From Mariniblastus sp. (lineage in GTDB: Bacteria; Planctomycetota; Planctomycetia; Pirellulales; Pirellulaceae): a stretch of 64,000 nt of DNA. Of this stretch, positions 1 through 64,000 are shown in pieces. The stretch spans positions 21,170 through 85,169 of the forward strand of contig JAKVBF010000014.1 of NCBI GenBank assembly GCA_022447555.1, read 5' to 3'. The translations under genes and the position numbers were made by a program. Position 1 is the stretch's first letter. Every line of letters begins with the position of its first letter. The notes beneath the pieces were generated by a model, which was given only the letters and a program-made list of their open reading frames with translations, made no database searches and was not told the origin of the DNA.

Positions 1-254
1 GGTAAGCTCATCTCGACGCCTGACCGAAAAGCCGCGTTGTGCAATTCTCTGAGAGCCAACCCGCTCGACAAGCCATCACCCAAATGACTGGAGGACATCT
101 GATTCAACACAACGCCAAAGGTTCCGTGATGGTCGTCTTGCAAAACGAGAATGACAGACTGCTCAAAGGCGGAGTGGGATAGTTTCGGATCGGCGACTAA
201 AAAGTCTCCCTGCAAAGTCGGTGCGGAGCTGTTACGAATTCGGTTTTCATCCAT
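1..254 (-). CDS. YqgE/AlgH family protein (5' part, runs off the window)
   Basis: Reading leftward from the ATG at 254-252, the frame is open to the window edge and gives about 84 residues. It shows the typical opening of the YqgE/AlgH family: an LQGDFLVADP segment, then FEQSVILVLQDD and HGTFGVVLNQ, matching the family pattern of a GxFLIAxP strand, an F-x-x-SV strand and a G-x-x-G-x-VxN strand. The function of the family is not settled; AlgH was named from alginate regulation in Pseudomonas. An in-frame stop lies about seven codons upstream, so this ATG is the first possible ATG. The C-terminal half is outside the window, so completeness cannot be judged. The next gene is divergent. Confidence 0.82.
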   Translation of the reverse strand, partial: MDENRIRNSSAPTLQGDFLVADPKLSHSAFEQSVILVLQDDHHGTFGVVLNQMSSSHLGDGLSSGLALRELHNAAFRSGVEMSL

Positions 255-497
255 CGATCCATCCCTGTTCAGCTAGAGATAAGATTTGATTTGACAAAGT
301 GATTTTCAGCGTCTTTCTATTAGGAAACAAACGTTTCGTAGGCACAGGGCATACCGAACAGCAGCACTCGGCGCCACTGGAAATATAGGAATAAGTTGCC
401 AAAACAAGCAATTTCTTTTCCTTCAGGGCTGCCAAACTGGCAGCAATTCACCATTGGGTTGTTTGACTAACAGCCGTTTGTGATAGACAATTTAAGT

Positions 498-1055
498 ATG
501 AGCACCGCATCCCTTTCAAAACCGATTCAGCAACTCATTGGCTTTCTCGAGTCCCTAACGGAACGGGCGCCGGTGGAAGACCTCGGACGGTTCCTCGCTG
601 GTCTGGATATCACCTTGGCGGATCTGGAACCCTTCATTTATTTTGGTGACAAAATGTATCGCCGAAACATGATCCGTGAGAACGAATGGTATGAGCTGCT
701 TTGCATTTGTTGGCAGAGTGGACAACGGAGCCCAATCCATAATCACGCCGGCTCAACATGTGGCTTGAAAATCATGCAAGGCACGGCGACAGAAACAACC
801 TTTGAAAAGACGCCTTCAGGACATATCAAACCAATCACTTCCAGCGATTTCTCCGCAGGCCTCGTCTGCAGCAGTCAGGACGATGAGATCCACCAAGTGT
901 CAAATTTGCAGGCGATCGGATCGAATTTAGTCACACTGCACATTTATTCTCCGCCACTCCGTAGGATGGATACCTTCTCACTGCACGGTGCCGAAACGGA
1001 ACTTTACCAACCGGAGAATCAAATGAACGCGTGTCACTTTGGTGATTGCATCTGA
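498..1055 (+). CDS. cysteine dioxygenase family protein
   Basis: A cupin protein of about 185 residues expected to oxidise L-cysteine to cysteine sulfinate with non-haem iron and O2. Counting from the ATG at 498, the iron ligands are His81 and His83 (PIHNHAGSTCG) and His132 (DDEIHQVSN). The LHIYSPPL segment near residue 150 is a hallmark of the family. Cys88 and Tyr150 sit where mammalian enzymes form a Cys-Tyr thioether crosslink; many bacterial homologues have glycine at the cysteine position. A GTG at 480 in the same frame would add six residues; neither start has a convincing ribosome-binding site. The convergent sulfite oxidase downstream supports a role in cysteine catabolism to sulfate. 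Confidence 0.88.
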   Translation: MSTASLSKPIQQLIGFLESLTERAPVEDLGRFLAGLDITLADLEPFIYFGDKMYRRNMIRENEWYELLCICWQSGQRSPIHNHAGSTCGLKIMQGTATETTFEKTPSGHIKPITSSDFSAGLVCSSQDDEIHQVSNLQAIGSNLVTLHIYSPPLRRMDTFSLHGAETELYQPENQMNACHFGDCI

Positions 1056-1482
1056 CCCTAACCTGGCAATACCTTGCAAAGTGGAAAGCCCGCTTTGCTG
1101 AACCCCGCTCTAATCAACCCTCAGGCAAGCCATCCTTAATTGCCGTTGCCCGTCCAAGTATAACTTTTCTTCGATCGGTCGCAGGAGCCGCTAGTTCCAG
1201 AATGGACGACAAAGATTATCAGGGCCGGGTCAGCTCCAACTATTTTTTTATATACTTCCATCAATCGATTCGGTATCGACTATCCTATCACCCTGCTGAT
1301 CTTCAGGACCATCCTGAGCAGCGGTCACTTTTCTGGTGCCAACAAATGCATTCCACAAATCGGCTCACATTGAACGGCGTGGATTAGATTTCGGTGAACA
1401 CCACCATCCATCCCAAATATCATCTGTTAATCAGCAGCTAATGACGCGATTGCAGATGCTTATTCACCGCGCACGGGCAGTT
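1056..1482. other. gap between convergent genes, no gene seen
   Basis: This 427-bp stretch separates the 3' ends of the cysteine dioxygenase and sulfite oxidase genes. The longest plus-strand frame starts at a TTG inside the dioxygenase gene and gives a protein with no recognisable motif or hydrophobic pattern, so I do not call it. I found no strong hairpin followed by a T run. Confidence 0.5.
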
Positions 1483-2550
1483 TCATCCGCTTGACTTCAG
1501 TTTGAAACGATGCCAGGAGTTCTGCAAATATCCTTTGGCATTCCAGACAACACGCTCGGGCATAAAGTTGCCGGCTGTATCCTCTGCGCGTACCAAAAGT
1601 TCTTCGGATCCTTGTGCTACCGGCATCTCAATCTCCCAAAGTTGCCAACAATAGTCATGCGCATCAACCCCCAACCTGGCTTCATACCAGTCAAGTCCGT
1701 CGGCGCTCACTTCGACCTTCGATATGCGACATCCCTCGCGACTCGTTGGAAGCGCGTAACCTGAAACGGTACACCAATGGTCGGGCCTGGTTTCCACGTC
1801 GCAAATAACAGCGTTAATCGGGAAACGATAAATCGGACCGGCTTCGCTCCAATCCAAAGGGTTCAGCTGACCAACGAGTTTGTAGTCGGCGGCCATAAAG
1901 TAGTTCGGGGATGGGCGATCAGAAACGATGATTTTTCCAAGCCATTTTACGCTGCGGGCACCGATGTAACCTGGAACGATTGAACGTAAGGGAAAGCCAT
2001 GGTCATGCGTCAAGGGTTTGCCGTTCATGGAATGGCAGAGTAGCGGGGCGCCGGATCCACACTGCGTTAACCCCTTTTCTATCGGGATAGATGCGCCAAA
2101 GCCAATGGTTTCTCCTTCGTTGTCAATTTGATCGAGTCCTTCAAACCAGACATGTCGTGCTTCGGGTAGGACCCCACACGCCTTTAAAACGTCTGCCATC
2201 AGGACACCTTGCCAGCTGGCATTACCGATTGCACCCGCGTCCCATTGAACGCCCTCAACTGGTCGCACCCGGCTATGTTCGGATCGCCGATTCCCAGCGC
2301 AGACCATCGTGGCCATTGTGGAGGCGCTTGGAAATTTGCTGAGATCCTGCATGCTGAATGAGCCCGATTGACGCACCATTCCTACAACTTCGAGGCGAAA
2401 AGTATTCAGGTTAATTGCCGGATTGCTGGCATGGCTACGAACATAAAAATACGGCTGGGGCGTGAGCCAGTTCTTCGCCAGATTTTGAAGGTGCGGTTCG
2501 CCATTGCGAGTATGGACAGATCGGTAAATCAAATCTTTCGTATCAGGCAT
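1483..2550 (-). CDS. molybdopterin-dependent sulfite oxidase-like oxidoreductase
   Basis: A 355-residue protein of the sulfite oxidase family, which oxidises sulfite to sulfate at a molybdenum-pterin centre. The segment MVCAGNRR carries Cys84, the family's molybdenum-binding cysteine, followed by the pterin-binding region (WQGVLMADVLKACGV, then GFPLRSIVPGYIGARSVKWL). The last third (about 235-350) matches the Ig-like dimerisation domain (VSGYALPTSREGCRISKVEV). There is no cytochrome b5 domain and no obvious signal peptide, so it resembles the SorA/SorT-type or plant-like core and may be cytoplasmic, or may use an electron acceptor encoded elsewhere. With the facing cysteine dioxygenase it would form a cysteine to sulfinate to sulfite to sulfate route; the desulfination step is inferred. 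The exact substrate is not proven, since related enzymes act on other S-oxides. Confidence 0.87.
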   Translation of the reverse strand: MPDTKDLIYRSVHTRNGEPHLQNLAKNWLTPQPYFYVRSHASNPAINLNTFRLEVVGMVRQSGSFSMQDLSKFPSASTMATMVCAGNRRSEHSRVRPVEGVQWDAGAIGNASWQGVLMADVLKACGVLPEARHVWFEGLDQIDNEGETIGFGASIPIEKGLTQCGSGAPLLCHSMNGKPLTHDHGFPLRSIVPGYIGARSVKWLGKIIVSDRPSPNYFMAADYKLVGQLNPLDWSEAGPIYRFPINAVICDVETRPDHWCTVSGYALPTSREGCRISKVEVSADGLDWYEARLGVDAHDYCWQLWEIEMPVAQGSEELLVRAEDTAGNFMPERVVWNAKGYLQNSWHRFKLKSSG

Positions 2551-2893
2551 TCTTAAACTACTTCAAAATTAAATACGGGCAATTAAATGGGAGCGTTAGT
2601 ATGGTTTTTCACTAAGAGATTCGTTTACAAATTCAGGCGTCAGGTTTCTTACTAACCGATTGAGCAATCGCCAATTTACCGCGGGTTGAGTTGGAATCGG
2701 AAATGAGACCAAAATTTGACACGAAACGGTTTGATTCCAATAGAATGGAGTGCAAGACTCCTACACCACTATCCTCGACCGATTCTAAATTCGTCCCAGA
2801 CCGACAACAACCAATCCGGTCGGGAAACTAACAATTTAGAAGCAAATGTACGGCTTGTCCCGAATCGCAGCTTTGAGATGCCTGAGGCACGGC
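2551..2893. other. gap between two minus-strand genes, no gene seen
   Basis: These 343 bp lie between the start of the sulfite oxidase gene and the 3' end of tsaB. They should hold the oxidase promoter, but I see no clean pair of boxes on the minus strand. A TTGACA at about 2716 with TAGAAT 19 bp further on, on the plus strand, has no convincing gene downstream. The plus-strand frame 2716-2967 overlaps tsaB and shows no family signature. Confidence 0.4.
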
Positions 2894-3631
2894 TCAACTT
2901 TCAGCATAACTGGGGCGGTAATAGTTCGGCTGGATGGACCAAAGGTCGTCCTCACGCCCCTGGTTAGCCCGCTCAAAACCGATTTTGGCAACCATTGATG
3001 CGCTGGGTGACCAGCAGTCGTGCGGCGCTACACAATTCGCTATCTCCCCGCTGATTTCGGTTACAAGCGGCTTCAAACCGCTTCCTGAGATCACGTCCTT
3101 CGGTTGCACAGAGGCCAGCCACTCGGCGCGGCCTTGGATCTCCACGATCCCATCACCGGCCAAATTTCCTGCAGTGTCGACCTTATATTCGGAAAAGAAA
3201 ACCTGTTGTCGCTGCGCGTTCAGAATGGTTTTGATCGCTCGACCTGCCTTCAATCCCATCTTTTGCTGAGTCTGTCGAGCCACGACCTCCAAAGTTGGAA
3301 CTCCAACAATTCGCGCGCCAACGGCGTAACAAAGTGATTTGGCAGTTACCACGCCGATCCTCAGACCGGTAAAGGATCCGGGACCTACGGTCACACAGAT
3401 TAACTCGACCTCTCTCATCTCCCATTGGGCAGCTCTCAAAAGTGTCTGGATTTGTGGGATCAAACTGCGAGAGCTAGATAAACGGGTTGCGGAGACTGCC
3501 GATTCGCCCCGCGGATCTGGTGAAACATGTGGCCCTGTCACACCCGTGGACGTTTCTGCCACGCTCGTAAAATCATCGAACAGCGCGACTTGGGCTAAAC
3601 GCTCCGACGATTCAATTGCTAAAATCCGCAA
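2894..3631 (-). CDS. tsaB: tRNA threonylcarbamoyladenosine biosynthesis protein TsaB
   Basis: A non-catalytic ASKHA-fold partner of TsaD in synthesis of t6A37 in ANN-decoding tRNAs. The N-terminal ILAIESSERLAQVALFD and the central VTVGPGSFTGLRIGV are diagnostic of TsaB (YeaZ). I chose the TTG at 3631-3629, which places LRILAIESS at the N-terminus as in homologues; the frame stays open to an ATG at 3751, but the extra 40 residues look like untranslated leader. The middle holds an insertion rich in Ser, Thr and Pro (TSTGVTGPHVSPDPRG) between the first strands, longer than in E. coli TsaB. The tail (QPNYYRPSYAES) resembles the usual Y-x-R ending. The phosphoesterase genes upstream are divergent. 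Confidence 0.88.
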   Translation of the reverse strand: MRILAIESSERLAQVALFDDFTSVAETSTGVTGPHVSPDPRGESAVSATRLSSSRSLIPQIQTLLRAAQWEMREVELICVTVGPGSFTGLRIGVVTAKSLCYAVGARIVGVPTLEVVARQTQQKMGLKAGRAIKTILNAQRQQVFFSEYKVDTAGNLAGDGIVEIQGRAEWLASVQPKDVISGSGLKPLVTEISGEIANCVAPHDCWSPSASMVAKIGFERANQGREDDLWSIQPNYYRPSYAES

Positions 3632-3841
3632 AGCTGTCTTTCTTTGGCTCGAGTTCGTGCAAGGGTGAGGAAATATCGATTCAGGAGGAACGAGGCGGTA
3701 TTTTGGAAGATTGCAAACCGCACCAATTGTCCCTAAACTATGACACTTCAATTTAGGCAGTTGGTCTCGACTCGTTCGGAAACTTTGAACAACGTTCTAT
3801 ACGTATACCATCTACAATCACACTTTTCATAGGGTCATTTC

Positions 3842-4600
3842 GTGAAGCGCGCCGTTATCAGCGATATCCACGGAAACTACGAAGCTCTAACAAGAGTCTT
3901 GGATGACATTGGTGAGCAGTCTGTGGATGAGATTGTCTGCTTGGGCGATATCATCGGCTACGGTCCTGAACCCGTAAAATGCCTCGATCGAGTCATGGAA
4001 TGTTGCCAACTGACGATTTTGGGCAATCACGACCAAGCAGCGATTTTCGATCCTGAGGGTTTCAACCCGGTCGCGATGAAGGCAATTTTTTGGACGCGGG
4101 AGCAGCTGGAACAAGAAAACAGTGATCTGGAGAAATCAGATCGGCGCTGGGATTTTCTCGGTGAACTGCCGCGGCGTCATGACGAAGGAAAATATCTATT
4201 TGTCCACGGCTCCCCTAGAGACCCGACCAATGAGTATGTCTTCCCGGAACACATCTATGAAAAATCTCGAATGCAGATGTTAATGAAACGGTTTGAACAG
4301 TACTGCTTCCAGGGGCACACCCATATCCCCGGGGTTTTTACGGAATCCGGTTCCTTCCTGCAACCCAGTCAGCGAGATCATTTTTTTCGACTGGATTCCG
4401 AAAAATGTATGATCAATGTTGGCAGCGTGGGGCAACCTCGTGACGAAGACCCTCGGGCGTGCTACATCGTTCTCGATACAAATGAAAACACCGTCCAGTA
4501 CCATCGCGTGGAGTATGACGTGGAATCGACACGGCAAAAAATTCATGCCATACCTGATCTCGACAACATGTTAGGCGACCGACTGTTGACGGGTCGGTAA
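3842..4600 (+). CDS. calcineurin-like metallophosphoesterase, copy 1
   Basis: A 252-residue phosphoesterase with the full dinuclear metal site: SDIHGN (first Asp and His), CLGDIIGYG (Asp), LGNHD (Asn-His), FVHGSP (His) and QGHTHIPG (His-x-His), plus [10 protein letters not shown] near the C-terminus. This set is typical of the single-domain YfcE/MJ0936-like group, which cleaves phosphodiesters or phosphomonoesters; the natural substrate is unknown. The start is GTG at 3842, preceded by AGGG about eight bases upstream. The next gene is a close homologue starting 32 bp downstream in the same direction, so the two probably share a transcript. Confidence 0.87.
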
Positions 4601-4632
4601 TTGCAATCTCTGAAACAGGTACCAAGCACACC

Positions 4633-5379
4633 GTGACCAAACGCGCGATCATCAGTGACATCCACGGAAATATCGAAGCCCTTACGGTCGTTCTTAACGA
4701 CATTCGTTCGCAAGGCATTTCCGAAATCTACTGCCTTGGCGACGTGATCGGCTATGGTCCCAACCCAAGAGAGTGCATCGACCTCTGCCAAGATTTTAAA
4801 GTCTGCCTACTGGGTAACCATGACAATGGGGCACTCTTTGACCCGGATGGTTTTAGTAGTGGTGCGGAGAAGGCAATTTTTTGGACGCGCCGCGAGCTAG
4901 AAGACACTCGTGTCGACCATTGTGAAGACCGTTGGAATTTTTTGGCAGCTCTACCGCGAACGCATCGGGACGGGGACTGCATGTTCGTTCACGGTTCTCC
5001 CCGTAGCCCCCTTAATGAATATGTATTCCCTGAAGACATTTATAACGAACGAAAGATCGAAAGGATTTTTGGCTTCATTCAAAAATACTGCTTTCAGGGG
5101 CACACTCACGTACCCGGCGTGTTCACGGAGAACTGCCGCTTCTTTTCCCCAGCCGAACTCAGTTACCAATATACGCTGACTGACCAAAAAGTGATGGTAA
5201 ACGTTGGGAGCGTCGGGCAACCCCGTGACAATGACCCCCGCAGCAGCTACGTCGTACTAGAGGGTCGAGAAATTGAATTCCGCCGCCTGGAATATCCATT
5301 TGAGGTGACCCGAGACAAGATTCTCCAGATACCGGAATTGGATGACTTTTTGGGCGAAAGACTCGCAATTGGGCATTAA
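4633..5379 (+). CDS. calcineurin-like metallophosphoesterase, copy 2
   Basis: A 248-residue tandem paralogue of the preceding gene. By eye more than half of the positions are identical, including every metal-binding motif: [34 protein letters not shown] and [10 protein letters not shown]. The start is GTG at 4633. The copies differ most in the helix after the GNHD motif and in a strand near residues 165-180, regions likely to shape the pocket, so they may act on different substrates or form a heterodimer; that is inference. Both genes keep intact frames and all catalytic residues, which argues against decay of one copy. Confidence 0.87.
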
Positions 5380-5683
5380 CTTGCCTTTCCCGGGAAATCG
5401 TGAGGGCAGCATCGTGCCCCCTTCAGGATCAACTCATTTTCATACATAAACCAGAAACCCCCTTTGCAAGAATTGTGGTTATCCGGAGAATACCTCCTGT
5501 TGATGCGTCGATGGACCAATTAAACCGTTTGGTAGACCGATTGTCCGTTTCTACCTGGATGGTGGAATCACGCTTGTTTCTTTGGGCCAAATGAGAGCAC
5601 GAGATTCAGGCAAACCACACTAGTCGACAAAATTAACCAATGGCCAGTCTTATGCCAAATCAATTTCCAGGACACTTCGTTCC
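5380..5683. other. gap before yidC, no gene seen
   Basis: The 304-bp gap contains a short inverted repeat at about 5403-5418 (GGGCA, six-base spacer, TGCCC) that could help end the phosphoesterase transcript, but no T run follows it. The plus-strand frame 5400-5594 shows no family features and is not called. The yidC promoter should lie here; I cannot point to clear boxes. Confidence 0.4.
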
Positions 5684-8272
5684 GTGAACAAAAATACTAT
5701 TCTGTTTATCTTGTTGGCATCACTGGTTTTGATGTCCGCGTCGATTCTTCAAAACGTTTTTTACCCACCCGTACTTGAACCCGCGGTGGCTGAATTCAAC
5801 AAAGCAAATGAAGACAACGAAACTCAGCCAGCGACGGACGCCGCTCAGGCGCGGGATGCGAAAGACGAAGACACCTCAACTCCCCAAACCCTAAAACCAC
5901 TGGGATCAGACTCGGTTGGAGACAACGACGGGAACCAACCCTCGAAAGAAGGGATCCAGAAACCCATCAACTCGAAGGACGCGGATTCCGCAACTCCGGC
6001 TGTTGAAACCACTCCGTCGATAAGTGACGCCAACCCGAATGCACCCACGAATCAACTGTCCGAAAACCCACCGGTGATCGATACGACAGAGAAAAATCAA
6101 ACCGAAGAATTACTTTCGATTGGCTCAATCGCCGCTAACAGCGGCTTTCGCTACCTCGTCACTGTTGACCGGATCGGTGGTTCGATCCGCAGAATTGAAC
6201 TCAACACACGCCTGCCGAGTGGACGTTACAAGTACCGCGAAACCGAACAGCGAGGTGGATACCTTGGAGAACTCGATCTCTTCAATACCCCCCGCGGACC
6301 TGTCGCCGCAGTTGTCGGCCACGGTACACCCGCGTTTGATGCGGGGATTCGAGCCGGCGATTTAATCCGATCCATTGACGGGGAACCGATCGGTTCCAAA
6401 GAAGACTTTAAGAACACCCTTAGTCAAACGATTGCAGGCCAGACCATTACTCTGGAAATTCAGAGCGACTCGGATGCGACCAAACCAATACCGGTTCTAT
6501 TGACCAACAAACCGATGGAAATGGTCCGACCCGAACCGGACACGATCGACAAGGGTTGGCCCTCCCCCAACTCGTTCATCCTCACGCTTCGCAAGAAGAC
6601 GCAAGACCAAAACTGGCCAGAACTTGACGCCAACATGGTAACTGGCCTCTGGAATGTCAGTAGCATTTCGCAAGACTCCGTTGAATTCTCGTATAAGCTC
6701 CCCGAAGACTTACTTACAGCTCAAGGGCTCAAAGGGCCGTTGAACGTGATCAAGCGTTTCACACTTCCCAAAATTTCTGACGAACAACTCGACAATACAT
6801 CCAGTAAAACCTTTGATATTCTGTTCGATCTGGAGGTTGAAAACGGAGCTTCCGAAGAACAATCCGTCACGTTCCAACTGGATGGGCCGACGGGGACGCC
6901 GAGTGAGGGCTGGTGGTACCAGAACAAGATCCACGGTCGCCAATCTGCCATTGGCTACATTGCGGGTGCTCGGGATGTGATCAGCTCTAGCGAAGCCGAA
7001 CCCTTTAAATTCTTTGGCGGCCCTGAAATTGTGAAAAACCAATTACAGGATAACCCCAAATACCTCCGACTGTTCCCCATGAACGAGGGACCGGAGTACC
7101 AAGAAGTAAAATACGTTGCTGTGGATACCCAATATTTCAATGTCACCCTCAAGCCAGCCGGAACCAAGCCGTTTTTCGTGTACACCGGGATGGCGATGAC
7201 CACCGGCGCGGCCATTCCCGAAGATAATGGGCGGCTACAAAAGTTGGTGGATTGTTCTTTCAAACTCTTTAGTGACAACACCCCGATTGCCGCCAATGGA
7301 AAGTACAAGCAATCCTTCATCATTTTTAGCGGACCGAAAGAACCGGTTTTGCTGAGAGAGTACGGACTAGAAGACGCCCGAACGTTCGGTTGGTTCGCTT
7401 GGTTCTCGAAACCACTCTGCTGGCTACTCAAAGTCTTCTACACCATGACCTTTCAAATCGGTTATGGAATCCCGATCATTTTGTTGACGATTCTGGTTCG
7501 TAGTTTGATGATCCCCGTCAGTCGCAAAGCCGCCATCAACGCGCAGATGATGCAATACCTGCAGCCTCAAATCAAGGAAATTGCCGACAAATACAAAGAC
7601 AACATGGAGAAGCGTTCATCCGCTCAGCGAGAGCTGTTTAAGAAATACAATTACAATCCCTTCGGCGGTTGTTTCATGATGTTTTTCCAATTACCGATTT
7701 TCATTGGTCTTTATCGTGGGCTATCGGTGGACATCGCCCTGCGGGATCAGCCTTTGATACCCGGCATACAATGGTGCTCAAACCTGGCGGCGCCCGACAT
7801 GTTCTGGTACTGGGGCGATTGGATGCCAAACTTCCTAGGTGGGGAAACCGGATGGCTGGGGCCGTACCTCAATATTCTACCGATCATCACTATTTTCCTT
7901 TTTCTGGCTCAGCAGAAACTGTTCACACCACCCGCCACCGATGACCAACAAATAATGGCTCAGAAAGTCATGAAGTTCATGATGATTTTCATGGGCGTCC
8001 TGTTTTTCAAAGTCCCCTCTGGACTGTGTCTTTACTTTATCACTTCCAGTATTTGGGGTATCGCAGAAAGAAAAATGCTGCCCAAACCTAAACTGGACAC
8101 CGACAGTCTGGCAGCCGATGACGCCGAAGGAAGTGGCAAGAAAATGCCTCGTCGGTCGCTGTTTGGAAAACCCGAAACGAGTCCCACCAGTTTCGATAAT
8201 GCAACTCACCTGGAAGAGAAAAAACGACGGGCCAAGGAACGCAAAAGAAAACTAAAGCAGCGAGGGAACTAA
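5684..8272 (+). CDS. yidC: membrane protein insertase YidC with an inserted PDZ-like domain
   Basis: An 862-residue Oxa1/YidC insertase that places proteins into the inner membrane. Residues 5-25 form the N-terminal membrane anchor, followed by a long acidic, Thr/Pro-rich linker (about 35-150). The periplasmic P1 domain follows, interrupted at about 200-268 by a PDZ-like segment (RGPVAAVVGHGTPAFDAGI, AGDLIRSIDGEPIGS). The conserved core is at about 568-800, with helices around QIGYGIPIILLTILVRSLM, FGGCFMMFFQLPIFIGLY and KVPSGLCLYFITSSIWG and an Arg in the first helix. The tail is strongly basic (RRAKERKRKLKQRGN), as expected for ribosome contact. The start is GTG at 5684. mnmE follows 150 bp downstream, a common pairing. 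E. coli YidC is about 550 residues, so the extra length is the linker plus the PDZ segment. Confidence 0.95.
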   Translation: MNKNTILFILLASLVLMSASILQNVFYPPVLEPAVAEFNKANEDNETQPATDAAQARDAKDEDTSTPQTLKPLGSDSVGDNDGNQPSKEGIQKPINSKDADSATPAVETTPSISDANPNAPTNQLSENPPVIDTTEKNQTEELLSIGSIAANSGFRYLVTVDRIGGSIRRIELNTRLPSGRYKYRETEQRGGYLGELDLFNTPRGPVAAVVGHGTPAFDAGIRAGDLIRSIDGEPIGSKEDFKNTLSQTIAGQTITLEIQSDSDATKPIPVLLTNKPMEMVRPEPDTIDKGWPSPNSFILTLRKKTQDQNWPELDANMVTGLWNVSSISQDSVEFSYKLPEDLLTAQGLKGPLNVIKRFTLPKISDEQLDNTSSKTFDILFDLEVENGASEEQSVTFQLDGPTGTPSEGWWYQNKIHGRQSAIGYIAGARDVISSSEAEPFKFFGGPEIVKNQLQDNPKYLRLFPMNEGPEYQEVKYVAVDTQYFNVTLKPAGTKPFFVYTGMAMTTGAAIPEDNGRLQKLVDCSFKLFSDNTPIAANGKYKQSFIIFSGPKEPVLLREYGLEDARTFGWFAWFSKPLCWLLKVFYTMTFQIGYGIPIILLTILVRSLMIPVSRKAAINAQMMQYLQPQIKEIADKYKDNMEKRSSAQRELFKKYNYNPFGGCFMMFFQLPIFIGLYRGLSVDIALRDQPLIPGIQWCSNLAAPDMFWYWGDWMPNFLGGETGWLGPYLNILPIITIFLFLAQQKLFTPPATDDQQIMAQKVMKFMMIFMGVLFFKVPSGLCLYFITSSIWGIAERKMLPKPKLDTDSLAADDAEGSGKKMPRRSLFGKPETSPTSFDNATHLEEKKRRAKERKRKLKQRGN

Positions 8273-8422
8273 GACACCATTGCCCTGATCGCCATGGACC
8301 TGGTCGTCTTATACACAAGCCGCCTTTGTTGTATCAGGGCGGTTGAAACCCTCAGATACATTGAACCCTGAAGCCCTACCACTTCATGCCAGGGTAAAGG
8401 ACGACTTCCCAAGAGCCAGCTG

Positions 8423-9784
8423 ATGTCTCGATTGTCCATTGATGACACTATCGTCGCAATCGCGTCGCCGCCCGGCCCCGGGTTGCGAGGGATCGTTCGC
8501 ATCAGCGGACCGGCCACGGCTGCCTGCATCTCGCCTTTTGCTGAGACCGAGACCCAACTCAGCGAAATCGTATCCGCCTGCTCACTCAAGGCCACTCTCC
8601 AATTAGATCCAACCACACGGCTGGGATGTGATATTTTGTATTGGCCAGATGAACGAAGTTATACCCGTCAACCCTCAGCCGAAATTCACATGACCGGTAG
8701 CCGGCCTCTTTTGGAATGGGCGATTGAATGCGTCTGCCAACACGGAGCAAGACTTGCAACGGCTGGAGAATTCACACTTCGGGCCTTTCTGTCCGGCCGA
8801 ATTGATTTGACACAAGCCGAGGCGGTAATGGGTGTGATTGATGCAACAGGAGCCAAGGAACTCGAACCGGCTCTTACTCAATTGGCCGGCGGACTCGCAG
8901 GGCCCCTGACCGCTGCACGAGACCAACTGCTTCATCTGTTGGCGGAACTCGAAGCCGGCTTGGATTTCGCAGAAGAGGATTACGAGTTCATAACGGCCGA
9001 AGAACTGGCTATGCGACTGGCCGATTGTAAGACGACGTTACAAAAAATCAGCCAACAAGTCAGCGGACGCAAGCTAAGCCAAACCTCTATGAGCGCTGTT
9101 CTTGTGGGCTGGCCAAACGCGGGTAAGAGCAGCTTGTTTAACCAATTAGTCAGCGGCCAAGCTATCGTATCCGATCAGGCGGGAACGACCCGAGATTACC
9201 TCTCCGGCTCACTCCAATTGGGTGAACTACAGGTTGAGTTATTCGATACCGCCGGGGTGGAACTAGGTGACGCACCCAATGCGATCAGGGCGGCGGCTCA
9301 GCGCGCAACGCAACAACAACTCGAATCCGCCAACGTGCGGATTCTATGCCTCGATGGCGGACGAGAGACCAATCAATGGGAGCAAGAACAATTGGGACTC
9401 GATGACTATTATCACCTAGTGGTGCGAACCAAATCGGATCAGCAAATCGAGTCGCCTCGTTCTTTCGAAAAAGCATTGAAAACGAGTAGTGTCAATGGTC
9501 AAGGAATCGATGAATTAAAATTGGCCATCGGTCATCTTGCGGTCACTCTTCAAAATGCCGAATCATCGGTCGTTGCCTCGACGGCGGCTCGAGCCAAGAC
9601 TGGCCTGCGTTTGGCAGCAGAATCGATCGAAAGGGCAACGCAAGCCAATCATGCTAGTATGGGAGAAGAGCTGGTTGCCGCAGAAATCCGAGTGGCGTTG
9701 GATCAGTTATCGCAGGTGGTTGGCACCGTTTACACCGATGACATACTTGATATCGTTTTCGGAAAATTCTGCATCGGTAAATAA
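8423..9784 (+). CDS. mnmE: tRNA modification GTPase MnmE
   Basis: A 453-residue GTPase that works with MnmG to build the 5-carboxymethylaminomethyl group on U34 of certain tRNAs. The N-terminal folate-binding domain starts with DDTIVAIASPPGPGLRGIVR. The G domain lies inside the helical domain: GWPNAGKSS (P-loop, about residues 229-237), GTTRD (switch), DTAG, and RTKSD at the base-recognition site, where Thr replaces the usual Asn of NKxD. The protein ends in the diagnostic FCIGK with the conserved cysteine. It lies downstream of yidC. The mnmH gene about 30 kb away acts on the same wobble uridines. Confidence 0.95.
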   Translation: MSRLSIDDTIVAIASPPGPGLRGIVRISGPATAACISPFAETETQLSEIVSACSLKATLQLDPTTRLGCDILYWPDERSYTRQPSAEIHMTGSRPLLEWAIECVCQHGARLATAGEFTLRAFLSGRIDLTQAEAVMGVIDATGAKELEPALTQLAGGLAGPLTAARDQLLHLLAELEAGLDFAEEDYEFITAEELAMRLADCKTTLQKISQQVSGRKLSQTSMSAVLVGWPNAGKSSLFNQLVSGQAIVSDQAGTTRDYLSGSLQLGELQVELFDTAGVELGDAPNAIRAAAQRATQQQLESANVRILCLDGGRETNQWEQEQLGLDDYYHLVVRTKSDQQIESPRSFEKALKTSSVNGQGIDELKLAIGHLAVTLQNAESSVVASTAARAKTGLRLAAESIERATQANHASMGEELVAAEIRVALDQLSQVVGTVYTDDILDIVFGKFCIGK

Positions 9785-9870
9785 ACATTATTTCACGAAA
9801 AACCAACTGCAACCAAGTTACGATTGACTACTGGTCCGTGAAAACTAATCTGTTAGTTAGACGGCCTTTC

Positions 9871-11337
9871 ATGTTTACGAGGTTAATCCAACCCATGTGT
9901 TCACGCCTACCACTCAGTTCCTTTTTCCTGTTTACTCTCTGCCTCTCGGCAACGGCACTCATTGCGACAAACACCTACGCTCAAAAGCCAGGGGAACGGG
10001 TGGTCGTCACAGCCAACACGGACACCAAGATCTACAAAGAAAACGTGGACAAAGTTTACACTGGAGACATCCATACGGTAATCGCCGTAAATGGCAAATG
10101 GTGCGCCCTCAGTCGAGTCAAAGGCTGGCTTCCGTCTCGCTATATCTTAAGCCTCAGTTCAGCGATGCAACTTTATCAAAAACGAATCAAAGACAATGAT
10201 AGCGACGCCGATGCATTCGCGTTTCGAGGAATGCTTTATTATGAAATTGATGACTACCCCAAGGCAGACGCCGATTTCACCCAATCGCTCCGGCTTAATC
10301 CTAAAAACGCCGCTGCCTGGAGTAACCGAGGCATGGTCCGGAAACTAATGCAGGACTACGCTCAGGCATTGGCCGATTTTGAACAGGCATTGGCGATCAA
10401 TCCTAAATATGCCGAAGCTTATTACAATCGCGGCTTGATCCAGTTTGAATTAGGGCAATACGATGCGTCCATCAAAAGCTACGACGAAGCCGAGACGCTC
10501 AAGCCGAACGACGTATGGACGCTGATCAATCGCGGATTTGCAAAACAAAGCCTCGGCCGGAACCTCGCCGCCCAAAAAGACTTTGAGGCGGCAATTGAAC
10601 TAGACCCGACAATCTCCGAATCTTACATCGGCATGTGCAATATCAAATTGAGTCAAAACGATCTGGAGTCCGCAAGCCACTACGCCGAACTATCGGTTAA
10701 AAAGCACCCTAGCAATGGAATGGCATTGAATTCGCGCGGTTGGATCAAGTTTAAATTAGGAGACATTGACGAAGCCATCCAAGATTTTGATTTGGCCATA
10801 CGCTATGCCCCGACCCAGTCCATCATCTACAACAATCGGGGCGTCTGCTTGGCCGAACAAAAACAGTTTCGGAAAGCCGTCGACGATTACAGCCGAGCCA
10901 TCCAGCTTTTCCCCAGATCCGCCGTGGCTTTTGCCAACCGCGGTAGCGCCTATATGAATCAGGGTGATTTCAAACGAGCAAAACAGGATTTGGAAATGGC
11001 TGTCGAATACGCCCCTCGATTGAGCGACGCCGTCAATGGTTTCGCTTGGTTCTTAGCCACCTGCCCACTGGAAAAATATCGCAACGGCGAGCAAGCCATT
11101 GAATTGGCAACCACTGCGTGTGAGATGAGCGATGGGAAAGACTGGAGCCATCTCGACACGCTTGCCGCCGCCTATGCCGAAGCCGGCATTTACGAGAAAG
11201 CGGCCGAGACCCAAGAGAAAGCGCTCCAACTGGCTCCGCCAGCTGCTCAGGCAAACTGCCAACAGCGGCTGGAACTTTACCGAAGCGAAACCGCATTTCG
11301 AAGCACACAGGGAAAGAACACTCAGAGACCTCGTTGA
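9871..11337 (+). CDS. secreted tetratricopeptide-repeat protein with N-terminal SH3-like domain
   Basis: The protein starts with a signal peptide (SSFFLFTLCLSATALIATN, then a likely cut after YA in NTYAQ). Next is a short beta-rich segment (about 50-95, VVVTANTDTKIY to WLPSRYIL) resembling an SH3-like domain. At least nine TPR units follow, seen as repeated A-W/F-x-N-R-G and Y-x-A-x-x-D-F/Y patterns with NP at the turns. It is probably a periplasmic or surface scaffold; no enzyme motif is visible. The start is uncertain: GTG at 9838, ATG at 9871 and ATG at 9895 are in frame, and 9895 gives the most compact signal peptide. The next gene is convergent. Confidence 0.8.
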   Translation: MFTRLIQPMCSRLPLSSFFLFTLCLSATALIATNTYAQKPGERVVVTANTDTKIYKENVDKVYTGDIHTVIAVNGKWCALSRVKGWLPSRYILSLSSAMQLYQKRIKDNDSDADAFAFRGMLYYEIDDYPKADADFTQSLRLNPKNAAAWSNRGMVRKLMQDYAQALADFEQALAINPKYAEAYYNRGLIQFELGQYDASIKSYDEAETLKPNDVWTLINRGFAKQSLGRNLAAQKDFEAAIELDPTISESYIGMCNIKLSQNDLESASHYAELSVKKHPSNGMALNSRGWIKFKLGDIDEAIQDFDLAIRYAPTQSIIYNNRGVCLAEQKQFRKAVDDYSRAIQLFPRSAVAFANRGSAYMNQGDFKRAKQDLEMAVEYAPRLSDAVNGFAWFLATCPLEKYRNGEQAIELATTACEMSDGKDWSHLDTLAAAYAEAGIYEKAAETQEKALQLAPPAAQANCQQRLELYRSETAFRSTQGKNTQRPR

Positions 11338-11390
11338 CGTCGCACGGTCACCGCAACCGCTGGGGGTCCCAATCGAAACATCGGTGTCGG

Positions 11391-12230
11391 TCACCCTGTG
11401 GGGAACACCCGGGTCTCATCGCTTGGTGGCGTGAATGAAAAATTCTTGCTCTGAGAGAAAAAATCGAAGGGGTTGTCAAAAACAATCTTTCGAATGAGAC
11501 CTTCTGTGTGTCCTCGCCGCCTCATTTCAAGAATCAAATCTGGCACCGCAGTCGGTTTGGAGGGACCCCAATCGCCCGCCGAATTGACGCAGAGCCGATC
11601 GGGCCCAACCGATTCAATGATATCCACCGCGCGTGCCGGCGTGCACTTCGTGACGGGGTACAATGTCATGCCCGCCCAATACCCAGCATCAATCACTTCA
11701 CGAACCGTGTGTTCTTCGACGTGATCGACCAAGACTCGGGAACGTTCTATACCGCCGTGCCCTGCCAGCATATCGAGAATCATTCGGGTCCCCTGATACT
11801 TGTCCGCCAAATGAGGCGTGTGAATTAAAATTTGCTGCTGATACTCAATCGCTAATTCGACATGTTCTTGAAAAATGATCGATTCATTTTTCGTATTCTT
11901 GTTCAAACCAATCTCACCGATCCCCAACACATTCGGGCACTGTAGAAACTCCGGTATCAGCTTCATTACTTCACGGCTCAACTTTACATTTTCAGCTTCT
12001 TTGGCATTGATGCACAACCAAGTAAAATGCTGGATTCCATACTGCGCAGCACGTTTGGGCTCAACGTCGGTCAACTGATGAAAATAATCTCTAAAACTTT
12101 CGGCACTTCCCCGATCGAAGCCCGCCCAAAATGCGGGCTCACTCATCGCCGCACATCCCATCTGCGACAGTGTTTGATAATCATCGGTGGTTCGGGAAAC
12201 CATATGAATATGTGGATCAATGTAATACAT
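11391..12230 (-). CDS. TatD-like metal-dependent hydrolase, EboB-like
   Basis: A 279-residue amidohydrolase-fold protein. Metal ligands are visible as DPHIHM near the N-terminus, a Glu in GIGEIGLNKN, His in ILIHTPH and VLVDHVEEHT, and an Asp in VNSAGDWG. The opening DPHIHMVSRTTDDY, the block AGYWAGMTLYPVTK and the SAGDWG-x-S ending match the EboB group of the ebo cluster better than the DNase TatD itself, judged from memory of those families. Ebo clusters are linked to export of scytonemin precursors in cyanobacteria and to other metabolites elsewhere. Here no other ebo gene is nearby. A small ORF lies 93 bp upstream on the same strand and may be co-transcribed. The substrate is unknown. Confidence 0.75.
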   Translation of the reverse strand: MYYIDPHIHMVSRTTDDYQTLSQMGCAAMSEPAFWAGFDRGSAESFRDYFHQLTDVEPKRAAQYGIQHFTWLCINAKEAENVKLSREVMKLIPEFLQCPNVLGIGEIGLNKNTKNESIIFQEHVELAIEYQQQILIHTPHLADKYQGTRMILDMLAGHGGIERSRVLVDHVEEHTVREVIDAGYWAGMTLYPVTKCTPARAVDIIESVGPDRLCVNSAGDWGPSKPTAVPDLILEMRRRGHTEGLIRKIVFDNPFDFFSQSKNFSFTPPSDETRVFPTG

Positions 12231-12323
12231 TTTTATTTTTTCAAATCATTCAGGAACGTTCAAAGGGGCCGAATACCTAGGGTTGACCCAATACGATATC
12301 GATTGATTCAATAAGGGTTCCCG

Positions 12324-12578
12324 CTAACTGCGGGGCTTCATTTGAAAATCACTTTGCCAGTCAGAGACATATTCGTTTGAAAACAAAAGTTGAACTTGTT
12401 CGGCACGGTCAGACTCCTTAGCCGACAGCAGGTCAATGCCACGACTAAGCAATTGCCGGTTGGCGTCCAACGAAACGTCACCAGCAGCTCGGTCAATGCG
12501 ATCTAGACTGGCAGCGATCTCTAGGATCCGGGCTCGGATTTCTAGAAATTCTCTCTCTAATACTTGCGATGCGTTCAT
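12324..12578 (-). CDS. small protein of unknown function
   Basis: An 84-residue predicted protein, mostly helical and charged (LEREFLEIRARILEIAASLD, then NRQLLSRGIDLLSAKESDRA), with no signal peptide, cysteine pair or membrane segment. I do not recognise the family. It sits upstream of the EboB-like hydrolase on the same strand, so a shared transcript is likely. The heptad-like spacing of hydrophobic residues suggests a short coiled coil or helical hairpin. It is called because the frame is clean, begins with ATG and fills the space between neighbours without overlap. Confidence 0.5.
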   Translation of the reverse strand: MNASQVLEREFLEIRARILEIAASLDRIDRAAGDVSLDANRQLLSRGIDLLSAKESDRAEQVQLLFSNEYVSDWQSDFQMKPRS

Positions 12579-12692
12579 TTCGCTACGATCACCCCGGCAG
12601 ATATTGTTGATGCCAAACGGAGGCTTTCTTTCAAACAGTCTCCGTTGGTATATTATGATATTCGGGACTTTTAAATTGATCTAGGCTTACAA

Positions 12693-13337
12693 ATGCGTGA
12701 AGCGGTCATTATCTGCAGGGTTGTCTGCCATTGGATGCGCGGATTAGTCTGTTTACCACTGGTTTTCACCACGTCAGCCCACGAAATCCCCGACAACTTT
12801 GTGGAGCGAACCGTGGCGGTCGTGGTTCGCGATAACGTCGCTTTTTTGACCTACAGTGCCGGTTTGAATATTAAGACGATGAGAAGTCTGATGCAACAAT
12901 GGGGCCTCCCGCCCGAACAATACGCAAAAAACATCGGTGACGACGAATTATCAAAACGTTTCCGGCAAGCCGCATTTGCTCGACTGAGCGGCCGTCTCCA
13001 AGTGACCCGAGATGGACAACCATTGGAATTGAAAAAATTAACCTGCGAACCATCTGCGCGTCATCATTTTTCTATGATTGCACGTTATCAAATAGACCTT
13101 GGGGAGGCCGCGCAGCCAATTTTGCTTGAGCTCGCAGATAACAACTTCCCCTCTTTGCAGGGGGCGATTCGTTGTTCGTTAAAAGCCACTGGCACAGCAA
13201 TGGTCTTGCAGTCCAACGTGGCACCGATTATCGTTCGGGCCAAACGGCATGAGTTGAAAGACAAAACATTAAAGGAACGAGCTGCGGCAAGTCACATCAA
13301 AGCAAAACTGGGGTTCGTTCCAGGTTCAGTTTTATGA
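12693..13337 (+). CDS. exported protein of unknown function
   Basis: A 214-residue protein with an N-terminal hydrophobic stretch (about 8-28, ending TTSAH) that looks like a signal peptide. The mature part starts HEIPDNFVERTVAVVVRDN and continues with beta-strand patterns and a helix with MRSLMQQWGLPPEQYAKN. This opening resembles the periplasmic front domain attached to HupE/UreJ-type or nickel/cobalt permeases, but no membrane domain follows, and that resemblance is only an impression. The last 25 residues are very basic. No catalytic motif is visible. The next gene begins 116 bp downstream on the same strand. Confidence 0.6.
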   Translation: MREAVIICRVVCHWMRGLVCLPLVFTTSAHEIPDNFVERTVAVVVRDNVAFLTYSAGLNIKTMRSLMQQWGLPPEQYAKNIGDDELSKRFRQAAFARLSGRLQVTRDGQPLELKKLTCEPSARHHFSMIARYQIDLGEAAQPILLELADNNFPSLQGAIRCSLKATGTAMVLQSNVAPIIVRAKRHELKDKTLKERAAASHIKAKLGFVPGSVL

Positions 13338-13453
13338 GAGACGGCATTCGGACAACTCCCAATGACTTTCCCAAAGTGCCCTGACCATCGCAATCGCTCT
13401 TCCATCCAATCACCTTTGCCTTTTAAATAGGCTGGAATCGTTAAAGAACTTTC

Positions 13454-14152
13454 ATGTCCCGCACCATTGCAATTGGAGATATACACGGCTGTGCCACGGC
13501 ATTGTCCCGAATATTGCAAGAAGTTACGCCCCAAAATTCCGACACGATTGTCGGGATCGGCGATTACGTCGACCGTGGTTTGGACTCGAATCGAGTGATC
13601 GAAATCCTGATTGAACTGGTCGGTCAATGTGAGTTGGTTCCTCTCATTGGCAATCACGAATTAATGATGTTCAAGGGCCTTCGTGGAAAACAAGATTATG
13701 AATTCTGGCTTTCCCACGGTGGTAGCCAGACTCTGGCCAGCTACGGAGGCCAAGTTGAGAACATTCCACCGACACATTTAACGTTCTTGAGTCATTGTCA
13801 AAAATTCCATGAAACGGAAACACACCTGTTCCTTCACGCAAACTATGTCCCGCAAATCCCTCTGCACCAACAACCAGAGGAAATTGTATTCTGGGAACAT
13901 ATTACAGAGAGGCCTCCGTCCCCTCACCAAAGCGGTAAGGTGGCCGTCGTCGGGCATACCCCACAGGTCGATGGCGAGGTGCGTAATTTCGGTCATCTTC
14001 AAATCATCGACACGTTTTGCTACGGCGATGGCTGGTTAACCGCCATGGACGTCGAAACGGGCAAAATTTGGCAGGCCAACAACAACGGAGATTTCCGAGA
14101 AACCGAATTGGGGGAGCCTGAAACATCGCCTCCACCCCCGGCCGTGCACTGA
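13454..14152 (+). CDS. PPP-family serine/threonine protein phosphatase (PrpA/ApaH-like)
   Basis: A 232-residue metallophosphatase with the three signature blocks of the PPP family: GDIHG at the N-terminus (IAIGDIHGCA), GDYVDRG at about residues 36-42, and GNHE at about 68-71 (LIGNHELMM). His in FLHANY and in VVGHTP complete the metal site. This set is shared by bacterial protein phosphatases such as PrpA/PrpB and by ApaH diadenosine tetraphosphatase; the length near 230 fits the former better. Substrate choice cannot be read from the sequence. The C-terminus ends in a Pro-rich tail. It stands between an exported unknown and mfd, all on the plus strand. Confidence 0.85.
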   Translation: MSRTIAIGDIHGCATALSRILQEVTPQNSDTIVGIGDYVDRGLDSNRVIEILIELVGQCELVPLIGNHELMMFKGLRGKQDYEFWLSHGGSQTLASYGGQVENIPPTHLTFLSHCQKFHETETHLFLHANYVPQIPLHQQPEEIVFWEHITERPPSPHQSGKVAVVGHTPQVDGEVRNFGHLQIIDTFCYGDGWLTAMDVETGKIWQANNNGDFRETELGEPETSPPPPAVH

Positions 14153-14272
14153 ACGTGTCACCCCTTCTGGCCTGCGGGTGACTCTTTGCGCTGACTTATC
14201 TTGTGTGGAAAATTACGCATTGTGAAGTTTGGCGGTTCGACTCGGCCAAAATTCCATTAGGATAGATTTGCC

Positions 14273-17200
14273 ATGGCAGGTGTAACTCCGCACGCACGCG
14301 CAGCAGAATCGTTGCGTGAGCTGCCCAATTTAATCAATGACGATCCTGACTTTATCCAGTGTGTCGAGTCGCTGCATTCCGGCAACGGGGCCACATTTGA
14401 TTCAGTCTGGGGTTCGGCCTGCGCGCTATTAACCGCCGCGTTGACCCGCCGCTTCGCCCATTTGATGATTGTTCTCCCGGACAGCAAATCGCTCGATAAT
14501 CATCTGGATGACCTCGAGACCTTCTCGGATGGCCCCGCGCGACGATTCCCGCTTTTCCAACCCAGTCCGGATACGAGTGCTCAGGTCGACCAAGACTATG
14601 GTGAGCGTCTTCGCGTCCTGAAGGATTGCATCAATGGAAACCCTCCCCCAGTGATCGGAACATCGGTTCAGAGTTTGTTACAAAGCGTTCCCTCTAAGGC
14701 GTCTATCCTCGATCACACTCGGGTGATCCGAAGAGGCGAAGTCATCGACTTGGAAAGTTTCCATAGTTGGCTTTTACAACATGGGTTTCACCAAACGAGT
14801 TCGGTCGAATTGCCCGGAGAGTACTCAGCGCGTGGTGGAATCATCGATCTTTTTGCACCCGACTGGTCGTATCCGGTACGCATTGAGTTGTTTGACAACG
14901 AAGTGGAGTCCATCCGGAATTTCTCGATCGGTTCCCAACGCAGTCACGCGGAACAGGAAAAGGTGGAAATCACCGTTCTGTCACCCGCACACCACGACTC
15001 CGTGCAATTGATCGATCATCTACCGAAAGAAACCCTCATCCTATTAGTCGAACCGGAAGAGCTCAACGAGAATGCAAATTCTTTCATTGAACGAACGGAA
15101 CGACCGTCCGAGCTTCTCGGGTGGGCCGAAGTTCAAAAGCATTGGGCCCGTCGTCCCATTGCGACGGCCAGTCGATTGACTGCGGGCTACCTCGGTGCTC
15201 AATGGAAAATGCCCGCCGAAACGGTGGAGGCATTTAGCGGTGATATCAGCGAAATTCGAATGCAAGTTGACCGCTTCACCGCAGACGGACAATTTTATGC
15301 TGTGGCTCGTGTCGATGGGGAAATCGCCCGGGTCACCGAAATCCTTTCGACCACGGAAACCGCAGTCGCTGGGCGACTGAACATCTCGGTCGGTTGTGTT
15401 CATCAAGGATTTCGCTGGAGGAAACCTGCCACCATGATCGTCGGCTGCGACCAACTATTTCACCGGACTGATGTACGCCGCACGCGTAGCCGACATCGAC
15501 GGTTGGGCAAAGCGATAGACAGTTTTTTAGATCTACGTTATGGCGATTTGGTTGTCCATTTGTCACACGGGATCTCGCGTTTCCGCGGTCTCAAAATGTT
15601 GGACAAAGATGGCCAGCATACGGAACATCTTGAATTAGAATTTCATGGCGGCACCAAAATCTACGTACCGGCGTCAAAGATTGATCTTGTTCAAAAGTAT
15701 ATCGGCGGTACCAAAACCAGCCCCACTTTGGCTCGGATAGGCGGCAAAGCTTGGGTTCGTCAACGACAGGCAGCAGAAAGAGCTGTGGAAGATCTGGCAA
15801 GTGAGATGATTGAACTCCAGGCGGCCCGAAGTGGCCGCCCTGGACTCTCGTTTCACCAGGAAACCCAATGGCAAAGTGAGTTTGAGCAGTCTTTCCCCTA
15901 CCGTGAAACGGAAGACCAAGTCACCGCCATCGACGCGATCAAACAGGACATGCAGCGGGCTCGACCCATGGATCGTCTGCTATGTGGTGACGTTGGCTAC
16001 GGGAAAACGGAAGTCGCGATGAGGGCCGCATTCAAGGCGGTTGAAAATGGTTATCAGGTAGCTGTTCTGGTGCCAACCACGATTCTTGCAGAACAACACT
16101 TCCGAACGTTTTCTGAACGAATGGGTGAATTCCCCTTGGAAATCGCCAAATTAAGTCGTTTTTGCAGCACGCGTGAATTGCGTGAAACCGTTGAAAAATT
16201 AAAGACGGGACAGGTCGACATTGCCATCGGCACCCATCGACTCGTCTCCAAAGATGTAGCGTTTTATAACCTTGGCTTGGTCATTATCGATGAAGAACAG
16301 CGATTTGGTGTTGCCCATAAAGAGCGGCTGAAATCCTTGCGGAGTACTGTGGATGTGCTGACCATGTCGGCCACCCCGATTCCGCGAACGCTCCACATGT
16401 CTTTGGTTGGCGTTCGCGACATTTCCAACCTTGAAACGCCCCCCGATGAACGGGTGGCCGTCGAGACAAAAGTCACTCGATTTGACGCCGAATTAATCCG
16501 ATCGGCGATCCTTCGCGAGTTGAATCGTGGCGGTCAAACGTTTTTTGTCCACAATCGCGTGAGCGACATACAGCACATCAAGCAACAACTTGAGGCAATT
16601 GTCCCCGAGGCCTCGGTGTGCGTGGGACACGGACAAATGCATGAAGAGGATTTGGAACAGGTGATGTCTGATTTCATCAATGGTCGCTACGACATTCTAT
16701 TGGCGACTACCATTATCGAAAGCGGCCTCGACATACCCAATGCCAACACGATTTTCATTGACCACGCGGATCATTTTGGATTGAGTGACCTACACCAACT
16801 ACGGGGTCGCGTGGGGCGTTATAAAAACCGGGCGTATTGCTACATGCTATTGGAGCCACACAAACACCTCACGCCCGTCGCCGCCAAACGCCTGCAAGCG
16901 ATCGAAACATTTAGCGACATGGGCGCCGGCTTTGCCATATCCATGCGTGACCTCGAAATACGAGGGGCTGGAAACCTACTAGGAACAGAGCAGAGCGGCC
17001 ATATCGCGGCGGTGGGCTACGAACTTTATTGTCAACTCTTAGAGACCGCCGTACGACAGTTAAAAAAAGAGCCTGCGAAAATTTCGTTAAACGTTGATAT
17101 CGATTTGCCCCTCGAGGCCTACATTCCGGACTCTTATGTCTCCGATGGTCGCCAAAAAATCGACCTCTATCGAAGGCTGACAAGATTGGAAAGATTCGAC

Positions 17201-17512
17201 CAAATCCAGCTGTTTCGAGACGAACTTCAAGATCGATTTGGCAAGATACCATCGCCGACGCGTCGGCTGCTGAACCTTTGCGAACTAAAGCTTGAAGCAG
17301 CCGTTTGGCAGATCCAATCGATTTTCATCCAAACCAAGTACCTCGGTTTCCGCTACGAAAATAAAGGACGCATCCAACAGCTAGCGAAAATGAAAAAGGG
17401 GATTATTCGAATCGTTGATGACAAAACAGCCTTTGTCACTTTAAAAACCGCCCGAATTGAACCGGACAAAATGATTCGGCTCGTAAAATCGCTATTGCAG
17501 GTCGACTCCTAG
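14273..17512 (+). CDS. mfd: transcription-repair coupling factor Mfd
   Basis: A 1,079-residue ATP-dependent translocase that removes RNA polymerase stalled at lesions and recruits UvrA. The N-terminal UvrB-like module is seen as PGEYSARGGIIDLFAP (about 180-195). The RNA polymerase-interacting domain lies at about 410-480 (GDLVVHLSHGISRFRGL). The helicase core shows the Walker A region CGDVGYGKTEVAMRAAF, the DEEQ box (IIDEEQRFGV), SATPIPRTLHMS, and motif VI QLRGRVGR. The C-terminal domain includes GAGFAISMRDLEIRGAGNLL. The start at ATG 14273 has AGGA about ten bases upstream. The length is slightly below the E. coli protein (1,148). A parvulin gene follows in the same direction. Confidence 0.96.
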   Translation: MAGVTPHARAAESLRELPNLINDDPDFIQCVESLHSGNGATFDSVWGSACALLTAALTRRFAHLMIVLPDSKSLDNHLDDLETFSDGPARRFPLFQPSPDTSAQVDQDYGERLRVLKDCINGNPPPVIGTSVQSLLQSVPSKASILDHTRVIRRGEVIDLESFHSWLLQHGFHQTSSVELPGEYSARGGIIDLFAPDWSYPVRIELFDNEVESIRNFSIGSQRSHAEQEKVEITVLSPAHHDSVQLIDHLPKETLILLVEPEELNENANSFIERTERPSELLGWAEVQKHWARRPIATASRLTAGYLGAQWKMPAETVEAFSGDISEIRMQVDRFTADGQFYAVARVDGEIARVTEILSTTETAVAGRLNISVGCVHQGFRWRKPATMIVGCDQLFHRTDVRRTRSRHRRLGKAIDSFLDLRYGDLVVHLSHGISRFRGLKMLDKDGQHTEHLELEFHGGTKIYVPASKIDLVQKYIGGTKTSPTLARIGGKAWVRQRQAAERAVEDLASEMIELQAARSGRPGLSFHQETQWQSEFEQSFPYRETEDQVTAIDAIKQDMQRARPMDRLLCGDVGYGKTEVAMRAAFKAVENGYQVAVLVPTTILAEQHFRTFSERMGEFPLEIAKLSRFCSTRELRETVEKLKTGQVDIAIGTHRLVSKDVAFYNLGLVIIDEEQRFGVAHKERLKSLRSTVDVLTMSATPIPRTLHMSLVGVRDISNLETPPDERVAVETKVTRFDAELIRSAILRELNRGGQTFFVHNRVSDIQHIKQQLEAIVPEASVCVGHGQMHEEDLEQVMSDFINGRYDILLATTIIESGLDIPNANTIFIDHADHFGLSDLHQLRGRVGRYKNRAYCYMLLEPHKHLTPVAAKRLQAIETFSDMGAGFAISMRDLEIRGAGNLLGTEQSGHIAAVGYELYCQLLETAVRQLKKEPAKISLNVDIDLPLEAYIPDSYVSDGRQKIDLYRRLTRLERFDQIQLFRDELQDRFGKIPSPTRRLLNLCELKLEAAVWQIQSIFIQTKYLGFRYENKGRIQQLAKMKKGIIRIVDDKTAFVTLKTARIEPDKMIRLVKSLLQVDS

Positions 17513-17696
17513 ATATCCTATCCTCCCAAACCATTTTGCGGGCCATCAGCATGAGCCAGAGTCTCGCACCAATACAAATGGGCACCCCTGAGGTGATTCC
17601 CGCGACTGCTTATCAATCGGTAATCGATTAAACCGACGCAGAACCGGGTTTCTTGGGAAACAATGGAATGGATTCAGATTTTCGCAGGGAGCCGGA

Positions 17697-19022
17697 ATGC
17701 TTTTTCTCTACGGTAGCAGCTCAACGAATTTAAAAAATCAGCCTATACGATGGTGTCTTGGGGTGCTGCTCTGCACAACCTTGTACTTTCCGACGCTAAC
17801 CCATTCACAAGAATTACGCGAGTCTACCGATCCCTATTTCGATGCCAAGAAACCTGCGCACCTCCAAACCTCCAAGCCCAATGGATCGGACGACTTGCAA
17901 GGTAACGCGACATTTACAAGCTACAATCCAAAACAACAAAACTCTTCTCGACAACAAGATGCAAAAAGCGATGACGGTAATTCATCTAACCGCATTGATC
18001 TCCTCGGCTCCATTCCAGATTCCTCGCAACCAGGTACCGTCTCTCAGGCCAGCTTCCACTCAACTTTACCCAATCCGGGAAAGCCTTTTCAGCCCAGTCG
18101 AGTTCTGGCAATTGTAGGAACCGAACCCATCTTTGCAGCAGACTTGATGCTGGAAATGAATCAGCTCGTGGAACAGTTCATGCCCACAGCGCCAAAAGAA
18201 ATCAAACAGCAGCAAATGCCACTCCTCATCAAACGGTTATTACCAAAATACATCGAACAAAAATTACTTTTGGTCGATACCATTCGGCAGTTACCCGAAG
18301 AAGTGGATTTTGAAGAAATCGTCGAACAGGCTGTCAAAGAATTTGATAACAATGCCATGGAAAAGATGATGGAAGGATTTGGTGCAACATCTACTGCCGA
18401 CTTTGACGCCATCTTGAGGGCACAGGGATCCTCGTTGCGAAAATTACGTCGTTCATGGAGCATTGATCAATTGGTAAGATATTTCTTGTCGCAAAAGATG
18501 GAAATAGACTCAGAAGTCAGCCATGGAGAAATGCTGAAGTACTACCGAGATCATCTTGACGAATACGACTTTCCAGCAAAAGCCCGCTGGCAGCAAGTCA
18601 TGATCAAGTTCTCGACCATAGGCTCATTTTCCAAAGCTCAACAACGAATCGTTGAAATTGGAAACCAAATCGTTTACGGAGCTTCCATGGAAGCGGTTGC
18701 CAAAAAAGAATCAAATGGGTTCAAGGCCGCAACCGGAGGTATCCATGACTGGACGACAAAGGGCAGCCTGGTCCACCAAGCCCTCAATGACGCGATTTTC
18801 ACCCTCCCCACCGGAGTTTTAAGCGACGTGATTGAAACTTCAGATGGACTGCATATTATTCGAGTCATCGAACGAACCGATGCCGGAGCCAAACCTTTCC
18901 GAGACGCCCAAGTTGAAATTCGCAAAAAGTTGGAAGAAGAAAAGCGAGAAGCGGCAGTCGCCGAACATATTGCACGACTCAAGAGAGAAATTCCTGTAGA
19001 AATTTACGACATCTCCAAATAA
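17697..19022 (+). CDS. exported parvulin-type peptidyl-prolyl isomerase (SurA-like)
   Basis: A 441-residue protein with a hydrophobic N-terminal segment (VLLCTTLYFPTLTHS) likely to serve as a signal peptide, then a low-complexity Ser/Asn/Gln-rich stretch to about residue 135. A SurA-like chaperone region follows (RVLAIVGTEPIFAADLM and helices to about 275), then a parvulin domain at about 295-395 with ARWQQVMIKF, GGIHDWTTKGSL and SDGLHIIRV. It should help fold proteins that cross the inner membrane. The start ATG is preceded by GGGAG at ideal spacing. It follows mfd at 184 bp and may have its own promoter. The region before citrate synthase marks the end of this cluster. Confidence 0.85.
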   Translation: MLFLYGSSSTNLKNQPIRWCLGVLLCTTLYFPTLTHSQELRESTDPYFDAKKPAHLQTSKPNGSDDLQGNATFTSYNPKQQNSSRQQDAKSDDGNSSNRIDLLGSIPDSSQPGTVSQASFHSTLPNPGKPFQPSRVLAIVGTEPIFAADLMLEMNQLVEQFMPTAPKEIKQQQMPLLIKRLLPKYIEQKLLLVDTIRQLPEEVDFEEIVEQAVKEFDNNAMEKMMEGFGATSTADFDAILRAQGSSLRKLRRSWSIDQLVRYFLSQKMEIDSEVSHGEMLKYYRDHLDEYDFPAKARWQQVMIKFSTIGSFSKAQQRIVEIGNQIVYGASMEAVAKKESNGFKAATGGIHDWTTKGSLVHQALNDAIFTLPTGVLSDVIETSDGLHIIRVIERTDAGAKPFRDAQVEIRKKLEEEKREAAVAEHIARLKREIPVEIYDISK

Positions 19023-19495
19023 AAATAACGACGCCAACTGTTAGACCAAGCATGCCTGACAGGGGCCATCTGAAGCCGTGTTACCGAATCCAAAGTCGAT
19101 CGTAACCGCGGCAATGAACCGAAAACGTCCGCTTATTAAGATTCAATAGCAAACCTCTGGTCATTTATCTCGGTTTAAAATTTGCCCACTCGATTTTTTT
19201 CTCCTCGCTTCGCTGGCTTGACGCTCCCTGAAACCAGTCTCTGAGACATTCGTTTACATAGCTTTGACAATTAGGGGCTGAATGTCTGCCAATTTTCGAA
19301 CTTGTTGGTGAACGTGGTTGTTTTCCAAAGCCCGTTTTGCGGGTAGACTAGGGCACAGAGTGTCGGTCTATCCCGTTTTAGCCTGTTTACTGATCGAGAC
19401 TCGCCCACTACGCCTGCTTTTCCGGCGACAGGGTTTTTTTCACCTCCGTGAAGTGGTGGTTAGTCGTGAGTATTGTAGTTTCAGGATCAAAATCT
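19023..19495. other. long leader region before citrate synthase
   Basis: This 473-bp gap contains no supported gene. A TTGACA at about 19264-19269 is a possible -35 box, but no good -10 box lies at the right distance. The frame 19318-19554 overlaps the start of the citrate synthase gene out of frame and is not called. Confidence 0.4.
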
Positions 19496-20782
19496 ATGTC
19501 CCAAGCGGCGAAATTGAATTGTGGCGATGTCGAAATGGAAATCCCTGTTATTGAGGGAAGTGAGAATGAAAAGGCTTTGGACATCAGCCGCCTGCGTCGC
19601 GACACCGGTTTGATCACTTTGGACGAAGGGTACGTGAACACGGGATCCACCCGGAGCTCAATCACTTTTTTAAACGGTGAGAAGGGCATTTTACGTTACC
19701 GTGGTTATGCGATTGAAGACCTTGCAACCAAGTGTGATTTTGTGGAGGTTTGCTATCTCCTGATTTATGGCGACCTCCCCAACGGTGAACAACTGGAAGA
19801 GTTTCGTAGTGCCATCCTCAGCCACACGATGCTCCATGAAGACATGCGAATGTTTTACAATGGATTCCCGCGTGATGCGCACCCAATGGCAATGCTATCC
19901 AGTGTTGTGAGCGCCATGTCAACCTTCTACCAAGATGCGTTAGACCCAGGCAATCCTGAGCATGTTGAAATCTGCATCCACCGACTCATTGCAAAATTAC
20001 CAACCATCGCTGCCTACAGTTACAAGAAGTCAATCGGTCAACCCTTCGTGTACCCCGAAAACGACCTGACCTACTGCGAGAACTTTCTGCGCATGATGTT
20101 CGCCGTCCCTTGTGAACCCTATGAAATCGACCCCGATTTCGTCACGGCATTAAATATGCTTTTGATTGTGCATGCAGACCACGAGCAAAACTGTAGCACC
20201 TCGACCGTTCGCATGGTTGGCTCCTCTAACGCCAATTTGTTTGCGTCAATTTCTGCTGGCGTCTGTGCTTTATGGGGCCCATTGCACGGAGGGGCTAATG
20301 AAGCAGTTGTGAACATGCTCACTCAAATCATGAATGATGGCGGCGACGTTGAAAAATACGTTGCCATGGCAAAAGACAAAGAACATGGATTTCGCTTGAT
20401 GGGCTTTGGGCATCGCGTCTACAAAAACTTCGATCCGCGAGCAACCATCATTAAAGCTGCCTGCGATCGGTTACTCGAAAAAATGAATCTCGATGATCCG
20501 CTGTTCCACATCGCTCAACAGTTAGAAGAAGTTGCTCTGAAAGATGAGTACTTTGTTTCTCGAAACCTTTATCCCAACGTGGACTTCTACAGCGGCGTTA
20601 TTTATCGTGCGATCGGCATCCCCGTTCAGATGTTCACCGTCCTGTTTGCGATGGGGCGATTACCGGGATGGGTTGCTCATTGGAAAGAGATGCACGCCTC
20701 GGACAACAAGCGCATCTGTCGCCCCCGCCAAGTCTATACCGGGGAAAACACTCGCGAATTCGTCGGATTATCGGAGCGCTAA
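19496..20782 (+). CDS. gltA: citrate synthase
   Basis: A type II hexameric-class citrate synthase of 428 residues, condensing oxaloacetate and acetyl-CoA. The order of motifs is complete: RYRGYAIEDLA, HADHEQNCSTSTVRMVGSS, LWGPLHGGANEAV, MGFGHRVYKNFDPRA and YPNVDFYSGVIY, with catalytic His in the HADHEQ and GHRVYK blocks and the Asp in VDFYSG. The start is the ATG at 19496 (MSQAAKL), with AGGA about nine bases upstream; an in-frame start at 19448 would add 16 unlikely residues. The stop lies 26 bp from the stop of the convergent fusion gene. It is probably a single-gene unit. Confidence 0.95.
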   Translation: MSQAAKLNCGDVEMEIPVIEGSENEKALDISRLRRDTGLITLDEGYVNTGSTRSSITFLNGEKGILRYRGYAIEDLATKCDFVEVCYLLIYGDLPNGEQLEEFRSAILSHTMLHEDMRMFYNGFPRDAHPMAMLSSVVSAMSTFYQDALDPGNPEHVEICIHRLIAKLPTIAAYSYKKSIGQPFVYPENDLTYCENFLRMMFAVPCEPYEIDPDFVTALNMLLIVHADHEQNCSTSTVRMVGSSNANLFASISAGVCALWGPLHGGANEAVVNMLTQIMNDGGDVEKYVAMAKDKEHGFRLMGFGHRVYKNFDPRATIIKAACDRLLEKMNLDDPLFHIAQQLEEVALKDEYFVSRNLYPNVDFYSGVIYRAIGIPVQMFTVLFAMGRLPGWVAHWKEMHASDNKRICRPRQVYTGENTREFVGLSER

Positions 20783-20808
20783 TCCGAAACGAAGGCCGGA
20801 ACCTAGCA

Positions 20809-21900
20809 CTAGCGAGTGAAAGGTTCGATCTCTCGACGTGCAGAGTCGGCCGCCACCCAGTTATCCCGCTGGGCCTTTTGATGGAACAGATAGAGCGCGT
20901 AGCCTCCCCATCCTCCACCGCAATACTTCTGAGCTAGGGCCGAGTCTTCCTCGACCAAAGGGGGCATTCCCTCGGCCAACTGGGTTTGGTAATAGCATCT
21001 TATTCCGTCGGCAATTCTGCTCACATTGGCGTGTAGCACCCCATCCCGCGCGAGCCTCGCGGATTGCGCGATCTCTTCGTAATCACGAGCATTGTCAACA
21101 ACTCCAGGTGTGTCGTGGGGGGCGCCGGTCCAAGCAATGGCCATTTTACCCGCGAGAAAAGAACCGTTTCGTTTAAAATCTAACACTGGCCGGGGGCCAC
21201 TTCGCCAAACACAGCAACCCGTCTCACGGATTACAGCCGGGTCTTGCCACCCCACTCCTAAGTCCAATTCCGCGGAAACACCGTCGGCACCATTGAGTAG
21301 TGCCCAGGCGCCACTCCCCCCCAACCCAGACTGTTGATGGTAATCCCAGTTCCCCAAACTTACCGTTGGTTGAATGGCACAGTTGACAATGTACTCTCCC
21401 TCAAGTGCGTGACGTGGAACGTCCAACCAACCACCTGCAAAATCCACTCGCAACGGCGCAGACGACGGTGCCGCAATCATTTTCACAATCTGGGATGTGG
21501 ACACCGGTTTAAATTGGGGAGGCGTTTTTTCTAAAATGACGAACTCGGCGTTAACCCGCTCGCACAACTCTTTTTTTTCGTCTCGATATTCAGTGTCGGA
21601 CGTCACGACAAGAATCTCGGGCCGTATTTCTAAAAAATGGGATTCGAAATCAAATCCGAGCTTTGGATCTTCTCCAATCACTACGGAATCAACCATCCTC
21701 AACGACTCAAGAAGAGCTTTCTTGTGCTCATCGGGCAAAGAGGGTTTACGAGCCTTATGCCTCCACAAGACATCAGCTGAGGCAAAGCAGACCACAAGCC
21801 GATCCCCCATCGCCCTAGCCTCGTTAAAAAACTGGATATGACCGGCATGTAGGATGTCGTAACAGCCCGAAACAAAAACGGTTTTCATGGCAAAAGACAA
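20809..21900 (-). CDS. nucleotidyltransferase-GHMP kinase fusion
   Basis: A 363-residue protein with two enzyme modules. Residues 5-145 form a cytidylyl/adenylyltransferase of the HxGH class (SGCYDILHAGHIQFFNEAR), closing with the S-T-S-Q-I loop. Residues 155-360 look like a shortened GHMP kinase: PLRVDFAGGWLDVP (substrate motif), GLGGSGAWAL (phosphate loop) and CGGGWGGYALYLF (motif 3). Together this resembles a kinase plus nucleotidyltransferase that activates a sugar, such as a heptose phosphate or fucose-type sugar, analogous to HldE but with a GHMP rather than a ribokinase-type kinase and with reversed order. The sugar is unknown. The kinase part is about 210 residues, short for the family, so activity needs testing. 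Confidence 0.75.
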   Translation of the reverse strand: MSFAMKTVFVSGCYDILHAGHIQFFNEARAMGDRLVVCFASADVLWRHKARKPSLPDEHKKALLESLRMVDSVVIGEDPKLGFDFESHFLEIRPEILVVTSDTEYRDEKKELCERVNAEFVILEKTPPQFKPVSTSQIVKMIAAPSSAPLRVDFAGGWLDVPRHALEGEYIVNCAIQPTVSLGNWDYHQQSGLGGSGAWALLNGADGVSAELDLGVGWQDPAVIRETGCCVWRSGPRPVLDFKRNGSFLAGKMAIAWTGAPHDTPGVVDNARDYEEIAQSARLARDGVLHANVSRIADGIRCYYQTQLAEGMPPLVEEDSALAQKYCGGGWGGYALYLFHQKAQRDNWVAADSARREIEPFTR

Positions 21901-22234
21901 TCAAAAAAGACAAACGAAATCTCAGGGCCGGCAGAGATCTACAATGAATTCCCAACTCAAATCTATCCATCTCTACCAGCCAAAAACAGAGGGGCCCGAC
22001 GACGAATAGAGACCAGAATGTTTGAAAAAAAGCTTTGATCCTGCACGTGACCGCGATTTAGCAAGGAAACCTTAAGAAAACGCTGTAAAACCATTCAATT
22101 CACCAATCGTCATAAATTGTTACGAGTTTGCTCATTAGTTACCATGGTGGTTCGAATTTGGCTGTTGCTACGGTCGTTTTTCGTTAAATTACTTCGTTTG
22201 TTAACAAATCCAAATGGCGTTACCGGAGCCACCC
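21901..22234. other. divergent promoter region, no gene seen
   Basis: These 334 bp separate the minus-strand fusion gene from the plus-strand POT transporter. They must carry promoters for both. The sequence is AT-rich close to 22100-22210, but I cannot single out a reliable -35/-10 pair, and no frame here has coding character. Confidence 0.4.
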
Positions 22235-24412
22235 ATGTCAGGCGACACAACTGACTCGAATATTGAAATTGATCGTACCGACCCACAAAACTACCCCCAG
22301 TTATTTGGGCATCCCACGGGATTGTACACGCTATTTTTTGCTGAAATGTGGGAGCGATTCTCATACTATGGCATGCGTGCTCTGCTACTTTTCTACATGA
22401 TCAAAACGCTTGGCTTTGGCGACAGCGATGCATATGCCATTTACGGTGCTTACACCGCGCTCGTTTACATGACCCCTTTCTTTGGTGGTATGATCGCCGA
22501 CAAACTGCTTGGAGCCCGTACCGCAGTGGTGATTGGAGGCCTGCTTATGGCGGCCGGTCACCTATTAATGACCAACCAATCAGAACTCTGGTTTTTCACC
22601 GCACTCGCTCTCTTGATTGCGGGTAATGGATTTTTTAAACCAAACATATCAACCATCGTGGGTTCGCTTTACCCGCCGGGAAGTCCCAAACGGGACGGTG
22701 GCTTTACCATTTTCTATATCGGCATCAACTTGGGAGCTGCAATGGCTCCGCTACTTTGTGGTTACGTCGGTGAAGCTTATGGCTGGCACTACGGATTTGG
22801 CCTAGCGACCATCGGAATGCTGGTCGGCCTGGCTGTCTTCATTGCACCCACGATCGTGACACAAGGGTTGATTCTATGTACTGCGGTCCTCTCCGCGATC
22901 GGTTTGATTTATTACAATCCAGGTGACGTATTCACCTTTGCAACCAATCTTGCCGTGGCAGTTGCTTTGGTCATCTCCGGAATCGCCGCCGTCCTTGCAT
23001 TAGCCAAGGGTGGACTCCCAGCCGAATTAGGGCGTAGTCCTAAACCATTGACCTACGCAGGCAATCTAAGCAAAGTTCTTATCGGGACTGCAGTGATTTT
23101 ACCGGTCCTAGTTATCCTTGTTTCTGGTTGCTCGGTCCTTCCAGGATTCAATGAAATGGCCACATTGATTCCGGATTCGGTGATCGAACCGCTAGAGAAT
23201 TCAGAAAGCAAACTAGTTAAAGGATTGGCTGAATTTGTATCAGAAGCCAGCCGGCCAGCCGGCTTGATCCTGATCATTGCTGGACTCTTTGCCTCCCTCT
23301 TTCTTATCAAAGAAGCAATCAAGATGGACAAGGTTGGCCGAGAGCGCATGTACGTCGTTTTCGTACTGACTTTCTTCTCGCTCTTATTCTGGGCATTTTT
23401 TGAGCAATCTGGTAGTTCCTTGAACAACTTTACCGACCGTAACGTCGATCGGGTTGTGGGAGACCAGGCTGTCGGAGATGACAAATACGGCACGACGGAA
23501 AAACTTCGGTTGGTCCCTCCCTCAATGCACAATTCATTAACCGACATGGGATTCTTGAGTCAGGAATTTATGGGGCATGTCAACAGTCATCCGGGACTCA
23601 AGGACAAGCTGACTGCCGCCGTGAAAGGTGTTGAAAACGCCAAGGAAGAGTCGAAACGGCCATCTGCCGATGAGCTTGACAAGCTCGTTGATGATGTAAC
23701 TGGCCAAAAACAATTCACGATGACCTCACTGACCTATCTTCGCGAGTTCGCAAAGCGAGAAGGAGCGACCCCGGAAGACATGTCCATTGACTGGACCTAC
23801 ACCATTCCGGAGCAGGCCGACGGTTCTGGCTCGCTCGGTCTGAATGGAACAGAAATTCCGGCCTCGGTATTTCAATCAATCAATCCGGTTTTCATTATGA
23901 TTTTCGGATTGGTATTTAGCGCGCTCTGGGGTTTCCTAGGCAGCATCGGAGCCGAACCCAGTACGCCGGTCAAATTCGCCTTTGGCTTGGTGCAACTCGG
24001 CCTTGCGTTTTTATGCCCTTACATCGGAGCTCAATTAGCAGGTCCCGACGGGATGGTTGGGGTGATCTGGATCGTACTCACCTACCTGTTCATGACGACG
24101 GGCGAATTATGTCTTTCTCCAGTGGGTCTCTCAATGATCACCAAACTTTCGCCAGCTCGCCTAGTCAGCACTGTGATGGGCTCTTGGTTTTTAGCCACGG
24201 CCTTCTCACAATTCTTGGCTGCCATCATCGCTCAATATGCGGTTGTGAACGACGGCGGGAACCTCATTCCCATTCCAAAAGAAACGGTCAATATTTATGG
24301 CGACGTTTACTTTGGAATTGCCATTTGCTCGATTGCGGCCGGAGTCTTCTGCTTGTTACTTTCACCGATGCTGACGAAATGGATGCATCAAGACCAGCCA
24401 CAAAGCGATTGA
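22235..24412 (+). CDS. POT/PTR2-family proton-dependent peptide transporter
   Basis: A 725-residue major facilitator of the proton-coupled oligopeptide group, importing di- and tripeptides. The family motifs are clear: FAEMWERFSYYGMRAL in the first helix (ExxERF), and FYIGINLGA in the fifth. About twelve to fourteen hydrophobic helices are visible. Two features are unusual: an extended stretch between about 250 and 370 with extra hydrophobic segments, and a soluble insertion of roughly 120 residues beyond the usual loop between FWAFFEQSGSS and SINPVFIMIFGL. The start ATG at 22235 has CGGAG at good spacing; an ATG at 22214 is in frame but lacks a site. A strong terminator follows. Confidence 0.9.
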   Translation: MSGDTTDSNIEIDRTDPQNYPQLFGHPTGLYTLFFAEMWERFSYYGMRALLLFYMIKTLGFGDSDAYAIYGAYTALVYMTPFFGGMIADKLLGARTAVVIGGLLMAAGHLLMTNQSELWFFTALALLIAGNGFFKPNISTIVGSLYPPGSPKRDGGFTIFYIGINLGAAMAPLLCGYVGEAYGWHYGFGLATIGMLVGLAVFIAPTIVTQGLILCTAVLSAIGLIYYNPGDVFTFATNLAVAVALVISGIAAVLALAKGGLPAELGRSPKPLTYAGNLSKVLIGTAVILPVLVILVSGCSVLPGFNEMATLIPDSVIEPLENSESKLVKGLAEFVSEASRPAGLILIIAGLFASLFLIKEAIKMDKVGRERMYVVFVLTFFSLLFWAFFEQSGSSLNNFTDRNVDRVVGDQAVGDDKYGTTEKLRLVPPSMHNSLTDMGFLSQEFMGHVNSHPGLKDKLTAAVKGVENAKEESKRPSADELDKLVDDVTGQKQFTMTSLTYLREFAKREGATPEDMSIDWTYTIPEQADGSGSLGLNGTEIPASVFQSINPVFIMIFGLVFSALWGFLGSIGAEPSTPVKFAFGLVQLGLAFLCPYIGAQLAGPDGMVGVIWIVLTYLFMTTGELCLSPVGLSMITKLSPARLVSTVMGSWFLATAFSQFLAAIIAQYAVVNDGGNLIPIPKETVNIYGDVYFGIAICSIAAGVFCLLLSPMLTKWMHQDQPQSD

Positions 24413-24440
24413 TCACCACTCGATACCTGACGTACAAACC

Positions 24441-24472
24441 AAGATCGCGACCTATCGTCGCGATCTTTTTTT
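24441..24472 (+). terminator. rho-independent terminator after the peptide transporter
   Basis: A perfect 11-bp stem (AAGATCGCGAC paired with GTCGCGATCTT) closes a five-base loop, and a run of T overlaps and follows the 3' arm. It lies 28 bp after the transporter stop codon. The convergent YggS gene ends about 50 bp further on. Confidence 0.9.
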
Positions 24473-24523
24473 ATTGGCAACTTCTACTACGAATGCCAGA
24501 TAATACGAGTCACTGCAACGCCA

Positions 24524-25231
24524 CTACATCAATCCATCAAACAAGGTCGACCCAACCCTCACCATCGTGGCACCCTCTTCGATGGCCACTTCAAAATCCG
24601 AACTCATTCCCATCGACAGTTCTCGTAGATTCACGTTTCCACCATTGTGCGACTGCAATTTCTCGAGCGACTCTCTGAGCTGACTAAATTCTTTACGATT
24701 CAGATCTAAGTCTCCACCCAGACTTCCCATCCCCATCAGGCCATTGAGTTGAATATTGGACAGCGACTGAACTTCCACGACGACGGCCTCAAGCTCAGAC
24801 AATGCGAACCCCTGCTTGGCGGACTCGCCGGATATATTCACCTGCAACAAACAGTTCATTCGTCGCTGCGTTTCAGCAGCAATGGCATTGATGGCATGCA
24901 AAAGCTTGAGGCTGTCACAGGAATGAATGGTATCTGCAAACAATAAAGAGCGACGAATCTTATTACGCTGTAAATGCCCGATCAAATGCCACTCTACTTC
25001 TAGATCTTGCAGCTTCTCTCCTTTTTCCCACAACAACTGAGGTCGGCTTTCCCCCAAACAGTGGCAGCCTGACTCAACCAAATTGCGGGTCACTTGAGAA
25101 TCCACATATTTCGTGACCGCAATCAGACGGATATCCTCCGACCGACGACCACTGGCCGCGGCCGCGCGATTCAAGCGTTCCTTGACCTTGGCCACATTTT
25201 CTTTCATTTGGTCAACTTCTGCCGGCGTCAT
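24524..25231 (-). CDS. YggS/PROSC family pyridoxal phosphate homeostasis protein
   Basis: A 235-residue alanine racemase-N fold protein that binds PLP and helps control vitamin B6 pools; no catalytic activity is known for the family. The PLP lysine lies in IRLIAVTKYVDS. Other family blocks are LGESRPQLLWEK (replacing the more usual GENR-x-QE), WHLIGHLQRNK, LLQVNISGE-x-x-K-x-G and ELSMGMSSDFEVAIEEGATM with RVGSTLF. The ATG overlaps the stop of the upstream gene by four bases (ATGA), which implies translational coupling. Confidence 0.92.
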   Translation of the reverse strand: MTPAEVDQMKENVAKVKERLNRAAAASGRRSEDIRLIAVTKYVDSQVTRNLVESGCHCLGESRPQLLWEKGEKLQDLEVEWHLIGHLQRNKIRRSLLFADTIHSCDSLKLLHAINAIAAETQRRMNCLLQVNISGESAKQGFALSELEAVVVEVQSLSNIQLNGLMGMGSLGGDLDLNRKEFSQLRESLEKLQSHNGGNVNLRELSMGMSSDFEVAIEEGATMVRVGSTLFDGLM

Positions 25232-26904
25232 GGTTCCACCCCAATCAACTCTTCCACCGCTCCGCTCCGATCAAAGCGACCGAGAAAAAAATCCTTGGAA
25301 AAATTCTCGCCCATGAATGTTCGATTGGCGTTCTCACCAATCGAACGATAAATCAACCACTGTTGTTGATCGATTTGAGCTCGAAACGCGACAGCCTGAT
25401 CGCATCCAACATGCCGCAATTGTTCTGCTACATGCAATTGCCGCCAAGTGCGGGGCCGGATGCTTCGGCTCGGATTCAAATCAAACATAAGGCTCGAGCA
25501 AAGCCCCGCACCATTAATGGTTTGGTGGATTTCCAACCGATTCTGTGCGGGGCGAAACGCGCCATCACTTCGCTCGACTTTCCACTCGGACAAGCCCAAT
25601 GGCATGACCAGCGACTGGATCTCAGCGCCCGATTTCAGATAAATCTCCGACGTCTCCGATTCCGGCAGAGCGGAGATACCCTCCGCAAACGGATAGTGAC
25701 AGTGATAATCAATGCGAGAGACAACCGGGCAATTAACCACGTCCATCAAAATCATGATTTGGTCGTCACGAACCAAAACGAATTGCCGCTGGACCTGAAC
25801 GCCATCGGAAAGCGGCATTTTTAGCTCGAGATAATCCACGTCGTCGTCCTGATGCCAACACGCGACTTCGCAGTCAGCCGTACTTTTGATCGGCTTCCCA
25901 TTGATCGACACCTGTGGCGTCACATCTCCATAAAGCAAATCTTTGTTTGCAGACAATTGAATTCGGTTTCTCCCTCTCGAGAAATCAATGCCCACTTTGG
26001 GAGCGCCAGATGCCCAACGCGACTGCATCAACGCAATCTCGCCCCACTCTGAGTGACTACTTTCTGCCGGTAATTCTTTTCGCCTACGGCGGTTTTTCTG
26101 GACTGGCGGGAAACTACGTTTGGCAAGAAACTTATCCGTCCGATCGTGTGACATTTTTAATAGAAATTTACGAAACCGATCATCAACCGAGACCATTGAT
26201 TGACCGCAAAGTATCAGGTTACCGTTGGGACCCAAAAACCTCAGGACCTGGCGGACCAACCATTCCATGATTTCGTCAGCACGAACATTGAACTCGTATC
26301 CTAATTTACCCATCAACCGATGACATCGTGTCCAACTACCCAGTAAGCTTCCCAAAACTGGCAAGATCCTCGCTCCGGGGATCCCATCAGCATCTAAAAC
26401 ATTTTTAACCAACACACTCATTCGATCGGCGGCCAACCGACCCCACGCATCCGCTTTGGCAGAAACAGAAACGACCGCCCATGTAAGCGGTAGCTCAACC
26501 GCCGACATTTGATACTGGAGAACCGCGTCCGAGGAGGAAGACTCGTCGATCTCGCCCAAGGATTCCGATTCAATCAGTCGCAACTCATTGGCCAATAGAC
26601 GCGAACGTGATTCGGCAGGAAGGATCGGCAAACACCACAACTTTTCCAAAAGCCGCAAAACCTCCTGGCTTTGAGAAGGGCTTCCTTGCGTCTCCAGTTC
26701 CAAAAAAAGCTGGTCTAGTGTACCGTCACCGTCTTCATTCACACGATTAGGCCCTTCACGAGATCCTTCAACAGCACCCCAATCCAAGGGACCATCATTC
26801 TCTACCCCAAACCATTTGGTTAATCGATTGGGGTAAGCCTGCAACGTTTGAGCCGCTGATTTTCCGAGGCTCGAATGGGGCTTGGATTTTGCTTTATCAG
26901 TCAT
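25228..26904 (-). CDS. large protein of unknown function coupled to the YggS gene
   Basis: A 558-residue protein with no signal peptide and no clear family. The first 250 residues are helical with repeated Trp and Leu, possibly an alpha-alpha toroid. A basic linker (VQKNRRRRKELP, about 275) follows. The rest is rich in beta strands, with short His motifs (DYHCHYPFAEG). This two-part plan recalls heparinase II/III-like lyases, but I cannot identify catalytic residues, so this is only a guess. It ends in ATGA shared with the YggS gene. It might equally be a planctomycete-specific protein of unrelated fold. Confidence 0.72.
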   Translation of the reverse strand: MTDKAKSKPHSSLGKSAAQTLQAYPNRLTKWFGVENDGPLDWGAVEGSREGPNRVNEDGDGTLDQLFLELETQGSPSQSQEVLRLLEKLWCLPILPAESRSRLLANELRLIESESLGEIDESSSSDAVLQYQMSAVELPLTWAVVSVSAKADAWGRLAADRMSVLVKNVLDADGIPGARILPVLGSLLGSWTRCHRLMGKLGYEFNVRADEIMEWLVRQVLRFLGPNGNLILCGQSMVSVDDRFRKFLLKMSHDRTDKFLAKRSFPPVQKNRRRRKELPAESSHSEWGEIALMQSRWASGAPKVGIDFSRGRNRIQLSANKDLLYGDVTPQVSINGKPIKSTADCEVACWHQDDDVDYLELKMPLSDGVQVQRQFVLVRDDQIMILMDVVNCPVVSRIDYHCHYPFAEGISALPESETSEIYLKSGAEIQSLVMPLGLSEWKVERSDGAFRPAQNRLEIHQTINGAGLCSSLMFDLNPSRSIRPRTWRQLHVAEQLRHVGCDQAVAFRAQIDQQQWLIYRSIGENANRTFMGENFSKDFFLGRFDRSGAVEELIGVEP

Positions 26905-27099
26905 CGGAGGCTGAAAAATCCTGTTTTGTAAGACATGGGTGACGTGTGTCGAAAACGAGCGAATTCCCTAGAATTGGCACTTCAGAGCCGTTCGGGAAAG
27001 ACCCGGGTCATAAAAAACCGTATGATATCAACAAGGCGGCTGATGAACATGGGCCGCTTTGCCAATCTCTCGAATCTCCAATTCCTTAAGAAATCCGGC

Positions 27100-27996
27100 A
27101 TGCCCAATTGGTACGTTAAATTAATCGGTTTGTCGATCGGCACACTCCTGATCGGCAATGGCTGCGATTCCTCGTCAGCCCCAACCTCCGACCCCACTTC
27201 GCCTATCTCGGCGAAGAGTTCATCTGTCCTGCCGGAATCCCCAGAGCCAATACCGCCGCCGATTCCGAGCGAAAAAACCGCTAGTCAGGCGGAAACAACG
27301 CCAAACTCTTCGGCGGACGTAACAGAATCGTCGCTGGGCGGCACCGAAGATGAAACCAATTCGAAGGAAGAAGAGCAGACGATCAAAATCGCTGAATCGT
27401 GGATCCGTCTCAGCAAGCAACATGAGATATGGATCGATATGAAATCCAAAAAAGTGATGCTGGCAGGGCAAATCTGCCTACGGCAGGGAGCGCTTGAAGT
27501 ATTCGCCTGCCCCCGCAGGACCAAAGAGCACGAGTCGATTATATCGGTCAATGCGACTGCTCTGGAGTTACACACCTGCCTGATTGCCATCGGTGCGGAT
27601 CCTGGCAAGCCAGTGCAATGGTCACCGGATTACGTACCCGCCACGGGCCCTGAAATCAATATCGAAGTCATTTGGACCGAATCAACCAAACAAGTAACGC
27701 GAAATGCTAAAGAGCTGGTCCGCAATTTTGAAACGAAAAAAGAACTGGATCGAAACTGGGTCTTTGGCGGCAGCCAATTCTACGTCAATCCACAAGACGG
27801 GTCCAAAGTCTATTACGGCGACACCGGAGAGATGATTTGTCTGTCCAATTTCTCAACGGCAACCTTGGACCTTCCGGTTGAAAGTTCTGGTTCGAATGAA
27901 ATGCTTCTGTTTGAGGCCAACACGGAAAAACTTCCTCCGCTTGGCACCAAGGTTTACTTGGTCTTAACAGAAATCAAACAAAACAAGGGTCCGTAA
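27100..27996 (+). CDS. YdjY-domain lipoprotein
   Basis: A lipoprotein of about 298 residues. Counting from the ATG at 27100, a short signal peptide runs to the lipobox LIGNGC at residues 17-22. A low-complexity stretch rich in Ser, Pro and Glu leads to about residue 95. The rest is the YdjY-type domain common in planctomycetes, seen in EIWIDMKSKKVMLAGQICLR and LEVFACPRRTKEHESI. Function is unknown. The frame is open further upstream to 26935, but the lipobox distance favours 27100; ATGs at 27022, 27043 and 27049 are alternatives. It is divergent from the large unknown gene. Confidence 0.78.
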   Translation: MPNWYVKLIGLSIGTLLIGNGCDSSSAPTSDPTSPISAKSSSVLPESPEPIPPPIPSEKTASQAETTPNSSADVTESSLGGTEDETNSKEEEQTIKIAESWIRLSKQHEIWIDMKSKKVMLAGQICLRQGALEVFACPRRTKEHESIISVNATALELHTCLIAIGADPGKPVQWSPDYVPATGPEINIEVIWTESTKQVTRNAKELVRNFETKKELDRNWVFGGSQFYVNPQDGSKVYYGDTGEMICLSNFSTATLDLPVESSGSNEMLLFEANTEKLPPLGTKVYLVLTEIKQNKGP

Positions 27997-27997
27997 C

Positions 27998-28174
27998 ATG
28001 CTACTTAATAAATTCGATAAACAGTCTTTCAGCAAAGAAAAAATAGAGACGCTTGCCCCTAAAAAAGATCGGCCGACCGAGCCAACGCCCGTTATTAAGG
28101 GCCCTGCATCGCCGGTATGTACGAACGACTATTTATCGATGAAAATAGAACTCGTTACGGTACCGCCCCATTAA
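27998..28174 (+). CDS. possible small ORF after the YdjY gene
   Basis: A 58-codon frame starts with ATG one base after the stop of the YdjY lipoprotein gene and is preceded by AAGGG at eight-base spacing. The predicted product is Lys- and Pro-rich (KEKIETLAPKKDRP) with no motif. Tight coupling and a good ribosome-binding site are the only support. It could also be chance reading of a spacer. Confidence 0.28.
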   Translation: MLLNKFDKQSFSKEKIETLAPKKDRPTEPTPVIKGPASPVCTNDYLSMKIELVTVPPH

Positions 28175-28222
28175 CCAACTTGAAACGGGCCCACCCGCTT
28201 CGAAAGGAAATCCCGCAAAAAC

Positions 28223-29599
28223 GTGCTGGAACGAAAACAAGGAAAATCTGACTCGCAAGAAATTACGATCCTCGTCAGGATCATTCTGCCAACTCATGAA
28301 ATTCAAAATGACCCGTTGGAGGAACTGCAGGGGCTCGCGGAAACCGCTGGTTCAAACGTAGTCGCCGGACTGACTCAGCGTCGCGAGAAACCTGACATAG
28401 CTACCTATCTGGGCAAAGGGAAGGTCGATGAACTGCAACGACTCGTAGAATTCCATGCAGCCGATGTGATCATCTTCGATAACGACCTCTCGCCCGCTCA
28501 AACACGAAATTTGGAACAGATCCTGAATGTCAAAGTACTAGATCGTACGGAGTTGATCTTAGACATTTTCGCGACCCATGCACAAACACACGAGTCGAGA
28601 CTTGCCGTTGAGCTGGCACAGTTAGAGTACTCGTTACCTAGGCTTAAACGGCTATGGACTCACCTGTCACGTTTGAAAATGGGTGTCGGGATGCGGGGGC
28701 CCGGTGAAAAACAACTGGAAGTCGATCGCAGACTGGTAGAGAAGCGGATTCATGACTTGAAATTTGAACTGGGCAAAGTAGAACGGCGAAAAGAAATTCA
28801 GATTCAATCCCGACGTGGCATGATGGGTGTTTCTCTAGTGGGCTATACCAACGCGGGCAAAAGCACGTTGATGAACTCACTAACGAATGCAAACGTGTTG
28901 GCTGAGGACAAACTGTTTGCCACTCTTGACACTCGGACGCGCCGCTGGCAACTACCCAGCTGGGGGCCGGTTTTATTGAGCGATACCGTCGGTTTTATTA
29001 GGGATTTACCTCACCGATTGATCGCCAGTTTCAAAGCAACACTTGAAGAAACCCGACAAGCAGATCTTCTTTTGCACGTCGCGGATGCGAGTAGCGACTC
29101 TGTTTACGATCAAATCAGTGCCGTTTATGAAGTCCTCGAAGAACTTGGCATCGAAGAAAAAGACACACTGCTTGTTTTGAACAAGATCGATCAAATCAAA
29201 TCCACATCAGCCCTCGAGGGGCTAATGAACCGCTATCCTCACGCGGTTGGAGTCAGCGCCAAAACGCGAGAGGGATTTGAGCAACTCCACGCGGTCGTCA
29301 GTAATGCACTCAGTCGAACCTTCCGCAATGTCGACATCATTCTGCCCGTCCAAGACGGGAAATTGCTGGCGTATCTAGCAGCCAAGGGTGAGATTCTCTC
29401 GACCCAATATGACGAGGAAAAGGTGACCGTACACTGCCGAATTCCACAGAAACATTTGGGGCGAATCGAGAATCAAGACATCACGATCAACGACCGTGCC
29501 AAACCCATGCGTCCCCCGGCGGCGAACCTCAATGAAGCCTCCTTGTATACCGAAGACAACCTGAAGGACGACGGTCGTTCAGTCGACGACGTTGCATGA
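28223..29599 (+). CDS. hflX: ribosome-associated GTPase HflX
   Basis: A 458-residue GTPase that binds the 50S subunit and can split stalled ribosomes. The N-terminal HflX domain shows GLTQRREKPDIATYLGKGK and VIIFDNDLSPAQTRNLE. The linker contains KMGVGMRGPGEKQLEVDRR, a family hallmark. The G domain reads GYTNAGKSTLMN (P-loop), DTVGFIRDLPHRL (Walker B and switch II) and LVLNKIDQ (base recognition). The start is GTG at 28223; the C-terminal tail is longer than in E. coli. The stop overlaps the start of the SDR gene by four bases. Confidence 0.94.
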   Translation: MLERKQGKSDSQEITILVRIILPTHEIQNDPLEELQGLAETAGSNVVAGLTQRREKPDIATYLGKGKVDELQRLVEFHAADVIIFDNDLSPAQTRNLEQILNVKVLDRTELILDIFATHAQTHESRLAVELAQLEYSLPRLKRLWTHLSRLKMGVGMRGPGEKQLEVDRRLVEKRIHDLKFELGKVERRKEIQIQSRRGMMGVSLVGYTNAGKSTLMNSLTNANVLAEDKLFATLDTRTRRWQLPSWGPVLLSDTVGFIRDLPHRLIASFKATLEETRQADLLLHVADASSDSVYDQISAVYEVLEELGIEEKDTLLVLNKIDQIKSTSALEGLMNRYPHAVGVSAKTREGFEQLHAVVSNALSRTFRNVDIILPVQDGKLLAYLAAKGEILSTQYDEEKVTVHCRIPQKHLGRIENQDITINDRAKPMRPPAANLNEASLYTEDNLKDDGRSVDDVA

Positions 29600-30390
29600 T
29601 CATGCCCAAACGCCAATTAAAAAACTCGCGAGCCATCATCACCGGGGCATCTGGAGGAATTGGCTGGCAGCTTGCCGAGCAACTGTCGAGACAGGGTGTC
29701 AAACTGATCGTCAATGCCCGACGCACTGAGCTGTTGGACGAACTAACCGCCAAAATCCGGGCGGCGGGTGGATGCTGCATCCCGTATTCGGGAGACATCA
29801 CCGACCCGGCCACCCGCGAAGCTCTGATCGCGCGATGCCGGGAAGAATATGGAGGACTCGACATTCTGATTAACAATGCGGGAGTCGGGGCAATGGGTCG
29901 CTTCGAGGAGGCCACCACTGACCGAATGCGAAAAATCTTTGAAGTGAACTTCTTCTCCGTCGCGGAATTGACACGACTCGCTATTCCAGAGCTAAAGCAA
30001 GGTACTGACTCCCTAGTCGTCAATATCAGTAGCGTTCTAGGGCATCGCGCAGCCCCTTTGAAAAGCGAGTATTGCGCCAGCAAATTCGCCCTCCACGGTT
30101 TAAGCGATTCGCTTCGCGCCGAACTTGTCCCAAACGGTATCGAATTACTGCTGGTCAGTCCGAGTACCACTGACAGCGATTTTTTTAAACACTCGATCGA
30201 GGACACCACCGATAGAGACTGGAAAAAGGGTGGTGCGATGCCCGCTAAAAAAGTGGCTGCTAAAACCATTCGGGCGATGATAAAACGCCGGCACGAAATC
30301 ATTCTCACATTTGGAGGCCGCATCATCGTGTGGCTTGACCGCGTACTCCCCGGCATCGCTAACAAACTGGTGGCCCGTTTTGGCCAATAG
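29596..30390 (+). CDS. short-chain dehydrogenase/reductase
   Basis: A 264-residue classical SDR. The cofactor motif is TGASGGIGWQ near residue 18, NNAG lies at about 95, the catalytic Ser in NISSVLG, and Tyr and Lys in YCASKFALHG. Arg in VNARRTELLDEL after the second strand favours NADP(H). The C-terminal end has a short hydrophobic stretch that may bind membrane, as in lipid-modifying SDRs. It overlaps hflX by four bases, so it is in the same operon, but the substrate cannot be inferred. lysS starts about 180 bp downstream. Confidence 0.88.
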   Translation: MIMPKRQLKNSRAIITGASGGIGWQLAEQLSRQGVKLIVNARRTELLDELTAKIRAAGGCCIPYSGDITDPATREALIARCREEYGGLDILINNAGVGAMGRFEEATTDRMRKIFEVNFFSVAELTRLAIPELKQGTDSLVVNISSVLGHRAAPLKSEYCASKFALHGLSDSLRAELVPNGIELLLVSPSTTDSDFFKHSIEDTTDRDWKKGGAMPAKKVAAKTIRAMIKRRHEIILTFGGRIIVWLDRVLPGIANKLVARFGQ

Positions 30391-30573
30391 GAAAACTCAA
30401 AGCTGACGGAATACTAAAAATTACTCTGAGGATAGCGCAGGCTTGTTTCTGATTTCGAGCTCGCCGGTTAAAATCTGGTGGCCTCCTGCAGCGGTCGGCA
30501 CGTTATAAACTGAAACCCAATGTTCCCGGGCGACACCGGGCGACTCCCTATTGCCATAAAATCTTGGAAAACC

Positions 30574-32181
30574 ATGTCTGAACACGCTTCCCAAATGGAA
30601 GACGAGAGCACCGAAACCACTCCCGACACGGAGGGGGTGTTGGCCGCTCGTCGAAAAAAACTGCAACAATTGGTCGAACTCGGGCACGATCCTTGGGGGC
30701 ACCGGTTTGACGACCGTATCTGGATCAACGACGTACGAAATTTGGAATCAGATATCAAATACATCCTCGAAGACGGAACTTCGTTGGACCTTCCGCCCAG
30801 CGATGATTTCACCAATATTGATTTTAAGCAATGGAAATCCGACCAAGGTAAAGGGACGTTAACGGGGCCCACAGTGCGGGCTGCCGGACGAATCATGCTT
30901 CAACGCGGCCAAGGGAAATTAACTTTTCTCAACATCCAAGACTGGACGGGTGGGATTCAGTTATTTGTCGGAAAGAATCAGGTGGGCGAGGAAAACTGGC
31001 AGCTTATCCAGTGTCTTGATTTGGGTGACTTGGTTGGCGTAGATGGCCAATTACGTCGAACCAACACGGGAGAACTCTCCATATTTGCGGATCGCATTTA
31101 CATTCTGTGCAAAACGCTGGATCCACCGCCGGCCAAACACAAAGGATTACAAGATCCAGAATTACGACAGAGAAGACGTTATGTCGATCTGGCCTACAAC
31201 GAAGGGACGCGGGAACGCTTCATGAAGCGCTCTTTGATTGTTCAATCAATTCGCCAAACCTTAACCGATGAGGGTTTCGTTGAAATCGAAGGTCCCACTC
31301 TTCATGACATTCCTGGCGGTGCTGCGGCCAGACCGTTTGTGACCCACCACAACACTCTGGATCTTGAACTCTATATGCGAATCGCTCTAGAGCTGCATCT
31401 CAAGCGATTGATGGTCGGTGGAATGGAACGAGTTTTTGAGTTAGGGCGGGTTTATCGGAACGAAGGGATCAGCCCAAAACATAACCCTGAATTCACAATG
31501 ATGGAGGTGTATCAGGCGTATGGCAACTATGAGTCCATGATGGACTTGACCGAATCGATGATAGCAAACGCGATGCAAGCAATCGGATCGCCAGCAGTTG
31601 TCCCTTGGGGCGAAAAACAAATCGACTTTTCGACGCCTTTTGCAAGAATCCCATACGACCAACTGTTTGAAACCCATACCGGCGTTGACCCCACAGACGC
31701 TGCTGCTGTAAAAGAATACGCTCAGTCGATTGGTTTGGATACCAAAGACAAACATGCGGATGTCATCAAGAACGAGGTTTTTGAGGCAAAGGTCGAAGAC
31801 GAATTGTCGGGGCCTGTATTTGTCATTGATTATCCCGCCAGTATTTGCCCCTTAACAAAACGAAAAAGCGACAACCCGCACATTGCGGAGCGATTCGAAC
31901 TGTTCATTGACGGCATGGAATTGGCCAATGCTTACACTGAATTAAACGACCCTGACCTTCAGGAAGAGTTGTTTAAGACTCAGCTACAAGGTATGTCAGA
32001 CGAAGACTCCATGGCAAAAATGGACCACGATTTTGTTCGGGCGTTACGCAACGGAATGCCTCCCGCTGGGGGGCTCGGCATTGGAATCGATCGATTGGTA
32101 ATGCTTTTGACTAACTCACAGACCATCCGGGAAGTGATTTTGTTTCCGCTACTGCGACCGGAAACAAATCCTGGTAGTTGA
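30574..32181 (+). CDS. lysS: lysyl-tRNA synthetase, class II
   Basis: A 535-residue class II enzyme charging tRNA-Lys. An OB-fold anticodon domain is seen in TVRAAGRIMLQRGQGKLTFL. The catalytic domain has motif 1 near QRRRYVDLAYNEGTRERFMK, motif 2 in FELGRVYRNEGISPKHNPEF and motif 3 in GGLGIGIDRLVMLLT. The N-terminus has an acidic extension (EDESTETTPDTEGVLAARRK). The ATG at 30574 gives MSEHASQ; an upstream in-frame start at 30520 would add 18 residues with no support. A LolC-like permease gene follows at 78 bp on the same strand. Confidence 0.96.
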   Translation: MSEHASQMEDESTETTPDTEGVLAARRKKLQQLVELGHDPWGHRFDDRIWINDVRNLESDIKYILEDGTSLDLPPSDDFTNIDFKQWKSDQGKGTLTGPTVRAAGRIMLQRGQGKLTFLNIQDWTGGIQLFVGKNQVGEENWQLIQCLDLGDLVGVDGQLRRTNTGELSIFADRIYILCKTLDPPPAKHKGLQDPELRQRRRYVDLAYNEGTRERFMKRSLIVQSIRQTLTDEGFVEIEGPTLHDIPGGAAARPFVTHHNTLDLELYMRIALELHLKRLMVGGMERVFELGRVYRNEGISPKHNPEFTMMEVYQAYGNYESMMDLTESMIANAMQAIGSPAVVPWGEKQIDFSTPFARIPYDQLFETHTGVDPTDAAAVKEYAQSIGLDTKDKHADVIKNEVFEAKVEDELSGPVFVIDYPASICPLTKRKSDNPHIAERFELFIDGMELANAYTELNDPDLQEELFKTQLQGMSDEDSMAKMDHDFVRALRNGMPPAGGLGIGIDRLVMLLTNSQTIREVILFPLLRPETNPGS

Positions 32182-32259
32182 AACGAATGGTTATTTTACT
32201 GAAAACACGATGTGGTGATGGTTGAACGCGACTCAGCCTGATCAGCCAAAGGATTGGCG

Positions 32260-33927
32260 ATGTATAAACTTTTGCTTTCATGGCGATATCTCAAGACGAG
32301 GTTCATTGCCCTAGCATCCATTGTCAGCGTTACTCTGGGCGTGGCAACGTTGATTGTAGTCAACAGCGTGATGTCCGGATTTGTCGGCGAAATGAAAGAC
32401 CGGTTGCATGGGATTCTCTCGGATGTCGAAATCGCTAGCCCGGGACTCGGTGAGATCAACTGGCCCGATTTACACGTCAAGGAAATCGAACGAATCGTAG
32501 GTGACGATCTTTTGGCGGTGACCTACGTGGTGCGCGTGCCTGCCTTGATGAATTTTGAATTTCGTGGCCGCCAATGGACCCAGCAAATCATGCTAATGGG
32601 CGTCGACGAGAAAACGTTCGGCAAAGTAACCGACTTCAACCCTTATCTGCTCAACTCCAAAAAACGCGACGCCATCAACTTTGAACTCGAAGAGACAGGC
32701 TATGATGCAAGACTGGGTGAGTGCGGATGGGAGTATCGTCGCAAAAAAATAGCGAACCAACAAAAAATCGAGGACTTGATTGGACCTTCAACTGCCGACT
32801 CGCTGGTCGCTCAGGCAAGTGGACAATCGGATGTCACTTCGTCAGAAGACAGCTCGCTCACGAACGACCCCAACCAAAGAGCTATCGCATTCGAGCCTCT
32901 TCCAGTCGTGGCGCCCGTCCATCAGGCGACGGTCACTGACCCATACCCGCAAATGAATCCCGCTATACCGACCTCGCAATTATCCGCATTCGATCCTCAC
33001 GCCGACCTCAGAGATCATGTCAGACCGGAAGAGATGTTCAACCCAGGACGTGATCAACACACAGGCATTGTTCTCGGTATCGCAATTTCTAGCCGCCAAT
33101 TCATGAATCCAAAAGGCGACCGAGAAGAACTCTTTATGGTCCGTCCCGGGGACGACATCCAGATCACCTTACCCACATCAGGTCCAACACCGTCACCCAT
33201 TACAGAAAACTGCACCATTGTTGACTTCTATTCATCCAACATGCACGAATACGATTCAACTTTTGCGTTCATGTCACTCGAAAAATTACAAGAAATCCGT
33301 CGGATGGTGGATCCCGTGACGGGATCGTCTACCGTTTCATCCATTCAGGTAAAACTCAAAGAGGGCGCAGATCTCAATGCTGTCCGTGACAAACTCATTG
33401 CATTTTTCCCTCCCAACCAATACCCGTATGTCATTCAAACTTGGCAGGACACACAACGGCCGCTTCTCAGCGCAGTTAATATGGAAGTCACGATATTGAA
33501 CATCCTTTTGTTTTTAATCATTGCCGTGGCTGGCTTTGGAATTCTGGCAACATTCTTCATGATCGTCGTCGAAAAAACCAAAGACATCGGAATCCTGAAA
33601 GCACTGGGCGCACCCAGCCACGGTGTTATGTCTATTTTCTTGAGTTATGGAGTCTCTCTGGGCACTGTTGGCACCGGAGTGGGCATCGTATTGGGTCTGT
33701 TATTCGTCTACTTCATCAATGATATTGCCAGTGTCATCCAATGGGTCACCGGACGGGAGATATTCGACCCAACCATCTATTACTTCTCCCAAATACCAAC
33801 CGTCGTCAGTCCCTTGATGGTCTTCCTAGTCGCCATAGGAGCGATCGCCATTGCCGTCCTAGCCAGTGTATTACCCGCACTGCGGGCCGCACGACTCCAT
33901 CCCGTTGAGGCATTGAGATATGAGTGA
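32260..33927 (+). CDS. LolC/LolE-like ABC transporter permease
   Basis: A 555-residue permease with the MacB/LolC fold: one N-terminal helix (IALASIVSVTLGVATLIVV), a large periplasmic domain, then three C-terminal helices (ILLFLIIAVAGFGILATFFM; GVSLGTVGTGVGIVLGLLFV; PLMVFLVAIGAIAIAVLA). The coupling segment TKDIGILKALGAPSHGVMS is typical of this group. The periplasmic part carries a disordered-looking insertion (about 175-260) rich in Ser, Pro and Gln, making the protein about 150 residues longer than LolC. It overlaps the ATPase gene by eight bases. The start ATG at 32260 has AGGA at eight-base spacing. The cargo is presumably lipoproteins, which remains inference. Confidence 0.87.
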   Translation: MYKLLLSWRYLKTRFIALASIVSVTLGVATLIVVNSVMSGFVGEMKDRLHGILSDVEIASPGLGEINWPDLHVKEIERIVGDDLLAVTYVVRVPALMNFEFRGRQWTQQIMLMGVDEKTFGKVTDFNPYLLNSKKRDAINFELEETGYDARLGECGWEYRRKKIANQQKIEDLIGPSTADSLVAQASGQSDVTSSEDSSLTNDPNQRAIAFEPLPVVAPVHQATVTDPYPQMNPAIPTSQLSAFDPHADLRDHVRPEEMFNPGRDQHTGIVLGIAISSRQFMNPKGDREELFMVRPGDDIQITLPTSGPTPSPITENCTIVDFYSSNMHEYDSTFAFMSLEKLQEIRRMVDPVTGSSTVSSIQVKLKEGADLNAVRDKLIAFFPPNQYPYVIQTWQDTQRPLLSAVNMEVTILNILLFLIIAVAGFGILATFFMIVVEKTKDIGILKALGAPSHGVMSIFLSYGVSLGTVGTGVGIVLGLLFVYFINDIASVIQWVTGREIFDPTIYYFSQIPTVVSPLMVFLVAIGAIAIAVLASVLPALRAARLHPVEALRYE

Positions 33928-34702
33928 CGCAGCCCAAACCAAGACGCTTCAACGCGGCAGCTCGAAGAATCAACAAGCCGGAGGCAAAGCCCCTTTGCGG
34001 GTTGCCGTTCCGAGTGTGTTGTCAGTTTCCGACTTGTATAAAAGTTACCATAAGGGTCGACTCGACGTACCAGTTCTCAAAGGTATCGATATCCAAATCC
34101 ACGAAGCTGAGTTCACGACCATCATCGGTCAGAGCGGTTCAGGAAAAAGCACCTTACTGCATCTATTGGGAACCCTCGATGCACCGGATAAGGGAGAAAT
34201 CTGGTTCCAAGAAAGGCGGATCGACAATTTGCCCCCTAGGCAAAAAGAGCGAATCCGAAATCGTGATTTCGGAATGATTTTTCAGTTCTACCATCTCTTA
34301 CCCGAACTCACGACTTTAGAAAATGTATTGATTCCTAGAATGGTGCAAGACAACTTTTTCGCCTACATGCGGAATAAGAAAAAATACACTGAACGAGCAA
34401 AGGAACTATTGGATATCGTTGGTCTTTCTCATCGAATCAACCACCGCCCCAGTGAGATGTCCGGAGGGGAAATGCAACGTACAGCGATCGCACGAGCTCT
34501 GATCTCCAAACCATCGATTTTGTTGGCCGACGAACCCACCGGCAATCTGGATGAAGAGAGCGGGGGAGAAGTCATGAACACACTGATGAGTCTGCAGCAA
34601 ACAGAGAATCTGACAATCGTCATGGTGACACATGATAATGCCATCGCAGATAAAGCCGACCGAGTGATCCGATTGGTCGACGGGAAAGTCACCCACTGTT
34701 AG
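33920..34702 (+). CDS. LolD-like ABC transporter ATP-binding protein
   Basis: A 260-residue ATPase paired with the preceding permease. Walker A is GQSGSGKSTLLH, the signature is MSGGEMQRTAIARAL, and Walker B is ILLADEPTGNLDEESG, with the H-loop in VMVTHDN. The core matches the LolD/MacB/FtsE group. It has about 35 additional N-terminal residues that are low in complexity, and an insertion near YMRNKKKYTERAKELL. It overlaps the permease gene by eight bases, so the two are translated together. No membrane fusion protein gene is adjacent, which favours a LolCD-type exporter over MacAB. Confidence 0.92.
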   Translation: MSDAAQTKTLQRGSSKNQQAGGKAPLRVAVPSVLSVSDLYKSYHKGRLDVPVLKGIDIQIHEAEFTTIIGQSGSGKSTLLHLLGTLDAPDKGEIWFQERRIDNLPPRQKERIRNRDFGMIFQFYHLLPELTTLENVLIPRMVQDNFFAYMRNKKKYTERAKELLDIVGLSHRINHRPSEMSGGEMQRTAIARALISKPSILLADEPTGNLDEESGGEVMNTLMSLQQTENLTIVMVTHDNAIADKADRVIRLVDGKVTHC

Positions 34703-34935
34703 CCAACTGAAGCGGTTGTTCGATTGCTCCGCGAACGCCCCACTTGCATCTCAATTGCCCGTTTTTGGCACGTTTTTGCGCCTAATCGGACCTCTTTTTT
34801 CCGTTTCAAAACGGCCTCTGGATCAATTTCGCCGTCCTGCTTAGAATGATGGCCTTCTTATCTTAAGTCAAATGAACGCCTTTAAACGTCTTTAAAGAGA
34901 CGAAATTTACCATTGAAGCGCATTCGGAGAACTTT

Positions 34936-36087
34936 ATGGCATCTTTGATCGAGCAACCCGCTGTGCAAATCGACAATGTCTTTAATCAATACGCCGACAA
35001 ATTTGGCCCCGAAAAAATTGTGTACATTCACGAACCTCGTTGCGGCCTAAGGGGCATCGTTGTCATCGATAACAGCAGCATCGGGCCGGCAATCGGCGGG
35101 ATTCGAATGACACCCTCCGTGAGCACTGAAGAGGTATTTCGCCTAGCACGTGCCATGACATGGAAGAACGCCTTGGCGGGAATACCCCATGGCGGCGGTA
35201 AAGCTGGTATTATTGCGGATCCTAGAAACATGACTCTCGCAAAAAAAGAGACGCTGATTCGACAGTTTGCTCGTGGCATCGAAACCCTGAATCAATATAT
35301 CCCCGGACCGGACATGGGTACCGACGAAACCGCGATGGCTTGGGTACGTGATGAAATACGGCGATCAGTGGGTCTCAGCAGTGTTCTGGGAGGTATCCCG
35401 TTAGACCAGGTGGGTGCGACGGGGTACGGCCTTGCCGTCTGTGCAGAGACTGCCCAGGAATTTGTCGATTTCGATCTGAAAGGGGCGACTGTCTGCATTC
35501 AAGGGTTTGGAAATGTGGGTCAGCATGCCGCACGGTATTTGGCCGACCACCACCGTGGGGCCATCGTGATTGCCGCAACGGATTTAGATGGCACTATCTA
35601 CAACCCTGATGGATTGGATATCGAAGAGCTGTGTCGCCATATGGACGAGCATCGTGGAGTCACACGGTTTCCGGGCGGAAAAGTGTTGCCACACAAAGCA
35701 TTCGAAACACTCGACTGTGATATTTTTGTCCCAGCGGCTCAACCTGACGTGATTAATTCTGAAAATGCTGGCAGCTTGAAGTGCAAGCTCATTCTTCAGG
35801 GGGCCAATATACCAGCGACACCAGAAGCTGAACAAATTCTCCACGAGCGAAGCATCATCTCCGTACCCGACTTCGTCGCAAACGCCGGAGGTGTTATCTG
35901 TGGATCCGTCGAATATCGTGGCGGCACAAAAAGCACAGCCTTCGCTGAGATTGAAGAGAAAATAAAGGAAAACACACACGATGTCCTTCGTTATGCAAGG
36001 ATTCACGGTATGCCCCCCAGAGAAGCCGCGCTAACGCTGGCCAAAGAGCGGGTCACCGAGGCCATGAGCTACCGTCGATCAAACTAG
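34936..36087 (+). CDS. Glu/Leu/Phe/Val-type dehydrogenase
   Basis: A 383-residue amino-acid dehydrogenase of the Glu/Leu/Phe/Val superfamily, interconverting an amino acid and its 2-oxo acid with NAD(P)H. The substrate lysine lies in GIPHGGGKAGIIADP, and the second catalytic region is IPGPDMGTDETAMAW. The nucleotide fold has GFGNVGQHAARYL at about 193-205, and PDFVANAGGVICG follows. Whether glutamate or a branched-chain amino acid is the substrate is uncertain; the length is shorter than hexameric GDH of E. coli (447). GGAGAA precedes the ATG. A terminator follows the stop. It appears to be a single-gene unit. Confidence 0.92.
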   Translation: MASLIEQPAVQIDNVFNQYADKFGPEKIVYIHEPRCGLRGIVVIDNSSIGPAIGGIRMTPSVSTEEVFRLARAMTWKNALAGIPHGGGKAGIIADPRNMTLAKKETLIRQFARGIETLNQYIPGPDMGTDETAMAWVRDEIRRSVGLSSVLGGIPLDQVGATGYGLAVCAETAQEFVDFDLKGATVCIQGFGNVGQHAARYLADHHRGAIVIAATDLDGTIYNPDGLDIEELCRHMDEHRGVTRFPGGKVLPHKAFETLDCDIFVPAAQPDVINSENAGSLKCKLILQGANIPATPEAEQILHERSIISVPDFVANAGGVICGSVEYRGGTKSTAFAEIEEKIKENTHDVLRYARIHGMPPREAALTLAKERVTEAMSYRRSN

Positions 36088-36116
36088 CTAGCAAAAACTC
36101 AGCTGTTAAGCTCTAG

Positions 36117-36141
36117 AACGCTCCAAACGGGGCGTTTTTTT
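36117..36141 (+). terminator. rho-independent terminator after the dehydrogenase gene
   Basis: An 8-bp stem (AACGCTCC paired with GGGGCGTT, one G-T pair) with an AAAC loop, followed by seven T residues counting the stem end. It lies about 30 bp after the stop codon. Confidence 0.85.
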
Positions 36142-36351
36142 ATGGATCAAAGCCTGCTGTGGTGGCCCATCCAATCCGTATAACTGGCCAAAGATGGCTG
36201 ACACCTATTTTCGGGAAAATGGGTATAGTCGAAATCTTCGTTAAATTCTAACAGCTGAGGGTGGCGATTAATGGGGTGAGGGCGTGTCTCTACACGCTCC
36301 TCGTCCGTCGAAACATCGGTGTTTTGAAGGAAAATACCGCAGGGGGAAACC

Positions 36352-37014
36352 ATGTTCAGCAATCGCACTAAAACTGTCGGCCGGAACCCATCGCGTTCAA
36401 TCAAAATCCGCAGTTTTCATTTCCACCATTTGGTCATGGTTTCCATGATCGCACTTTTGATCTGCGGATCATTTGGTTGTCGCTGCGTTCAGACGTTCCA
36501 AACAGCTTATGTCGACGGTCCCATCAAGTGTTACCGCGATCGGGTTTGGGCCGAGAGAGCCTACAACGTCCGATTTGGCAAATGCAGTCGAGCTTTCGGG
36601 AAGCATTTCGAACGCGGCTTCATTGAAGGTTACTGCTCCGTTAGCGAAGGTGGCGATGGGTTCGTCCCAGCGATGCCGCCACAAGAATACTGGGGAAGTG
36701 AATATCAGACCGCCGACGGCGCCCAATGTGTCAACACTTGGTTCGAAGGTTACCCCGCCGGGGCTGCTGCGGCTAAGCAAGACAAAGCAGGGAATTACCA
36801 TGAAATTTATATTTCTAAAATGATGGATTCAGCGATCACTCAAATCCAAGAATCACCGGTGAAGAAAAAAGCCATTCGAAACATACCGTCGGATTCATCG
36901 GATACCGAAACCATTCCCAAGATTTCGAACATGAATGCACCCATACCCGTGACCGTCGACCCCCACGTCGACCCATCCTTCAAAGTAAAGTCCGTCGGTT
37001 GGGAAATGAAGTAG
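36352..37014 (+). CDS. lipoprotein of unknown function upstream of the Wza-like gene
   Basis: A 220-residue protein with a long basic N-terminus, a hydrophobic segment (MVSMIALLICGSFG) and a lipobox ending in Cys near residue 43 (GSFGCRC). The mature part has a Cys- and aromatic-rich core (RAYNVRFGKCSRAFGKHFER, FIEGYCSVSEGGDG, QCVNTWFEGYPAGAAAA). I have the impression this is a planctomycete family of unknown role. GGGGG precedes the ATG. The Wza-like gene starts 67 bp downstream in the same direction, so a role in envelope or polysaccharide export is plausible but unproven. Confidence 0.68.
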   Translation: MFSNRTKTVGRNPSRSIKIRSFHFHHLVMVSMIALLICGSFGCRCVQTFQTAYVDGPIKCYRDRVWAERAYNVRFGKCSRAFGKHFERGFIEGYCSVSEGGDGFVPAMPPQEYWGSEYQTADGAQCVNTWFEGYPAGAAAAKQDKAGNYHEIYISKMMDSAITQIQESPVKKKAIRNIPSDSSDTETIPKISNMNAPIPVTVDPHVDPSFKVKSVGWEMK

Positions 37015-37081
37015 CCTGCTTCCTTGATCATCCACCGAAATCAACCAAAACAAATTGCAGCCGCCTCAAGGGGAGTCGAAA

Positions 37082-38428
37082 GTGAAGACTTTTCAGACAC
37101 AGATTTCTGCCAAACTGAACCGTAATCGCTACATGGCAATGCTTTTCGCCATCGCTATCTGTTCTACGTTGAGTGGCTGCACCGCAGTCCTTTCGCCAAT
37201 TGATGCCGTTCCCGTTAACAGAGTGCCACGTCAGTTTTTGGCGGTACCTCAGGCAGACAAGGTCCCGATCGATGTCGCCCGATTAAGGCAGCCAAAACCG
37301 GAATACTACCTCTTAGATGCTGGTGATATTTTGGGCGTATTCATCGAGGGCGTCCTTGGAAATCTGGATGAATCACCTCCCGTCCAATTCCCAACCGCCG
37401 ACAGCGATCTGCCTCCAGCGATTGGATATCCTGTCCCAGTCCGCGAAGACGGCACATTATCGCTACCCCTCGTGGATCCGATACCTGTTCGAGGATTGAC
37501 CATTTCCCAAGCGGAGCAACTAGTCTCTCGAGCCTATCTGGGGGGACCTGACCCACTTCTAAAGGGAGATGGCCGTATCATCGTGACGATCATGAAAGAA
37601 CGGACTTATCGAATCTTTGTGGTACGCCAAGACAATACATTTTTCGGCAATAGCGCTCAATTCTCGAGTCAGCGTTCCCAACGCGCCGTCACCGACCGCT
37701 CCGACCTCAGTAGCCGAGGTTTCGTATTGCAGTTACCTGCCTACAAGAACGACGTCCTGAATGCTCTTTCTACCACAGGCGGTATGCCAGGCGTGAACGC
37801 CAAACCAGAAGTTCGAGTGCTTCGAGGCGACCGAATTGAGATCGCTAATCGCGATGACCAAATCACGGAATTCTATCGCTCCAATAAGCCAGAAGCGTTT
37901 CCCTACGAATTAGTTCCCGACATGCCCAATGACGCGAACACGGTAAGCATCCCGACCCGTCTGAAACCTGGCGAAATTCCTGACTTCCTTCCTGATGATA
38001 TCATTCTGCTCGACGGAGATATCGTCTATGTCGAGTCCAGAGACACCGACGTGTATTATACCGGGGGATTGATGGGCGGCGGAGAATGGTTGTTACCACG
38101 GGACTACGACCTTGACGTATTGGGCGCAGTCGCCATCGCCGGGGTGTCCGTGGGTGTGGGAAATGGAAGTGGCCGAGGTGCAATCGCCAACTCCATCTCG
38201 GTCCCGCCGACCGAGTTGTTAGTTCTCCGAAAATTACCCGCGAATCGACAACTGGCGATACGCATTGACTTAGGCGACGCGCTGAACGACCCCCAACAGA
38301 GACTCTTGGTCAGGAAAGGAGACACACTCTTATTGCGGTACAAGCCGCAGGAGGAGTTGATCAACTTCGGCTTCGCCACCTTCTTCACTTACGGAATCCG
38401 AAGTTTATTCCAATTCCAAAATCGCTAG
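37082..38428 (+). CDS. polysaccharide export outer-membrane protein (Wza/OMA-like)
   Basis: A lipoprotein of about 448 residues of the outer-membrane auxiliary family, forming the exit channel for capsule or exopolysaccharide. The signal peptide ends at the lipobox TLSGC. The Poly_export region starts at YYLLDAGDILGVFIEGVLG and continues with VREDGTLSLPLVDPIPVRG and TISQAEQLVSRAY; SLBB-like regions follow. The GTG at 37082 has GGGGAG six bases upstream, so I prefer it over the in-frame TTG at 37055. No Wzc or glycosyltransferase genes are adjacent; its only neighbour partner is the preceding lipoprotein. A terminator lies about 20 bp after the stop. Confidence 0.9.
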   Translation: MKTFQTQISAKLNRNRYMAMLFAIAICSTLSGCTAVLSPIDAVPVNRVPRQFLAVPQADKVPIDVARLRQPKPEYYLLDAGDILGVFIEGVLGNLDESPPVQFPTADSDLPPAIGYPVPVREDGTLSLPLVDPIPVRGLTISQAEQLVSRAYLGGPDPLLKGDGRIIVTIMKERTYRIFVVRQDNTFFGNSAQFSSQRSQRAVTDRSDLSSRGFVLQLPAYKNDVLNALSTTGGMPGVNAKPEVRVLRGDRIEIANRDDQITEFYRSNKPEAFPYELVPDMPNDANTVSIPTRLKPGEIPDFLPDDIILLDGDIVYVESRDTDVYYTGGLMGGGEWLLPRDYDLDVLGAVAIAGVSVGVGNGSGRGAIANSISVPPTELLVLRKLPANRQLAIRIDLGDALNDPQQRLLVRKGDTLLLRYKPQEELINFGFATFFTYGIRSLFQFQNR

Positions 38429-38446
38429 AGGTTTCAAAACAAAGAA

Positions 38447-38472
38447 AGCCCGGTTGGTTGCCGGGTTTTTTT
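38447..38472 (+). terminator. terminator between the Wza-like gene and leuA
   Basis: A GC-rich 7-bp stem (AGCCCGG paired with CCGGGTT, one G-T pair) with a seven-base loop and a run of seven T residues. It follows the plus-strand gene; the leuA stop lies 44 bp further on, so it may serve both directions weakly. Confidence 0.85.
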
Positions 38473-38515
38473 CACTTAGATAATCCCTCGCCGAGCATGA
38501 TAGCAACACTCGTCA

Positions 38516-39694
38516 TCAAGCCTCGGAATCCGCCGAGGCTAATTGCCGCTCAATGAGATGGGCAATATCCGAATCGTCAATCGCCTTTTTGGAATCTGCC
38601 AGCAATTTAAACTGCTTAAACAGTACGCGAATCTGTTCATCACTCAATTCAAAACCTAATTGTCGAGCCCGATCCGCTAACGCAGCTCGCCCACTGTGCT
38701 TGCCCATCACGAGATCGGTTTTACCGAAACCGACATCTTCGGGTCGCATGATTTCATAAGTGGTGGGCTCTTTTAACATCCCGTCCTGATGAATCCCTGC
38801 TTCATGAGCAAATGCGTTGCGTCCCACAATCGCCTTGTTACGTTGGACATCCAATCCAGTGATCCGTGAAACCAACTGGCTGGTGGGGACCAGCAACCGA
38901 CTGTTGATGCCCGTGTCACAGCTATAAAAATCAGAGCGTGTTCGCATCGCCATGACGACCTCTTCCAACGAGCAGTTCCCGGCACGCTCACCAATCCCAT
39001 TGATCGTGCATTCAATCTGCCCGGCCCCTTGTTCGATACCCGCAAGACTATTGGCCACCGCCAGTCCCAAATCGTTATGACAGTGCAGACTGAGAACCGC
39101 ATCACCTACGTTGGGGACACGATCCATCAACCCCTTGATCACAGCTCCCATATGAGCAGGCGTTGCATAACCGACGGTATCCGGAATATTGACCGTCGTC
39201 GCCCCGGCACCAATGACCGCCTCGACGACACGGCAGAGAAAATCCATCTCGGTACGCGCTGCGTCTTCCGTTGAAAATTCAACGTTGTCACAGTACCCCT
39301 TGGCACGCGCGACCCCCGCCACTGCGTTCTCGATGATCTCCTCGGGAGACATATTTAATTTAAACTCACGATGGATAGCACTGGTCGCGAGGAAGACATG
39401 GACTCGAGGTGACTCGGCCTGTTTCAAAGCATCCCAAGCCCGATCGATATCCTGATCATTACACCGGCATAAACCAGCGATTTCAGCCCCTTTGAAGTTG
39501 TTGGAAATTTCTTGCACCGCTTTGAAATCATCCGGAGAAGCAATGGGAAAACCCGCTTCGATCACGTCAACGCCCAAATCAATCAACGCCTGAGCGATTT
39601 GCATCTTTTCCTCGTGGTTCATACTCGCTCCCGGAGATTGCTCGCCATCTCGCAGGGTGGTATCGAATATCTTGATGATGCGTTTGTCGGACAT
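38516..39694 (-). CDS. leuA: 2-isopropylmalate synthase-like enzyme lacking the regulatory domain
   Basis: A 392-residue DRE-TIM metallolyase-type synthase. The metal site is seen in DTTLRDGEQSPGAS, SLHCHNDLGLAVANS and the HxH context; NGIGERAGNCSLEEVVMAM and AGIHQDGMLK are typical of LeuA. It should condense acetyl-CoA with 2-oxoisovalerate in leucine synthesis. Full-length enzymes are about 510-560 residues with a C-terminal allosteric domain; here the protein stops after the linker subdomain, and the Wza terminator lies immediately beyond, so the domain is absent rather than shifted out of frame. A homocitrate or citramalate role cannot be excluded. The ATG at 39694 gives MSDKRIIKIFD; the upstream in-frame extension is unlikely. 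Confidence 0.85.
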   Translation of the reverse strand: MSDKRIIKIFDTTLRDGEQSPGASMNHEEKMQIAQALIDLGVDVIEAGFPIASPDDFKAVQEISNNFKGAEIAGLCRCNDQDIDRAWDALKQAESPRVHVFLATSAIHREFKLNMSPEEIIENAVAGVARAKGYCDNVEFSTEDAARTEMDFLCRVVEAVIGAGATTVNIPDTVGYATPAHMGAVIKGLMDRVPNVGDAVLSLHCHNDLGLAVANSLAGIEQGAGQIECTINGIGERAGNCSLEEVVMAMRTRSDFYSCDTGINSRLLVPTSQLVSRITGLDVQRNKAIVGRNAFAHEAGIHQDGMLKEPTTYEIMRPEDVGFGKTDLVMGKHSGRAALADRARQLGFELSDEQIRVLFKQFKLLADSKKAIDDSDIAHLIERQLASADSEA

Positions 39695-39921
39695 AACGAA
39701 ACTCAGGAAAGATTGCAAACACTGAATAAAGTTTAATTCTATCGAACAACGGATGCAAAAGAAAAGGTGTTTAAGTAAAACAGCCCGCCAAAGGATACCC
39801 CAACAGCACAAGCACCTAGCAGTAGCCACGGATGGCCGTTACATTTTACCAACCGCGACAAACTGTCCCGCATGAGCGGTCAGTTGTTGACAGCCTAGGC
39901 TTCCCTTAGAAAATCTAAGAT

Positions 39922-39996
39922 GCCCCCTTCGTCTAGCGGCCTAGGACTCCGAATCTACTCGATTCGGCAACAGTGGTTCGAATCCACTAGGGGGTA
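39922..39996 (+). tRNA. tRNA-Glu-like gene with an abnormal anticodon arm
   Basis: The sequence folds into a cloverleaf: acceptor GCCCCCT with AGGGGGT (G-T first pair), D arm GTCT/GGAC, T arm AGTGG-TTCGAAT-CCACT, four-base variable loop CAAC and discriminator A; no CCA is encoded. U11-A24, U13-G22, A46 and lack of base 47 match tRNA-Glu. The anticodon arm (39949-39967) has 19 rather than 17 bases. It can be read as a 5-bp stem with a 9-nt loop, 6 bp with 7 nt (central triplet ACT), or 7 bp with a 5-nt loop (CCGAATC, TACTC, GATTCGG). No reading puts TTC or CTC in normal register. It may not decode codons. Confidence 0.72.
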
Positions 39997-40097
39997 TTCC
40001 GACAGATTCACTACCATCTAATCCGCGCTATTAATGGCGGGATAACAGCCACCTCGCCTTCAACCTCTCGACAGCTTGCCTCGCAATATCGATACTG

Positions 40098-41198
40098 ATG
40101 GCCCTTCGATACATGTCCCTTACTGAGATTGTTGCTATTAATCTTCAACTATCGGCGAGTGAATTTCTGACCGCCTCGGCAAACCAACCGATCGTCGATG
40201 TGCGTGCGCCGATCGAGTACACCGAAGGGCATATCCCGGGTGCCATCAACATCCCCTTACTGGATAATTCCCAGCGGGAGATCGTAGGAAAACTCTATCG
40301 AGAACAAGGGCGGGGCCTCGCCGTACAACGGGGCTTGCAGTTCGTTCGCAAGCGATTGCCAGAAATAAAAAAACAGGTGGAAGAAGTCATTGGCGATGAT
40401 CGGACCGGCGCAGACGAGCTTTTGGTACACTGCTGGCGAGGCGGTATGCGCAGTCAAAGTTTTGCTTGGTTGCTCGAGCAATTTGGCCGTCCCGCCCGTA
40501 TCTTAAAAGGTGGTTACAAAGCCTACCGCCGACATGTGCTCCATGCCTTTCAAAAGCCACTCAAATTAGTCGTCCTGAGCGGATTTACCGGAGCGGGGAA
40601 GACCCATCAATTGAAATGTTTGCGAGAACGGGGAGAGCAGGTCATTGATCTAGAGGGTCTGGCTAATCACCGTGGCTCGGCGTTTGGAGGGATTGGACTG
40701 CCTCCCCAGCCAACCGTCCAACAGTTTCAAAATGAAATGGCCCAGCTCATAGACAGCTTCGACTCTCGTCGGCGAATCTGGTTGGAAGACGAAAGCCAAA
40801 AAATTGGACGCGTCGTGATCGACAATCGCTTTGTCGAACAGATCCGACAAGCTCCGGCAATCTTTATCGATGTCTCACAAACGGTTCGCGCTGAAAATTT
40901 GGCCTTGGAATATGGTCCGCTTTCGGTTGATGCGTTACGATTATCGACACAGAAAATTGGCCGACGCTTTGGCTCCGAGAATGTCGCTAAGGCAATTGCA
41001 GCGCTGGATCGAGGCGACCTTCAAGCGTGTGCCACGATTCTTCTAGAATACTACGACAAGACCTATCGGGTTTCTCAAACACGGCAAAATCGCCCTCAAT
41101 CCTACCACTTGGCAACCGAAAGCCCCTTGGCTACCACGTTCACCGACCAGTTAATCCGGGCGGCCGATGAAACGCTTTGGCTGCACCCAAACTCGTGA
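40098..41198 (+). CDS. mnmH: tRNA 2-selenouridine synthase (MnmH/SelU/YbbB)
   Basis: A 366-residue enzyme that converts 2-thiouridine at position 34 of tRNA-Glu, -Gln and -Lys to geranylated and then selenated uridine using selenophosphate. Residues about 25-140 are a rhodanese domain with the active cysteine in LLVHCWRGGMRSQSF. A P-loop domain follows with VLSGFTGAGKTHQLK at about 157-171 and FGGIGLPPQPTVQQFQN. An ATG at 40113 is an alternative start; neither has a strong ribosome-binding site. It lies about 100 bp after the unusual tRNA gene. No selD gene is in the window. Confidence 0.93.
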   Translation: MALRYMSLTEIVAINLQLSASEFLTASANQPIVDVRAPIEYTEGHIPGAINIPLLDNSQREIVGKLYREQGRGLAVQRGLQFVRKRLPEIKKQVEEVIGDDRTGADELLVHCWRGGMRSQSFAWLLEQFGRPARILKGGYKAYRRHVLHAFQKPLKLVVLSGFTGAGKTHQLKCLRERGEQVIDLEGLANHRGSAFGGIGLPPQPTVQQFQNEMAQLIDSFDSRRRIWLEDESQKIGRVVIDNRFVEQIRQAPAIFIDVSQTVRAENLALEYGPLSVDALRLSTQKIGRRFGSENVAKAIAALDRGDLQACATILLEYYDKTYRVSQTRQNRPQSYHLATESPLATTFTDQLIRAADETLWLHPNS

Positions 41199-41231
41199 AA
41201 GAACGCATTTATCGCCTCGCAGATCCGAGAC

Positions 41232-43589
41232 TTATCGCGTAACGATATCAACTGCGTAGATCACTTCGGCGGGGGTAGAGCTGCTCACATCCCGTTTATT
41301 GATTGCATCCACGACGTCACTTCCTTCGATCACTTGGCCGAAAATAGCATGTCGACCATTCAGGTGCGTCTGTGGGGCCAGCGTGAAGAAAAACTGGCTG
41401 CCATTCGTATCGGTTCCCGCATTGGCCATCGCCAATAGGTCACGGGTATTAAAATCTGTCATGGCGGCCGCCTCATCGTCAAATCGATAGCCGGGTCCCC
41501 CACTCCCTGAACCGGTTGGGTCGCCTCCCTGAGCGATGAACCCGGTGCCCAGACTAATTACCCGATGAAAAGTCACACCATCATAGAATCCATCTTGGGC
41601 AAGGTTCACGAAGTTATTGACCGTAACCGGTGCGAGATCATCATTTAGCAGGACGCGAATGTCCCCGTCGGCTGTTCGGAAAATGGCCTCGTATTCTTTT
41701 GCTGTATCAATCGACATCTCGGGGGCACTGTCATAAACTCGATTCCTCAAACTAGGCGTCACGTTTGACAGTTGTCGATTGCCGGAGAATGGTTCAAAAT
41801 CACTTGGCACTTCACCGTTTCGAGCGACCGTGATTGTGAAATCCTGAACATCGGAAGCTCCCGCATCATCGGTCACAGTCACCGTCACCGTCAGCAGGCC
41901 CTCACGTTCTGGCGACCAAGAAATTTGTCCGGTTGGCGAGATAGAGGGCTGTTCACTTCCACCGGTAATCGGTTCACCGGTCGACGAAATTTGATAAGTC
42001 AATGGATCATTATCTGGATCCGTGGCATTCACCATTAACTGAAATCCCTCACCCAATGTGACCAGGGGATCACCGATAGGCGATAGAGTTGGGGCTTGAT
42101 TGTCATTTTGTAAATTCACTTTAATGACCGTTGCCGTGGACTGGGCTTGCCCTTTATTAATCAGCACCGAAACCGTTCGCTCTCCCAGAGATGCGGCTTC
42201 GGCCGTGTTATCGTACCGCAGCGACTGCAATACCTGTTGGTAAATCGCAACTGTCTCAAGTCCGCTGACCGTCAAGACGCCGGTTGCCATGTCGTAAGAA
42301 GAACTCAGCGCAGAATCACCCACATCCACCGACAAAAACTCGGAATTAACATCCAGCCGTGATGACAGTTGAATCTCCGCTGAACTCAACGTTTCCTGCG
42401 CTTTGTTCTCAACGGTAAGATCCGTCGTGGCGATCAAGGTCGGCCCGTCTCCAATCGAAAACAATGCGTTGGAATCATTGCCATCAGCGACTCCATTGGC
42501 ATCCACGATGATCAACTCACCCGACGTGCTGACCGTGTGCAGGTAAACATTGTCTAGAAGGGGGCCATTGCTGTCGCCGGCGCCGAATTCACCCTCCGCT
42601 GTTTCGCGAAAGATCAACCGCGTTAAATCACTGTCTGCTTCAACCAGAATGCCATAGGTCTGCCACTCATCGGTCCCTTCAAAACTACCCGCCCAACCAT
42701 CGTTCCAACGGACTCGCAAATCATTATTCGCTTGCGGCTGGTCTGAAGCCTTAATGTCAAACGAAACAAAGTAGGTTCGGCCCGCTTCAGTCGCCACATC
42801 TTGATAAACCCGATCCAGACGCTTCATTGCGGAATCGAGGTCTAAACGCCGAGCTCCATCTGATGCATCCGCATCATTCACGATCTGCATGATCCGATCT
42901 TCCAACGTCCCCATCGCTTGCCATCCGGTAACCGTACGCTGGTGGTGATATTCCTGAGAGGTGTTTCCGACCTGCTCGAAACTGCCATTTTGCAGACCAC
43001 CATCCACAGCATGGACAACGCTGACATTGTCCACAAAGGGACCACGACCATCGCCGTTCTGATTGAGATCAGACCCCACTTCTCGAAATTCGAGCCGCGT
43101 CATTCCATCGGCACCCGTAACATTCAGAACGATAGACTGCCATTGCTGAGTCCCTTGAAAGACGCCCATGCTCTCATTGTTCCAAAACACCTCGACATCA
43201 TTGGTCGTAGATTCGGCTAAGGCGTTGACGGGCCGTTCTCGTAGGTCAAATGCAAGAACATAGCTAACATCAGCACGGGTACCAATATCTTGAAATACTT
43301 GATCAAAGTGGGTGCCCGTAGAATCCAAATCCAATACAAACTCATGTTCATTGGCAAGCTTCAGCAGATTCAAACGCTGGCCCGAATCAGAATTCAGCGC
43401 GGACCAACCTGCCACTTCGGAGTTACGGTAAAACTGAGTATCCCCCTCGACCACCGGCGCAAAGCTACCATTGTTAACCAAGTTCACACCACTCGGTAGT
43501 GAAACGGATAACATGTTACGTGACTCAAGAACCGTAAAGTTGAGAAGTGAGCGACCCGGTTTTGGACGATATCGTTTTTTGCCAAGCAT
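41232..43589 (-). CDS. LEPR-XLL-like exported protein with C-terminal cyclophilin domain
   Basis: A protein of about 785 residues. The N-terminus is basic, then FTVLESRNMLSVS resembles the LEPR-XLL export signature of Gram-negative surface proteins. Two related beta-rich domains follow (about 35-190 and 195-355), each with DQVFQDIGT or DRVYQDVAT, a FDLRE/FDIKA strand and TRLEFRE/TRLIFRE, like carbohydrate-binding domains. Next come a cadherin-like region (about 370-500), an Ig-like domain with NQAPTLSPIGDPLVTL, and from about 630 a cyclophilin domain (VTVNNFVNLAQDGFYDGVTF, GTDTNGSQFFFTLAPQTHL, GRHAIFGQVIEG). The ATG at 43616 is an alternative start. Confidence 0.82.
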   Translation of the reverse strand: MLGKKRYRPKPGRSLLNFTVLESRNMLSVSLPSGVNLVNNGSFAPVVEGDTQFYRNSEVAGWSALNSDSGQRLNLLKLANEHEFVLDLDSTGTHFDQVFQDIGTRADVSYVLAFDLRERPVNALAESTTNDVEVFWNNESMGVFQGTQQWQSIVLNVTGADGMTRLEFREVGSDLNQNGDGRGPFVDNVSVVHAVDGGLQNGSFEQVGNTSQEYHHQRTVTGWQAMGTLEDRIMQIVNDADASDGARRLDLDSAMKRLDRVYQDVATEAGRTYFVSFDIKASDQPQANNDLRVRWNDGWAGSFEGTDEWQTYGILVEADSDLTRLIFRETAEGEFGAGDSNGPLLDNVYLHTVSTSGELIIVDANGVADGNDSNALFSIGDGPTLIATTDLTVENKAQETLSSAEIQLSSRLDVNSEFLSVDVGDSALSSSYDMATGVLTVSGLETVAIYQQVLQSLRYDNTAEAASLGERTVSVLINKGQAQSTATVIKVNLQNDNQAPTLSPIGDPLVTLGEGFQLMVNATDPDNDPLTYQISSTGEPITGGSEQPSISPTGQISWSPEREGLLTVTVTVTDDAGASDVQDFTITVARNGEVPSDFEPFSGNRQLSNVTPSLRNRVYDSAPEMSIDTAKEYEAIFRTADGDIRVLLNDDLAPVTVNNFVNLAQDGFYDGVTFHRVISLGTGFIAQGGDPTGSGSGGPGYRFDDEAAAMTDFNTRDLLAMANAGTDTNGSQFFFTLAPQTHLNGRHAIFGQVIEGSDVVDAINKRDVSSSTPAEVIYAVDIVTR

Positions 43590-43875
43590 CTGTGAATTCC
43601 GCAGCAATAAGAACATTGGGAAGGGGGCTTAAGGGTAAGCAGCCTCGACGCTACTATTTTACCTCAAACCATATGTTTTATATTGGCAAATGCAAATTAT
43701 CAGTCCACCCTGGGCCCCTAAAAATAAGATTCCAATTGGGGACCCTTACAAACGGCAGAATAGAATTTGTATCCGTAGTTTTGTGAAAATAAAAACAAAT
43801 GCGGATTGACAATTACTGTTTAGAAGTCAGGCTGTCGCACTGATCTTTACCGATATTTGGCTTTGGGGCGACTCG

Positions 43876-46167
43876 TTGAATTTAGTTGCATCATGCGCGT
43901 TTGCGCTCGAAACACCTTTGAAATGGGAATTGGAGCGATTGGGTTATAAACCCAAAGTGATTCAACCTGGCCAAGTTTTGTTTCAAGGTGATTGGCTGGA
44001 CATTTGCAAAACCAATCTTTGGTTGAGAATTGCCGACCGAGTTCAAATCCAAGTGGCGGAATTTGACGCCCCTGATTTCGACGCCCTGTTTGACTCAGTG
44101 CGGGATTTAAACTGGTCCCATTGGATCCCTAAAGACGGACGATTTCCGGTTCATGCCCGTTCACGGCATTCGATGTTGACCAGTATTCCCGCAATCCAAC
44201 GCAGCACAAAGCGAGCCATCGTTGAGGCACTGTACAGGGATCACCAAACCGACAGCCTACCGGAAACGGGACCCGTGTACCGTGTTGAAACCGTCCTACT
44301 GAAAGACCATGCCCGCATTCTGATCGATACGACTGGGCAAAGCTTACACAAACGTGGCTACCGTCATCTAGTTGCCACCGCACCCATCAAAGAGACCATG
44401 GCTGCTGCGATGGTTCAACTCAGCGTCTGGAATCCCGAGCGCCCCTTGATCGATCCTTTTTGTGGCAGTGGGACCATCCCAATCGAGGCTGCATTAATCG
44501 GACTAAATATCGCACCAGGCCTCGAACGCGAGTTTTCCAGCCAGCACTGGCCTCAGATTGAAAATGATCTGTGGACGCTAACTCAAGACCGAGCCCGATC
44601 TGAAATCCGCTCGGAGGTCACCCTCCAAATCAATGGTACCGACATCGACCCAGAGGTACTCAAACTTTCGCGGATCCATGCGGAACGGGCAGGGGTCGCT
44701 CAGCACATCCATTTTCAGGAAAAACCATTTGATGAATTAAGGAGTAAAAAGGAATACGGCTGCGTCATCACCAATCCGCCCTATGGCGAACGACTAGATG
44801 AAGCGCGTCGGCTGAAGCCGCTGTACCAAACATTTCCACAAATACTCCAACGGCTGCCGACTTGGTCCCACTTTATCATCACCAATATGCCGCGTTTTGA
44901 GCCGATGCTTCAAAAGAGCGCCACACGACGACGTAAATTATTTAATGGTCGGATTGAGTGCACTTATTACCAGTTTCTAGGTCCTCGTCCTCCAACGACA
45001 AGAAAACCAATCGATGAGATGGGCCACACGAATGCGTTCATTGAATCTAACGGTGATTCAGCCTCTGACGCCTCCCGCTCCAAACTACAACAGTCTAATA
45101 AATCACCAGGAGGTTCGCCGCCAGTTCTTACGTCACCGCCGAAGCAACCCGTTTTTGGCGGTCTTCAAGATGTTGACAACCAACAGGCAGACCTGTTTGG
45201 GACGCGTCTTAAAAAAAGAGCGAAACACCTCCGTCGCTGGCCCACGCGTCGCGGCATCACCTGTTTCCGAATTTATGAACGCGACATACCTGAATTGCCA
45301 TTTGTCGTCGACCTGTATGAGGACCACCTTCACATCATGGAATTCGAACGGCCTCATGATCGAGACATGGGTCGGCACGGCGCTTGGTTAGAACTGATGA
45401 AAAAAGCAGCCTCCAAAGCGTTAGACATTCCTATCCAGCGGGTCCATTTCAAGACTCGCCTGCGGCAAAAAGGTCTTTCTCAACATCAAAAACAAGGCCA
45501 CCGCTCCAAGCGGATAGAGGTTCACGAGGGGGGCCTTTCCTTCTTGGTGAACTTGGATGATTACGTGGATACAGGGCTCTTCCTCGATCATCGAACGACT
45601 CGGCAAATGGTACGTGATGAAGCACGCGACAAAAAATTCTTGAATTTGTTTTCCTACACAGGTTCGTTTTCCGTTTACGCGGCGGCGGGGGGAGCCCGGT
45701 CAACTTGCACTGTCGACTGGTCTAATACGTATCTGGACTGGGCTCAGGCCAACATGCGATTAAACGGATTCACCGACGATCACCATCAGTTTCGCCGAGA
45801 AAATGCCGTGGGATATATCTCTCAGGTCGCCAACCGGAGTAAGGCGAAATTTGACTTGGTGGTGGTCGACCCGCCAACGTTTTCTAACAGCAAGCGAACC
45901 GAACAGATCTGGGATATCCAGCGCGATCACGCATCCATGCTGAGGGAACTATCTCGGATCGTTGAACCCGGCGGAACCGTCTACTTCTCAACGAACTTCC
46001 GCAAATTCAAACTGGAGGCCTCAGCTCTTGTAGCCTATCGAATCATTGAGCTCAGCAAACAAACGGTTCCGGAAGATTTTCGAAACAAACGGATCCACCA
46101 GTGTTGGAAACTGATTCGAGAAGACGATCTTAACCCCCCAGTGACGACGCCAGATCCTGACTCGTAA
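43876..46167 (+). CDS. rlmKL: bifunctional 23S rRNA methyltransferase RlmKL
   Basis: A 763-residue fusion of two SAM methyltransferases that form m2G2445 and m7G2069 in 23S rRNA (E. coli numbering). The N-terminal THUMP region leads to the RlmL domain with DPFCGSGTIPIEAALIG and the catalytic TNPPYGERLD. A low-complexity Pro/Ser-rich linker lies at about 375-435. The C-terminal RlmK domain shows FSYTGSFSVYAAAGGA and VVDPPTFSNSKR. The start codon is TTG at 43876. The 3' end overlaps the convergent amine oxidase-like gene by 38 bp. Confidence 0.94.
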   Translation: MNLVASCAFALETPLKWELERLGYKPKVIQPGQVLFQGDWLDICKTNLWLRIADRVQIQVAEFDAPDFDALFDSVRDLNWSHWIPKDGRFPVHARSRHSMLTSIPAIQRSTKRAIVEALYRDHQTDSLPETGPVYRVETVLLKDHARILIDTTGQSLHKRGYRHLVATAPIKETMAAAMVQLSVWNPERPLIDPFCGSGTIPIEAALIGLNIAPGLEREFSSQHWPQIENDLWTLTQDRARSEIRSEVTLQINGTDIDPEVLKLSRIHAERAGVAQHIHFQEKPFDELRSKKEYGCVITNPPYGERLDEARRLKPLYQTFPQILQRLPTWSHFIITNMPRFEPMLQKSATRRRKLFNGRIECTYYQFLGPRPPTTRKPIDEMGHTNAFIESNGDSASDASRSKLQQSNKSPGGSPPVLTSPPKQPVFGGLQDVDNQQADLFGTRLKKRAKHLRRWPTRRGITCFRIYERDIPELPFVVDLYEDHLHIMEFERPHDRDMGRHGAWLELMKKAASKALDIPIQRVHFKTRLRQKGLSQHQKQGHRSKRIEVHEGGLSFLVNLDDYVDTGLFLDHRTTRQMVRDEARDKKFLNLFSYTGSFSVYAAAGGARSTCTVDWSNTYLDWAQANMRLNGFTDDHHQFRRENAVGYISQVANRSKAKFDLVVVDPPTFSNSKRTEQIWDIQRDHASMLRELSRIVEPGGTVYFSTNFRKFKLEASALVAYRIIELSKQTVPEDFRNKRIHQCWKLIREDDLNPPVTTPDPDS

Positions 46168-47437
46168 ACGGAGAGTCAACCGATAAAGCGTCCAAGACTC
46201 TCGCAGCGGAAACGACACCGGTCTCCAACAAAGGCACACCTGGGACCGCATAAGAGCCGCAAAGCCAAATGCGCCGGCTCGGTTGCCGCATGCCCTGGTC
46301 CAAGCCAGCCCAACCCTTATGGGACCGCTGATTCACAATCGGGCGCTGAAGCTGAGCAGATTGAAGAACCGTTTCCGGACGAGGCTGCTTGATTGGGAGA
46401 ATTGTTTGAAAAACAGAAAACGGCCAGTCCCAATCGGAGTGAAACTGATTCATATAGACACTACACATCGCACGAGCTTTGGGGGTGGCACTCGAGACCA
46501 TGTTGAACGTTGCCCACTCAGAACGCTTGGGAGGCATAAGCTCTCGATCCGAATGAACAATCACAGGAATATCTTCATACTCAAACAAGGCAAGGGTCTT
46601 GCGGTCCTCGGACGCCTCATCTGTGAGTAAGTCACGGGCATGATTGGCCTGTGTCGAAATGATGACATGATCAAACCTTTCAACCTTCGTCCCACCACCT
46701 GGTAAGTCAATCGTTAAATCCACCGTATCCGAGTGCCCCTGCCGTACCGCTTGAACTCGCGTGCCCAACCGAATCTCAAAACCACCGGACACCAATCTTC
46801 GAACCACATCGCGAGTACCATTCTTTGTTTTTAGCAGCGTCTCCCCCTCGGACGTCAACCCACGCAGCACCTTCAGGATGATCGACGCCGGATAGTTCTT
46901 GAGACTATCGTAGGAACAGGTGCAAACCGTTGAAGACAAAGTCGGATACAAAAAATCTAATTTGAATTCTTCCGAAACACCGGCTTGGTTTAAGTAGCTG
47001 TCGAGAGTCAACTCACCCGCAATACCCGATTCCAGATCCCGCAAACCGGCGGTCTTTAGCTTCGCGGCAGTCGTCATTAGCCTACGATTATGTCGATTGA
47101 GAAGGGCAGGGAGGTCTCTTGAAGGACGATAGGCGTTCTTCAACTTTAAATAGGCCGACTCACCCAACCGGCTAAAAGACTGAGATGACATGACCGGTTC
47201 AGTCGCAACACCAAGAATCTCATAGAGTCGGTGAAGATTCGGCCACTGATGTCGATTAAACATTCTGGACGGAACATCACCGACAGCGGCGAACCCATCT
47301 CGCTCCAAATCGACGGCGTGAAGCGACATGCCGAGTGACTCGCGGCATTCAAACAGCGTGACCTGGTGCCCAGCACGGTCCAGCATCCAAGCGGCAGATA
47401 GCCCGGCAATACCGCTCCCTATGATTCCGAATTTCAT
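46130..47437 (-). CDS. FAD-dependent amine oxidase-like protein
   Basis: A 435-residue flavoprotein with the dinucleotide site KFGIIGSGIAGLSAAWML at the N-terminus and the C-terminal FAD segment RIWLCGSYAVPGVPLLE, typical of the amine oxidase/phytoene desaturase superfamily. The middle is helical and has no catalytic signature I can name, so the substrate is unknown; oxidation of a lipid, amine or isoprenoid is possible. The ATG at 47437 places the first strand at the N-terminus; an ATG at 47452 adds five residues. The gene lies about 150 bp downstream of the QueC-like gene on the same strand. Confidence 0.82.
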   Translation of the reverse strand: MKFGIIGSGIAGLSAAWMLDRAGHQVTLFECRESLGMSLHAVDLERDGFAAVGDVPSRMFNRHQWPNLHRLYEILGVATEPVMSSQSFSRLGESAYLKLKNAYRPSRDLPALLNRHNRRLMTTAAKLKTAGLRDLESGIAGELTLDSYLNQAGVSEEFKLDFLYPTLSSTVCTCSYDSLKNYPASIILKVLRGLTSEGETLLKTKNGTRDVVRRLVSGGFEIRLGTRVQAVRQGHSDTVDLTIDLPGGGTKVERFDHVIISTQANHARDLLTDEASEDRKTLALFEYEDIPVIVHSDRELMPPKRSEWATFNMVSSATPKARAMCSVYMNQFHSDWDWPFSVFQTILPIKQPRPETVLQSAQLQRPIVNQRSHKGWAGLDQGMRQPSRRIWLCGSYAVPGVPLLETGVVSAARVLDALSVDSPFTSQDLASSLGG

Positions 47438-47590
47438 ACTTTCGGATTTCATCGAAACGCTCCCACTCCAATTTACTCCCGAGGAACATCGGTAACCGCA
47501 TTCTCCCAGTCGTGAAAACGGGCGGCTCCATAGAATTGTCCAAATAAACCTCCAACCAGCAACGAGGCTTTGGTAAGAGTGGTTCGCAAA

Positions 47591-48427
47591 CTAGGAGCAA
47601 TTCGGCTCTGTCCCCTTAAATTCCGATTCCAGCTGTAAGGCTTGGGTAACCACCTCGTCCCATGGTCGTTGATAGTCGATAGGGTCCCGTTTGCCCAATT
47701 GGTGAAACGCCAAAATTCGCTCGACATCCGATCCTGTCATTCCATGGGAGCGCCCTGTTGAATCGGGTTGATAACTGGTACATGTATTACGAAAAATCAC
47801 TTCAAATTCGAGGCCCAGCTTATCGCAGGCTACCTCGGCGTCGCGCAAAATGGCACATTTGTCGGCCTCAAGATAGGGCAGGCATAATGAGACGTGCTCC
47901 GAATCCCAATTACCAATCGAAAACGCATGGTGGATGGCCTGATAAAAATCGGGGCGACAATCTGGGTAAATCGCGTGATCTCCGGAGTGAACCCCCAAAC
48001 ACAAATCGGCAGGACGTTGGGTGCGAGAATAAATGGATAACGCATAGGCGTAGGCTATGGACGCAAAGATGGCGTTTCGATTCGGCACCACCGTTGCCCG
48101 CATGTTCTCTTGTTCGTAATGCCCTTGGGGAACTTCCCAGTCTTCATTCAACAAGGCCGAATGCAATAACTGACTTATCGAACTCAAATCAATTAGATGC
48201 CAATGTACCTGGAAATTCTTCTCTGCCAGGTACTTTAGATTCGCTTGAAGCCGCTCCAGCTCCAACAAATGCTTTTGACCATAGTCAAAACTTATTCCAT
48301 AGATCTCGCGTTCCATGGCTAACAGATGGAGTAACAAGGCGGTCGAATCCATTCCACCGCTTAAACAGACCACCGCAGGCCGGGCCTGTTTCCCGGGTTT
48401 TCGCAACAATTCGACTGTTTTATTCAT
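47591..48427 (-). CDS. QueC-like 7-cyano-7-deazaguanine synthase homologue with altered zinc site
   Basis: A 278-residue N-type ATP pyrophosphatase. VVCLSGGMDSTALLLHLL carries the PP-loop and GISFDYGQKH and VVPNRNAIFASIAYAYA match QueC, which converts 7-carboxy-7-deazaguanine to preQ0. LGVHSGDHAIYPDCRPDF also fits. The zinc site differs: QueC normally ends with C-x8-C-x2-C-x2-C, but here the region reads TCTSYQPDST then SHGMTGSDVERIL, keeping only the first Cys and placing His, Thr and Asp at the other three positions by my alignment. It could still be preQ0 synthase or a paralogue with another substrate. No queD, queE or queF gene is in the window. Confidence 0.82.
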   Translation of the reverse strand: MNKTVELLRKPGKQARPAVVCLSGGMDSTALLLHLLAMEREIYGISFDYGQKHLLELERLQANLKYLAEKNFQVHWHLIDLSSISQLLHSALLNEDWEVPQGHYEQENMRATVVPNRNAIFASIAYAYALSIYSRTQRPADLCLGVHSGDHAIYPDCRPDFYQAIHHAFSIGNWDSEHVSLCLPYLEADKCAILRDAEVACDKLGLEFEVIFRNTCTSYQPDSTGRSHGMTGSDVERILAFHQLGKRDPIDYQRPWDEVVTQALQLESEFKGTEPNCS

Positions 48428-48583
48428 CTGGGATTCCCAATCTTCGCCTTTTTAAACCGACTTGCCTGTCCCTTTTAAAGAATTGCCCTACATCGAGGCT
48501 CGCCGACACGGTGGTTGGCGATGCGTCCAACGTTGGTGATAATTCTAGCTTTCGTCCCCATCATCCGATAGAGTTTTGCCGCA

Positions 48584-49597
48584 ATGGCCCGAAATGAACA
48601 ACTGATTCGTCAGCATAAAATTTTACAAATACTGGAACGTGTCCGATTCGGCAAAACGCTGAATGAATTACGCGAAGATATTCTCGAAGAGCTCGGGTTA
48701 ACGTCTCTCCATACACGGACACTTCGGCGGGATCTCGAGGCGCTTCAAGCGGCAGGGATCGACGTCGCCCCGCACGACTCCCAACGAGGAAAAATATGGA
48801 AGCTGGGGCCCCGGGCCAAAACAGCCACTAAAATCAGTGCGTCTGCCACAGAGCTGATTTCGCTTTCTTTGGGCCGGCAACTACTCCACCCGTTAGCAGG
48901 CACGCCGTTCTGGATGGGAATCGAGTCATTTTGGCAAAAGGTACAGGAAGAAATCCCGGATGCCGTTCTGGCTCACTACGAAAAGTATCGACGGACGCTT
49001 CGGGTGCTGGGCATGCCTGCCAAATCTTACGAACGCCAACACGGGATCATCAAAACCTTGAATCGGGCAATCCTGGAACACCGCGTCGTTGAAATAAAAT
49101 ACAGCAGTGTTGGCAAAGCGCCCAAAACAAGGAAGATCGAACCCTACACGATCGTCCTTTTCCAGTCCAGTCTGTACATTATCGCGGCCGCTTGTGAGAT
49201 AGATGACACTGAAACAAGAGTCCGCACCTATAAACTGGATCGATTTTCAAAAGCCAAAATTCTCGATGAGTGGTTTAAGTTCCCCAAAGATCTCGATCTC
49301 GATCAGTTCGTTGGAAATAGCCTCGGAATTTTCATTGGAAACAAACCGCGGAACTTTAAAATTAAGATATCGTCCCACGCCGCGCAGTGGGTAATCGAAG
49401 ACCCGTGGCATCCAGAACAAAAAATCAAGGAGTTAAAAGACGGCTCTATCGAGCTATCGGTCAAGGCGGTACATGAAATGGAAATCATTCCTCGAGTGTT
49501 AAACTTGGGCGCGCACGCCGAAATACTATCCCCCGCTTCGGCCAGGAATTTAATGGTTGAAATCGTAAAACAAATGGCAGAGAAATATGACGACTAA
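48584..49597 (+). CDS. WYL-domain transcriptional regulator
   Basis: A 337-residue regulator. The first 70 residues form a winged helix-turn-helix (HKILQILERVRFGKTLNEL and HTRTLRRDLEALQAAGI). The WYL domain lies at about 165-245 with VVEIKYSSVG, SLYIIAAACEIDDTETRVR and KLDRFSKAKIL, where the usual W-Y-L triplet is replaced by L-Y-I. The C-terminal WCX-type domain follows. WYL proteins bind nucleic acid or nucleotide ligands and often control DNA repair or defence genes. It overlaps the YifB/ComM gene by 11 bases, so it may regulate its own operon. It is divergent from the QueC-like gene. Confidence 0.88.
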   Translation: MARNEQLIRQHKILQILERVRFGKTLNELREDILEELGLTSLHTRTLRRDLEALQAAGIDVAPHDSQRGKIWKLGPRAKTATKISASATELISLSLGRQLLHPLAGTPFWMGIESFWQKVQEEIPDAVLAHYEKYRRTLRVLGMPAKSYERQHGIIKTLNRAILEHRVVEIKYSSVGKAPKTRKIEPYTIVLFQSSLYIIAAACEIDDTETRVRTYKLDRFSKAKILDEWFKFPKDLDLDQFVGNSLGIFIGNKPRNFKIKISSHAAQWVIEDPWHPEQKIKELKDGSIELSVKAVHEMEIIPRVLNLGAHAEILSPASARNLMVEIVKQMAEKYDD

Positions 49598-51173
49598 TCC
49601 CTCGAACTCGCCACACGGCTCAGGTCGTTTGTCGGGCATGCTGGCCAAACTCAATACGTATTCACTCGTGGGAATTCGTGCTAGGCCGGTCGAGGTTGAG
49701 GTCGATGTCTCCCCACGCGCCCTGCCAAAAACTATTTTGGTGGGTTTACCAGAAGCGGCCGTGCGGGAGAGCACCCATCGGGTGGAAAGAGCGATCGTCA
49801 ATTCTGGCTTTAAAAAACCTGCGGACCGGATCGTGATCAATCTGGCTCCAGCCGAATTACCAAAGCAAGCCGCATCGTTTGACTTACCGATCTCACTGGG
49901 AATTCTGCTTGGGAGCGGCCAGATTCACGCCCCCAACTTGGATGAGTATGCTGTCGTCGGTGAATTAGCACTGGAGGGAAAAACAAGGTCGGCCAAGGGT
50001 ATTTTATCGATGGCACTGGCAGCCAAACAACAGAATTTGAAGGGGATTGTGGTTCCTAGTGAAAATGCCCACGAGGCAGCCGTTGTTTCAGGTATTGATG
50101 TGATTCCGGTTGACTCGCTCAGCCAGGCCGTAGCTTTTTTTTCCAACCAAATTGAACTAGAACCGACGCCCACGTGTTTGGAACAGCTGTTTGAAGAATA
50201 TTCCCATTACGAAGCTGACTTCGCTGACATCCGCGGACAGGAATTAGCGAAACGCGCCATCACGATTGCCGCCGCCGGTGCCCACAACATTTTGATGCTA
50301 GGACCTCCGGGCAGCGGTAAAACAATGTTAGCAAAACGCGTCCCCACGGTCCTGCCACAATTGACACCTGAAGAATCTATCGAAACCACACGCATCTACA
50401 GTGCCGTCGGCAGGTTACCAGCCGGTCAGCCCCTGTTAGCCCAGCGACCTTTCCGCTCGCCCCATCAAACGATTAGTCAAGCAGGACTCGTTGGCGGGGG
50501 CAGTCAACCCGCTCCCGGGGAGATCAGCCTCGCTCACAACGGGGTCCTATTTTTGGATGAATTACCAGAATTTAACCGAAGGACTTTAGAGGTCTTAAGG
50601 CAACCACTTGAGGACCGTATTGTCACCATTTCAAGAGCTCTCTCCTCAACCACTTTCCCGGCCGATTTTATGCTGATCGCCGCCCTCAATCCATGTCCCT
50701 GCGGGTATCGGAACGACCCGCGACGCCACTGCAACTGCACGTCGCCGCAAATCGAAAGATACATGGGGAAAATTTCAGGACCTTTGGTCGATCGAATTGA
50801 CATTCACGTAGAGGTCCCGGCCACCGATTTTGAAGAGCTCTCTTCCAAGACCACTGGAACCTCAAGCGAAGAAATCCGAGATTGGGTAACGGCCGCTCGC
50901 AAGGTTCAGCACGATCGCTTCTCGGGAACATCCGTGCGCTACAACGCTCAGATGTCGAGCAAACAGATCCGTACCTATTGCCCCTTAGACCGTTCCAGCC
51001 TGCAGCTTCTCAAAATGAGCGTCAACGAACTAGGACTCAGTGCTCGTGCCCATGACAAAGTGTTGCGACTGGCCCGCACCATTGCCGATATCGACGCCGC
51101 TGACGACATTCAAAGCCACCATTTAGCGGAAGCGATTAACTACCGTCTGCTCGACCGAGACCTGTGGAATTAA
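49587..51173 (+). CDS. YifB/ComM family Mg-chelatase-like ATPase
   Basis: A 528-residue AAA+ protein related to ComM, a helicase that promotes branch migration during natural transformation. The N-terminal Lon-like domain shows LVGIRARPVEVEVDVS and ILVGLPEAAVRESTHRVE. The AAA+ core has GPPGSGKTMLAKRVPTVLP (Walker A), GVLFLDELPEFNRRTLEVLR (Walker B) and a cysteine cluster in NPCPCGYRNDPRRHCNCT. The C-terminal domain is of the Mg_chelatase type. It overlaps the WYL regulator by 11 bases. Whether the cell is naturally competent is unknown. Confidence 0.93.
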   Translation: MTTNPSNSPHGSGRLSGMLAKLNTYSLVGIRARPVEVEVDVSPRALPKTILVGLPEAAVRESTHRVERAIVNSGFKKPADRIVINLAPAELPKQAASFDLPISLGILLGSGQIHAPNLDEYAVVGELALEGKTRSAKGILSMALAAKQQNLKGIVVPSENAHEAAVVSGIDVIPVDSLSQAVAFFSNQIELEPTPTCLEQLFEEYSHYEADFADIRGQELAKRAITIAAAGAHNILMLGPPGSGKTMLAKRVPTVLPQLTPEESIETTRIYSAVGRLPAGQPLLAQRPFRSPHQTISQAGLVGGGSQPAPGEISLAHNGVLFLDELPEFNRRTLEVLRQPLEDRIVTISRALSSTTFPADFMLIAALNPCPCGYRNDPRRHCNCTSPQIERYMGKISGPLVDRIDIHVEVPATDFEELSSKTTGTSSEEIRDWVTAARKVQHDRFSGTSVRYNAQMSSKQIRTYCPLDRSSLQLLKMSVNELGLSARAHDKVLRLARTIADIDAADDIQSHHLAEAINYRLLDRDLWN

Positions 51174-51401
51174 ACATTCGCCGTCGATTGTAAATTGAAA
51201 CGGCGACAACATGTGGGGGGAGCGCGTTAAGTAAATAGGAGCCGCCCAAACGAAATCCCCTCGCCCCACTCTCCTTTGAAAAAAGAACCGAGCATCTATT
51301 TAGGGTCGGGTTCATCGCCGATCCAGTACCACTAGCAGTCGGGTTTGACAGTTACAGTGCTGGGTCACCCTGATGACCGAATGAATAGTCGCTCTCGCAA
51401 A

Positions 51402-51427
51402 CCACCAGGCCAATTAAGACCTGGTGG
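51402..51427 (-). terminator. possible terminator hairpin after the HdeD-like gene
   Basis: A perfect 8-bp inverted repeat (CCACCAGG and CCTGGTGG) with a ten-base loop lies 20 bp beyond the stop of the minus-strand gene. On the minus strand only TTT follows, so termination is plausible but weakly supported. Confidence 0.45.
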
Positions 51428-51446
51428 GTCGTGCATCGCTACCCGT

Positions 51447-52031
51447 CTAGGCCTGATCAGACGCGCCTTGTGCTTCTTGGGTTGCTTGTTCGACCAAGGC
51501 TTTCATATTCTTTAACGTGGACCCTAGCGCAATCATGGCGATACCGGTGAACAGCAGGTTGATTCCAATCAGGATCCCGACCACATACATCGATGACTCG
51601 GGCCATCCTCGCAAAATCAAGAACGCCAATACGAGCGAAAGTATTCCGCTGACTAACAGAACCACCCATCCATTGGCCTGTCGCGCGGAAAACGCAACCA
51701 TTATTTTCCACACCCCTTCAATTAAAAATACGATGCCAATCAGAACCGTCAGTACCGACAGGGTAAAAAGGGTGTGCCCCGCGATGGCAATACCAACGAA
51801 AATCGTCAGAAGCCCCATCAAGATGTTAAAGAACTTGTCATTGGATCCGTCAGAGCGAATTCCCTGGTAGGCCTGAAAGCAGCCACCAATAATGAAAAGG
51901 ACACCAATCACCCACACCAGTCCTTCGCCAAAAGCGATCGGAGAAAGGATGGCGGCCAACCCGATAACGAGCAGCGCAATACCCAACATCATAAATCGGT
52001 TGGCACTCGTTGATTCAATTTGTTTGAACAA
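51447..52031 (-). CDS. HdeD family membrane protein (DUF308)
   Basis: A 194-residue protein with six hydrophobic helices arranged as three hairpins, e.g. MLGIALLVIGLAAILSPIAF, VWVIGVLFIIGGCFQAYQG and VVLLVSGILSLVLAFLIL. Tandem pairs of helices with Gly-rich faces and short W-x-I segments are typical of the HdeD/DUF308 family, known in E. coli for acid resistance at high density; here the role is unknown. The start codon is TTG at 52031 with an AAGGGAG site six bases upstream. The tail is Gln/Ala-rich and probably cytoplasmic. It appears to be monocistronic. Confidence 0.88.
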   Translation of the reverse strand: MFKQIESTSANRFMMLGIALLVIGLAAILSPIAFGEGLVWVIGVLFIIGGCFQAYQGIRSDGSNDKFFNILMGLLTIFVGIAIAGHTLFTLSVLTVLIGIVFLIEGVWKIMVAFSARQANGWVVLLVSGILSLVLAFLILRGWPESSMYVVGILIGINLLFTGIAMIALGSTLKNMKALVEQATQEAQGASDQA

Positions 52032-52224
52032 GACGTTCTCCCTTTATTGATTCGTTTACATGGCTTCACGACAGTACTAGCTGATACATCGTACGTTTCT
52101 ACTCAAAGCACGATCATTTATTTAAGGTTTGAGCAGCACTTCGAATAACGGGTTTCACCATGACGTTGGCAACGATTGATCAGGTCACGCAAAGGGTGCT
52201 GATTCTTAGCCGACTATCGATCGT

Positions 52225-52256
52225 TCAACTAGTGACCGCATCAACTAGTGACCGCA
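52225..52256. repeat. perfect 16-bp tandem duplication
   Basis: The unit TCAACTAGTGACCGCA occurs twice head to tail just beyond the 3' end of the glycosyltransferase gene, in the gap before the HdeD-like gene. The two copies are identical, so the duplication is likely recent. Confidence 0.8.
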
Positions 52257-52270
52257 TCTAAACGCAGCGA

Positions 52271-52948
52271 TCACTGATCATGTCGACGGTAAAACTTTAC
52301 AAGACTAGAGGGCGAAACGCCTAAACAGCAGGCAAGGGTAATGGCCCAGTTACGCAGCGTCTGACGAACCGGACCATATTTTTCCCAACGACGCGCGTTC
52401 ACGACCAAAGGACCAGACAACAAAATCGGTTGGAGAAACCGCCTCAATTCTTTTGACAAGAGATAGTCCTCCATTAACGGCTCCTCTGGAAAAGGACCGT
52501 ATTCCCTCCATGCAGCACGGGAAACAAACAGGCCCTGGTCTCCGTAAACCATTCCTCGCCGCAAAAGACGCCAACAGTTTCCGGATTCGATCCAACGATA
52601 GATACGACGTGGATTCTCAATCTGCTGTCGAAACCCTCCGTAGCACATTGGTTCATTCAATACCTTGTTTATTTGCTCAGACGCATCGGCTGGCAATTTA
52701 GAGTCGACATGCAGAAACAGAATCAAGTCACCTCGAGCCGCCTCCGCCCCTTTATTTTGCTGGGTCGCGCGTCCAGGCCGAGATTCTAGCCAAACACACG
52801 AATACTGGGTGGCAAACTGCTTGGTACCGTCCGTGGAGCCACCGTCCACTACGATCACCTCATCGACACCAGCCGCCCAGGCCGACTGAATGGCAGAGCC
52901 AACCATCGGCGCCTCATTAATCACAGGAATGACAACAGAAATCTTCAA
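52271..52948 (-). CDS. family 2 glycosyltransferase, TIGR04283-like
   Basis: A 225-residue GT-A glycosyltransferase. KISVVIPVINEAP opens the nucleotide-binding fold, VVDGGSTDGT follows, and the block RPGRATQQNKGAEAARGD with ILFLHVDSKLP (D-x-S in place of the usual DxD-type) matches the TIGR04283 group associated with arsenosugar or radical SAM contexts. GDQGLFVSRAAWREYG and PLMEDYLLSKELRR are typical acceptor-side motifs. The start is uncertain: TTG at 52948 fits homologues, while TTG at 52972 and GTG at 52960 are also in frame; anything further upstream would run into the terminator at 53004-53032. No arsenic or SAM genes are adjacent. Confidence 0.82.
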   Translation of the reverse strand: MKISVVIPVINEAPMVGSAIQSAWAAGVDEVIVVDGGSTDGTKQFATQYSCVWLESRPGRATQQNKGAEAARGDLILFLHVDSKLPADASEQINKVLNEPMCYGGFRQQIENPRRIYRWIESGNCWRLLRRGMVYGDQGLFVSRAAWREYGPFPEEPLMEDYLLSKELRRFLQPILLSGPLVVNARRWEKYGPVRQTLRNWAITLACCLGVSPSSLVKFYRRHDQ

Positions 52949-53003
52949 TTTTAAAACCACTGAATATGCCAAGGCAACGCGCTTGGGCAGCGCCGGCTCA
53001 AAC

Positions 53004-53032
53004 AAAAAAAGCCACGTGTCTTATCACGTGGC
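53004..53032 (-). terminator. rho-independent terminator after the thioredoxin-like gene
   Basis: A perfect 8-bp stem (GCCACGTG and CACGTGGC) with a six-base loop lies 30 bp after the stop of the minus-strand gene and is followed on that strand by seven T residues. It separates the thioredoxin-like gene from the glycosyltransferase gene. Confidence 0.9.
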
Positions 53033-53061
53033 GATCGATTATCTCAACTTAAAAAGGGGAA

Positions 53062-53484
53062 TCATTTGCCAATCGCGTCCTTCGCGTCTGCGGTACGTAT
53101 CAAATTGGCCCGTCCAATGAACGCTTCGACGGTTTGAGGTGTTTGGGCCCCTCGCAAGTATCGCCGAATCCACTGTCCCTCTTTTCGCTCGTACATGATC
53201 AACTGCGGCACACCCCGTGAACCGATTAACTTGCGTGCCAAATCTCTCTCTTTGTCCAGGTCGACCGCAGCAAAATTAAAATCTTTGAACGCCTCTTTGG
53301 CCATCAATTTAGGGATCGTCGTTTTTTTCATTCTTTGGCAGGGCGGACACCATTCTGCGGTTACGAGAATCAAGAGTGGCTTGTTTCCCGCTTGGGCTTT
53401 TTCATAAGCGCTCTTGTAATCCGAGGCCCCTCCGTCGGTTACAGCGAACGCGGAAATGGCAATCAATACCGCAGCTAACTTCAT
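53062..53484 (-). CDS. exported thioredoxin-like protein
   Basis: A 140-residue protein with a short signal peptide (LAAVLIAISAFAVTDGGAS) and a thioredoxin fold. The redox site is AEWCPPCQRMKK, i.e. CPPC rather than the CGPC of classical thioredoxins, and the cis-Pro lies in SRGVPQLIMYER. It probably works in the periplasm on disulfide reduction or on a c-type cytochrome pathway, but the partner is unknown. GGGAG precedes the ATG at good spacing. It has its own terminator. Confidence 0.88.
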   Translation of the reverse strand: MKLAAVLIAISAFAVTDGGASDYKSAYEKAQAGNKPLLILVTAEWCPPCQRMKKTTIPKLMAKEAFKDFNFAAVDLDKERDLARKLIGSRGVPQLIMYERKEGQWIRRYLRGAQTPQTVEAFIGRANLIRTADAKDAIGK

Positions 53485-54059
53485 ACTTGATTCTCCCGCA
53501 CCAGTGCCCTAGTGACCCGATTGCTGCCCTTCGGACTCTTTGTTGAGAGACGGCGATGTTTTATGCGGTCAGACAGGGCAAACTTGGAGTTGAAAAGGAA
53601 TACCGCCCACTCTCCTTTTTCGATATCGACCATACAAACTCATTGCATTGCCGGTTTTCAAACGATGCCGAAAAGTATTTCGCTGAGAATCGTCGATTCT
53701 GCTAAACGATTCCGGATTTGCGGATAGCCGAGTCAACTTTATGTTCTTCCGCCCCGGGGCCTGCAATTTAATTTCCACCGAGGTAGCCAGCAAAACATTC
53801 CTTGGCAAGATCCAAAGGGGCCGGGAGGGATGTAACGATCAAGGCGATTTCCCCGAAAATAGCGGTTTTAAAGTGGTTTAAACGAGGGCCAAACCACGCT
53901 CGCTGACCTTTTAACTGGCGAGAGAATTGGAAACATCAGAAAAATTCCGTTTTCGTTTTTTGCCGTTTTGTTTTGGAACCATTGGTATAATTTCCGAGTC
54001 GATTTCGTTCTTTGGACGACCTCGGTTTTGTAACATTTAATGACGGTCATATACGTTTC
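53485..54059. other. 575-bp gap, promoter region without a supported gene
   Basis: The frames on both strands here (for example 53512-53727 plus and 53569-53808 minus) overlap one another and lack family features. The final part is AT-rich and carries an extended -10 promoter element, listed separately. The rest shows no hairpin with a T run and no obvious RNA gene. Confidence 0.45.
53983..53991 (+). promoter_or_regulatory. likely extended -10 promoter for the Gfo/Idh/MocA gene
   Basis: The element TGGTATAAT combines an extended TGn with a perfect -10 hexamer in an AT-rich stretch about 70 bp upstream of the ATG. A weak TTGCCG lies about 20 bp further up. No transcript data support it. Confidence 0.5.
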
Positions 54060-55082
54060 ATGAAATTACGAGTTGGTCTGGTTGGTCTCGGAGATCTTTG
54101 GCAATCTCGCCATCGTCCCGCGCTGCGCGCCCTGTCGGATCGTTTCGAAGTCAAAGCAATCTGCTGTGAGGTAGCCGAAAAAGCCAAGCTTGTAGCTTCT
54201 GAATTTTCCGCGGTACCCATGGATGGCTTTCGAGCCATGATTGAGCGAGAGGACATTGATGCCATGCTGGCCCTCGCGCCCGACTGGGCTGGCCCCTTAC
54301 CGATCATGGCCGCCTGCGAGGCGGGTAAGGCGGTCTACAGCGCTGCGGCATTGGACATTTCTCCCGATCAGGCCAAGGATATTCGCAATCGAGTCGATGC
54401 GTCCGGTATTGCTTTCATGGCCGAGTTACCAAGACGATTCGCTCCGGCCACGCTACGCTTAAAGGAGTTGATTGCAACTCGACTCGGCCGACCTCGAATT
54501 CTTTTCTGCCACGAACGATTACCCGTAGAAGGGCAAGCGGATCGGCTAAGGCGAGGAGACTACTGCCCCTTGGTATGGCGACACGTCATGGAACTGGTGG
54601 ACTGGTGCCGGTATTTGGTAGACGTGCCACCGCAAACCGTCTTAAGCGCATCTCACGAGTCCCCCTCAAACGACGGCCAAGCCTTCTACCAAATGGTCAG
54701 TCTCGATTTCCCACCCAATCCAACCGATGGCATTCGACCTCTTGCTCAACTGAGTCTGGGACACTACATCCCTACCAAGTGGAAAGACGCTTTGGCATTT
54801 CGCAGGCCGGCCTCCATTCAAGTCTGTTGCGAACGGGGCATGGCGTTCATTGACCTACCCAACAGTTTGATTTGGTTCGACGACGCGGGTCAACACACAG
54901 AATCACTGGAGTCCGAACGCACCGTGGGCGAACAGATGTTGATACAATTCCACCGATCGGTCACCAGCCTAGTCCGCAACCGCTCCGATTTAACCGATGC
55001 CTATCGGGCCATGCAAGTCGTGTTGAGTGCCAATGAAAGTGCCCGAACAGGGCAAAGAATTTCATTGAATCATGAAGATTAG
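54060..55082 (+). CDS. Gfo/Idh/MocA family oxidoreductase
   Basis: A 340-residue NAD(P)-dependent sugar-type dehydrogenase. The N-terminal Rossmann fold shows VGLVGLGDLWQSRHRPAL, where the family GxGxxG is G-L-G-D-L-W. A block with AACEAGKAVYSAAAL replaces the usual EKPL/EKP lysine motif (family: A-x-x-x-GKHVxxEKP), so the catalytic Lys appears to be missing. ELPRRFAPATLRLKELI starts the substrate domain. The ATG at 54060 gives MKLRVGLVG. Loss of the EKP lysine suggests altered chemistry or a non-catalytic role. It stands alone between a divergent and a convergent gene. Confidence 0.85.
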   Translation: MKLRVGLVGLGDLWQSRHRPALRALSDRFEVKAICCEVAEKAKLVASEFSAVPMDGFRAMIEREDIDAMLALAPDWAGPLPIMAACEAGKAVYSAAALDISPDQAKDIRNRVDASGIAFMAELPRRFAPATLRLKELIATRLGRPRILFCHERLPVEGQADRLRRGDYCPLVWRHVMELVDWCRYLVDVPPQTVLSASHESPSNDGQAFYQMVSLDFPPNPTDGIRPLAQLSLGHYIPTKWKDALAFRRPASIQVCCERGMAFIDLPNSLIWFDDAGQHTESLESERTVGEQMLIQFHRSVTSLVRNRSDLTDAYRAMQVVLSANESARTGQRISLNHED

Positions 55083-55181
55083 ATACGCCCTCGGAAATAG
55101 AAGTGCGAGCGATTGGCCATTGCTTCCAAATTTGCATTCGGTTGCCATTCAAGTGACGGCAGGCAGAACCGAGGCCATGAG

Positions 55182-58100
55182 CTAGCCTGCCGAGGATTCA
55201 CCTGGATGGTCATGCCCCGATTTTAAATCGCGAAAGCTATCGGGATGCACATCGTAGATAGGCTTAGTCGATGGAACGTCATCGTCATAGGAGTCATCCT
55301 CATGAGATAAAACGCGAATGCCACCTACGTCGGCTGAATCGACATCGGCTTCGCCAGAGGAGCCCAATGCTTCGATTTCTTCATCTGTCAGTTCTTTGCC
55401 AAAATACTTACCCAAAGGCCCTGCCAACAGCGCCGGCAAAAAGATTAAGTCCCCAACAAGTGCCGCCACCAATAGAAACAGCATCAACACGCCAAACGCC
55501 TGAGTCGGTGTGAACGTACTCAATGCAAATGCAGACAACCCCAAACCGCCAATCAATGTTGTTTGGGTCATCGCCGTAGCGACGCGATCATAAGACAAGC
55601 GAATCGCATCGACTCGCCGCAATCCTTGAGCAAGTCCTTTACGATACCAGTTCAAAAAGTGAATGGTGTCGTCAACGGCGACTCCCATAGCGACGCTAGC
55701 CGTCATCATCGATCCAATATCAACCTTACGTCCAAGATGCCCTAACGCACCAAAAACAATCAGGACAGGGAAAATATTAGGCAACATCGACAATGCCCCA
55801 CCACGCAGGTTGAACGCATTCGTCGGAGTCAAGGGTCGACGCCAGTTTCTCAGTAAGAGCATCATGACGAATGCAATCATCACAAATGCTAGGGCAATAC
55901 TATTAACCAGACTTCTCAACAACTGGTTTTGGGCTTTATAAACAATCGGAATAATTCCCGTGTAAATAGTGGCCACATCTGAATCGCCACCTTTCCGTTT
56001 ATTCTGCATCGCAGTCAACTGGTCCGGAAGCACCTTCTTAGTCTCGGGATCGATCTTAAATTCATGCTCGCGACAATCGACAAAATTACCTGCATTGGCC
56101 TTTATAAAATCGATGTCAAATAGTTCGTCATCTTCAATGACCACCACGCAATCCTGAGCCTCGATAAACTCTTTTAACTTTTCTTTAGTCGGAAAACTTT
56201 TGCGACCTTCGCCAAAATCATTTGGATCAATCCAGCGATACGACTTGGCGCTTTTCTTGCCTTCCTTCGTATCACGATTCACATAACCGCGATTCTCCAT
56301 CAAATCCTGCAATGTATCTGAAAAAATAAACGTCTGATCCACTAGCTCTGAAATATCCTTCGTCTGATCCACCATCGTGCTCATTTCATCACGAAGGTTA
56401 TCGGGATTCCGGCCAAAGACCAAAATGGTGCCCTCGGAAAGACTATCTTGACCCTTATTCTTTTGAATGGATTCAAGAATCAGATTCCGCTGCATGTAAG
56501 CCGTCATGATCGGTTCAACCACCGACTTTATATCCGCCACGAACTGGCCATAATCAACGTCATTCAAAGCGGCCAAACGCAAACTAATTCGCCACATTTC
56601 GCGGCCAAAGATCTCAGGATCCGACTTGTCGGCCATCGCTTCCAGGTAATCCAAGTTAGACTTCCCCGCAACCGCAAGGAAATCCTCTTCCAACATCTCA
56701 GGATACTTAGTCTGCAACTGAGCATTGAACCGATAGCGGGGATTGTTTAGCGTCTCGATCGCGTTCCCAAAACCAGGATCCACTTGCGTGTCGACAAACT
56801 GCAATGGAGCGAACACATCCGTTGACATTCCAGGACCAACGTAATCTAGTCCATCGGGTCCAAAAAATCGTTCCAACTGAGTACGAACTCTTGCCGACAA
56901 CTCCATTCTTTCGAGAACCGAATACTTCAAATCATATTCCAACTCGTCATAATCAAACTCAAACTCTTCGTCACTTTCCGGAATGGGCTGGCCAGCTGCC
57001 AACAACTCCGCTTTTTGTTCGGCCTTCGCTTTTTCACGCTGCTTATCCAGCCAAGCTTCCTTCTGAGAGTCTTCATCTATACAAACGACCAACTCCATCG
57101 GGACCAACTTGCCGAGGTTGGACTCCATCCAACGATAGTCTTCCAAAATCTCCGAGTTGGAATCAAACAGCTTCAACAAATGGACCGAGGTCTCCACTCG
57201 CGAAATACCATAAGCGAAAAAACACATGACGATTAGCGAGGTCACGACAACCACGACATGGTGGCCAATCACCCATTCGCCAATTCGCTGCCATACTCGA
57301 CCGACGACCGCTGCCAAACCAGTGCGCTCGTGCTTCTTCGATTTCTCTTCTTTTTTGTATCCGGGTGGCCAAATTGTCAGAGCGGCAGGCAAGAAAGTAA
57401 ACAACAACGTGACGGTTGCCATCGTCGCAATGGCGGAGAAAAAACCGAATTTTTGAATCGGCGTCAGATTGCTCGTACAGAGGGAAACCAACCCAAGTCC
57501 GGTCGTGAAAGCTGCCAAAGTACAGGGAAACCAGCCATACTTGACGGCTATTTCAGCAGCCATCTTGGGACCACTTTCATGGCACGCATCACGATAGTAA
57601 TTGACAATGTGGACTGCCCCCGACAGCCCGAGTACATAAACCAGTGACGGCATGGACATCAAAATGGCATCCAAAGTACTGCCAGCAAACCAGACGTAAG
57701 ACAAGCTTGAAATGGCAGCTACACCTCCGACAAAAAACAGCATCATCGTGACGGGGATGGAGCGAAAACTAGCATAGGCTAAGCCGACACCGATGATCAG
57801 TGAGAGGCTTACCAATCGCAAGAGGGTGCTCGTACCCTCTTCATCAATTGCTACGTTATCGCGAGGCGGTCCCCCCAAGTGCAAGTTCTCAGGATCGATT
57901 CCACACTCCCCCGTGGCTAATTCTAAAATACGGCCTCTCGGCTTGCCCAAGATTGGGCGTCCGACGGCGCGATCCATTTCGGCCAGGACCGGTTCATTGA
58001 GCGTTACAATAATGCAGGTCTGTCTGGCAGGAGCCTCCAAATCCAACGCCTCTTCCCAAAGCCGATACCAAATCTCCAACTTGTCGCTGGGTGGGGCGAC

Positions 58101-59117
58101 CAACAACCGGTCGAAATCGTTGTCATACCGATCCGCAACTTCAACTTCGATGAACTTTTCAAACAAATTGCGGTAGTGGTCTGTGGACCTCAAAATGGAC
58201 AACTTGGCTGGGTCATCCACATGTTGCAAGAGAGATTCGAAAGTCCACTTAAATGTCTCTTTAGGGGTCGGCCCAAATAACGCACCTGTCAGACGATTGT
58301 GTGCTTCAATCTTTGCTTTAACGGTCGACTCGTCACCCTCATCAAACATTCCGATACGAATGGTACCATTAGGCCCTGCCATCTTTTCAAAAATATCAGG
58401 CCCAGTCGTGACCGATTTAAATGGCCGAGCGCAAAGTTTTTGCGGATCACTGTAATACGGATTCTCAAGACCCTTTTCATCATCCGGCGGCTCACCAAAT
58501 GTATCAATGTAGGTACCTGTTACCAGGTTGCGTCCTTGGAAAGACCGCTCCAAAGCTCGCTTAGCACCATGGATAATGTTATTTTGGCCGTCCCAACGAT
58601 ACAGCTCACCGTCTCGATTAACCCAATACCATTGCCCCTTTCGGCCCAACAGCCACTTCTCTCGCTGCTGCCCCCAAGTTTCATGGTAATTTCCGGTATA
58701 CATCAAACCAAGATCGTCACCCTTGCGATGAGCCCGTAATTCTTCGATCTGTTTGGACTCGCGAAGCGTGGGTTCGTACTCGAGAGATTCTTCTCTCAGT
58801 TTACGAACCAAGTTGGTATAAACTTGGTCACCCTCGTGACACCATGGACCGCTGATCACTACAAATTGGTCACCAAAAAAGTACTTGCGAAACTCTCTTA
58901 GCTCTTTGGTCTCTTCGTAATCGGCTGGCAACCAGTCGGCCACGTTATTCTGCATGCTCTGGACCGCCATTCGAGCCCCGCGAAGAGCGAATGGCAAAAG
59001 AAAACAAACCATGCATAAAATTAGCATGGCGTACGTTCCAAACAACGGAATCCGTTTTGAGAAAAATGGTCGTACTTTAATAGCTAAGCGCCTGTATTTG
59101 AGGATTGGCAACGTCAA
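55182..59117 (-). CDS. RND superfamily (MMPL-type) exporter
   Basis: A 1,311-residue membrane protein with the duplicated RND plan: a first helix (YAMLILCMVCFLLPFALRG), a large periplasmic domain to about 430, six helices (about 440-640, e.g. PSLVYVLGLSGAVHIVNYYR), a second periplasmic domain rich in charged residues (about 670-1080), and five more helices including TASVAMGVAVDDTIHFLNWY. This last block, with GVAVDD and HF, is the hallmark of the family, also called HAE3 or Patched-like. Cargo may be lipids or hopanoids, but that is inference. The start is uncertain, as TTG at 59117 lacks a clear site. Confidence 0.87.
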   Translation of the reverse strand: MTLPILKYRRLAIKVRPFFSKRIPLFGTYAMLILCMVCFLLPFALRGARMAVQSMQNNVADWLPADYEETKELREFRKYFFGDQFVVISGPWCHEGDQVYTNLVRKLREESLEYEPTLRESKQIEELRAHRKGDDLGLMYTGNYHETWGQQREKWLLGRKGQWYWVNRDGELYRWDGQNNIIHGAKRALERSFQGRNLVTGTYIDTFGEPPDDEKGLENPYYSDPQKLCARPFKSVTTGPDIFEKMAGPNGTIRIGMFDEGDESTVKAKIEAHNRLTGALFGPTPKETFKWTFESLLQHVDDPAKLSILRSTDHYRNLFEKFIEVEVADRYDNDFDRLLVAPPSDKLEIWYRLWEEALDLEAPARQTCIIVTLNEPVLAEMDRAVGRPILGKPRGRILELATGECGIDPENLHLGGPPRDNVAIDEEGTSTLLRLVSLSLIIGVGLAYASFRSIPVTMMLFFVGGVAAISSLSYVWFAGSTLDAILMSMPSLVYVLGLSGAVHIVNYYRDACHESGPKMAAEIAVKYGWFPCTLAAFTTGLGLVSLCTSNLTPIQKFGFFSAIATMATVTLLFTFLPAALTIWPPGYKKEEKSKKHERTGLAAVVGRVWQRIGEWVIGHHVVVVVTSLIVMCFFAYGISRVETSVHLLKLFDSNSEILEDYRWMESNLGKLVPMELVVCIDEDSQKEAWLDKQREKAKAEQKAELLAAGQPIPESDEEFEFDYDELEYDLKYSVLERMELSARVRTQLERFFGPDGLDYVGPGMSTDVFAPLQFVDTQVDPGFGNAIETLNNPRYRFNAQLQTKYPEMLEEDFLAVAGKSNLDYLEAMADKSDPEIFGREMWRISLRLAALNDVDYGQFVADIKSVVEPIMTAYMQRNLILESIQKNKGQDSLSEGTILVFGRNPDNLRDEMSTMVDQTKDISELVDQTFIFSDTLQDLMENRGYVNRDTKEGKKSAKSYRWIDPNDFGEGRKSFPTKEKLKEFIEAQDCVVVIEDDELFDIDFIKANAGNFVDCREHEFKIDPETKKVLPDQLTAMQNKRKGGDSDVATIYTGIIPIVYKAQNQLLRSLVNSIALAFVMIAFVMMLLLRNWRRPLTPTNAFNLRGGALSMLPNIFPVLIVFGALGHLGRKVDIGSMMTASVAMGVAVDDTIHFLNWYRKGLAQGLRRVDAIRLSYDRVATAMTQTTLIGGLGLSAFALSTFTPTQAFGVLMLFLLVAALVGDLIFLPALLAGPLGKYFGKELTDEEIEALGSSGEADVDSADVGGIRVLSHEDDSYDDDVPSTKPIYDVHPDSFRDLKSGHDHPGESSAG

Positions 59118-59329
59118 ACAAGTGCTATTTCAAACGAATAGGAACTACAGCCGGGTGTAAGTTGATAATCGCAAGAATGGATAGCAACCGCGCGGTTGGT
59201 ATGGGAAGCAAATTCGTTTTGAGACAACTTTGCTCTTTGGTTGAGGTTACCGATCTGGCGAAAAGAAGTCCATGTCAAACTAACGCTAAAATAGGTAGTT
59301 TAGTTGGCAGCTTTGTTAAAATCCGTTGA

Positions 59330-60193
59330 TTATAACGACAGGGCAATCAACGGCTCGACAAATTCCTTTAGCGTATGGAATTGCATTCCGAATTCACTTT
59401 TGGGTGCAAAAGCAAAGAGGTAAGAAATGAGACCAATGAAAATCGCGCTGCAAAGAACGATCGTAGGCAGTAACAGCCCTCGCTGCATGAACCCAAAGAT
59501 GATGCAATAAAGTCCACCTGTGCAGACGCAAATAACCCCTTGAACCGGTTTTGCGATGAAAGCGATCAGGGTTATCCAACTCACACAAAGCACGTAAAGA
59601 CCTATCGAGGCGTAAAAACTGATCAGGGCCGAGTCAATTTTGTCCCCTAAAAGGTCCATTAAATAGATGACACCGACGCCCAAGGCCACCAAAACGGCCA
59701 TGATAACCATGCCGGCCAAGGCAACTAAAAAAGAATCGGCGCCGTCGCCAAAATTTTGGCCGACCGCCGTTACGGGCATATCTTCAATTTCTCGTTCTGC
59801 CTTGGCCATGATTTTTTCGGCATCAGACAGCTCTTCGTTTCCGTACGCCTCCTCTTCATCCTCGTAGGACTCGGTCTCCAAACTCAAGCCAGTCGCCATA
59901 TTGAAGCCGCATGCCACGCAAACCACGGCATCGGGCGCGACCTCGATACCACAATTCTCGCAGATAGGCCCCTTGGGAACCGCTTCGACCCCTGCCTCAT
60001 CAAGCAGATCCAACAAAGGATTATGCGCTGCAGCGGTCGTGACCGCCGTTGTTTGGCGTCGCTGAAGTGCCAAGCTTTTACCAGGGACGGTCATTGGATC
60101 ACCACATTTTGGACATTTCACGCGTTTCCCAGCAAATTCATCTTTTGCCTTGAAACTCGTTCCGCAGCTTTCACAGTGAGCTTTGATCGCCAT
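59330..60193 (-). CDS. zinc-ribbon membrane protein (MJ0042-like)
   Basis: A 287-residue protein with two zinc ribbons followed by membrane helices. The first, CESCGTSFKAKDEFAGKRVK ending KCPKCG, is of the MJ0042/planctomycete type. The second is ICENCGIEVAPDAVVCVACG. An acidic linker (ESYEDEEEAYGNEELSDAEK) leads to three or four helices in the last 130 residues (SFLVALAGMVIMAVLVALGV; LYVLCVSWITLIAFIA). Function is unknown. It lies upstream of the RND exporter on the same strand with a gap of 212 bp, so an operon is possible but not shown. Confidence 0.78.
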   Translation of the reverse strand: MAIKAHCESCGTSFKAKDEFAGKRVKCPKCGDPMTVPGKSLALQRRQTTAVTTAAAHNPLLDLLDEAGVEAVPKGPICENCGIEVAPDAVVCVACGFNMATGLSLETESYEDEEEAYGNEELSDAEKIMAKAEREIEDMPVTAVGQNFGDGADSFLVALAGMVIMAVLVALGVGVIYLMDLLGDKIDSALISFYASIGLYVLCVSWITLIAFIAKPVQGVICVCTGGLYCIIFGFMQRGLLLPTIVLCSAIFIGLISYLFAFAPKSEFGMQFHTLKEFVEPLIALSL

Positions 60194-60781
60194 AAATCGG
60201 ATCCTACTAGATTTTTTTCAAAAGATCTTGAAAAGCGTCGGCTTCCAATATCCCAAACCGTAAAACGCCTACTCTATTCTGTTATCCCAGTAATATTTGG
60301 CAACCGCCTATTCGAGCTAAGTCTAAATTGTACGCCCCTCTTTTTAACTAAACCTATCTGTTTGCAATATATTTACGGGTTTTACCGTCCGAAAAATGGC
60401 GGAACAAAATTCGTCTCTGCCATTCTGTCACTATCAAGACCTGATTTCGGCGAGATTCCTAGCGGGCCGAGCTGCCATTCTTGGAGCGGACAAAACTGCA
60501 TCCTTTGGTTGGGGGCTCAATCCGCCGCCATTTTGCCCATCAGTGTCATCGACTCTATTTTTTTATGTGGATGCGAACCCGTTTTTACTGAGTTTAAGTA
60601 AATTTTCAGAGGATTTAAGCCGTTCGCGGTTTTTGGCGCGCGAGTTGCCTTTAAAGGTCCGGTTCGATTTTGCAATGCGCAAAAATGTCAGGGTGCCGGT
60701 GCGGCTTACGGCCGCTGGAACACTGAGAATTAAATATGAAGCTGGAGTCGCTCAGCAGTTTGAGCCCAAGGAGTTCAACCG
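60194..60781. other. long upstream region of groES
   Basis: This 588-bp gap separates the divergent zinc-ribbon gene and groES. I looked for the CIRCE operator (TTAGCACTC, nine bases, GAGTGCTAA) and do not see it. A short inverted repeat TTTTGC-AATGC-GCAAAA lies at 60668-60684, about 100 bp before the groES start, and may be an operator. No supported coding frame is present; one frame runs through into groES out of phase. Confidence 0.4.
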
Positions 60782-62774
<1,993 letters not shown>

Positions 62775-62794
62775 ACCGCGAGCCGAATGAGTTG

Positions 62795-62820
62795 AGTGCT
62801 CCTCTCAAGTGCTCCTCTCA
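62795..62820. repeat. 13-bp tandem duplication after groEL
   Basis: The unit AGTGCTCCTCTCA occurs twice in a row between the groEL stop codon and its terminator. With flanking GTTGAG and CTCAAC it can also form a short hairpin. Confidence 0.75.
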
Positions 62821-62835
62821 ACGTTCCAACGAGAT

Positions 62836-62869
62836 AAAAACGCCGCGCTCACCAAGTGCGGCGTTTTTT
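62836..62869 (+). terminator. rho-independent terminator of the groES-groEL operon
   Basis: An 11-bp stem built from AAAAACGCCGC and GCGGCGTTTTT encloses an eleven-base loop, and the T run continues one base past the stem. It lies about 60 bp after the groEL stop. Confidence 0.92.
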
Positions 62870-63040
62870 ATTTTCCGTAAAAAATTATAAGATCAGCCTT
62901 TGATTCGCCCCACCAAGCGATGAAGCAAAATAACCAATAGACTTTTAAAAACTGGGCACGATAATGAGACGTTGATTCGGTCATCCTCGCAGCTTCTTTG
63001 GGTGAGTCTGCGACTCACACCCTTTCGTTAAAATGATCTT

Positions 63041-63259
63041 ATGGATTCAAGAGATTTATTAGTCGCGTTGATTTCGGCAGGCCTCGGAGCGTCTCTCCAC
63101 TACGCTATCTTGTTCAATCCGAACTGGCTTTTTCGTCTGAGAACGCCTCAGATGTTGGAGCGCAACTTGGGCCGCAAGGGAGCTCGATGGGTCCTCGGAA
63201 CCCTTGCGACGGCACTGATCCTTGTTGGTTTGTATCTGGCTTGGCCCTCATTCTTTTAA
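63041..63259 (+). CDS. small membrane protein of unknown function
   Basis: A 72-residue protein with two hydrophobic segments (LLVALISAGLGASLHYAILF and VLGTLATALILVGLYLAWPS) joined by a basic loop (RLRTPQMLERNLGRKGARW). That loop suggests it faces the cytoplasm. I do not recognise the family. The frame is intact and the residue pattern is that of a real membrane protein. It is convergent with the following gene. Confidence 0.6.
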   Translation: MDSRDLLVALISAGLGASLHYAILFNPNWLFRLRTPQMLERNLGRKGARWVLGTLATALILVGLYLAWPSFF

Positions 63260-63363
63260 GACTCATTAGAAGAGGCTGACAGAACATTCAAGTCCGCCGC
63301 TTGCCCATTGAATCCATATGCAAATCCCGTCGAACCCAACTTCAAATGATGACTGGTTTTCAA

Positions 63364-64000
63364 TCAGAGAGTTGAAAGATAGGCGAAAAGATCAGACCAT
63401 TGCCCATCATCGGCGGTATCCAGCAATCCAGCCGGCATCAATGATTTGGCTGAAGGCCTCCGCTGCTCTATATCCTGCCGATTAATCCGCACGGTTTCAC
63501 CGCTACCGGTTAGCAGCGTAATCCCGTCGACGGATTCATAAATGACCGTACCCTTGAAAACTCGTCCATCGATTGTTTCCACAATCAGCGCACGATAGCG
63601 ATGCGGAACCTGTTCGTCAGGCGAAACAATAGAGCGAAACAGATCACGTCGACTAAACCGTTGGGTGACACCCTCTAGAGGAGGCCCTAAGCGGTTGCCC
63701 TGATCATGGCATTTTGCACACTGCAGTTCCTCAAATACAATTTCCCCGCGGGTCGCATTTCCGGTTTCCCAGTCAATTCCTTGGAGCCTAGAAGACAAAT
63801 CAGCGGTAGCGTACGTGTTCATCAATCGTCCAAATTCCACGGGGTACTTGGACGCCAGTTTCTTACGATACCATTCCAAGGACCCGTCTTGCCTGGCGAC
63901 GCTACCCGTTTTGTAGGCATCTTTCCAAACGCTGAGGCGTTCATCAAACAGATCACCAAACGACTGACGCAAAAAAGCGATTAACTCATCGCGCACCGAA
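63364..64000 (-). CDS. haem-binding domain protein, TIGR02603-like (3' part)
   Basis: Reading leftward from the window edge, the frame is open and ends at 63364, so at least 212 residues are the C-terminal part of a larger protein. A c-type haem site is seen in FEELQCAKCHDQGNRLGPPL. The rest follows the planctomycete/verrucomicrobial haem domain: DLFRSIVSPDEQVPHRYRAL, DGRVFKGTVIYE and PSAKSLMPAGLLD, ending in LFAYLSTL. Such domains usually sit at the end of long exported dehydrogenases or sugar-oxidising proteins. The N-terminal part is outside the window. The GTG at 63996 is probably internal. Confidence 0.85.
   Translation of the reverse strand, partial: SVRDELIAFLRQSFGDLFDERLSVWKDAYKTGSVARQDGSLEWYRKKLASKYPVEFGRLMNTYATADLSSRLQGIDWETGNATRGEIVFEELQCAKCHDQGNRLGPPLEGVTQRFSRRDLFRSIVSPDEQVPHRYRALIVETIDGRVFKGTVIYESVDGITLLTGSGETVRINRQDIEQRRPSAKSLMPAGLLDTADDGQWSDLFAYLSTL

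What the first reader, a model, noticed from the sequence alone, without database searches (positions are those of the whole stretch)
39922..39996. tRNA-Glu-like gene whose anticodon arm cannot present a normal anticodon
The acceptor, D and T arms are canonical and carry tRNA-Glu body marks (U11-A24, U13-G22, A46, no base 47). The anticodon arm has 19 bases and forms a perfect 7-bp inverted repeat around a 5-nt loop (TACTC). Read as a 6-bp stem with a 7-nt loop, the central triplet is ACT with C at position 37, which does not match Glu. The perfect extended stem looks selected rather than decayed. It may be charged with Glu but not used at the ribosome, for instance as an amino-acid donor, or it may be a regulatory tRNA mimic or an odd decoder.
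Basis: partly seen in the sequence, partly recalled or inferred. Interest (0 to 1): 0.8.

Follow-up and report, generated by a model that had tools for sequence, protein, structure and literature searches.

The report
Glutamate tRNA with closed anticodon arm
A second glutamate tRNA found across a bacterial family keeps the parts that probably let it be loaded with glutamate but has repeatedly lost parts that a ribosome normally needs to read it, so it may feed glutamate into some job other than making proteins.

Summary
Window 39922-39996 is a tRNA-Glu body whose 19-nt anticodon arm folds as a 7-bp stem with a 5-nt loop. It is no sequencing error or lone pseudogene. Two congeners carry the same 19-nt arm at the same locus, and 20 of 28 genus genomes (its own included) have an orthologue. 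It belongs to a wider isoacceptor, "type A" (G1.U72), which is an ordinary tRNA-Glu(CUC) in most genera examined. Eight genera have copies with 8- or 9-nt loops, C37/G37, or no U33. In 74 distinct sequences from 96 hand-picked genomes U35 and C36 never change and stems stay paired, with many two-sided changes in the acceptor, anticodon and T stems. All 33 odd sequences can pair the first and last loop bases. Normal tRNA-Glu(UUC) never shows such arms (42 genes). Promoter boxes are conserved. Best reading: a transcribed Glu isoacceptor, probably charged by GluRS and largely withdrawn from translation. An off-ribosome user such as glutamyl-tRNA reductase is inference. Nothing was measured at the bench, and 8 of 28 genus genomes show no copy.

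The parts
39922..39996 (+). type-A tRNA-Glu-like gene (75 nt, no encoded CCA)
   Evidence: orthologues
39949..39955 (+). 5' arm of the 7-bp anticodon stem (CCGAATC)
39956..39960 (+). 5-nt apical loop TACTC; CTC at 39958-39960 is the retained Glu triplet (34-36, counted from the 3' side)
39961..39967 (+). 3' arm of the 7-bp anticodon stem (GATTCGG)
39887..39892 (+). -35 box TTGACA, identical in two congeners
39909..39914 (+). -10 box GAAAAT (CAAAAT in two congeners), 16-nt spacer, 7 nt before the tRNA in all three
38516..39694 (-). leuA (2-isopropylmalate synthase, name recalled; Pfam gives HMGL-like and HCS_D2), divergent and on the same contig within 5 kb in 19 of 20 genus copies
40098..41198 (+). 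mnmH (tRNA 2-selenouridine synthase, name recalled; Pfam gives Rhodanese only), neighbour in 3 of 20 genus copies in the flanks held

Best explanation
It is the orthologue, in this genus, of a second glutamate isoacceptor ('type A') of a Planctomycetes-like family. In most genera examined type A is an ordinary tRNA-Glu(CUC). In this genus and several others it has been withdrawn from normal decoding. Steps: (1) it is transcribed from its own sigma-70 type promoter (inferred from conserved boxes); (2) it folds as a normal cloverleaf body with an anticodon hairpin closed by at least one extra pair, in the window a 7-bp stem and 5-nt loop (folding and covariation; computed, not measured); (3) it is charged with Glu by the single GluRS, which can still meet the acceptor stem, D arm and U35-C36 (inferred); (4) the missing 7-nt U-turn loop, C/G37 and weakened T-stem pairs keep it from EF-Tu and the A site (inferred); (5) its Glu is passed to an off-ribosome user. 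Glutamyl-tRNA reductase (HemA) is the most plausible, about one in five by my estimate (a guess consistent with HemA presence only).
For: Orthologues in 20 of 28 genus genomes, none of the 20 with a canonical loop. 74 distinct type-A sequences from 96 genomes: base 35 is U and base 36 is C in 74 of 74. 'Odd' means not (7 nt, U33, A37); 33 sequences from 42 genomes: base 37 is C 16, G 11, A 6; base 33 is not U in 6; loop length 7 (18), 8 (10), 9 (5). On a 30-genome GluRS tree the fewest changes are 7 for loop length, 10 for base 37, 4 for base 33; 35 and 36 are the same in all 30. Odd set: anticodon stem 163 of 165 cells standard with 39 two-sided changes, T stem 164 of 165 with 52, first-last loop pair 33 of 33 with 8; 0 of 2000 shuffles reach any of these three (shuffles ignore relatedness). 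Control: normal tRNA-Glu(UUC), 46 loci that are 42 distinct genes, all 7-nt loops with U33, UUC, A37 (1 further normal gene, L067, escaped the pattern and is Glu(UUC) by ARAGORN). Three copies carry AUC, an Asp anticodon, on the Glu body. Weak pairs at 50-64 or 51-63 in 33 of 33 odd against 7 of 41 canonical-loop sequences. Promoter boxes conserved while spacers diverge. One GluRS match per genome at E <= 1e-60 in 30 of 30.
Against: No transcript, charging, EF-Tu or ribosome data. 8 of 28 genus genomes show no copy (some incomplete and the hit list was cut, but G020 is 95% complete), so it looks dispensable there. HemA is found in 7 of those 8 and in 18 of the 20 with a copy, so co-occurrence does not point to HemA. 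The T-stem / odd-loop association is not significant on independent pairs of the tree (3 against 0, 3 ties, p 0.25). GAG codon use in the loci held does not shift where copies are odd (24 against 40 genomes, p 0.77). Of eight RNAs folded, one odd copy (L076) does not give a cloverleaf as best structure and one (L238) uses a shifted 5-bp anticodon stem with a 7-nt loop. D-arm and T-loop invariance is partly built into the search patterns. U33 is kept in 27 of 33 odd sequences.
Confidence: 0.55

Rival explanations
1. It still decodes Glu codons, perhaps slowly or under some condition. The extra loop bases bulge on the 5' side and the 3' stack of 34-36 is kept, as an 8-nt-loop mitochondrial tRNA-Thr does.
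For: The Glu triplet is kept at 34-36 in 71 of 74 sequences (YUC) and U33 in 68 of 74. An enlarged 8-nt anticodon loop that reprograms CUN to Thr is known for yeast mt tRNA-Thr1 (PMC4267643, start of the abstract in the listing). In most genera examined type A is a plain Glu(CUC).
Against: C37 in 16 of 33 odd sequences, U33 lost in 6, AUC triplet in 3, the first-last loop pair able to close in 33 of 33. No change in GAG use.
Confidence: 0.22
2. It is a redundant tRNA under relaxed constraint, kept mainly because it is an attachment site for integrating elements or because decay is slow.
For: Integrase-like genes run convergently into the tRNA in 14 of 94 loci examined and lie just beside it in 2 more (two of these proteins checked with Pfam). 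tRNA-Glu(UUC) can read both Glu codons (general knowledge). 8 of 28 genus genomes show no copy.
Against: Stems are kept with many two-sided changes, also in copies with no integrase beside them in the flanks held. U35 and C36 never change. Promoter boxes are conserved. No integrase-like match was found at the window's own locus.
Confidence: 0.15
3. It is a cleavage-resistant backup or decoy against tRNA-cutting toxins or defence nucleases, with the anticodon loop altered as proposed for phage tRNAs.
For: Phage tRNAs with anticodon-loop mutations are proposed to evade anticodon nucleases (PMC10264068: start of the abstract, and passages). Some phage tRNA-Glu-like genes in IMG/VR also have 8-nt loops.
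Against: A backup must decode, which the arm argues against. I did not search for linked or resident anticodon nucleases, and cleavage was not tested.
Confidence: 0.06
4. It decodes another codon through the 6-bp / 7-nt register (ACU, Ser), as ARAGORN's call implies.
For: ARAGORN call; 6-bp anticodon stems exist in tRNA-Pyl and mt tRNA-Ser (PMC7609411, passages).
Against: The central triplet in that register is UUU in the two closest relatives. The body is tRNA-Glu, and Ser tRNAs have a long variable arm (general knowledge).
Confidence: 0.02

Closest known systems
Bacterial tRNA-Glu (UUC/CUC elongator)
   Same: acceptor, D arm with U11-A24 and U13.G22, A46, no base 47, T loop, [C/U]UC triplet
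   Different: anticodon arm of 18-19 nt or C/G37, loop closed by an extra pair, U33 sometimes lost, G1.U72 instead of G1-C72, weakened T stem
Staphylococcus aureus non-proteinogenic tRNA-Gly isoacceptors for cell-wall synthesis
   Same: a second isoacceptor beside a normal one; A49-U65 and a non-G-C 51-63 pair, as in the pairs read there as weak for EF-Tu (PMC4052509 passages; PMC4810233 passages)
   Different: amino acid Glu (inferred); G18-G19 are kept; the main change is in the anticodon arm; no known consumer
Yeast mitochondrial tRNA-Thr1 with 8-nt anticodon loop
   Same: natural enlarged anticodon loop (PMC4267643, start of abstract)
   Different: that tRNA decodes; here the loop can close by first-last pairing and base 37 is often C
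allo-tRNA / selC* tRNA-Cys / tRNA-Pyl (non-canonical tRNAs)
   Same: natural tRNAs with longer anticodon stems (PMC7609411 passages)
   Different: normal 7/5 acceptor branch and 4-nt variable loop here

Membership tests
canonical elongator tRNA-Glu | 7-nt anticodon loop with U33 and A37 | tested here: not met
   9-nt region closing to a 5-nt loop, A at 33, G37; 42 of 42 distinct normal genes parsed meet it
canonical elongator tRNA-Glu | Glu body marks and UUC/CUC triplet | tested here: met
   U11-A24, U13.G22, A46, no 47, CUC counted from the 3' side
tRNA pseudogene | loss of stem pairing and of orthologues | tested here: not met
   orthologues in 20 of 28 genus genomes; odd-set anticodon-stem cells 163 of 165 and T-stem cells 164 of 165 paired
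dedicated non-ribosomal donor tRNA (as S. aureus tRNA-Gly) | weak EF-Tu T-stem pairs | tested here: inconclusive
   A49-U65, U51-A63 in the window gene; 33 of 33 odd against 7 of 41 canonical-loop sequences weak at 50-64 or 51-63, but p 0.25 on independent pairs
dedicated non-ribosomal donor tRNA (as S. aureus tRNA-Gly) | G18-G19 replaced | tested here: not met
   GG kept (GG is also part of the search pattern)
dedicated non-ribosomal donor tRNA (as S. aureus tRNA-Gly) | charged and used by a non-ribosomal enzyme | not testable with these tools
   needs charging and enzyme assays
allo-tRNA / tRNA-Sec-like | acceptor branch split other than 7/5, long variable arm | tested here: not met
   7/5 with 4-nt variable loop
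lanthipeptide-type Glu-tRNA user | Lant_dehydr_N dehydratase in the genomes | tested here: not met
   0 of 43 genomes over the cut-off, one weak sub-threshold hit in G002; the 14 control genomes also gave 0, so sensitivity was not shown

The most novel reading that the evidence does not exclude
A whole bacterial family keeps a glutamate tRNA dedicated to non-ribosomal chemistry (most simply tetrapyrrole synthesis). Its anticodon arm is built to be read by GluRS but not by the ribosome, and this state has arisen several times from an ordinary tRNA-Glu(CUC).
Probability: 0.3. Interest if true: 0.9.

Novelty: new variant of a known kind. Interest (0 to 1): 0.72.

Why it matters
Cells must split Glu-tRNA between protein synthesis and tetrapyrrole synthesis, and normally the same tRNA pool serves both (general knowledge). 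A natural isoacceptor that keeps synthetase recognition but loses decoding would be a physical separation of the two pools and a test bed for which tRNA features serve GluRS, EF-Tu and the ribosome. It also shows that a standard tRNA finder mislabels such genes: ARAGORN reports Ser, Lys, Ile, Asp, Met or '???' for a number of the odd copies. The intermediate states found (canonical loop with weak T stem, C37, 8-nt and 9-nt loops) make the path testable.

Tried and rejected
Sequencing error: rejected, two other genomes have the same 19-nt arm at the same locus, and 8-nt loops occur in ten more genus genomes. Pseudogene: rejected on pairing statistics. Relic upstream of leuA in genomes without the gene: none found in G004, G009, G012, G020, G023; leuA was not found in the other three. 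Lanthipeptide dehydratase as consumer: 0 of 43 genomes over the cut-off. HemA co-occurrence: uninformative. Codon-usage footprint: none, in the loci held only. Integrase evasion as the reason for odd loops: not general, since integrase-like genes or fragments also meet odd-loop copies in five genus-g3 genomes. mnmH link: three genomes only. Literature: the three terms 'anticodon loop', 'tRNA-Glu', 'Planctomycetes' together gave 0 papers; searches also gave 0; one search gave five papers, of which I saw passages of one (PMC3927822) and titles and abstract starts of the other four. In some searches I saw listings, and then passages of PMC4810233, PMC7609411, PMC10264068 and PMC4052509. I found no description of this tRNA in these searches; absence from print is not shown beyond them.

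Flawed steps: searches used a pattern with the variable-loop spacing wrong, so they could only find tRNAs with an extra base in the T stem or variable loop; the viral scan was repeated with the right pattern but the genome-contig scan could not be. (phylum) used a pattern with one G too few that misses even the window's own gene, so its 0 of 89 says nothing. The 96 type-A genomes were hand-picked, with preference for odd copies and one or a few per genus; their frequencies are not prevalences. Two listed copies were dropped from the parse (G067, gene cut by a contig end; G014, added later). The lists were cut by the tool. The control had four genes twice; one search recounts it (59 loci given, 46 matched, 42 distinct genes; of the 13 without a match 12 are type-A copies and one, L067, is a normal gene missed by the pattern). 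The ARAGORN part printed nothing and was repeated with files.

Full report
What is there. The stretch 39922-39996 reads as a complete tRNA with a 7-bp acceptor (first pair G1.U72), 4-bp D stem, 19-nt anticodon arm, 4-nt variable loop and 5-bp T stem. ARAGORN reports tRNA-Ser(ACT). With the fast filters of a 64-kb search Rfam reported nothing; on the 501-base stretch it gave tRNA at 42.2 bits, covering the whole model. RNAfold gives a 7-bp anticodon stem with a 5-nt loop for the window gene; for its two closest relatives it gives the same stem with one more pair. The genome has a normal tRNA-Glu(UUC), L046.

Relatives. A DNA search of 60 relatives found matches in 47; some of these are the normal tRNA-Glu. 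A covariance model run on the 28 held genomes of the genus, with sequences fetched and read, gave an orthologue in 20. Three have a 9-nt loop region (window TCTACTCGA; G010 and G026 TCTTTTCGA), ten an 8-nt loop (TTTTTCGG in eight, TTTTTCGA in two), seven a 7-nt loop with C37 (CTTTCCG in six, CCCTCCG in one). None of the 20 has a canonical loop. In the 8 others (G004, G005, G008, G009, G012, G020, G021, G023) I saw no copy; the list was cut at about 43 bits. leuA is divergent on the same contig within 5 kb in 19 of the 20, and on another contig in G013. mnmH was found beside the tRNA only in the three 9-nt genomes, in flanks of 1.5-2.5 kb, some cut by contig ends.

Wider family. A pattern for the tRNA-Glu body with a free anticodon arm matched 141 of 241 family genomes, including some normal tRNA-Glu genes. 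I fetched 60 places and, through the covariance model on 22 chosen genomes, further copies in genera that the pattern had missed. The second isoacceptor, which I call type A, has the acceptor GCCCCC...GGGGGU in most copies, with G1.U72 in 68 of 74 distinct sequences. I call a loop canonical if it has 7 nt, U33 and A37. By the genus codes, the 96 genomes fall into 46 genera: canonical copies in 41 of them and odd ones in eight (g1, g3, g37, g75, g77, g78, g79, g85), three of these having both (my hand count). The commonest canonical loop is TTCTCAG, a plain Glu(CUC). Odd examples are CTTCTCAG and CTTTTCAG (8 nt; the CTTCTCAG copy that I folded gives 7 bp and 4 nt), CCATATCAG and CCATATCCG (9 nt, triplet AUC) and CCTTCCG (C33 and C37). 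With a pattern that demands an expanded arm and a G-G T stem, 8 of 396 genomes in 2 of 144 genera of the order matched; the g77, g79 and g85 copies do not fit that pattern. One type-A copy lies in a named record, 'Planctomycetales bacterium HKST-UBA30' (L128), which points to Planctomycetes. G027 and G074 are the most divergent members of the set and their inclusion is a judgement.

Constraint. Across 74 distinct type-A sequences from 96 genomes, 367 of 370 anticodon-stem cells and 369 of 370 T-stem cells are standard pairs, with 62 two-sided changes in each; acceptor 513 of 518 with 15; no shuffle of 2000 reaches these counts. The D stem hardly varies (295 of 296; its make-up is part of the search patterns) and says nothing. 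In the 33 odd sequences (42 genomes) the first and last loop bases form a standard pair in 33 of 33, with 8 two-sided changes (shuffles 0 of 2000). In the 41 canonical-loop sequences (54 genomes) the same test is not significant (38 of 41; 1398 of 2000 shuffles reach it). These shuffles do not allow for relatedness. U35 and C36 are invariant in 74 of 74; base 34 is C 53, U 18, A 3. The patterns fixed the D arm and parts of the T arm but not the anticodon arm. The normal tRNA-Glu(UUC), 42 distinct genes, has only CTTTCAC (39), TTTTCAC (2) and TTTTCAT (1) loops. A GluRS tree of 30 chosen genomes puts odd arms in two separated parts; the fewest changes are 7 for the odd state, 7 for loop length, 10 for base 37 and 4 for base 33. 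A LeuA tree of the genus places the 8-nt loop of G014 among 7-nt copies, apart from the other 8-nt copies.

Expression. TTGACA - 16 nt - (G/C)AAAAT - 7 nt - tRNA is shared by the window, G010 and G026 while the spacers differ. Nine of the ten 8-nt genus copies have TTGACC - 18 nt - TAAACT or TAAAAT further upstream; G014 does not. The scan finds the window's promoter with 10 of 12 matches (two promoter-like sites found where shuffles give 0.5 on average). This is sequence evidence, not a transcript.

How it may work. Glu charging is inferred: the GluRS search gave one match per genome in 30 of 30, with a second class of PF00749 protein beside it that I take to be GlnRS (26 of 28 genus genomes matched, names by score class and position), and the bases that GluRS is known to use (U35, C36, D-arm pairs, A46, missing 47; recalled) are kept. 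Withdrawal from translation is inferred from the closed loop, from C/G37, and from T-stem pairs. At 50-64 or 51-63, 33 of 33 odd sequences are weak (G.U, or not G51-C63) against 7 of 41 canonical-loop sequences, but on independent pairs of the tree the support is 3 to 0 with 3 ties, p 0.25. The EF-Tu reading of these pairs follows the account of S. aureus tRNA-Gly in PMC4052509 (passages). The consumer is unknown. HemA was found in 25 of 28 genus genomes: 18 of 20 with the gene and 7 of 8 without. Lanthipeptide dehydratases were found over the cut-off in 0 of 43. GAG usage, counted in long frames of the loci held, shows no shift in 24 odd against 40 canonical genomes (p 0.77).

Mobile elements. 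Of 94 type-A loci searched with two integrase proteins, 17 gave a match: in 14 the match runs into the tRNA, in 2 it ends within 150 bases of the tRNA's start, and in 1 (L158) it lies 2.2 kb away. Five of the 17 are odd-loop copies of genus g3. Pfam supports Phage_integrase for one of the two proteins and only a phage-integrase SAM-like domain for the other. Type A therefore looks like an attachment site in several genera, which could help to move or keep 3' halves. It does not explain the conserved stems or the window's locus, where no such gene was found.

Judgement. The most likely account is a Glu isoacceptor that left normal decoding while keeping synthetase recognition. What it is for is open.

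Noticed in passing
L118, L120-L127, L129-L131: Granulicella and related Acidobacteria records (12) carry a tRNA-Glu(CUC)-like gene with an 8-nt loop (mostly ACACTCAT, A at 33) and a T stem with an extra base on the 5' side; ARAGORN finds none of the 12. A possible independent case of the same thing, found only because of a mistaken pattern.
   Followed up: partly
L128:4867-4941: Type-A copy in Planctomycetales bacterium HKST-UBA30 with loop CTCTCCG and an extra base in the T stem.
   Followed up: partly
L073, L075, L077, L081, L082, L085: Dense arrays of 11 to 22 tRNA genes within 3-5 kb in several genus genomes, with their own divergent tRNA-Glu genes; they look like mobile tRNA arrays.
   Followed up: no
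L132, L135, L136, L137, L139: Phage contigs with tRNA-Glu-like genes that have 8-nt anticodon loops, in L132, L135 and L136 as closely spaced pairs.
   Followed up: no
L154:4030-5388, L160, L196:4006-5343: Integrase-like genes read into the 3' half of type-A tRNA-Glu; in L154 and L160 they end in a peptide with PPRGVEPL, and in L196 PPKGFEPL, which the antisense of the T arm encodes.
   Followed up: partly
L237, L239, L241: Three genus g85 copies also have one or two extra T in the D loop.
   Followed up: no
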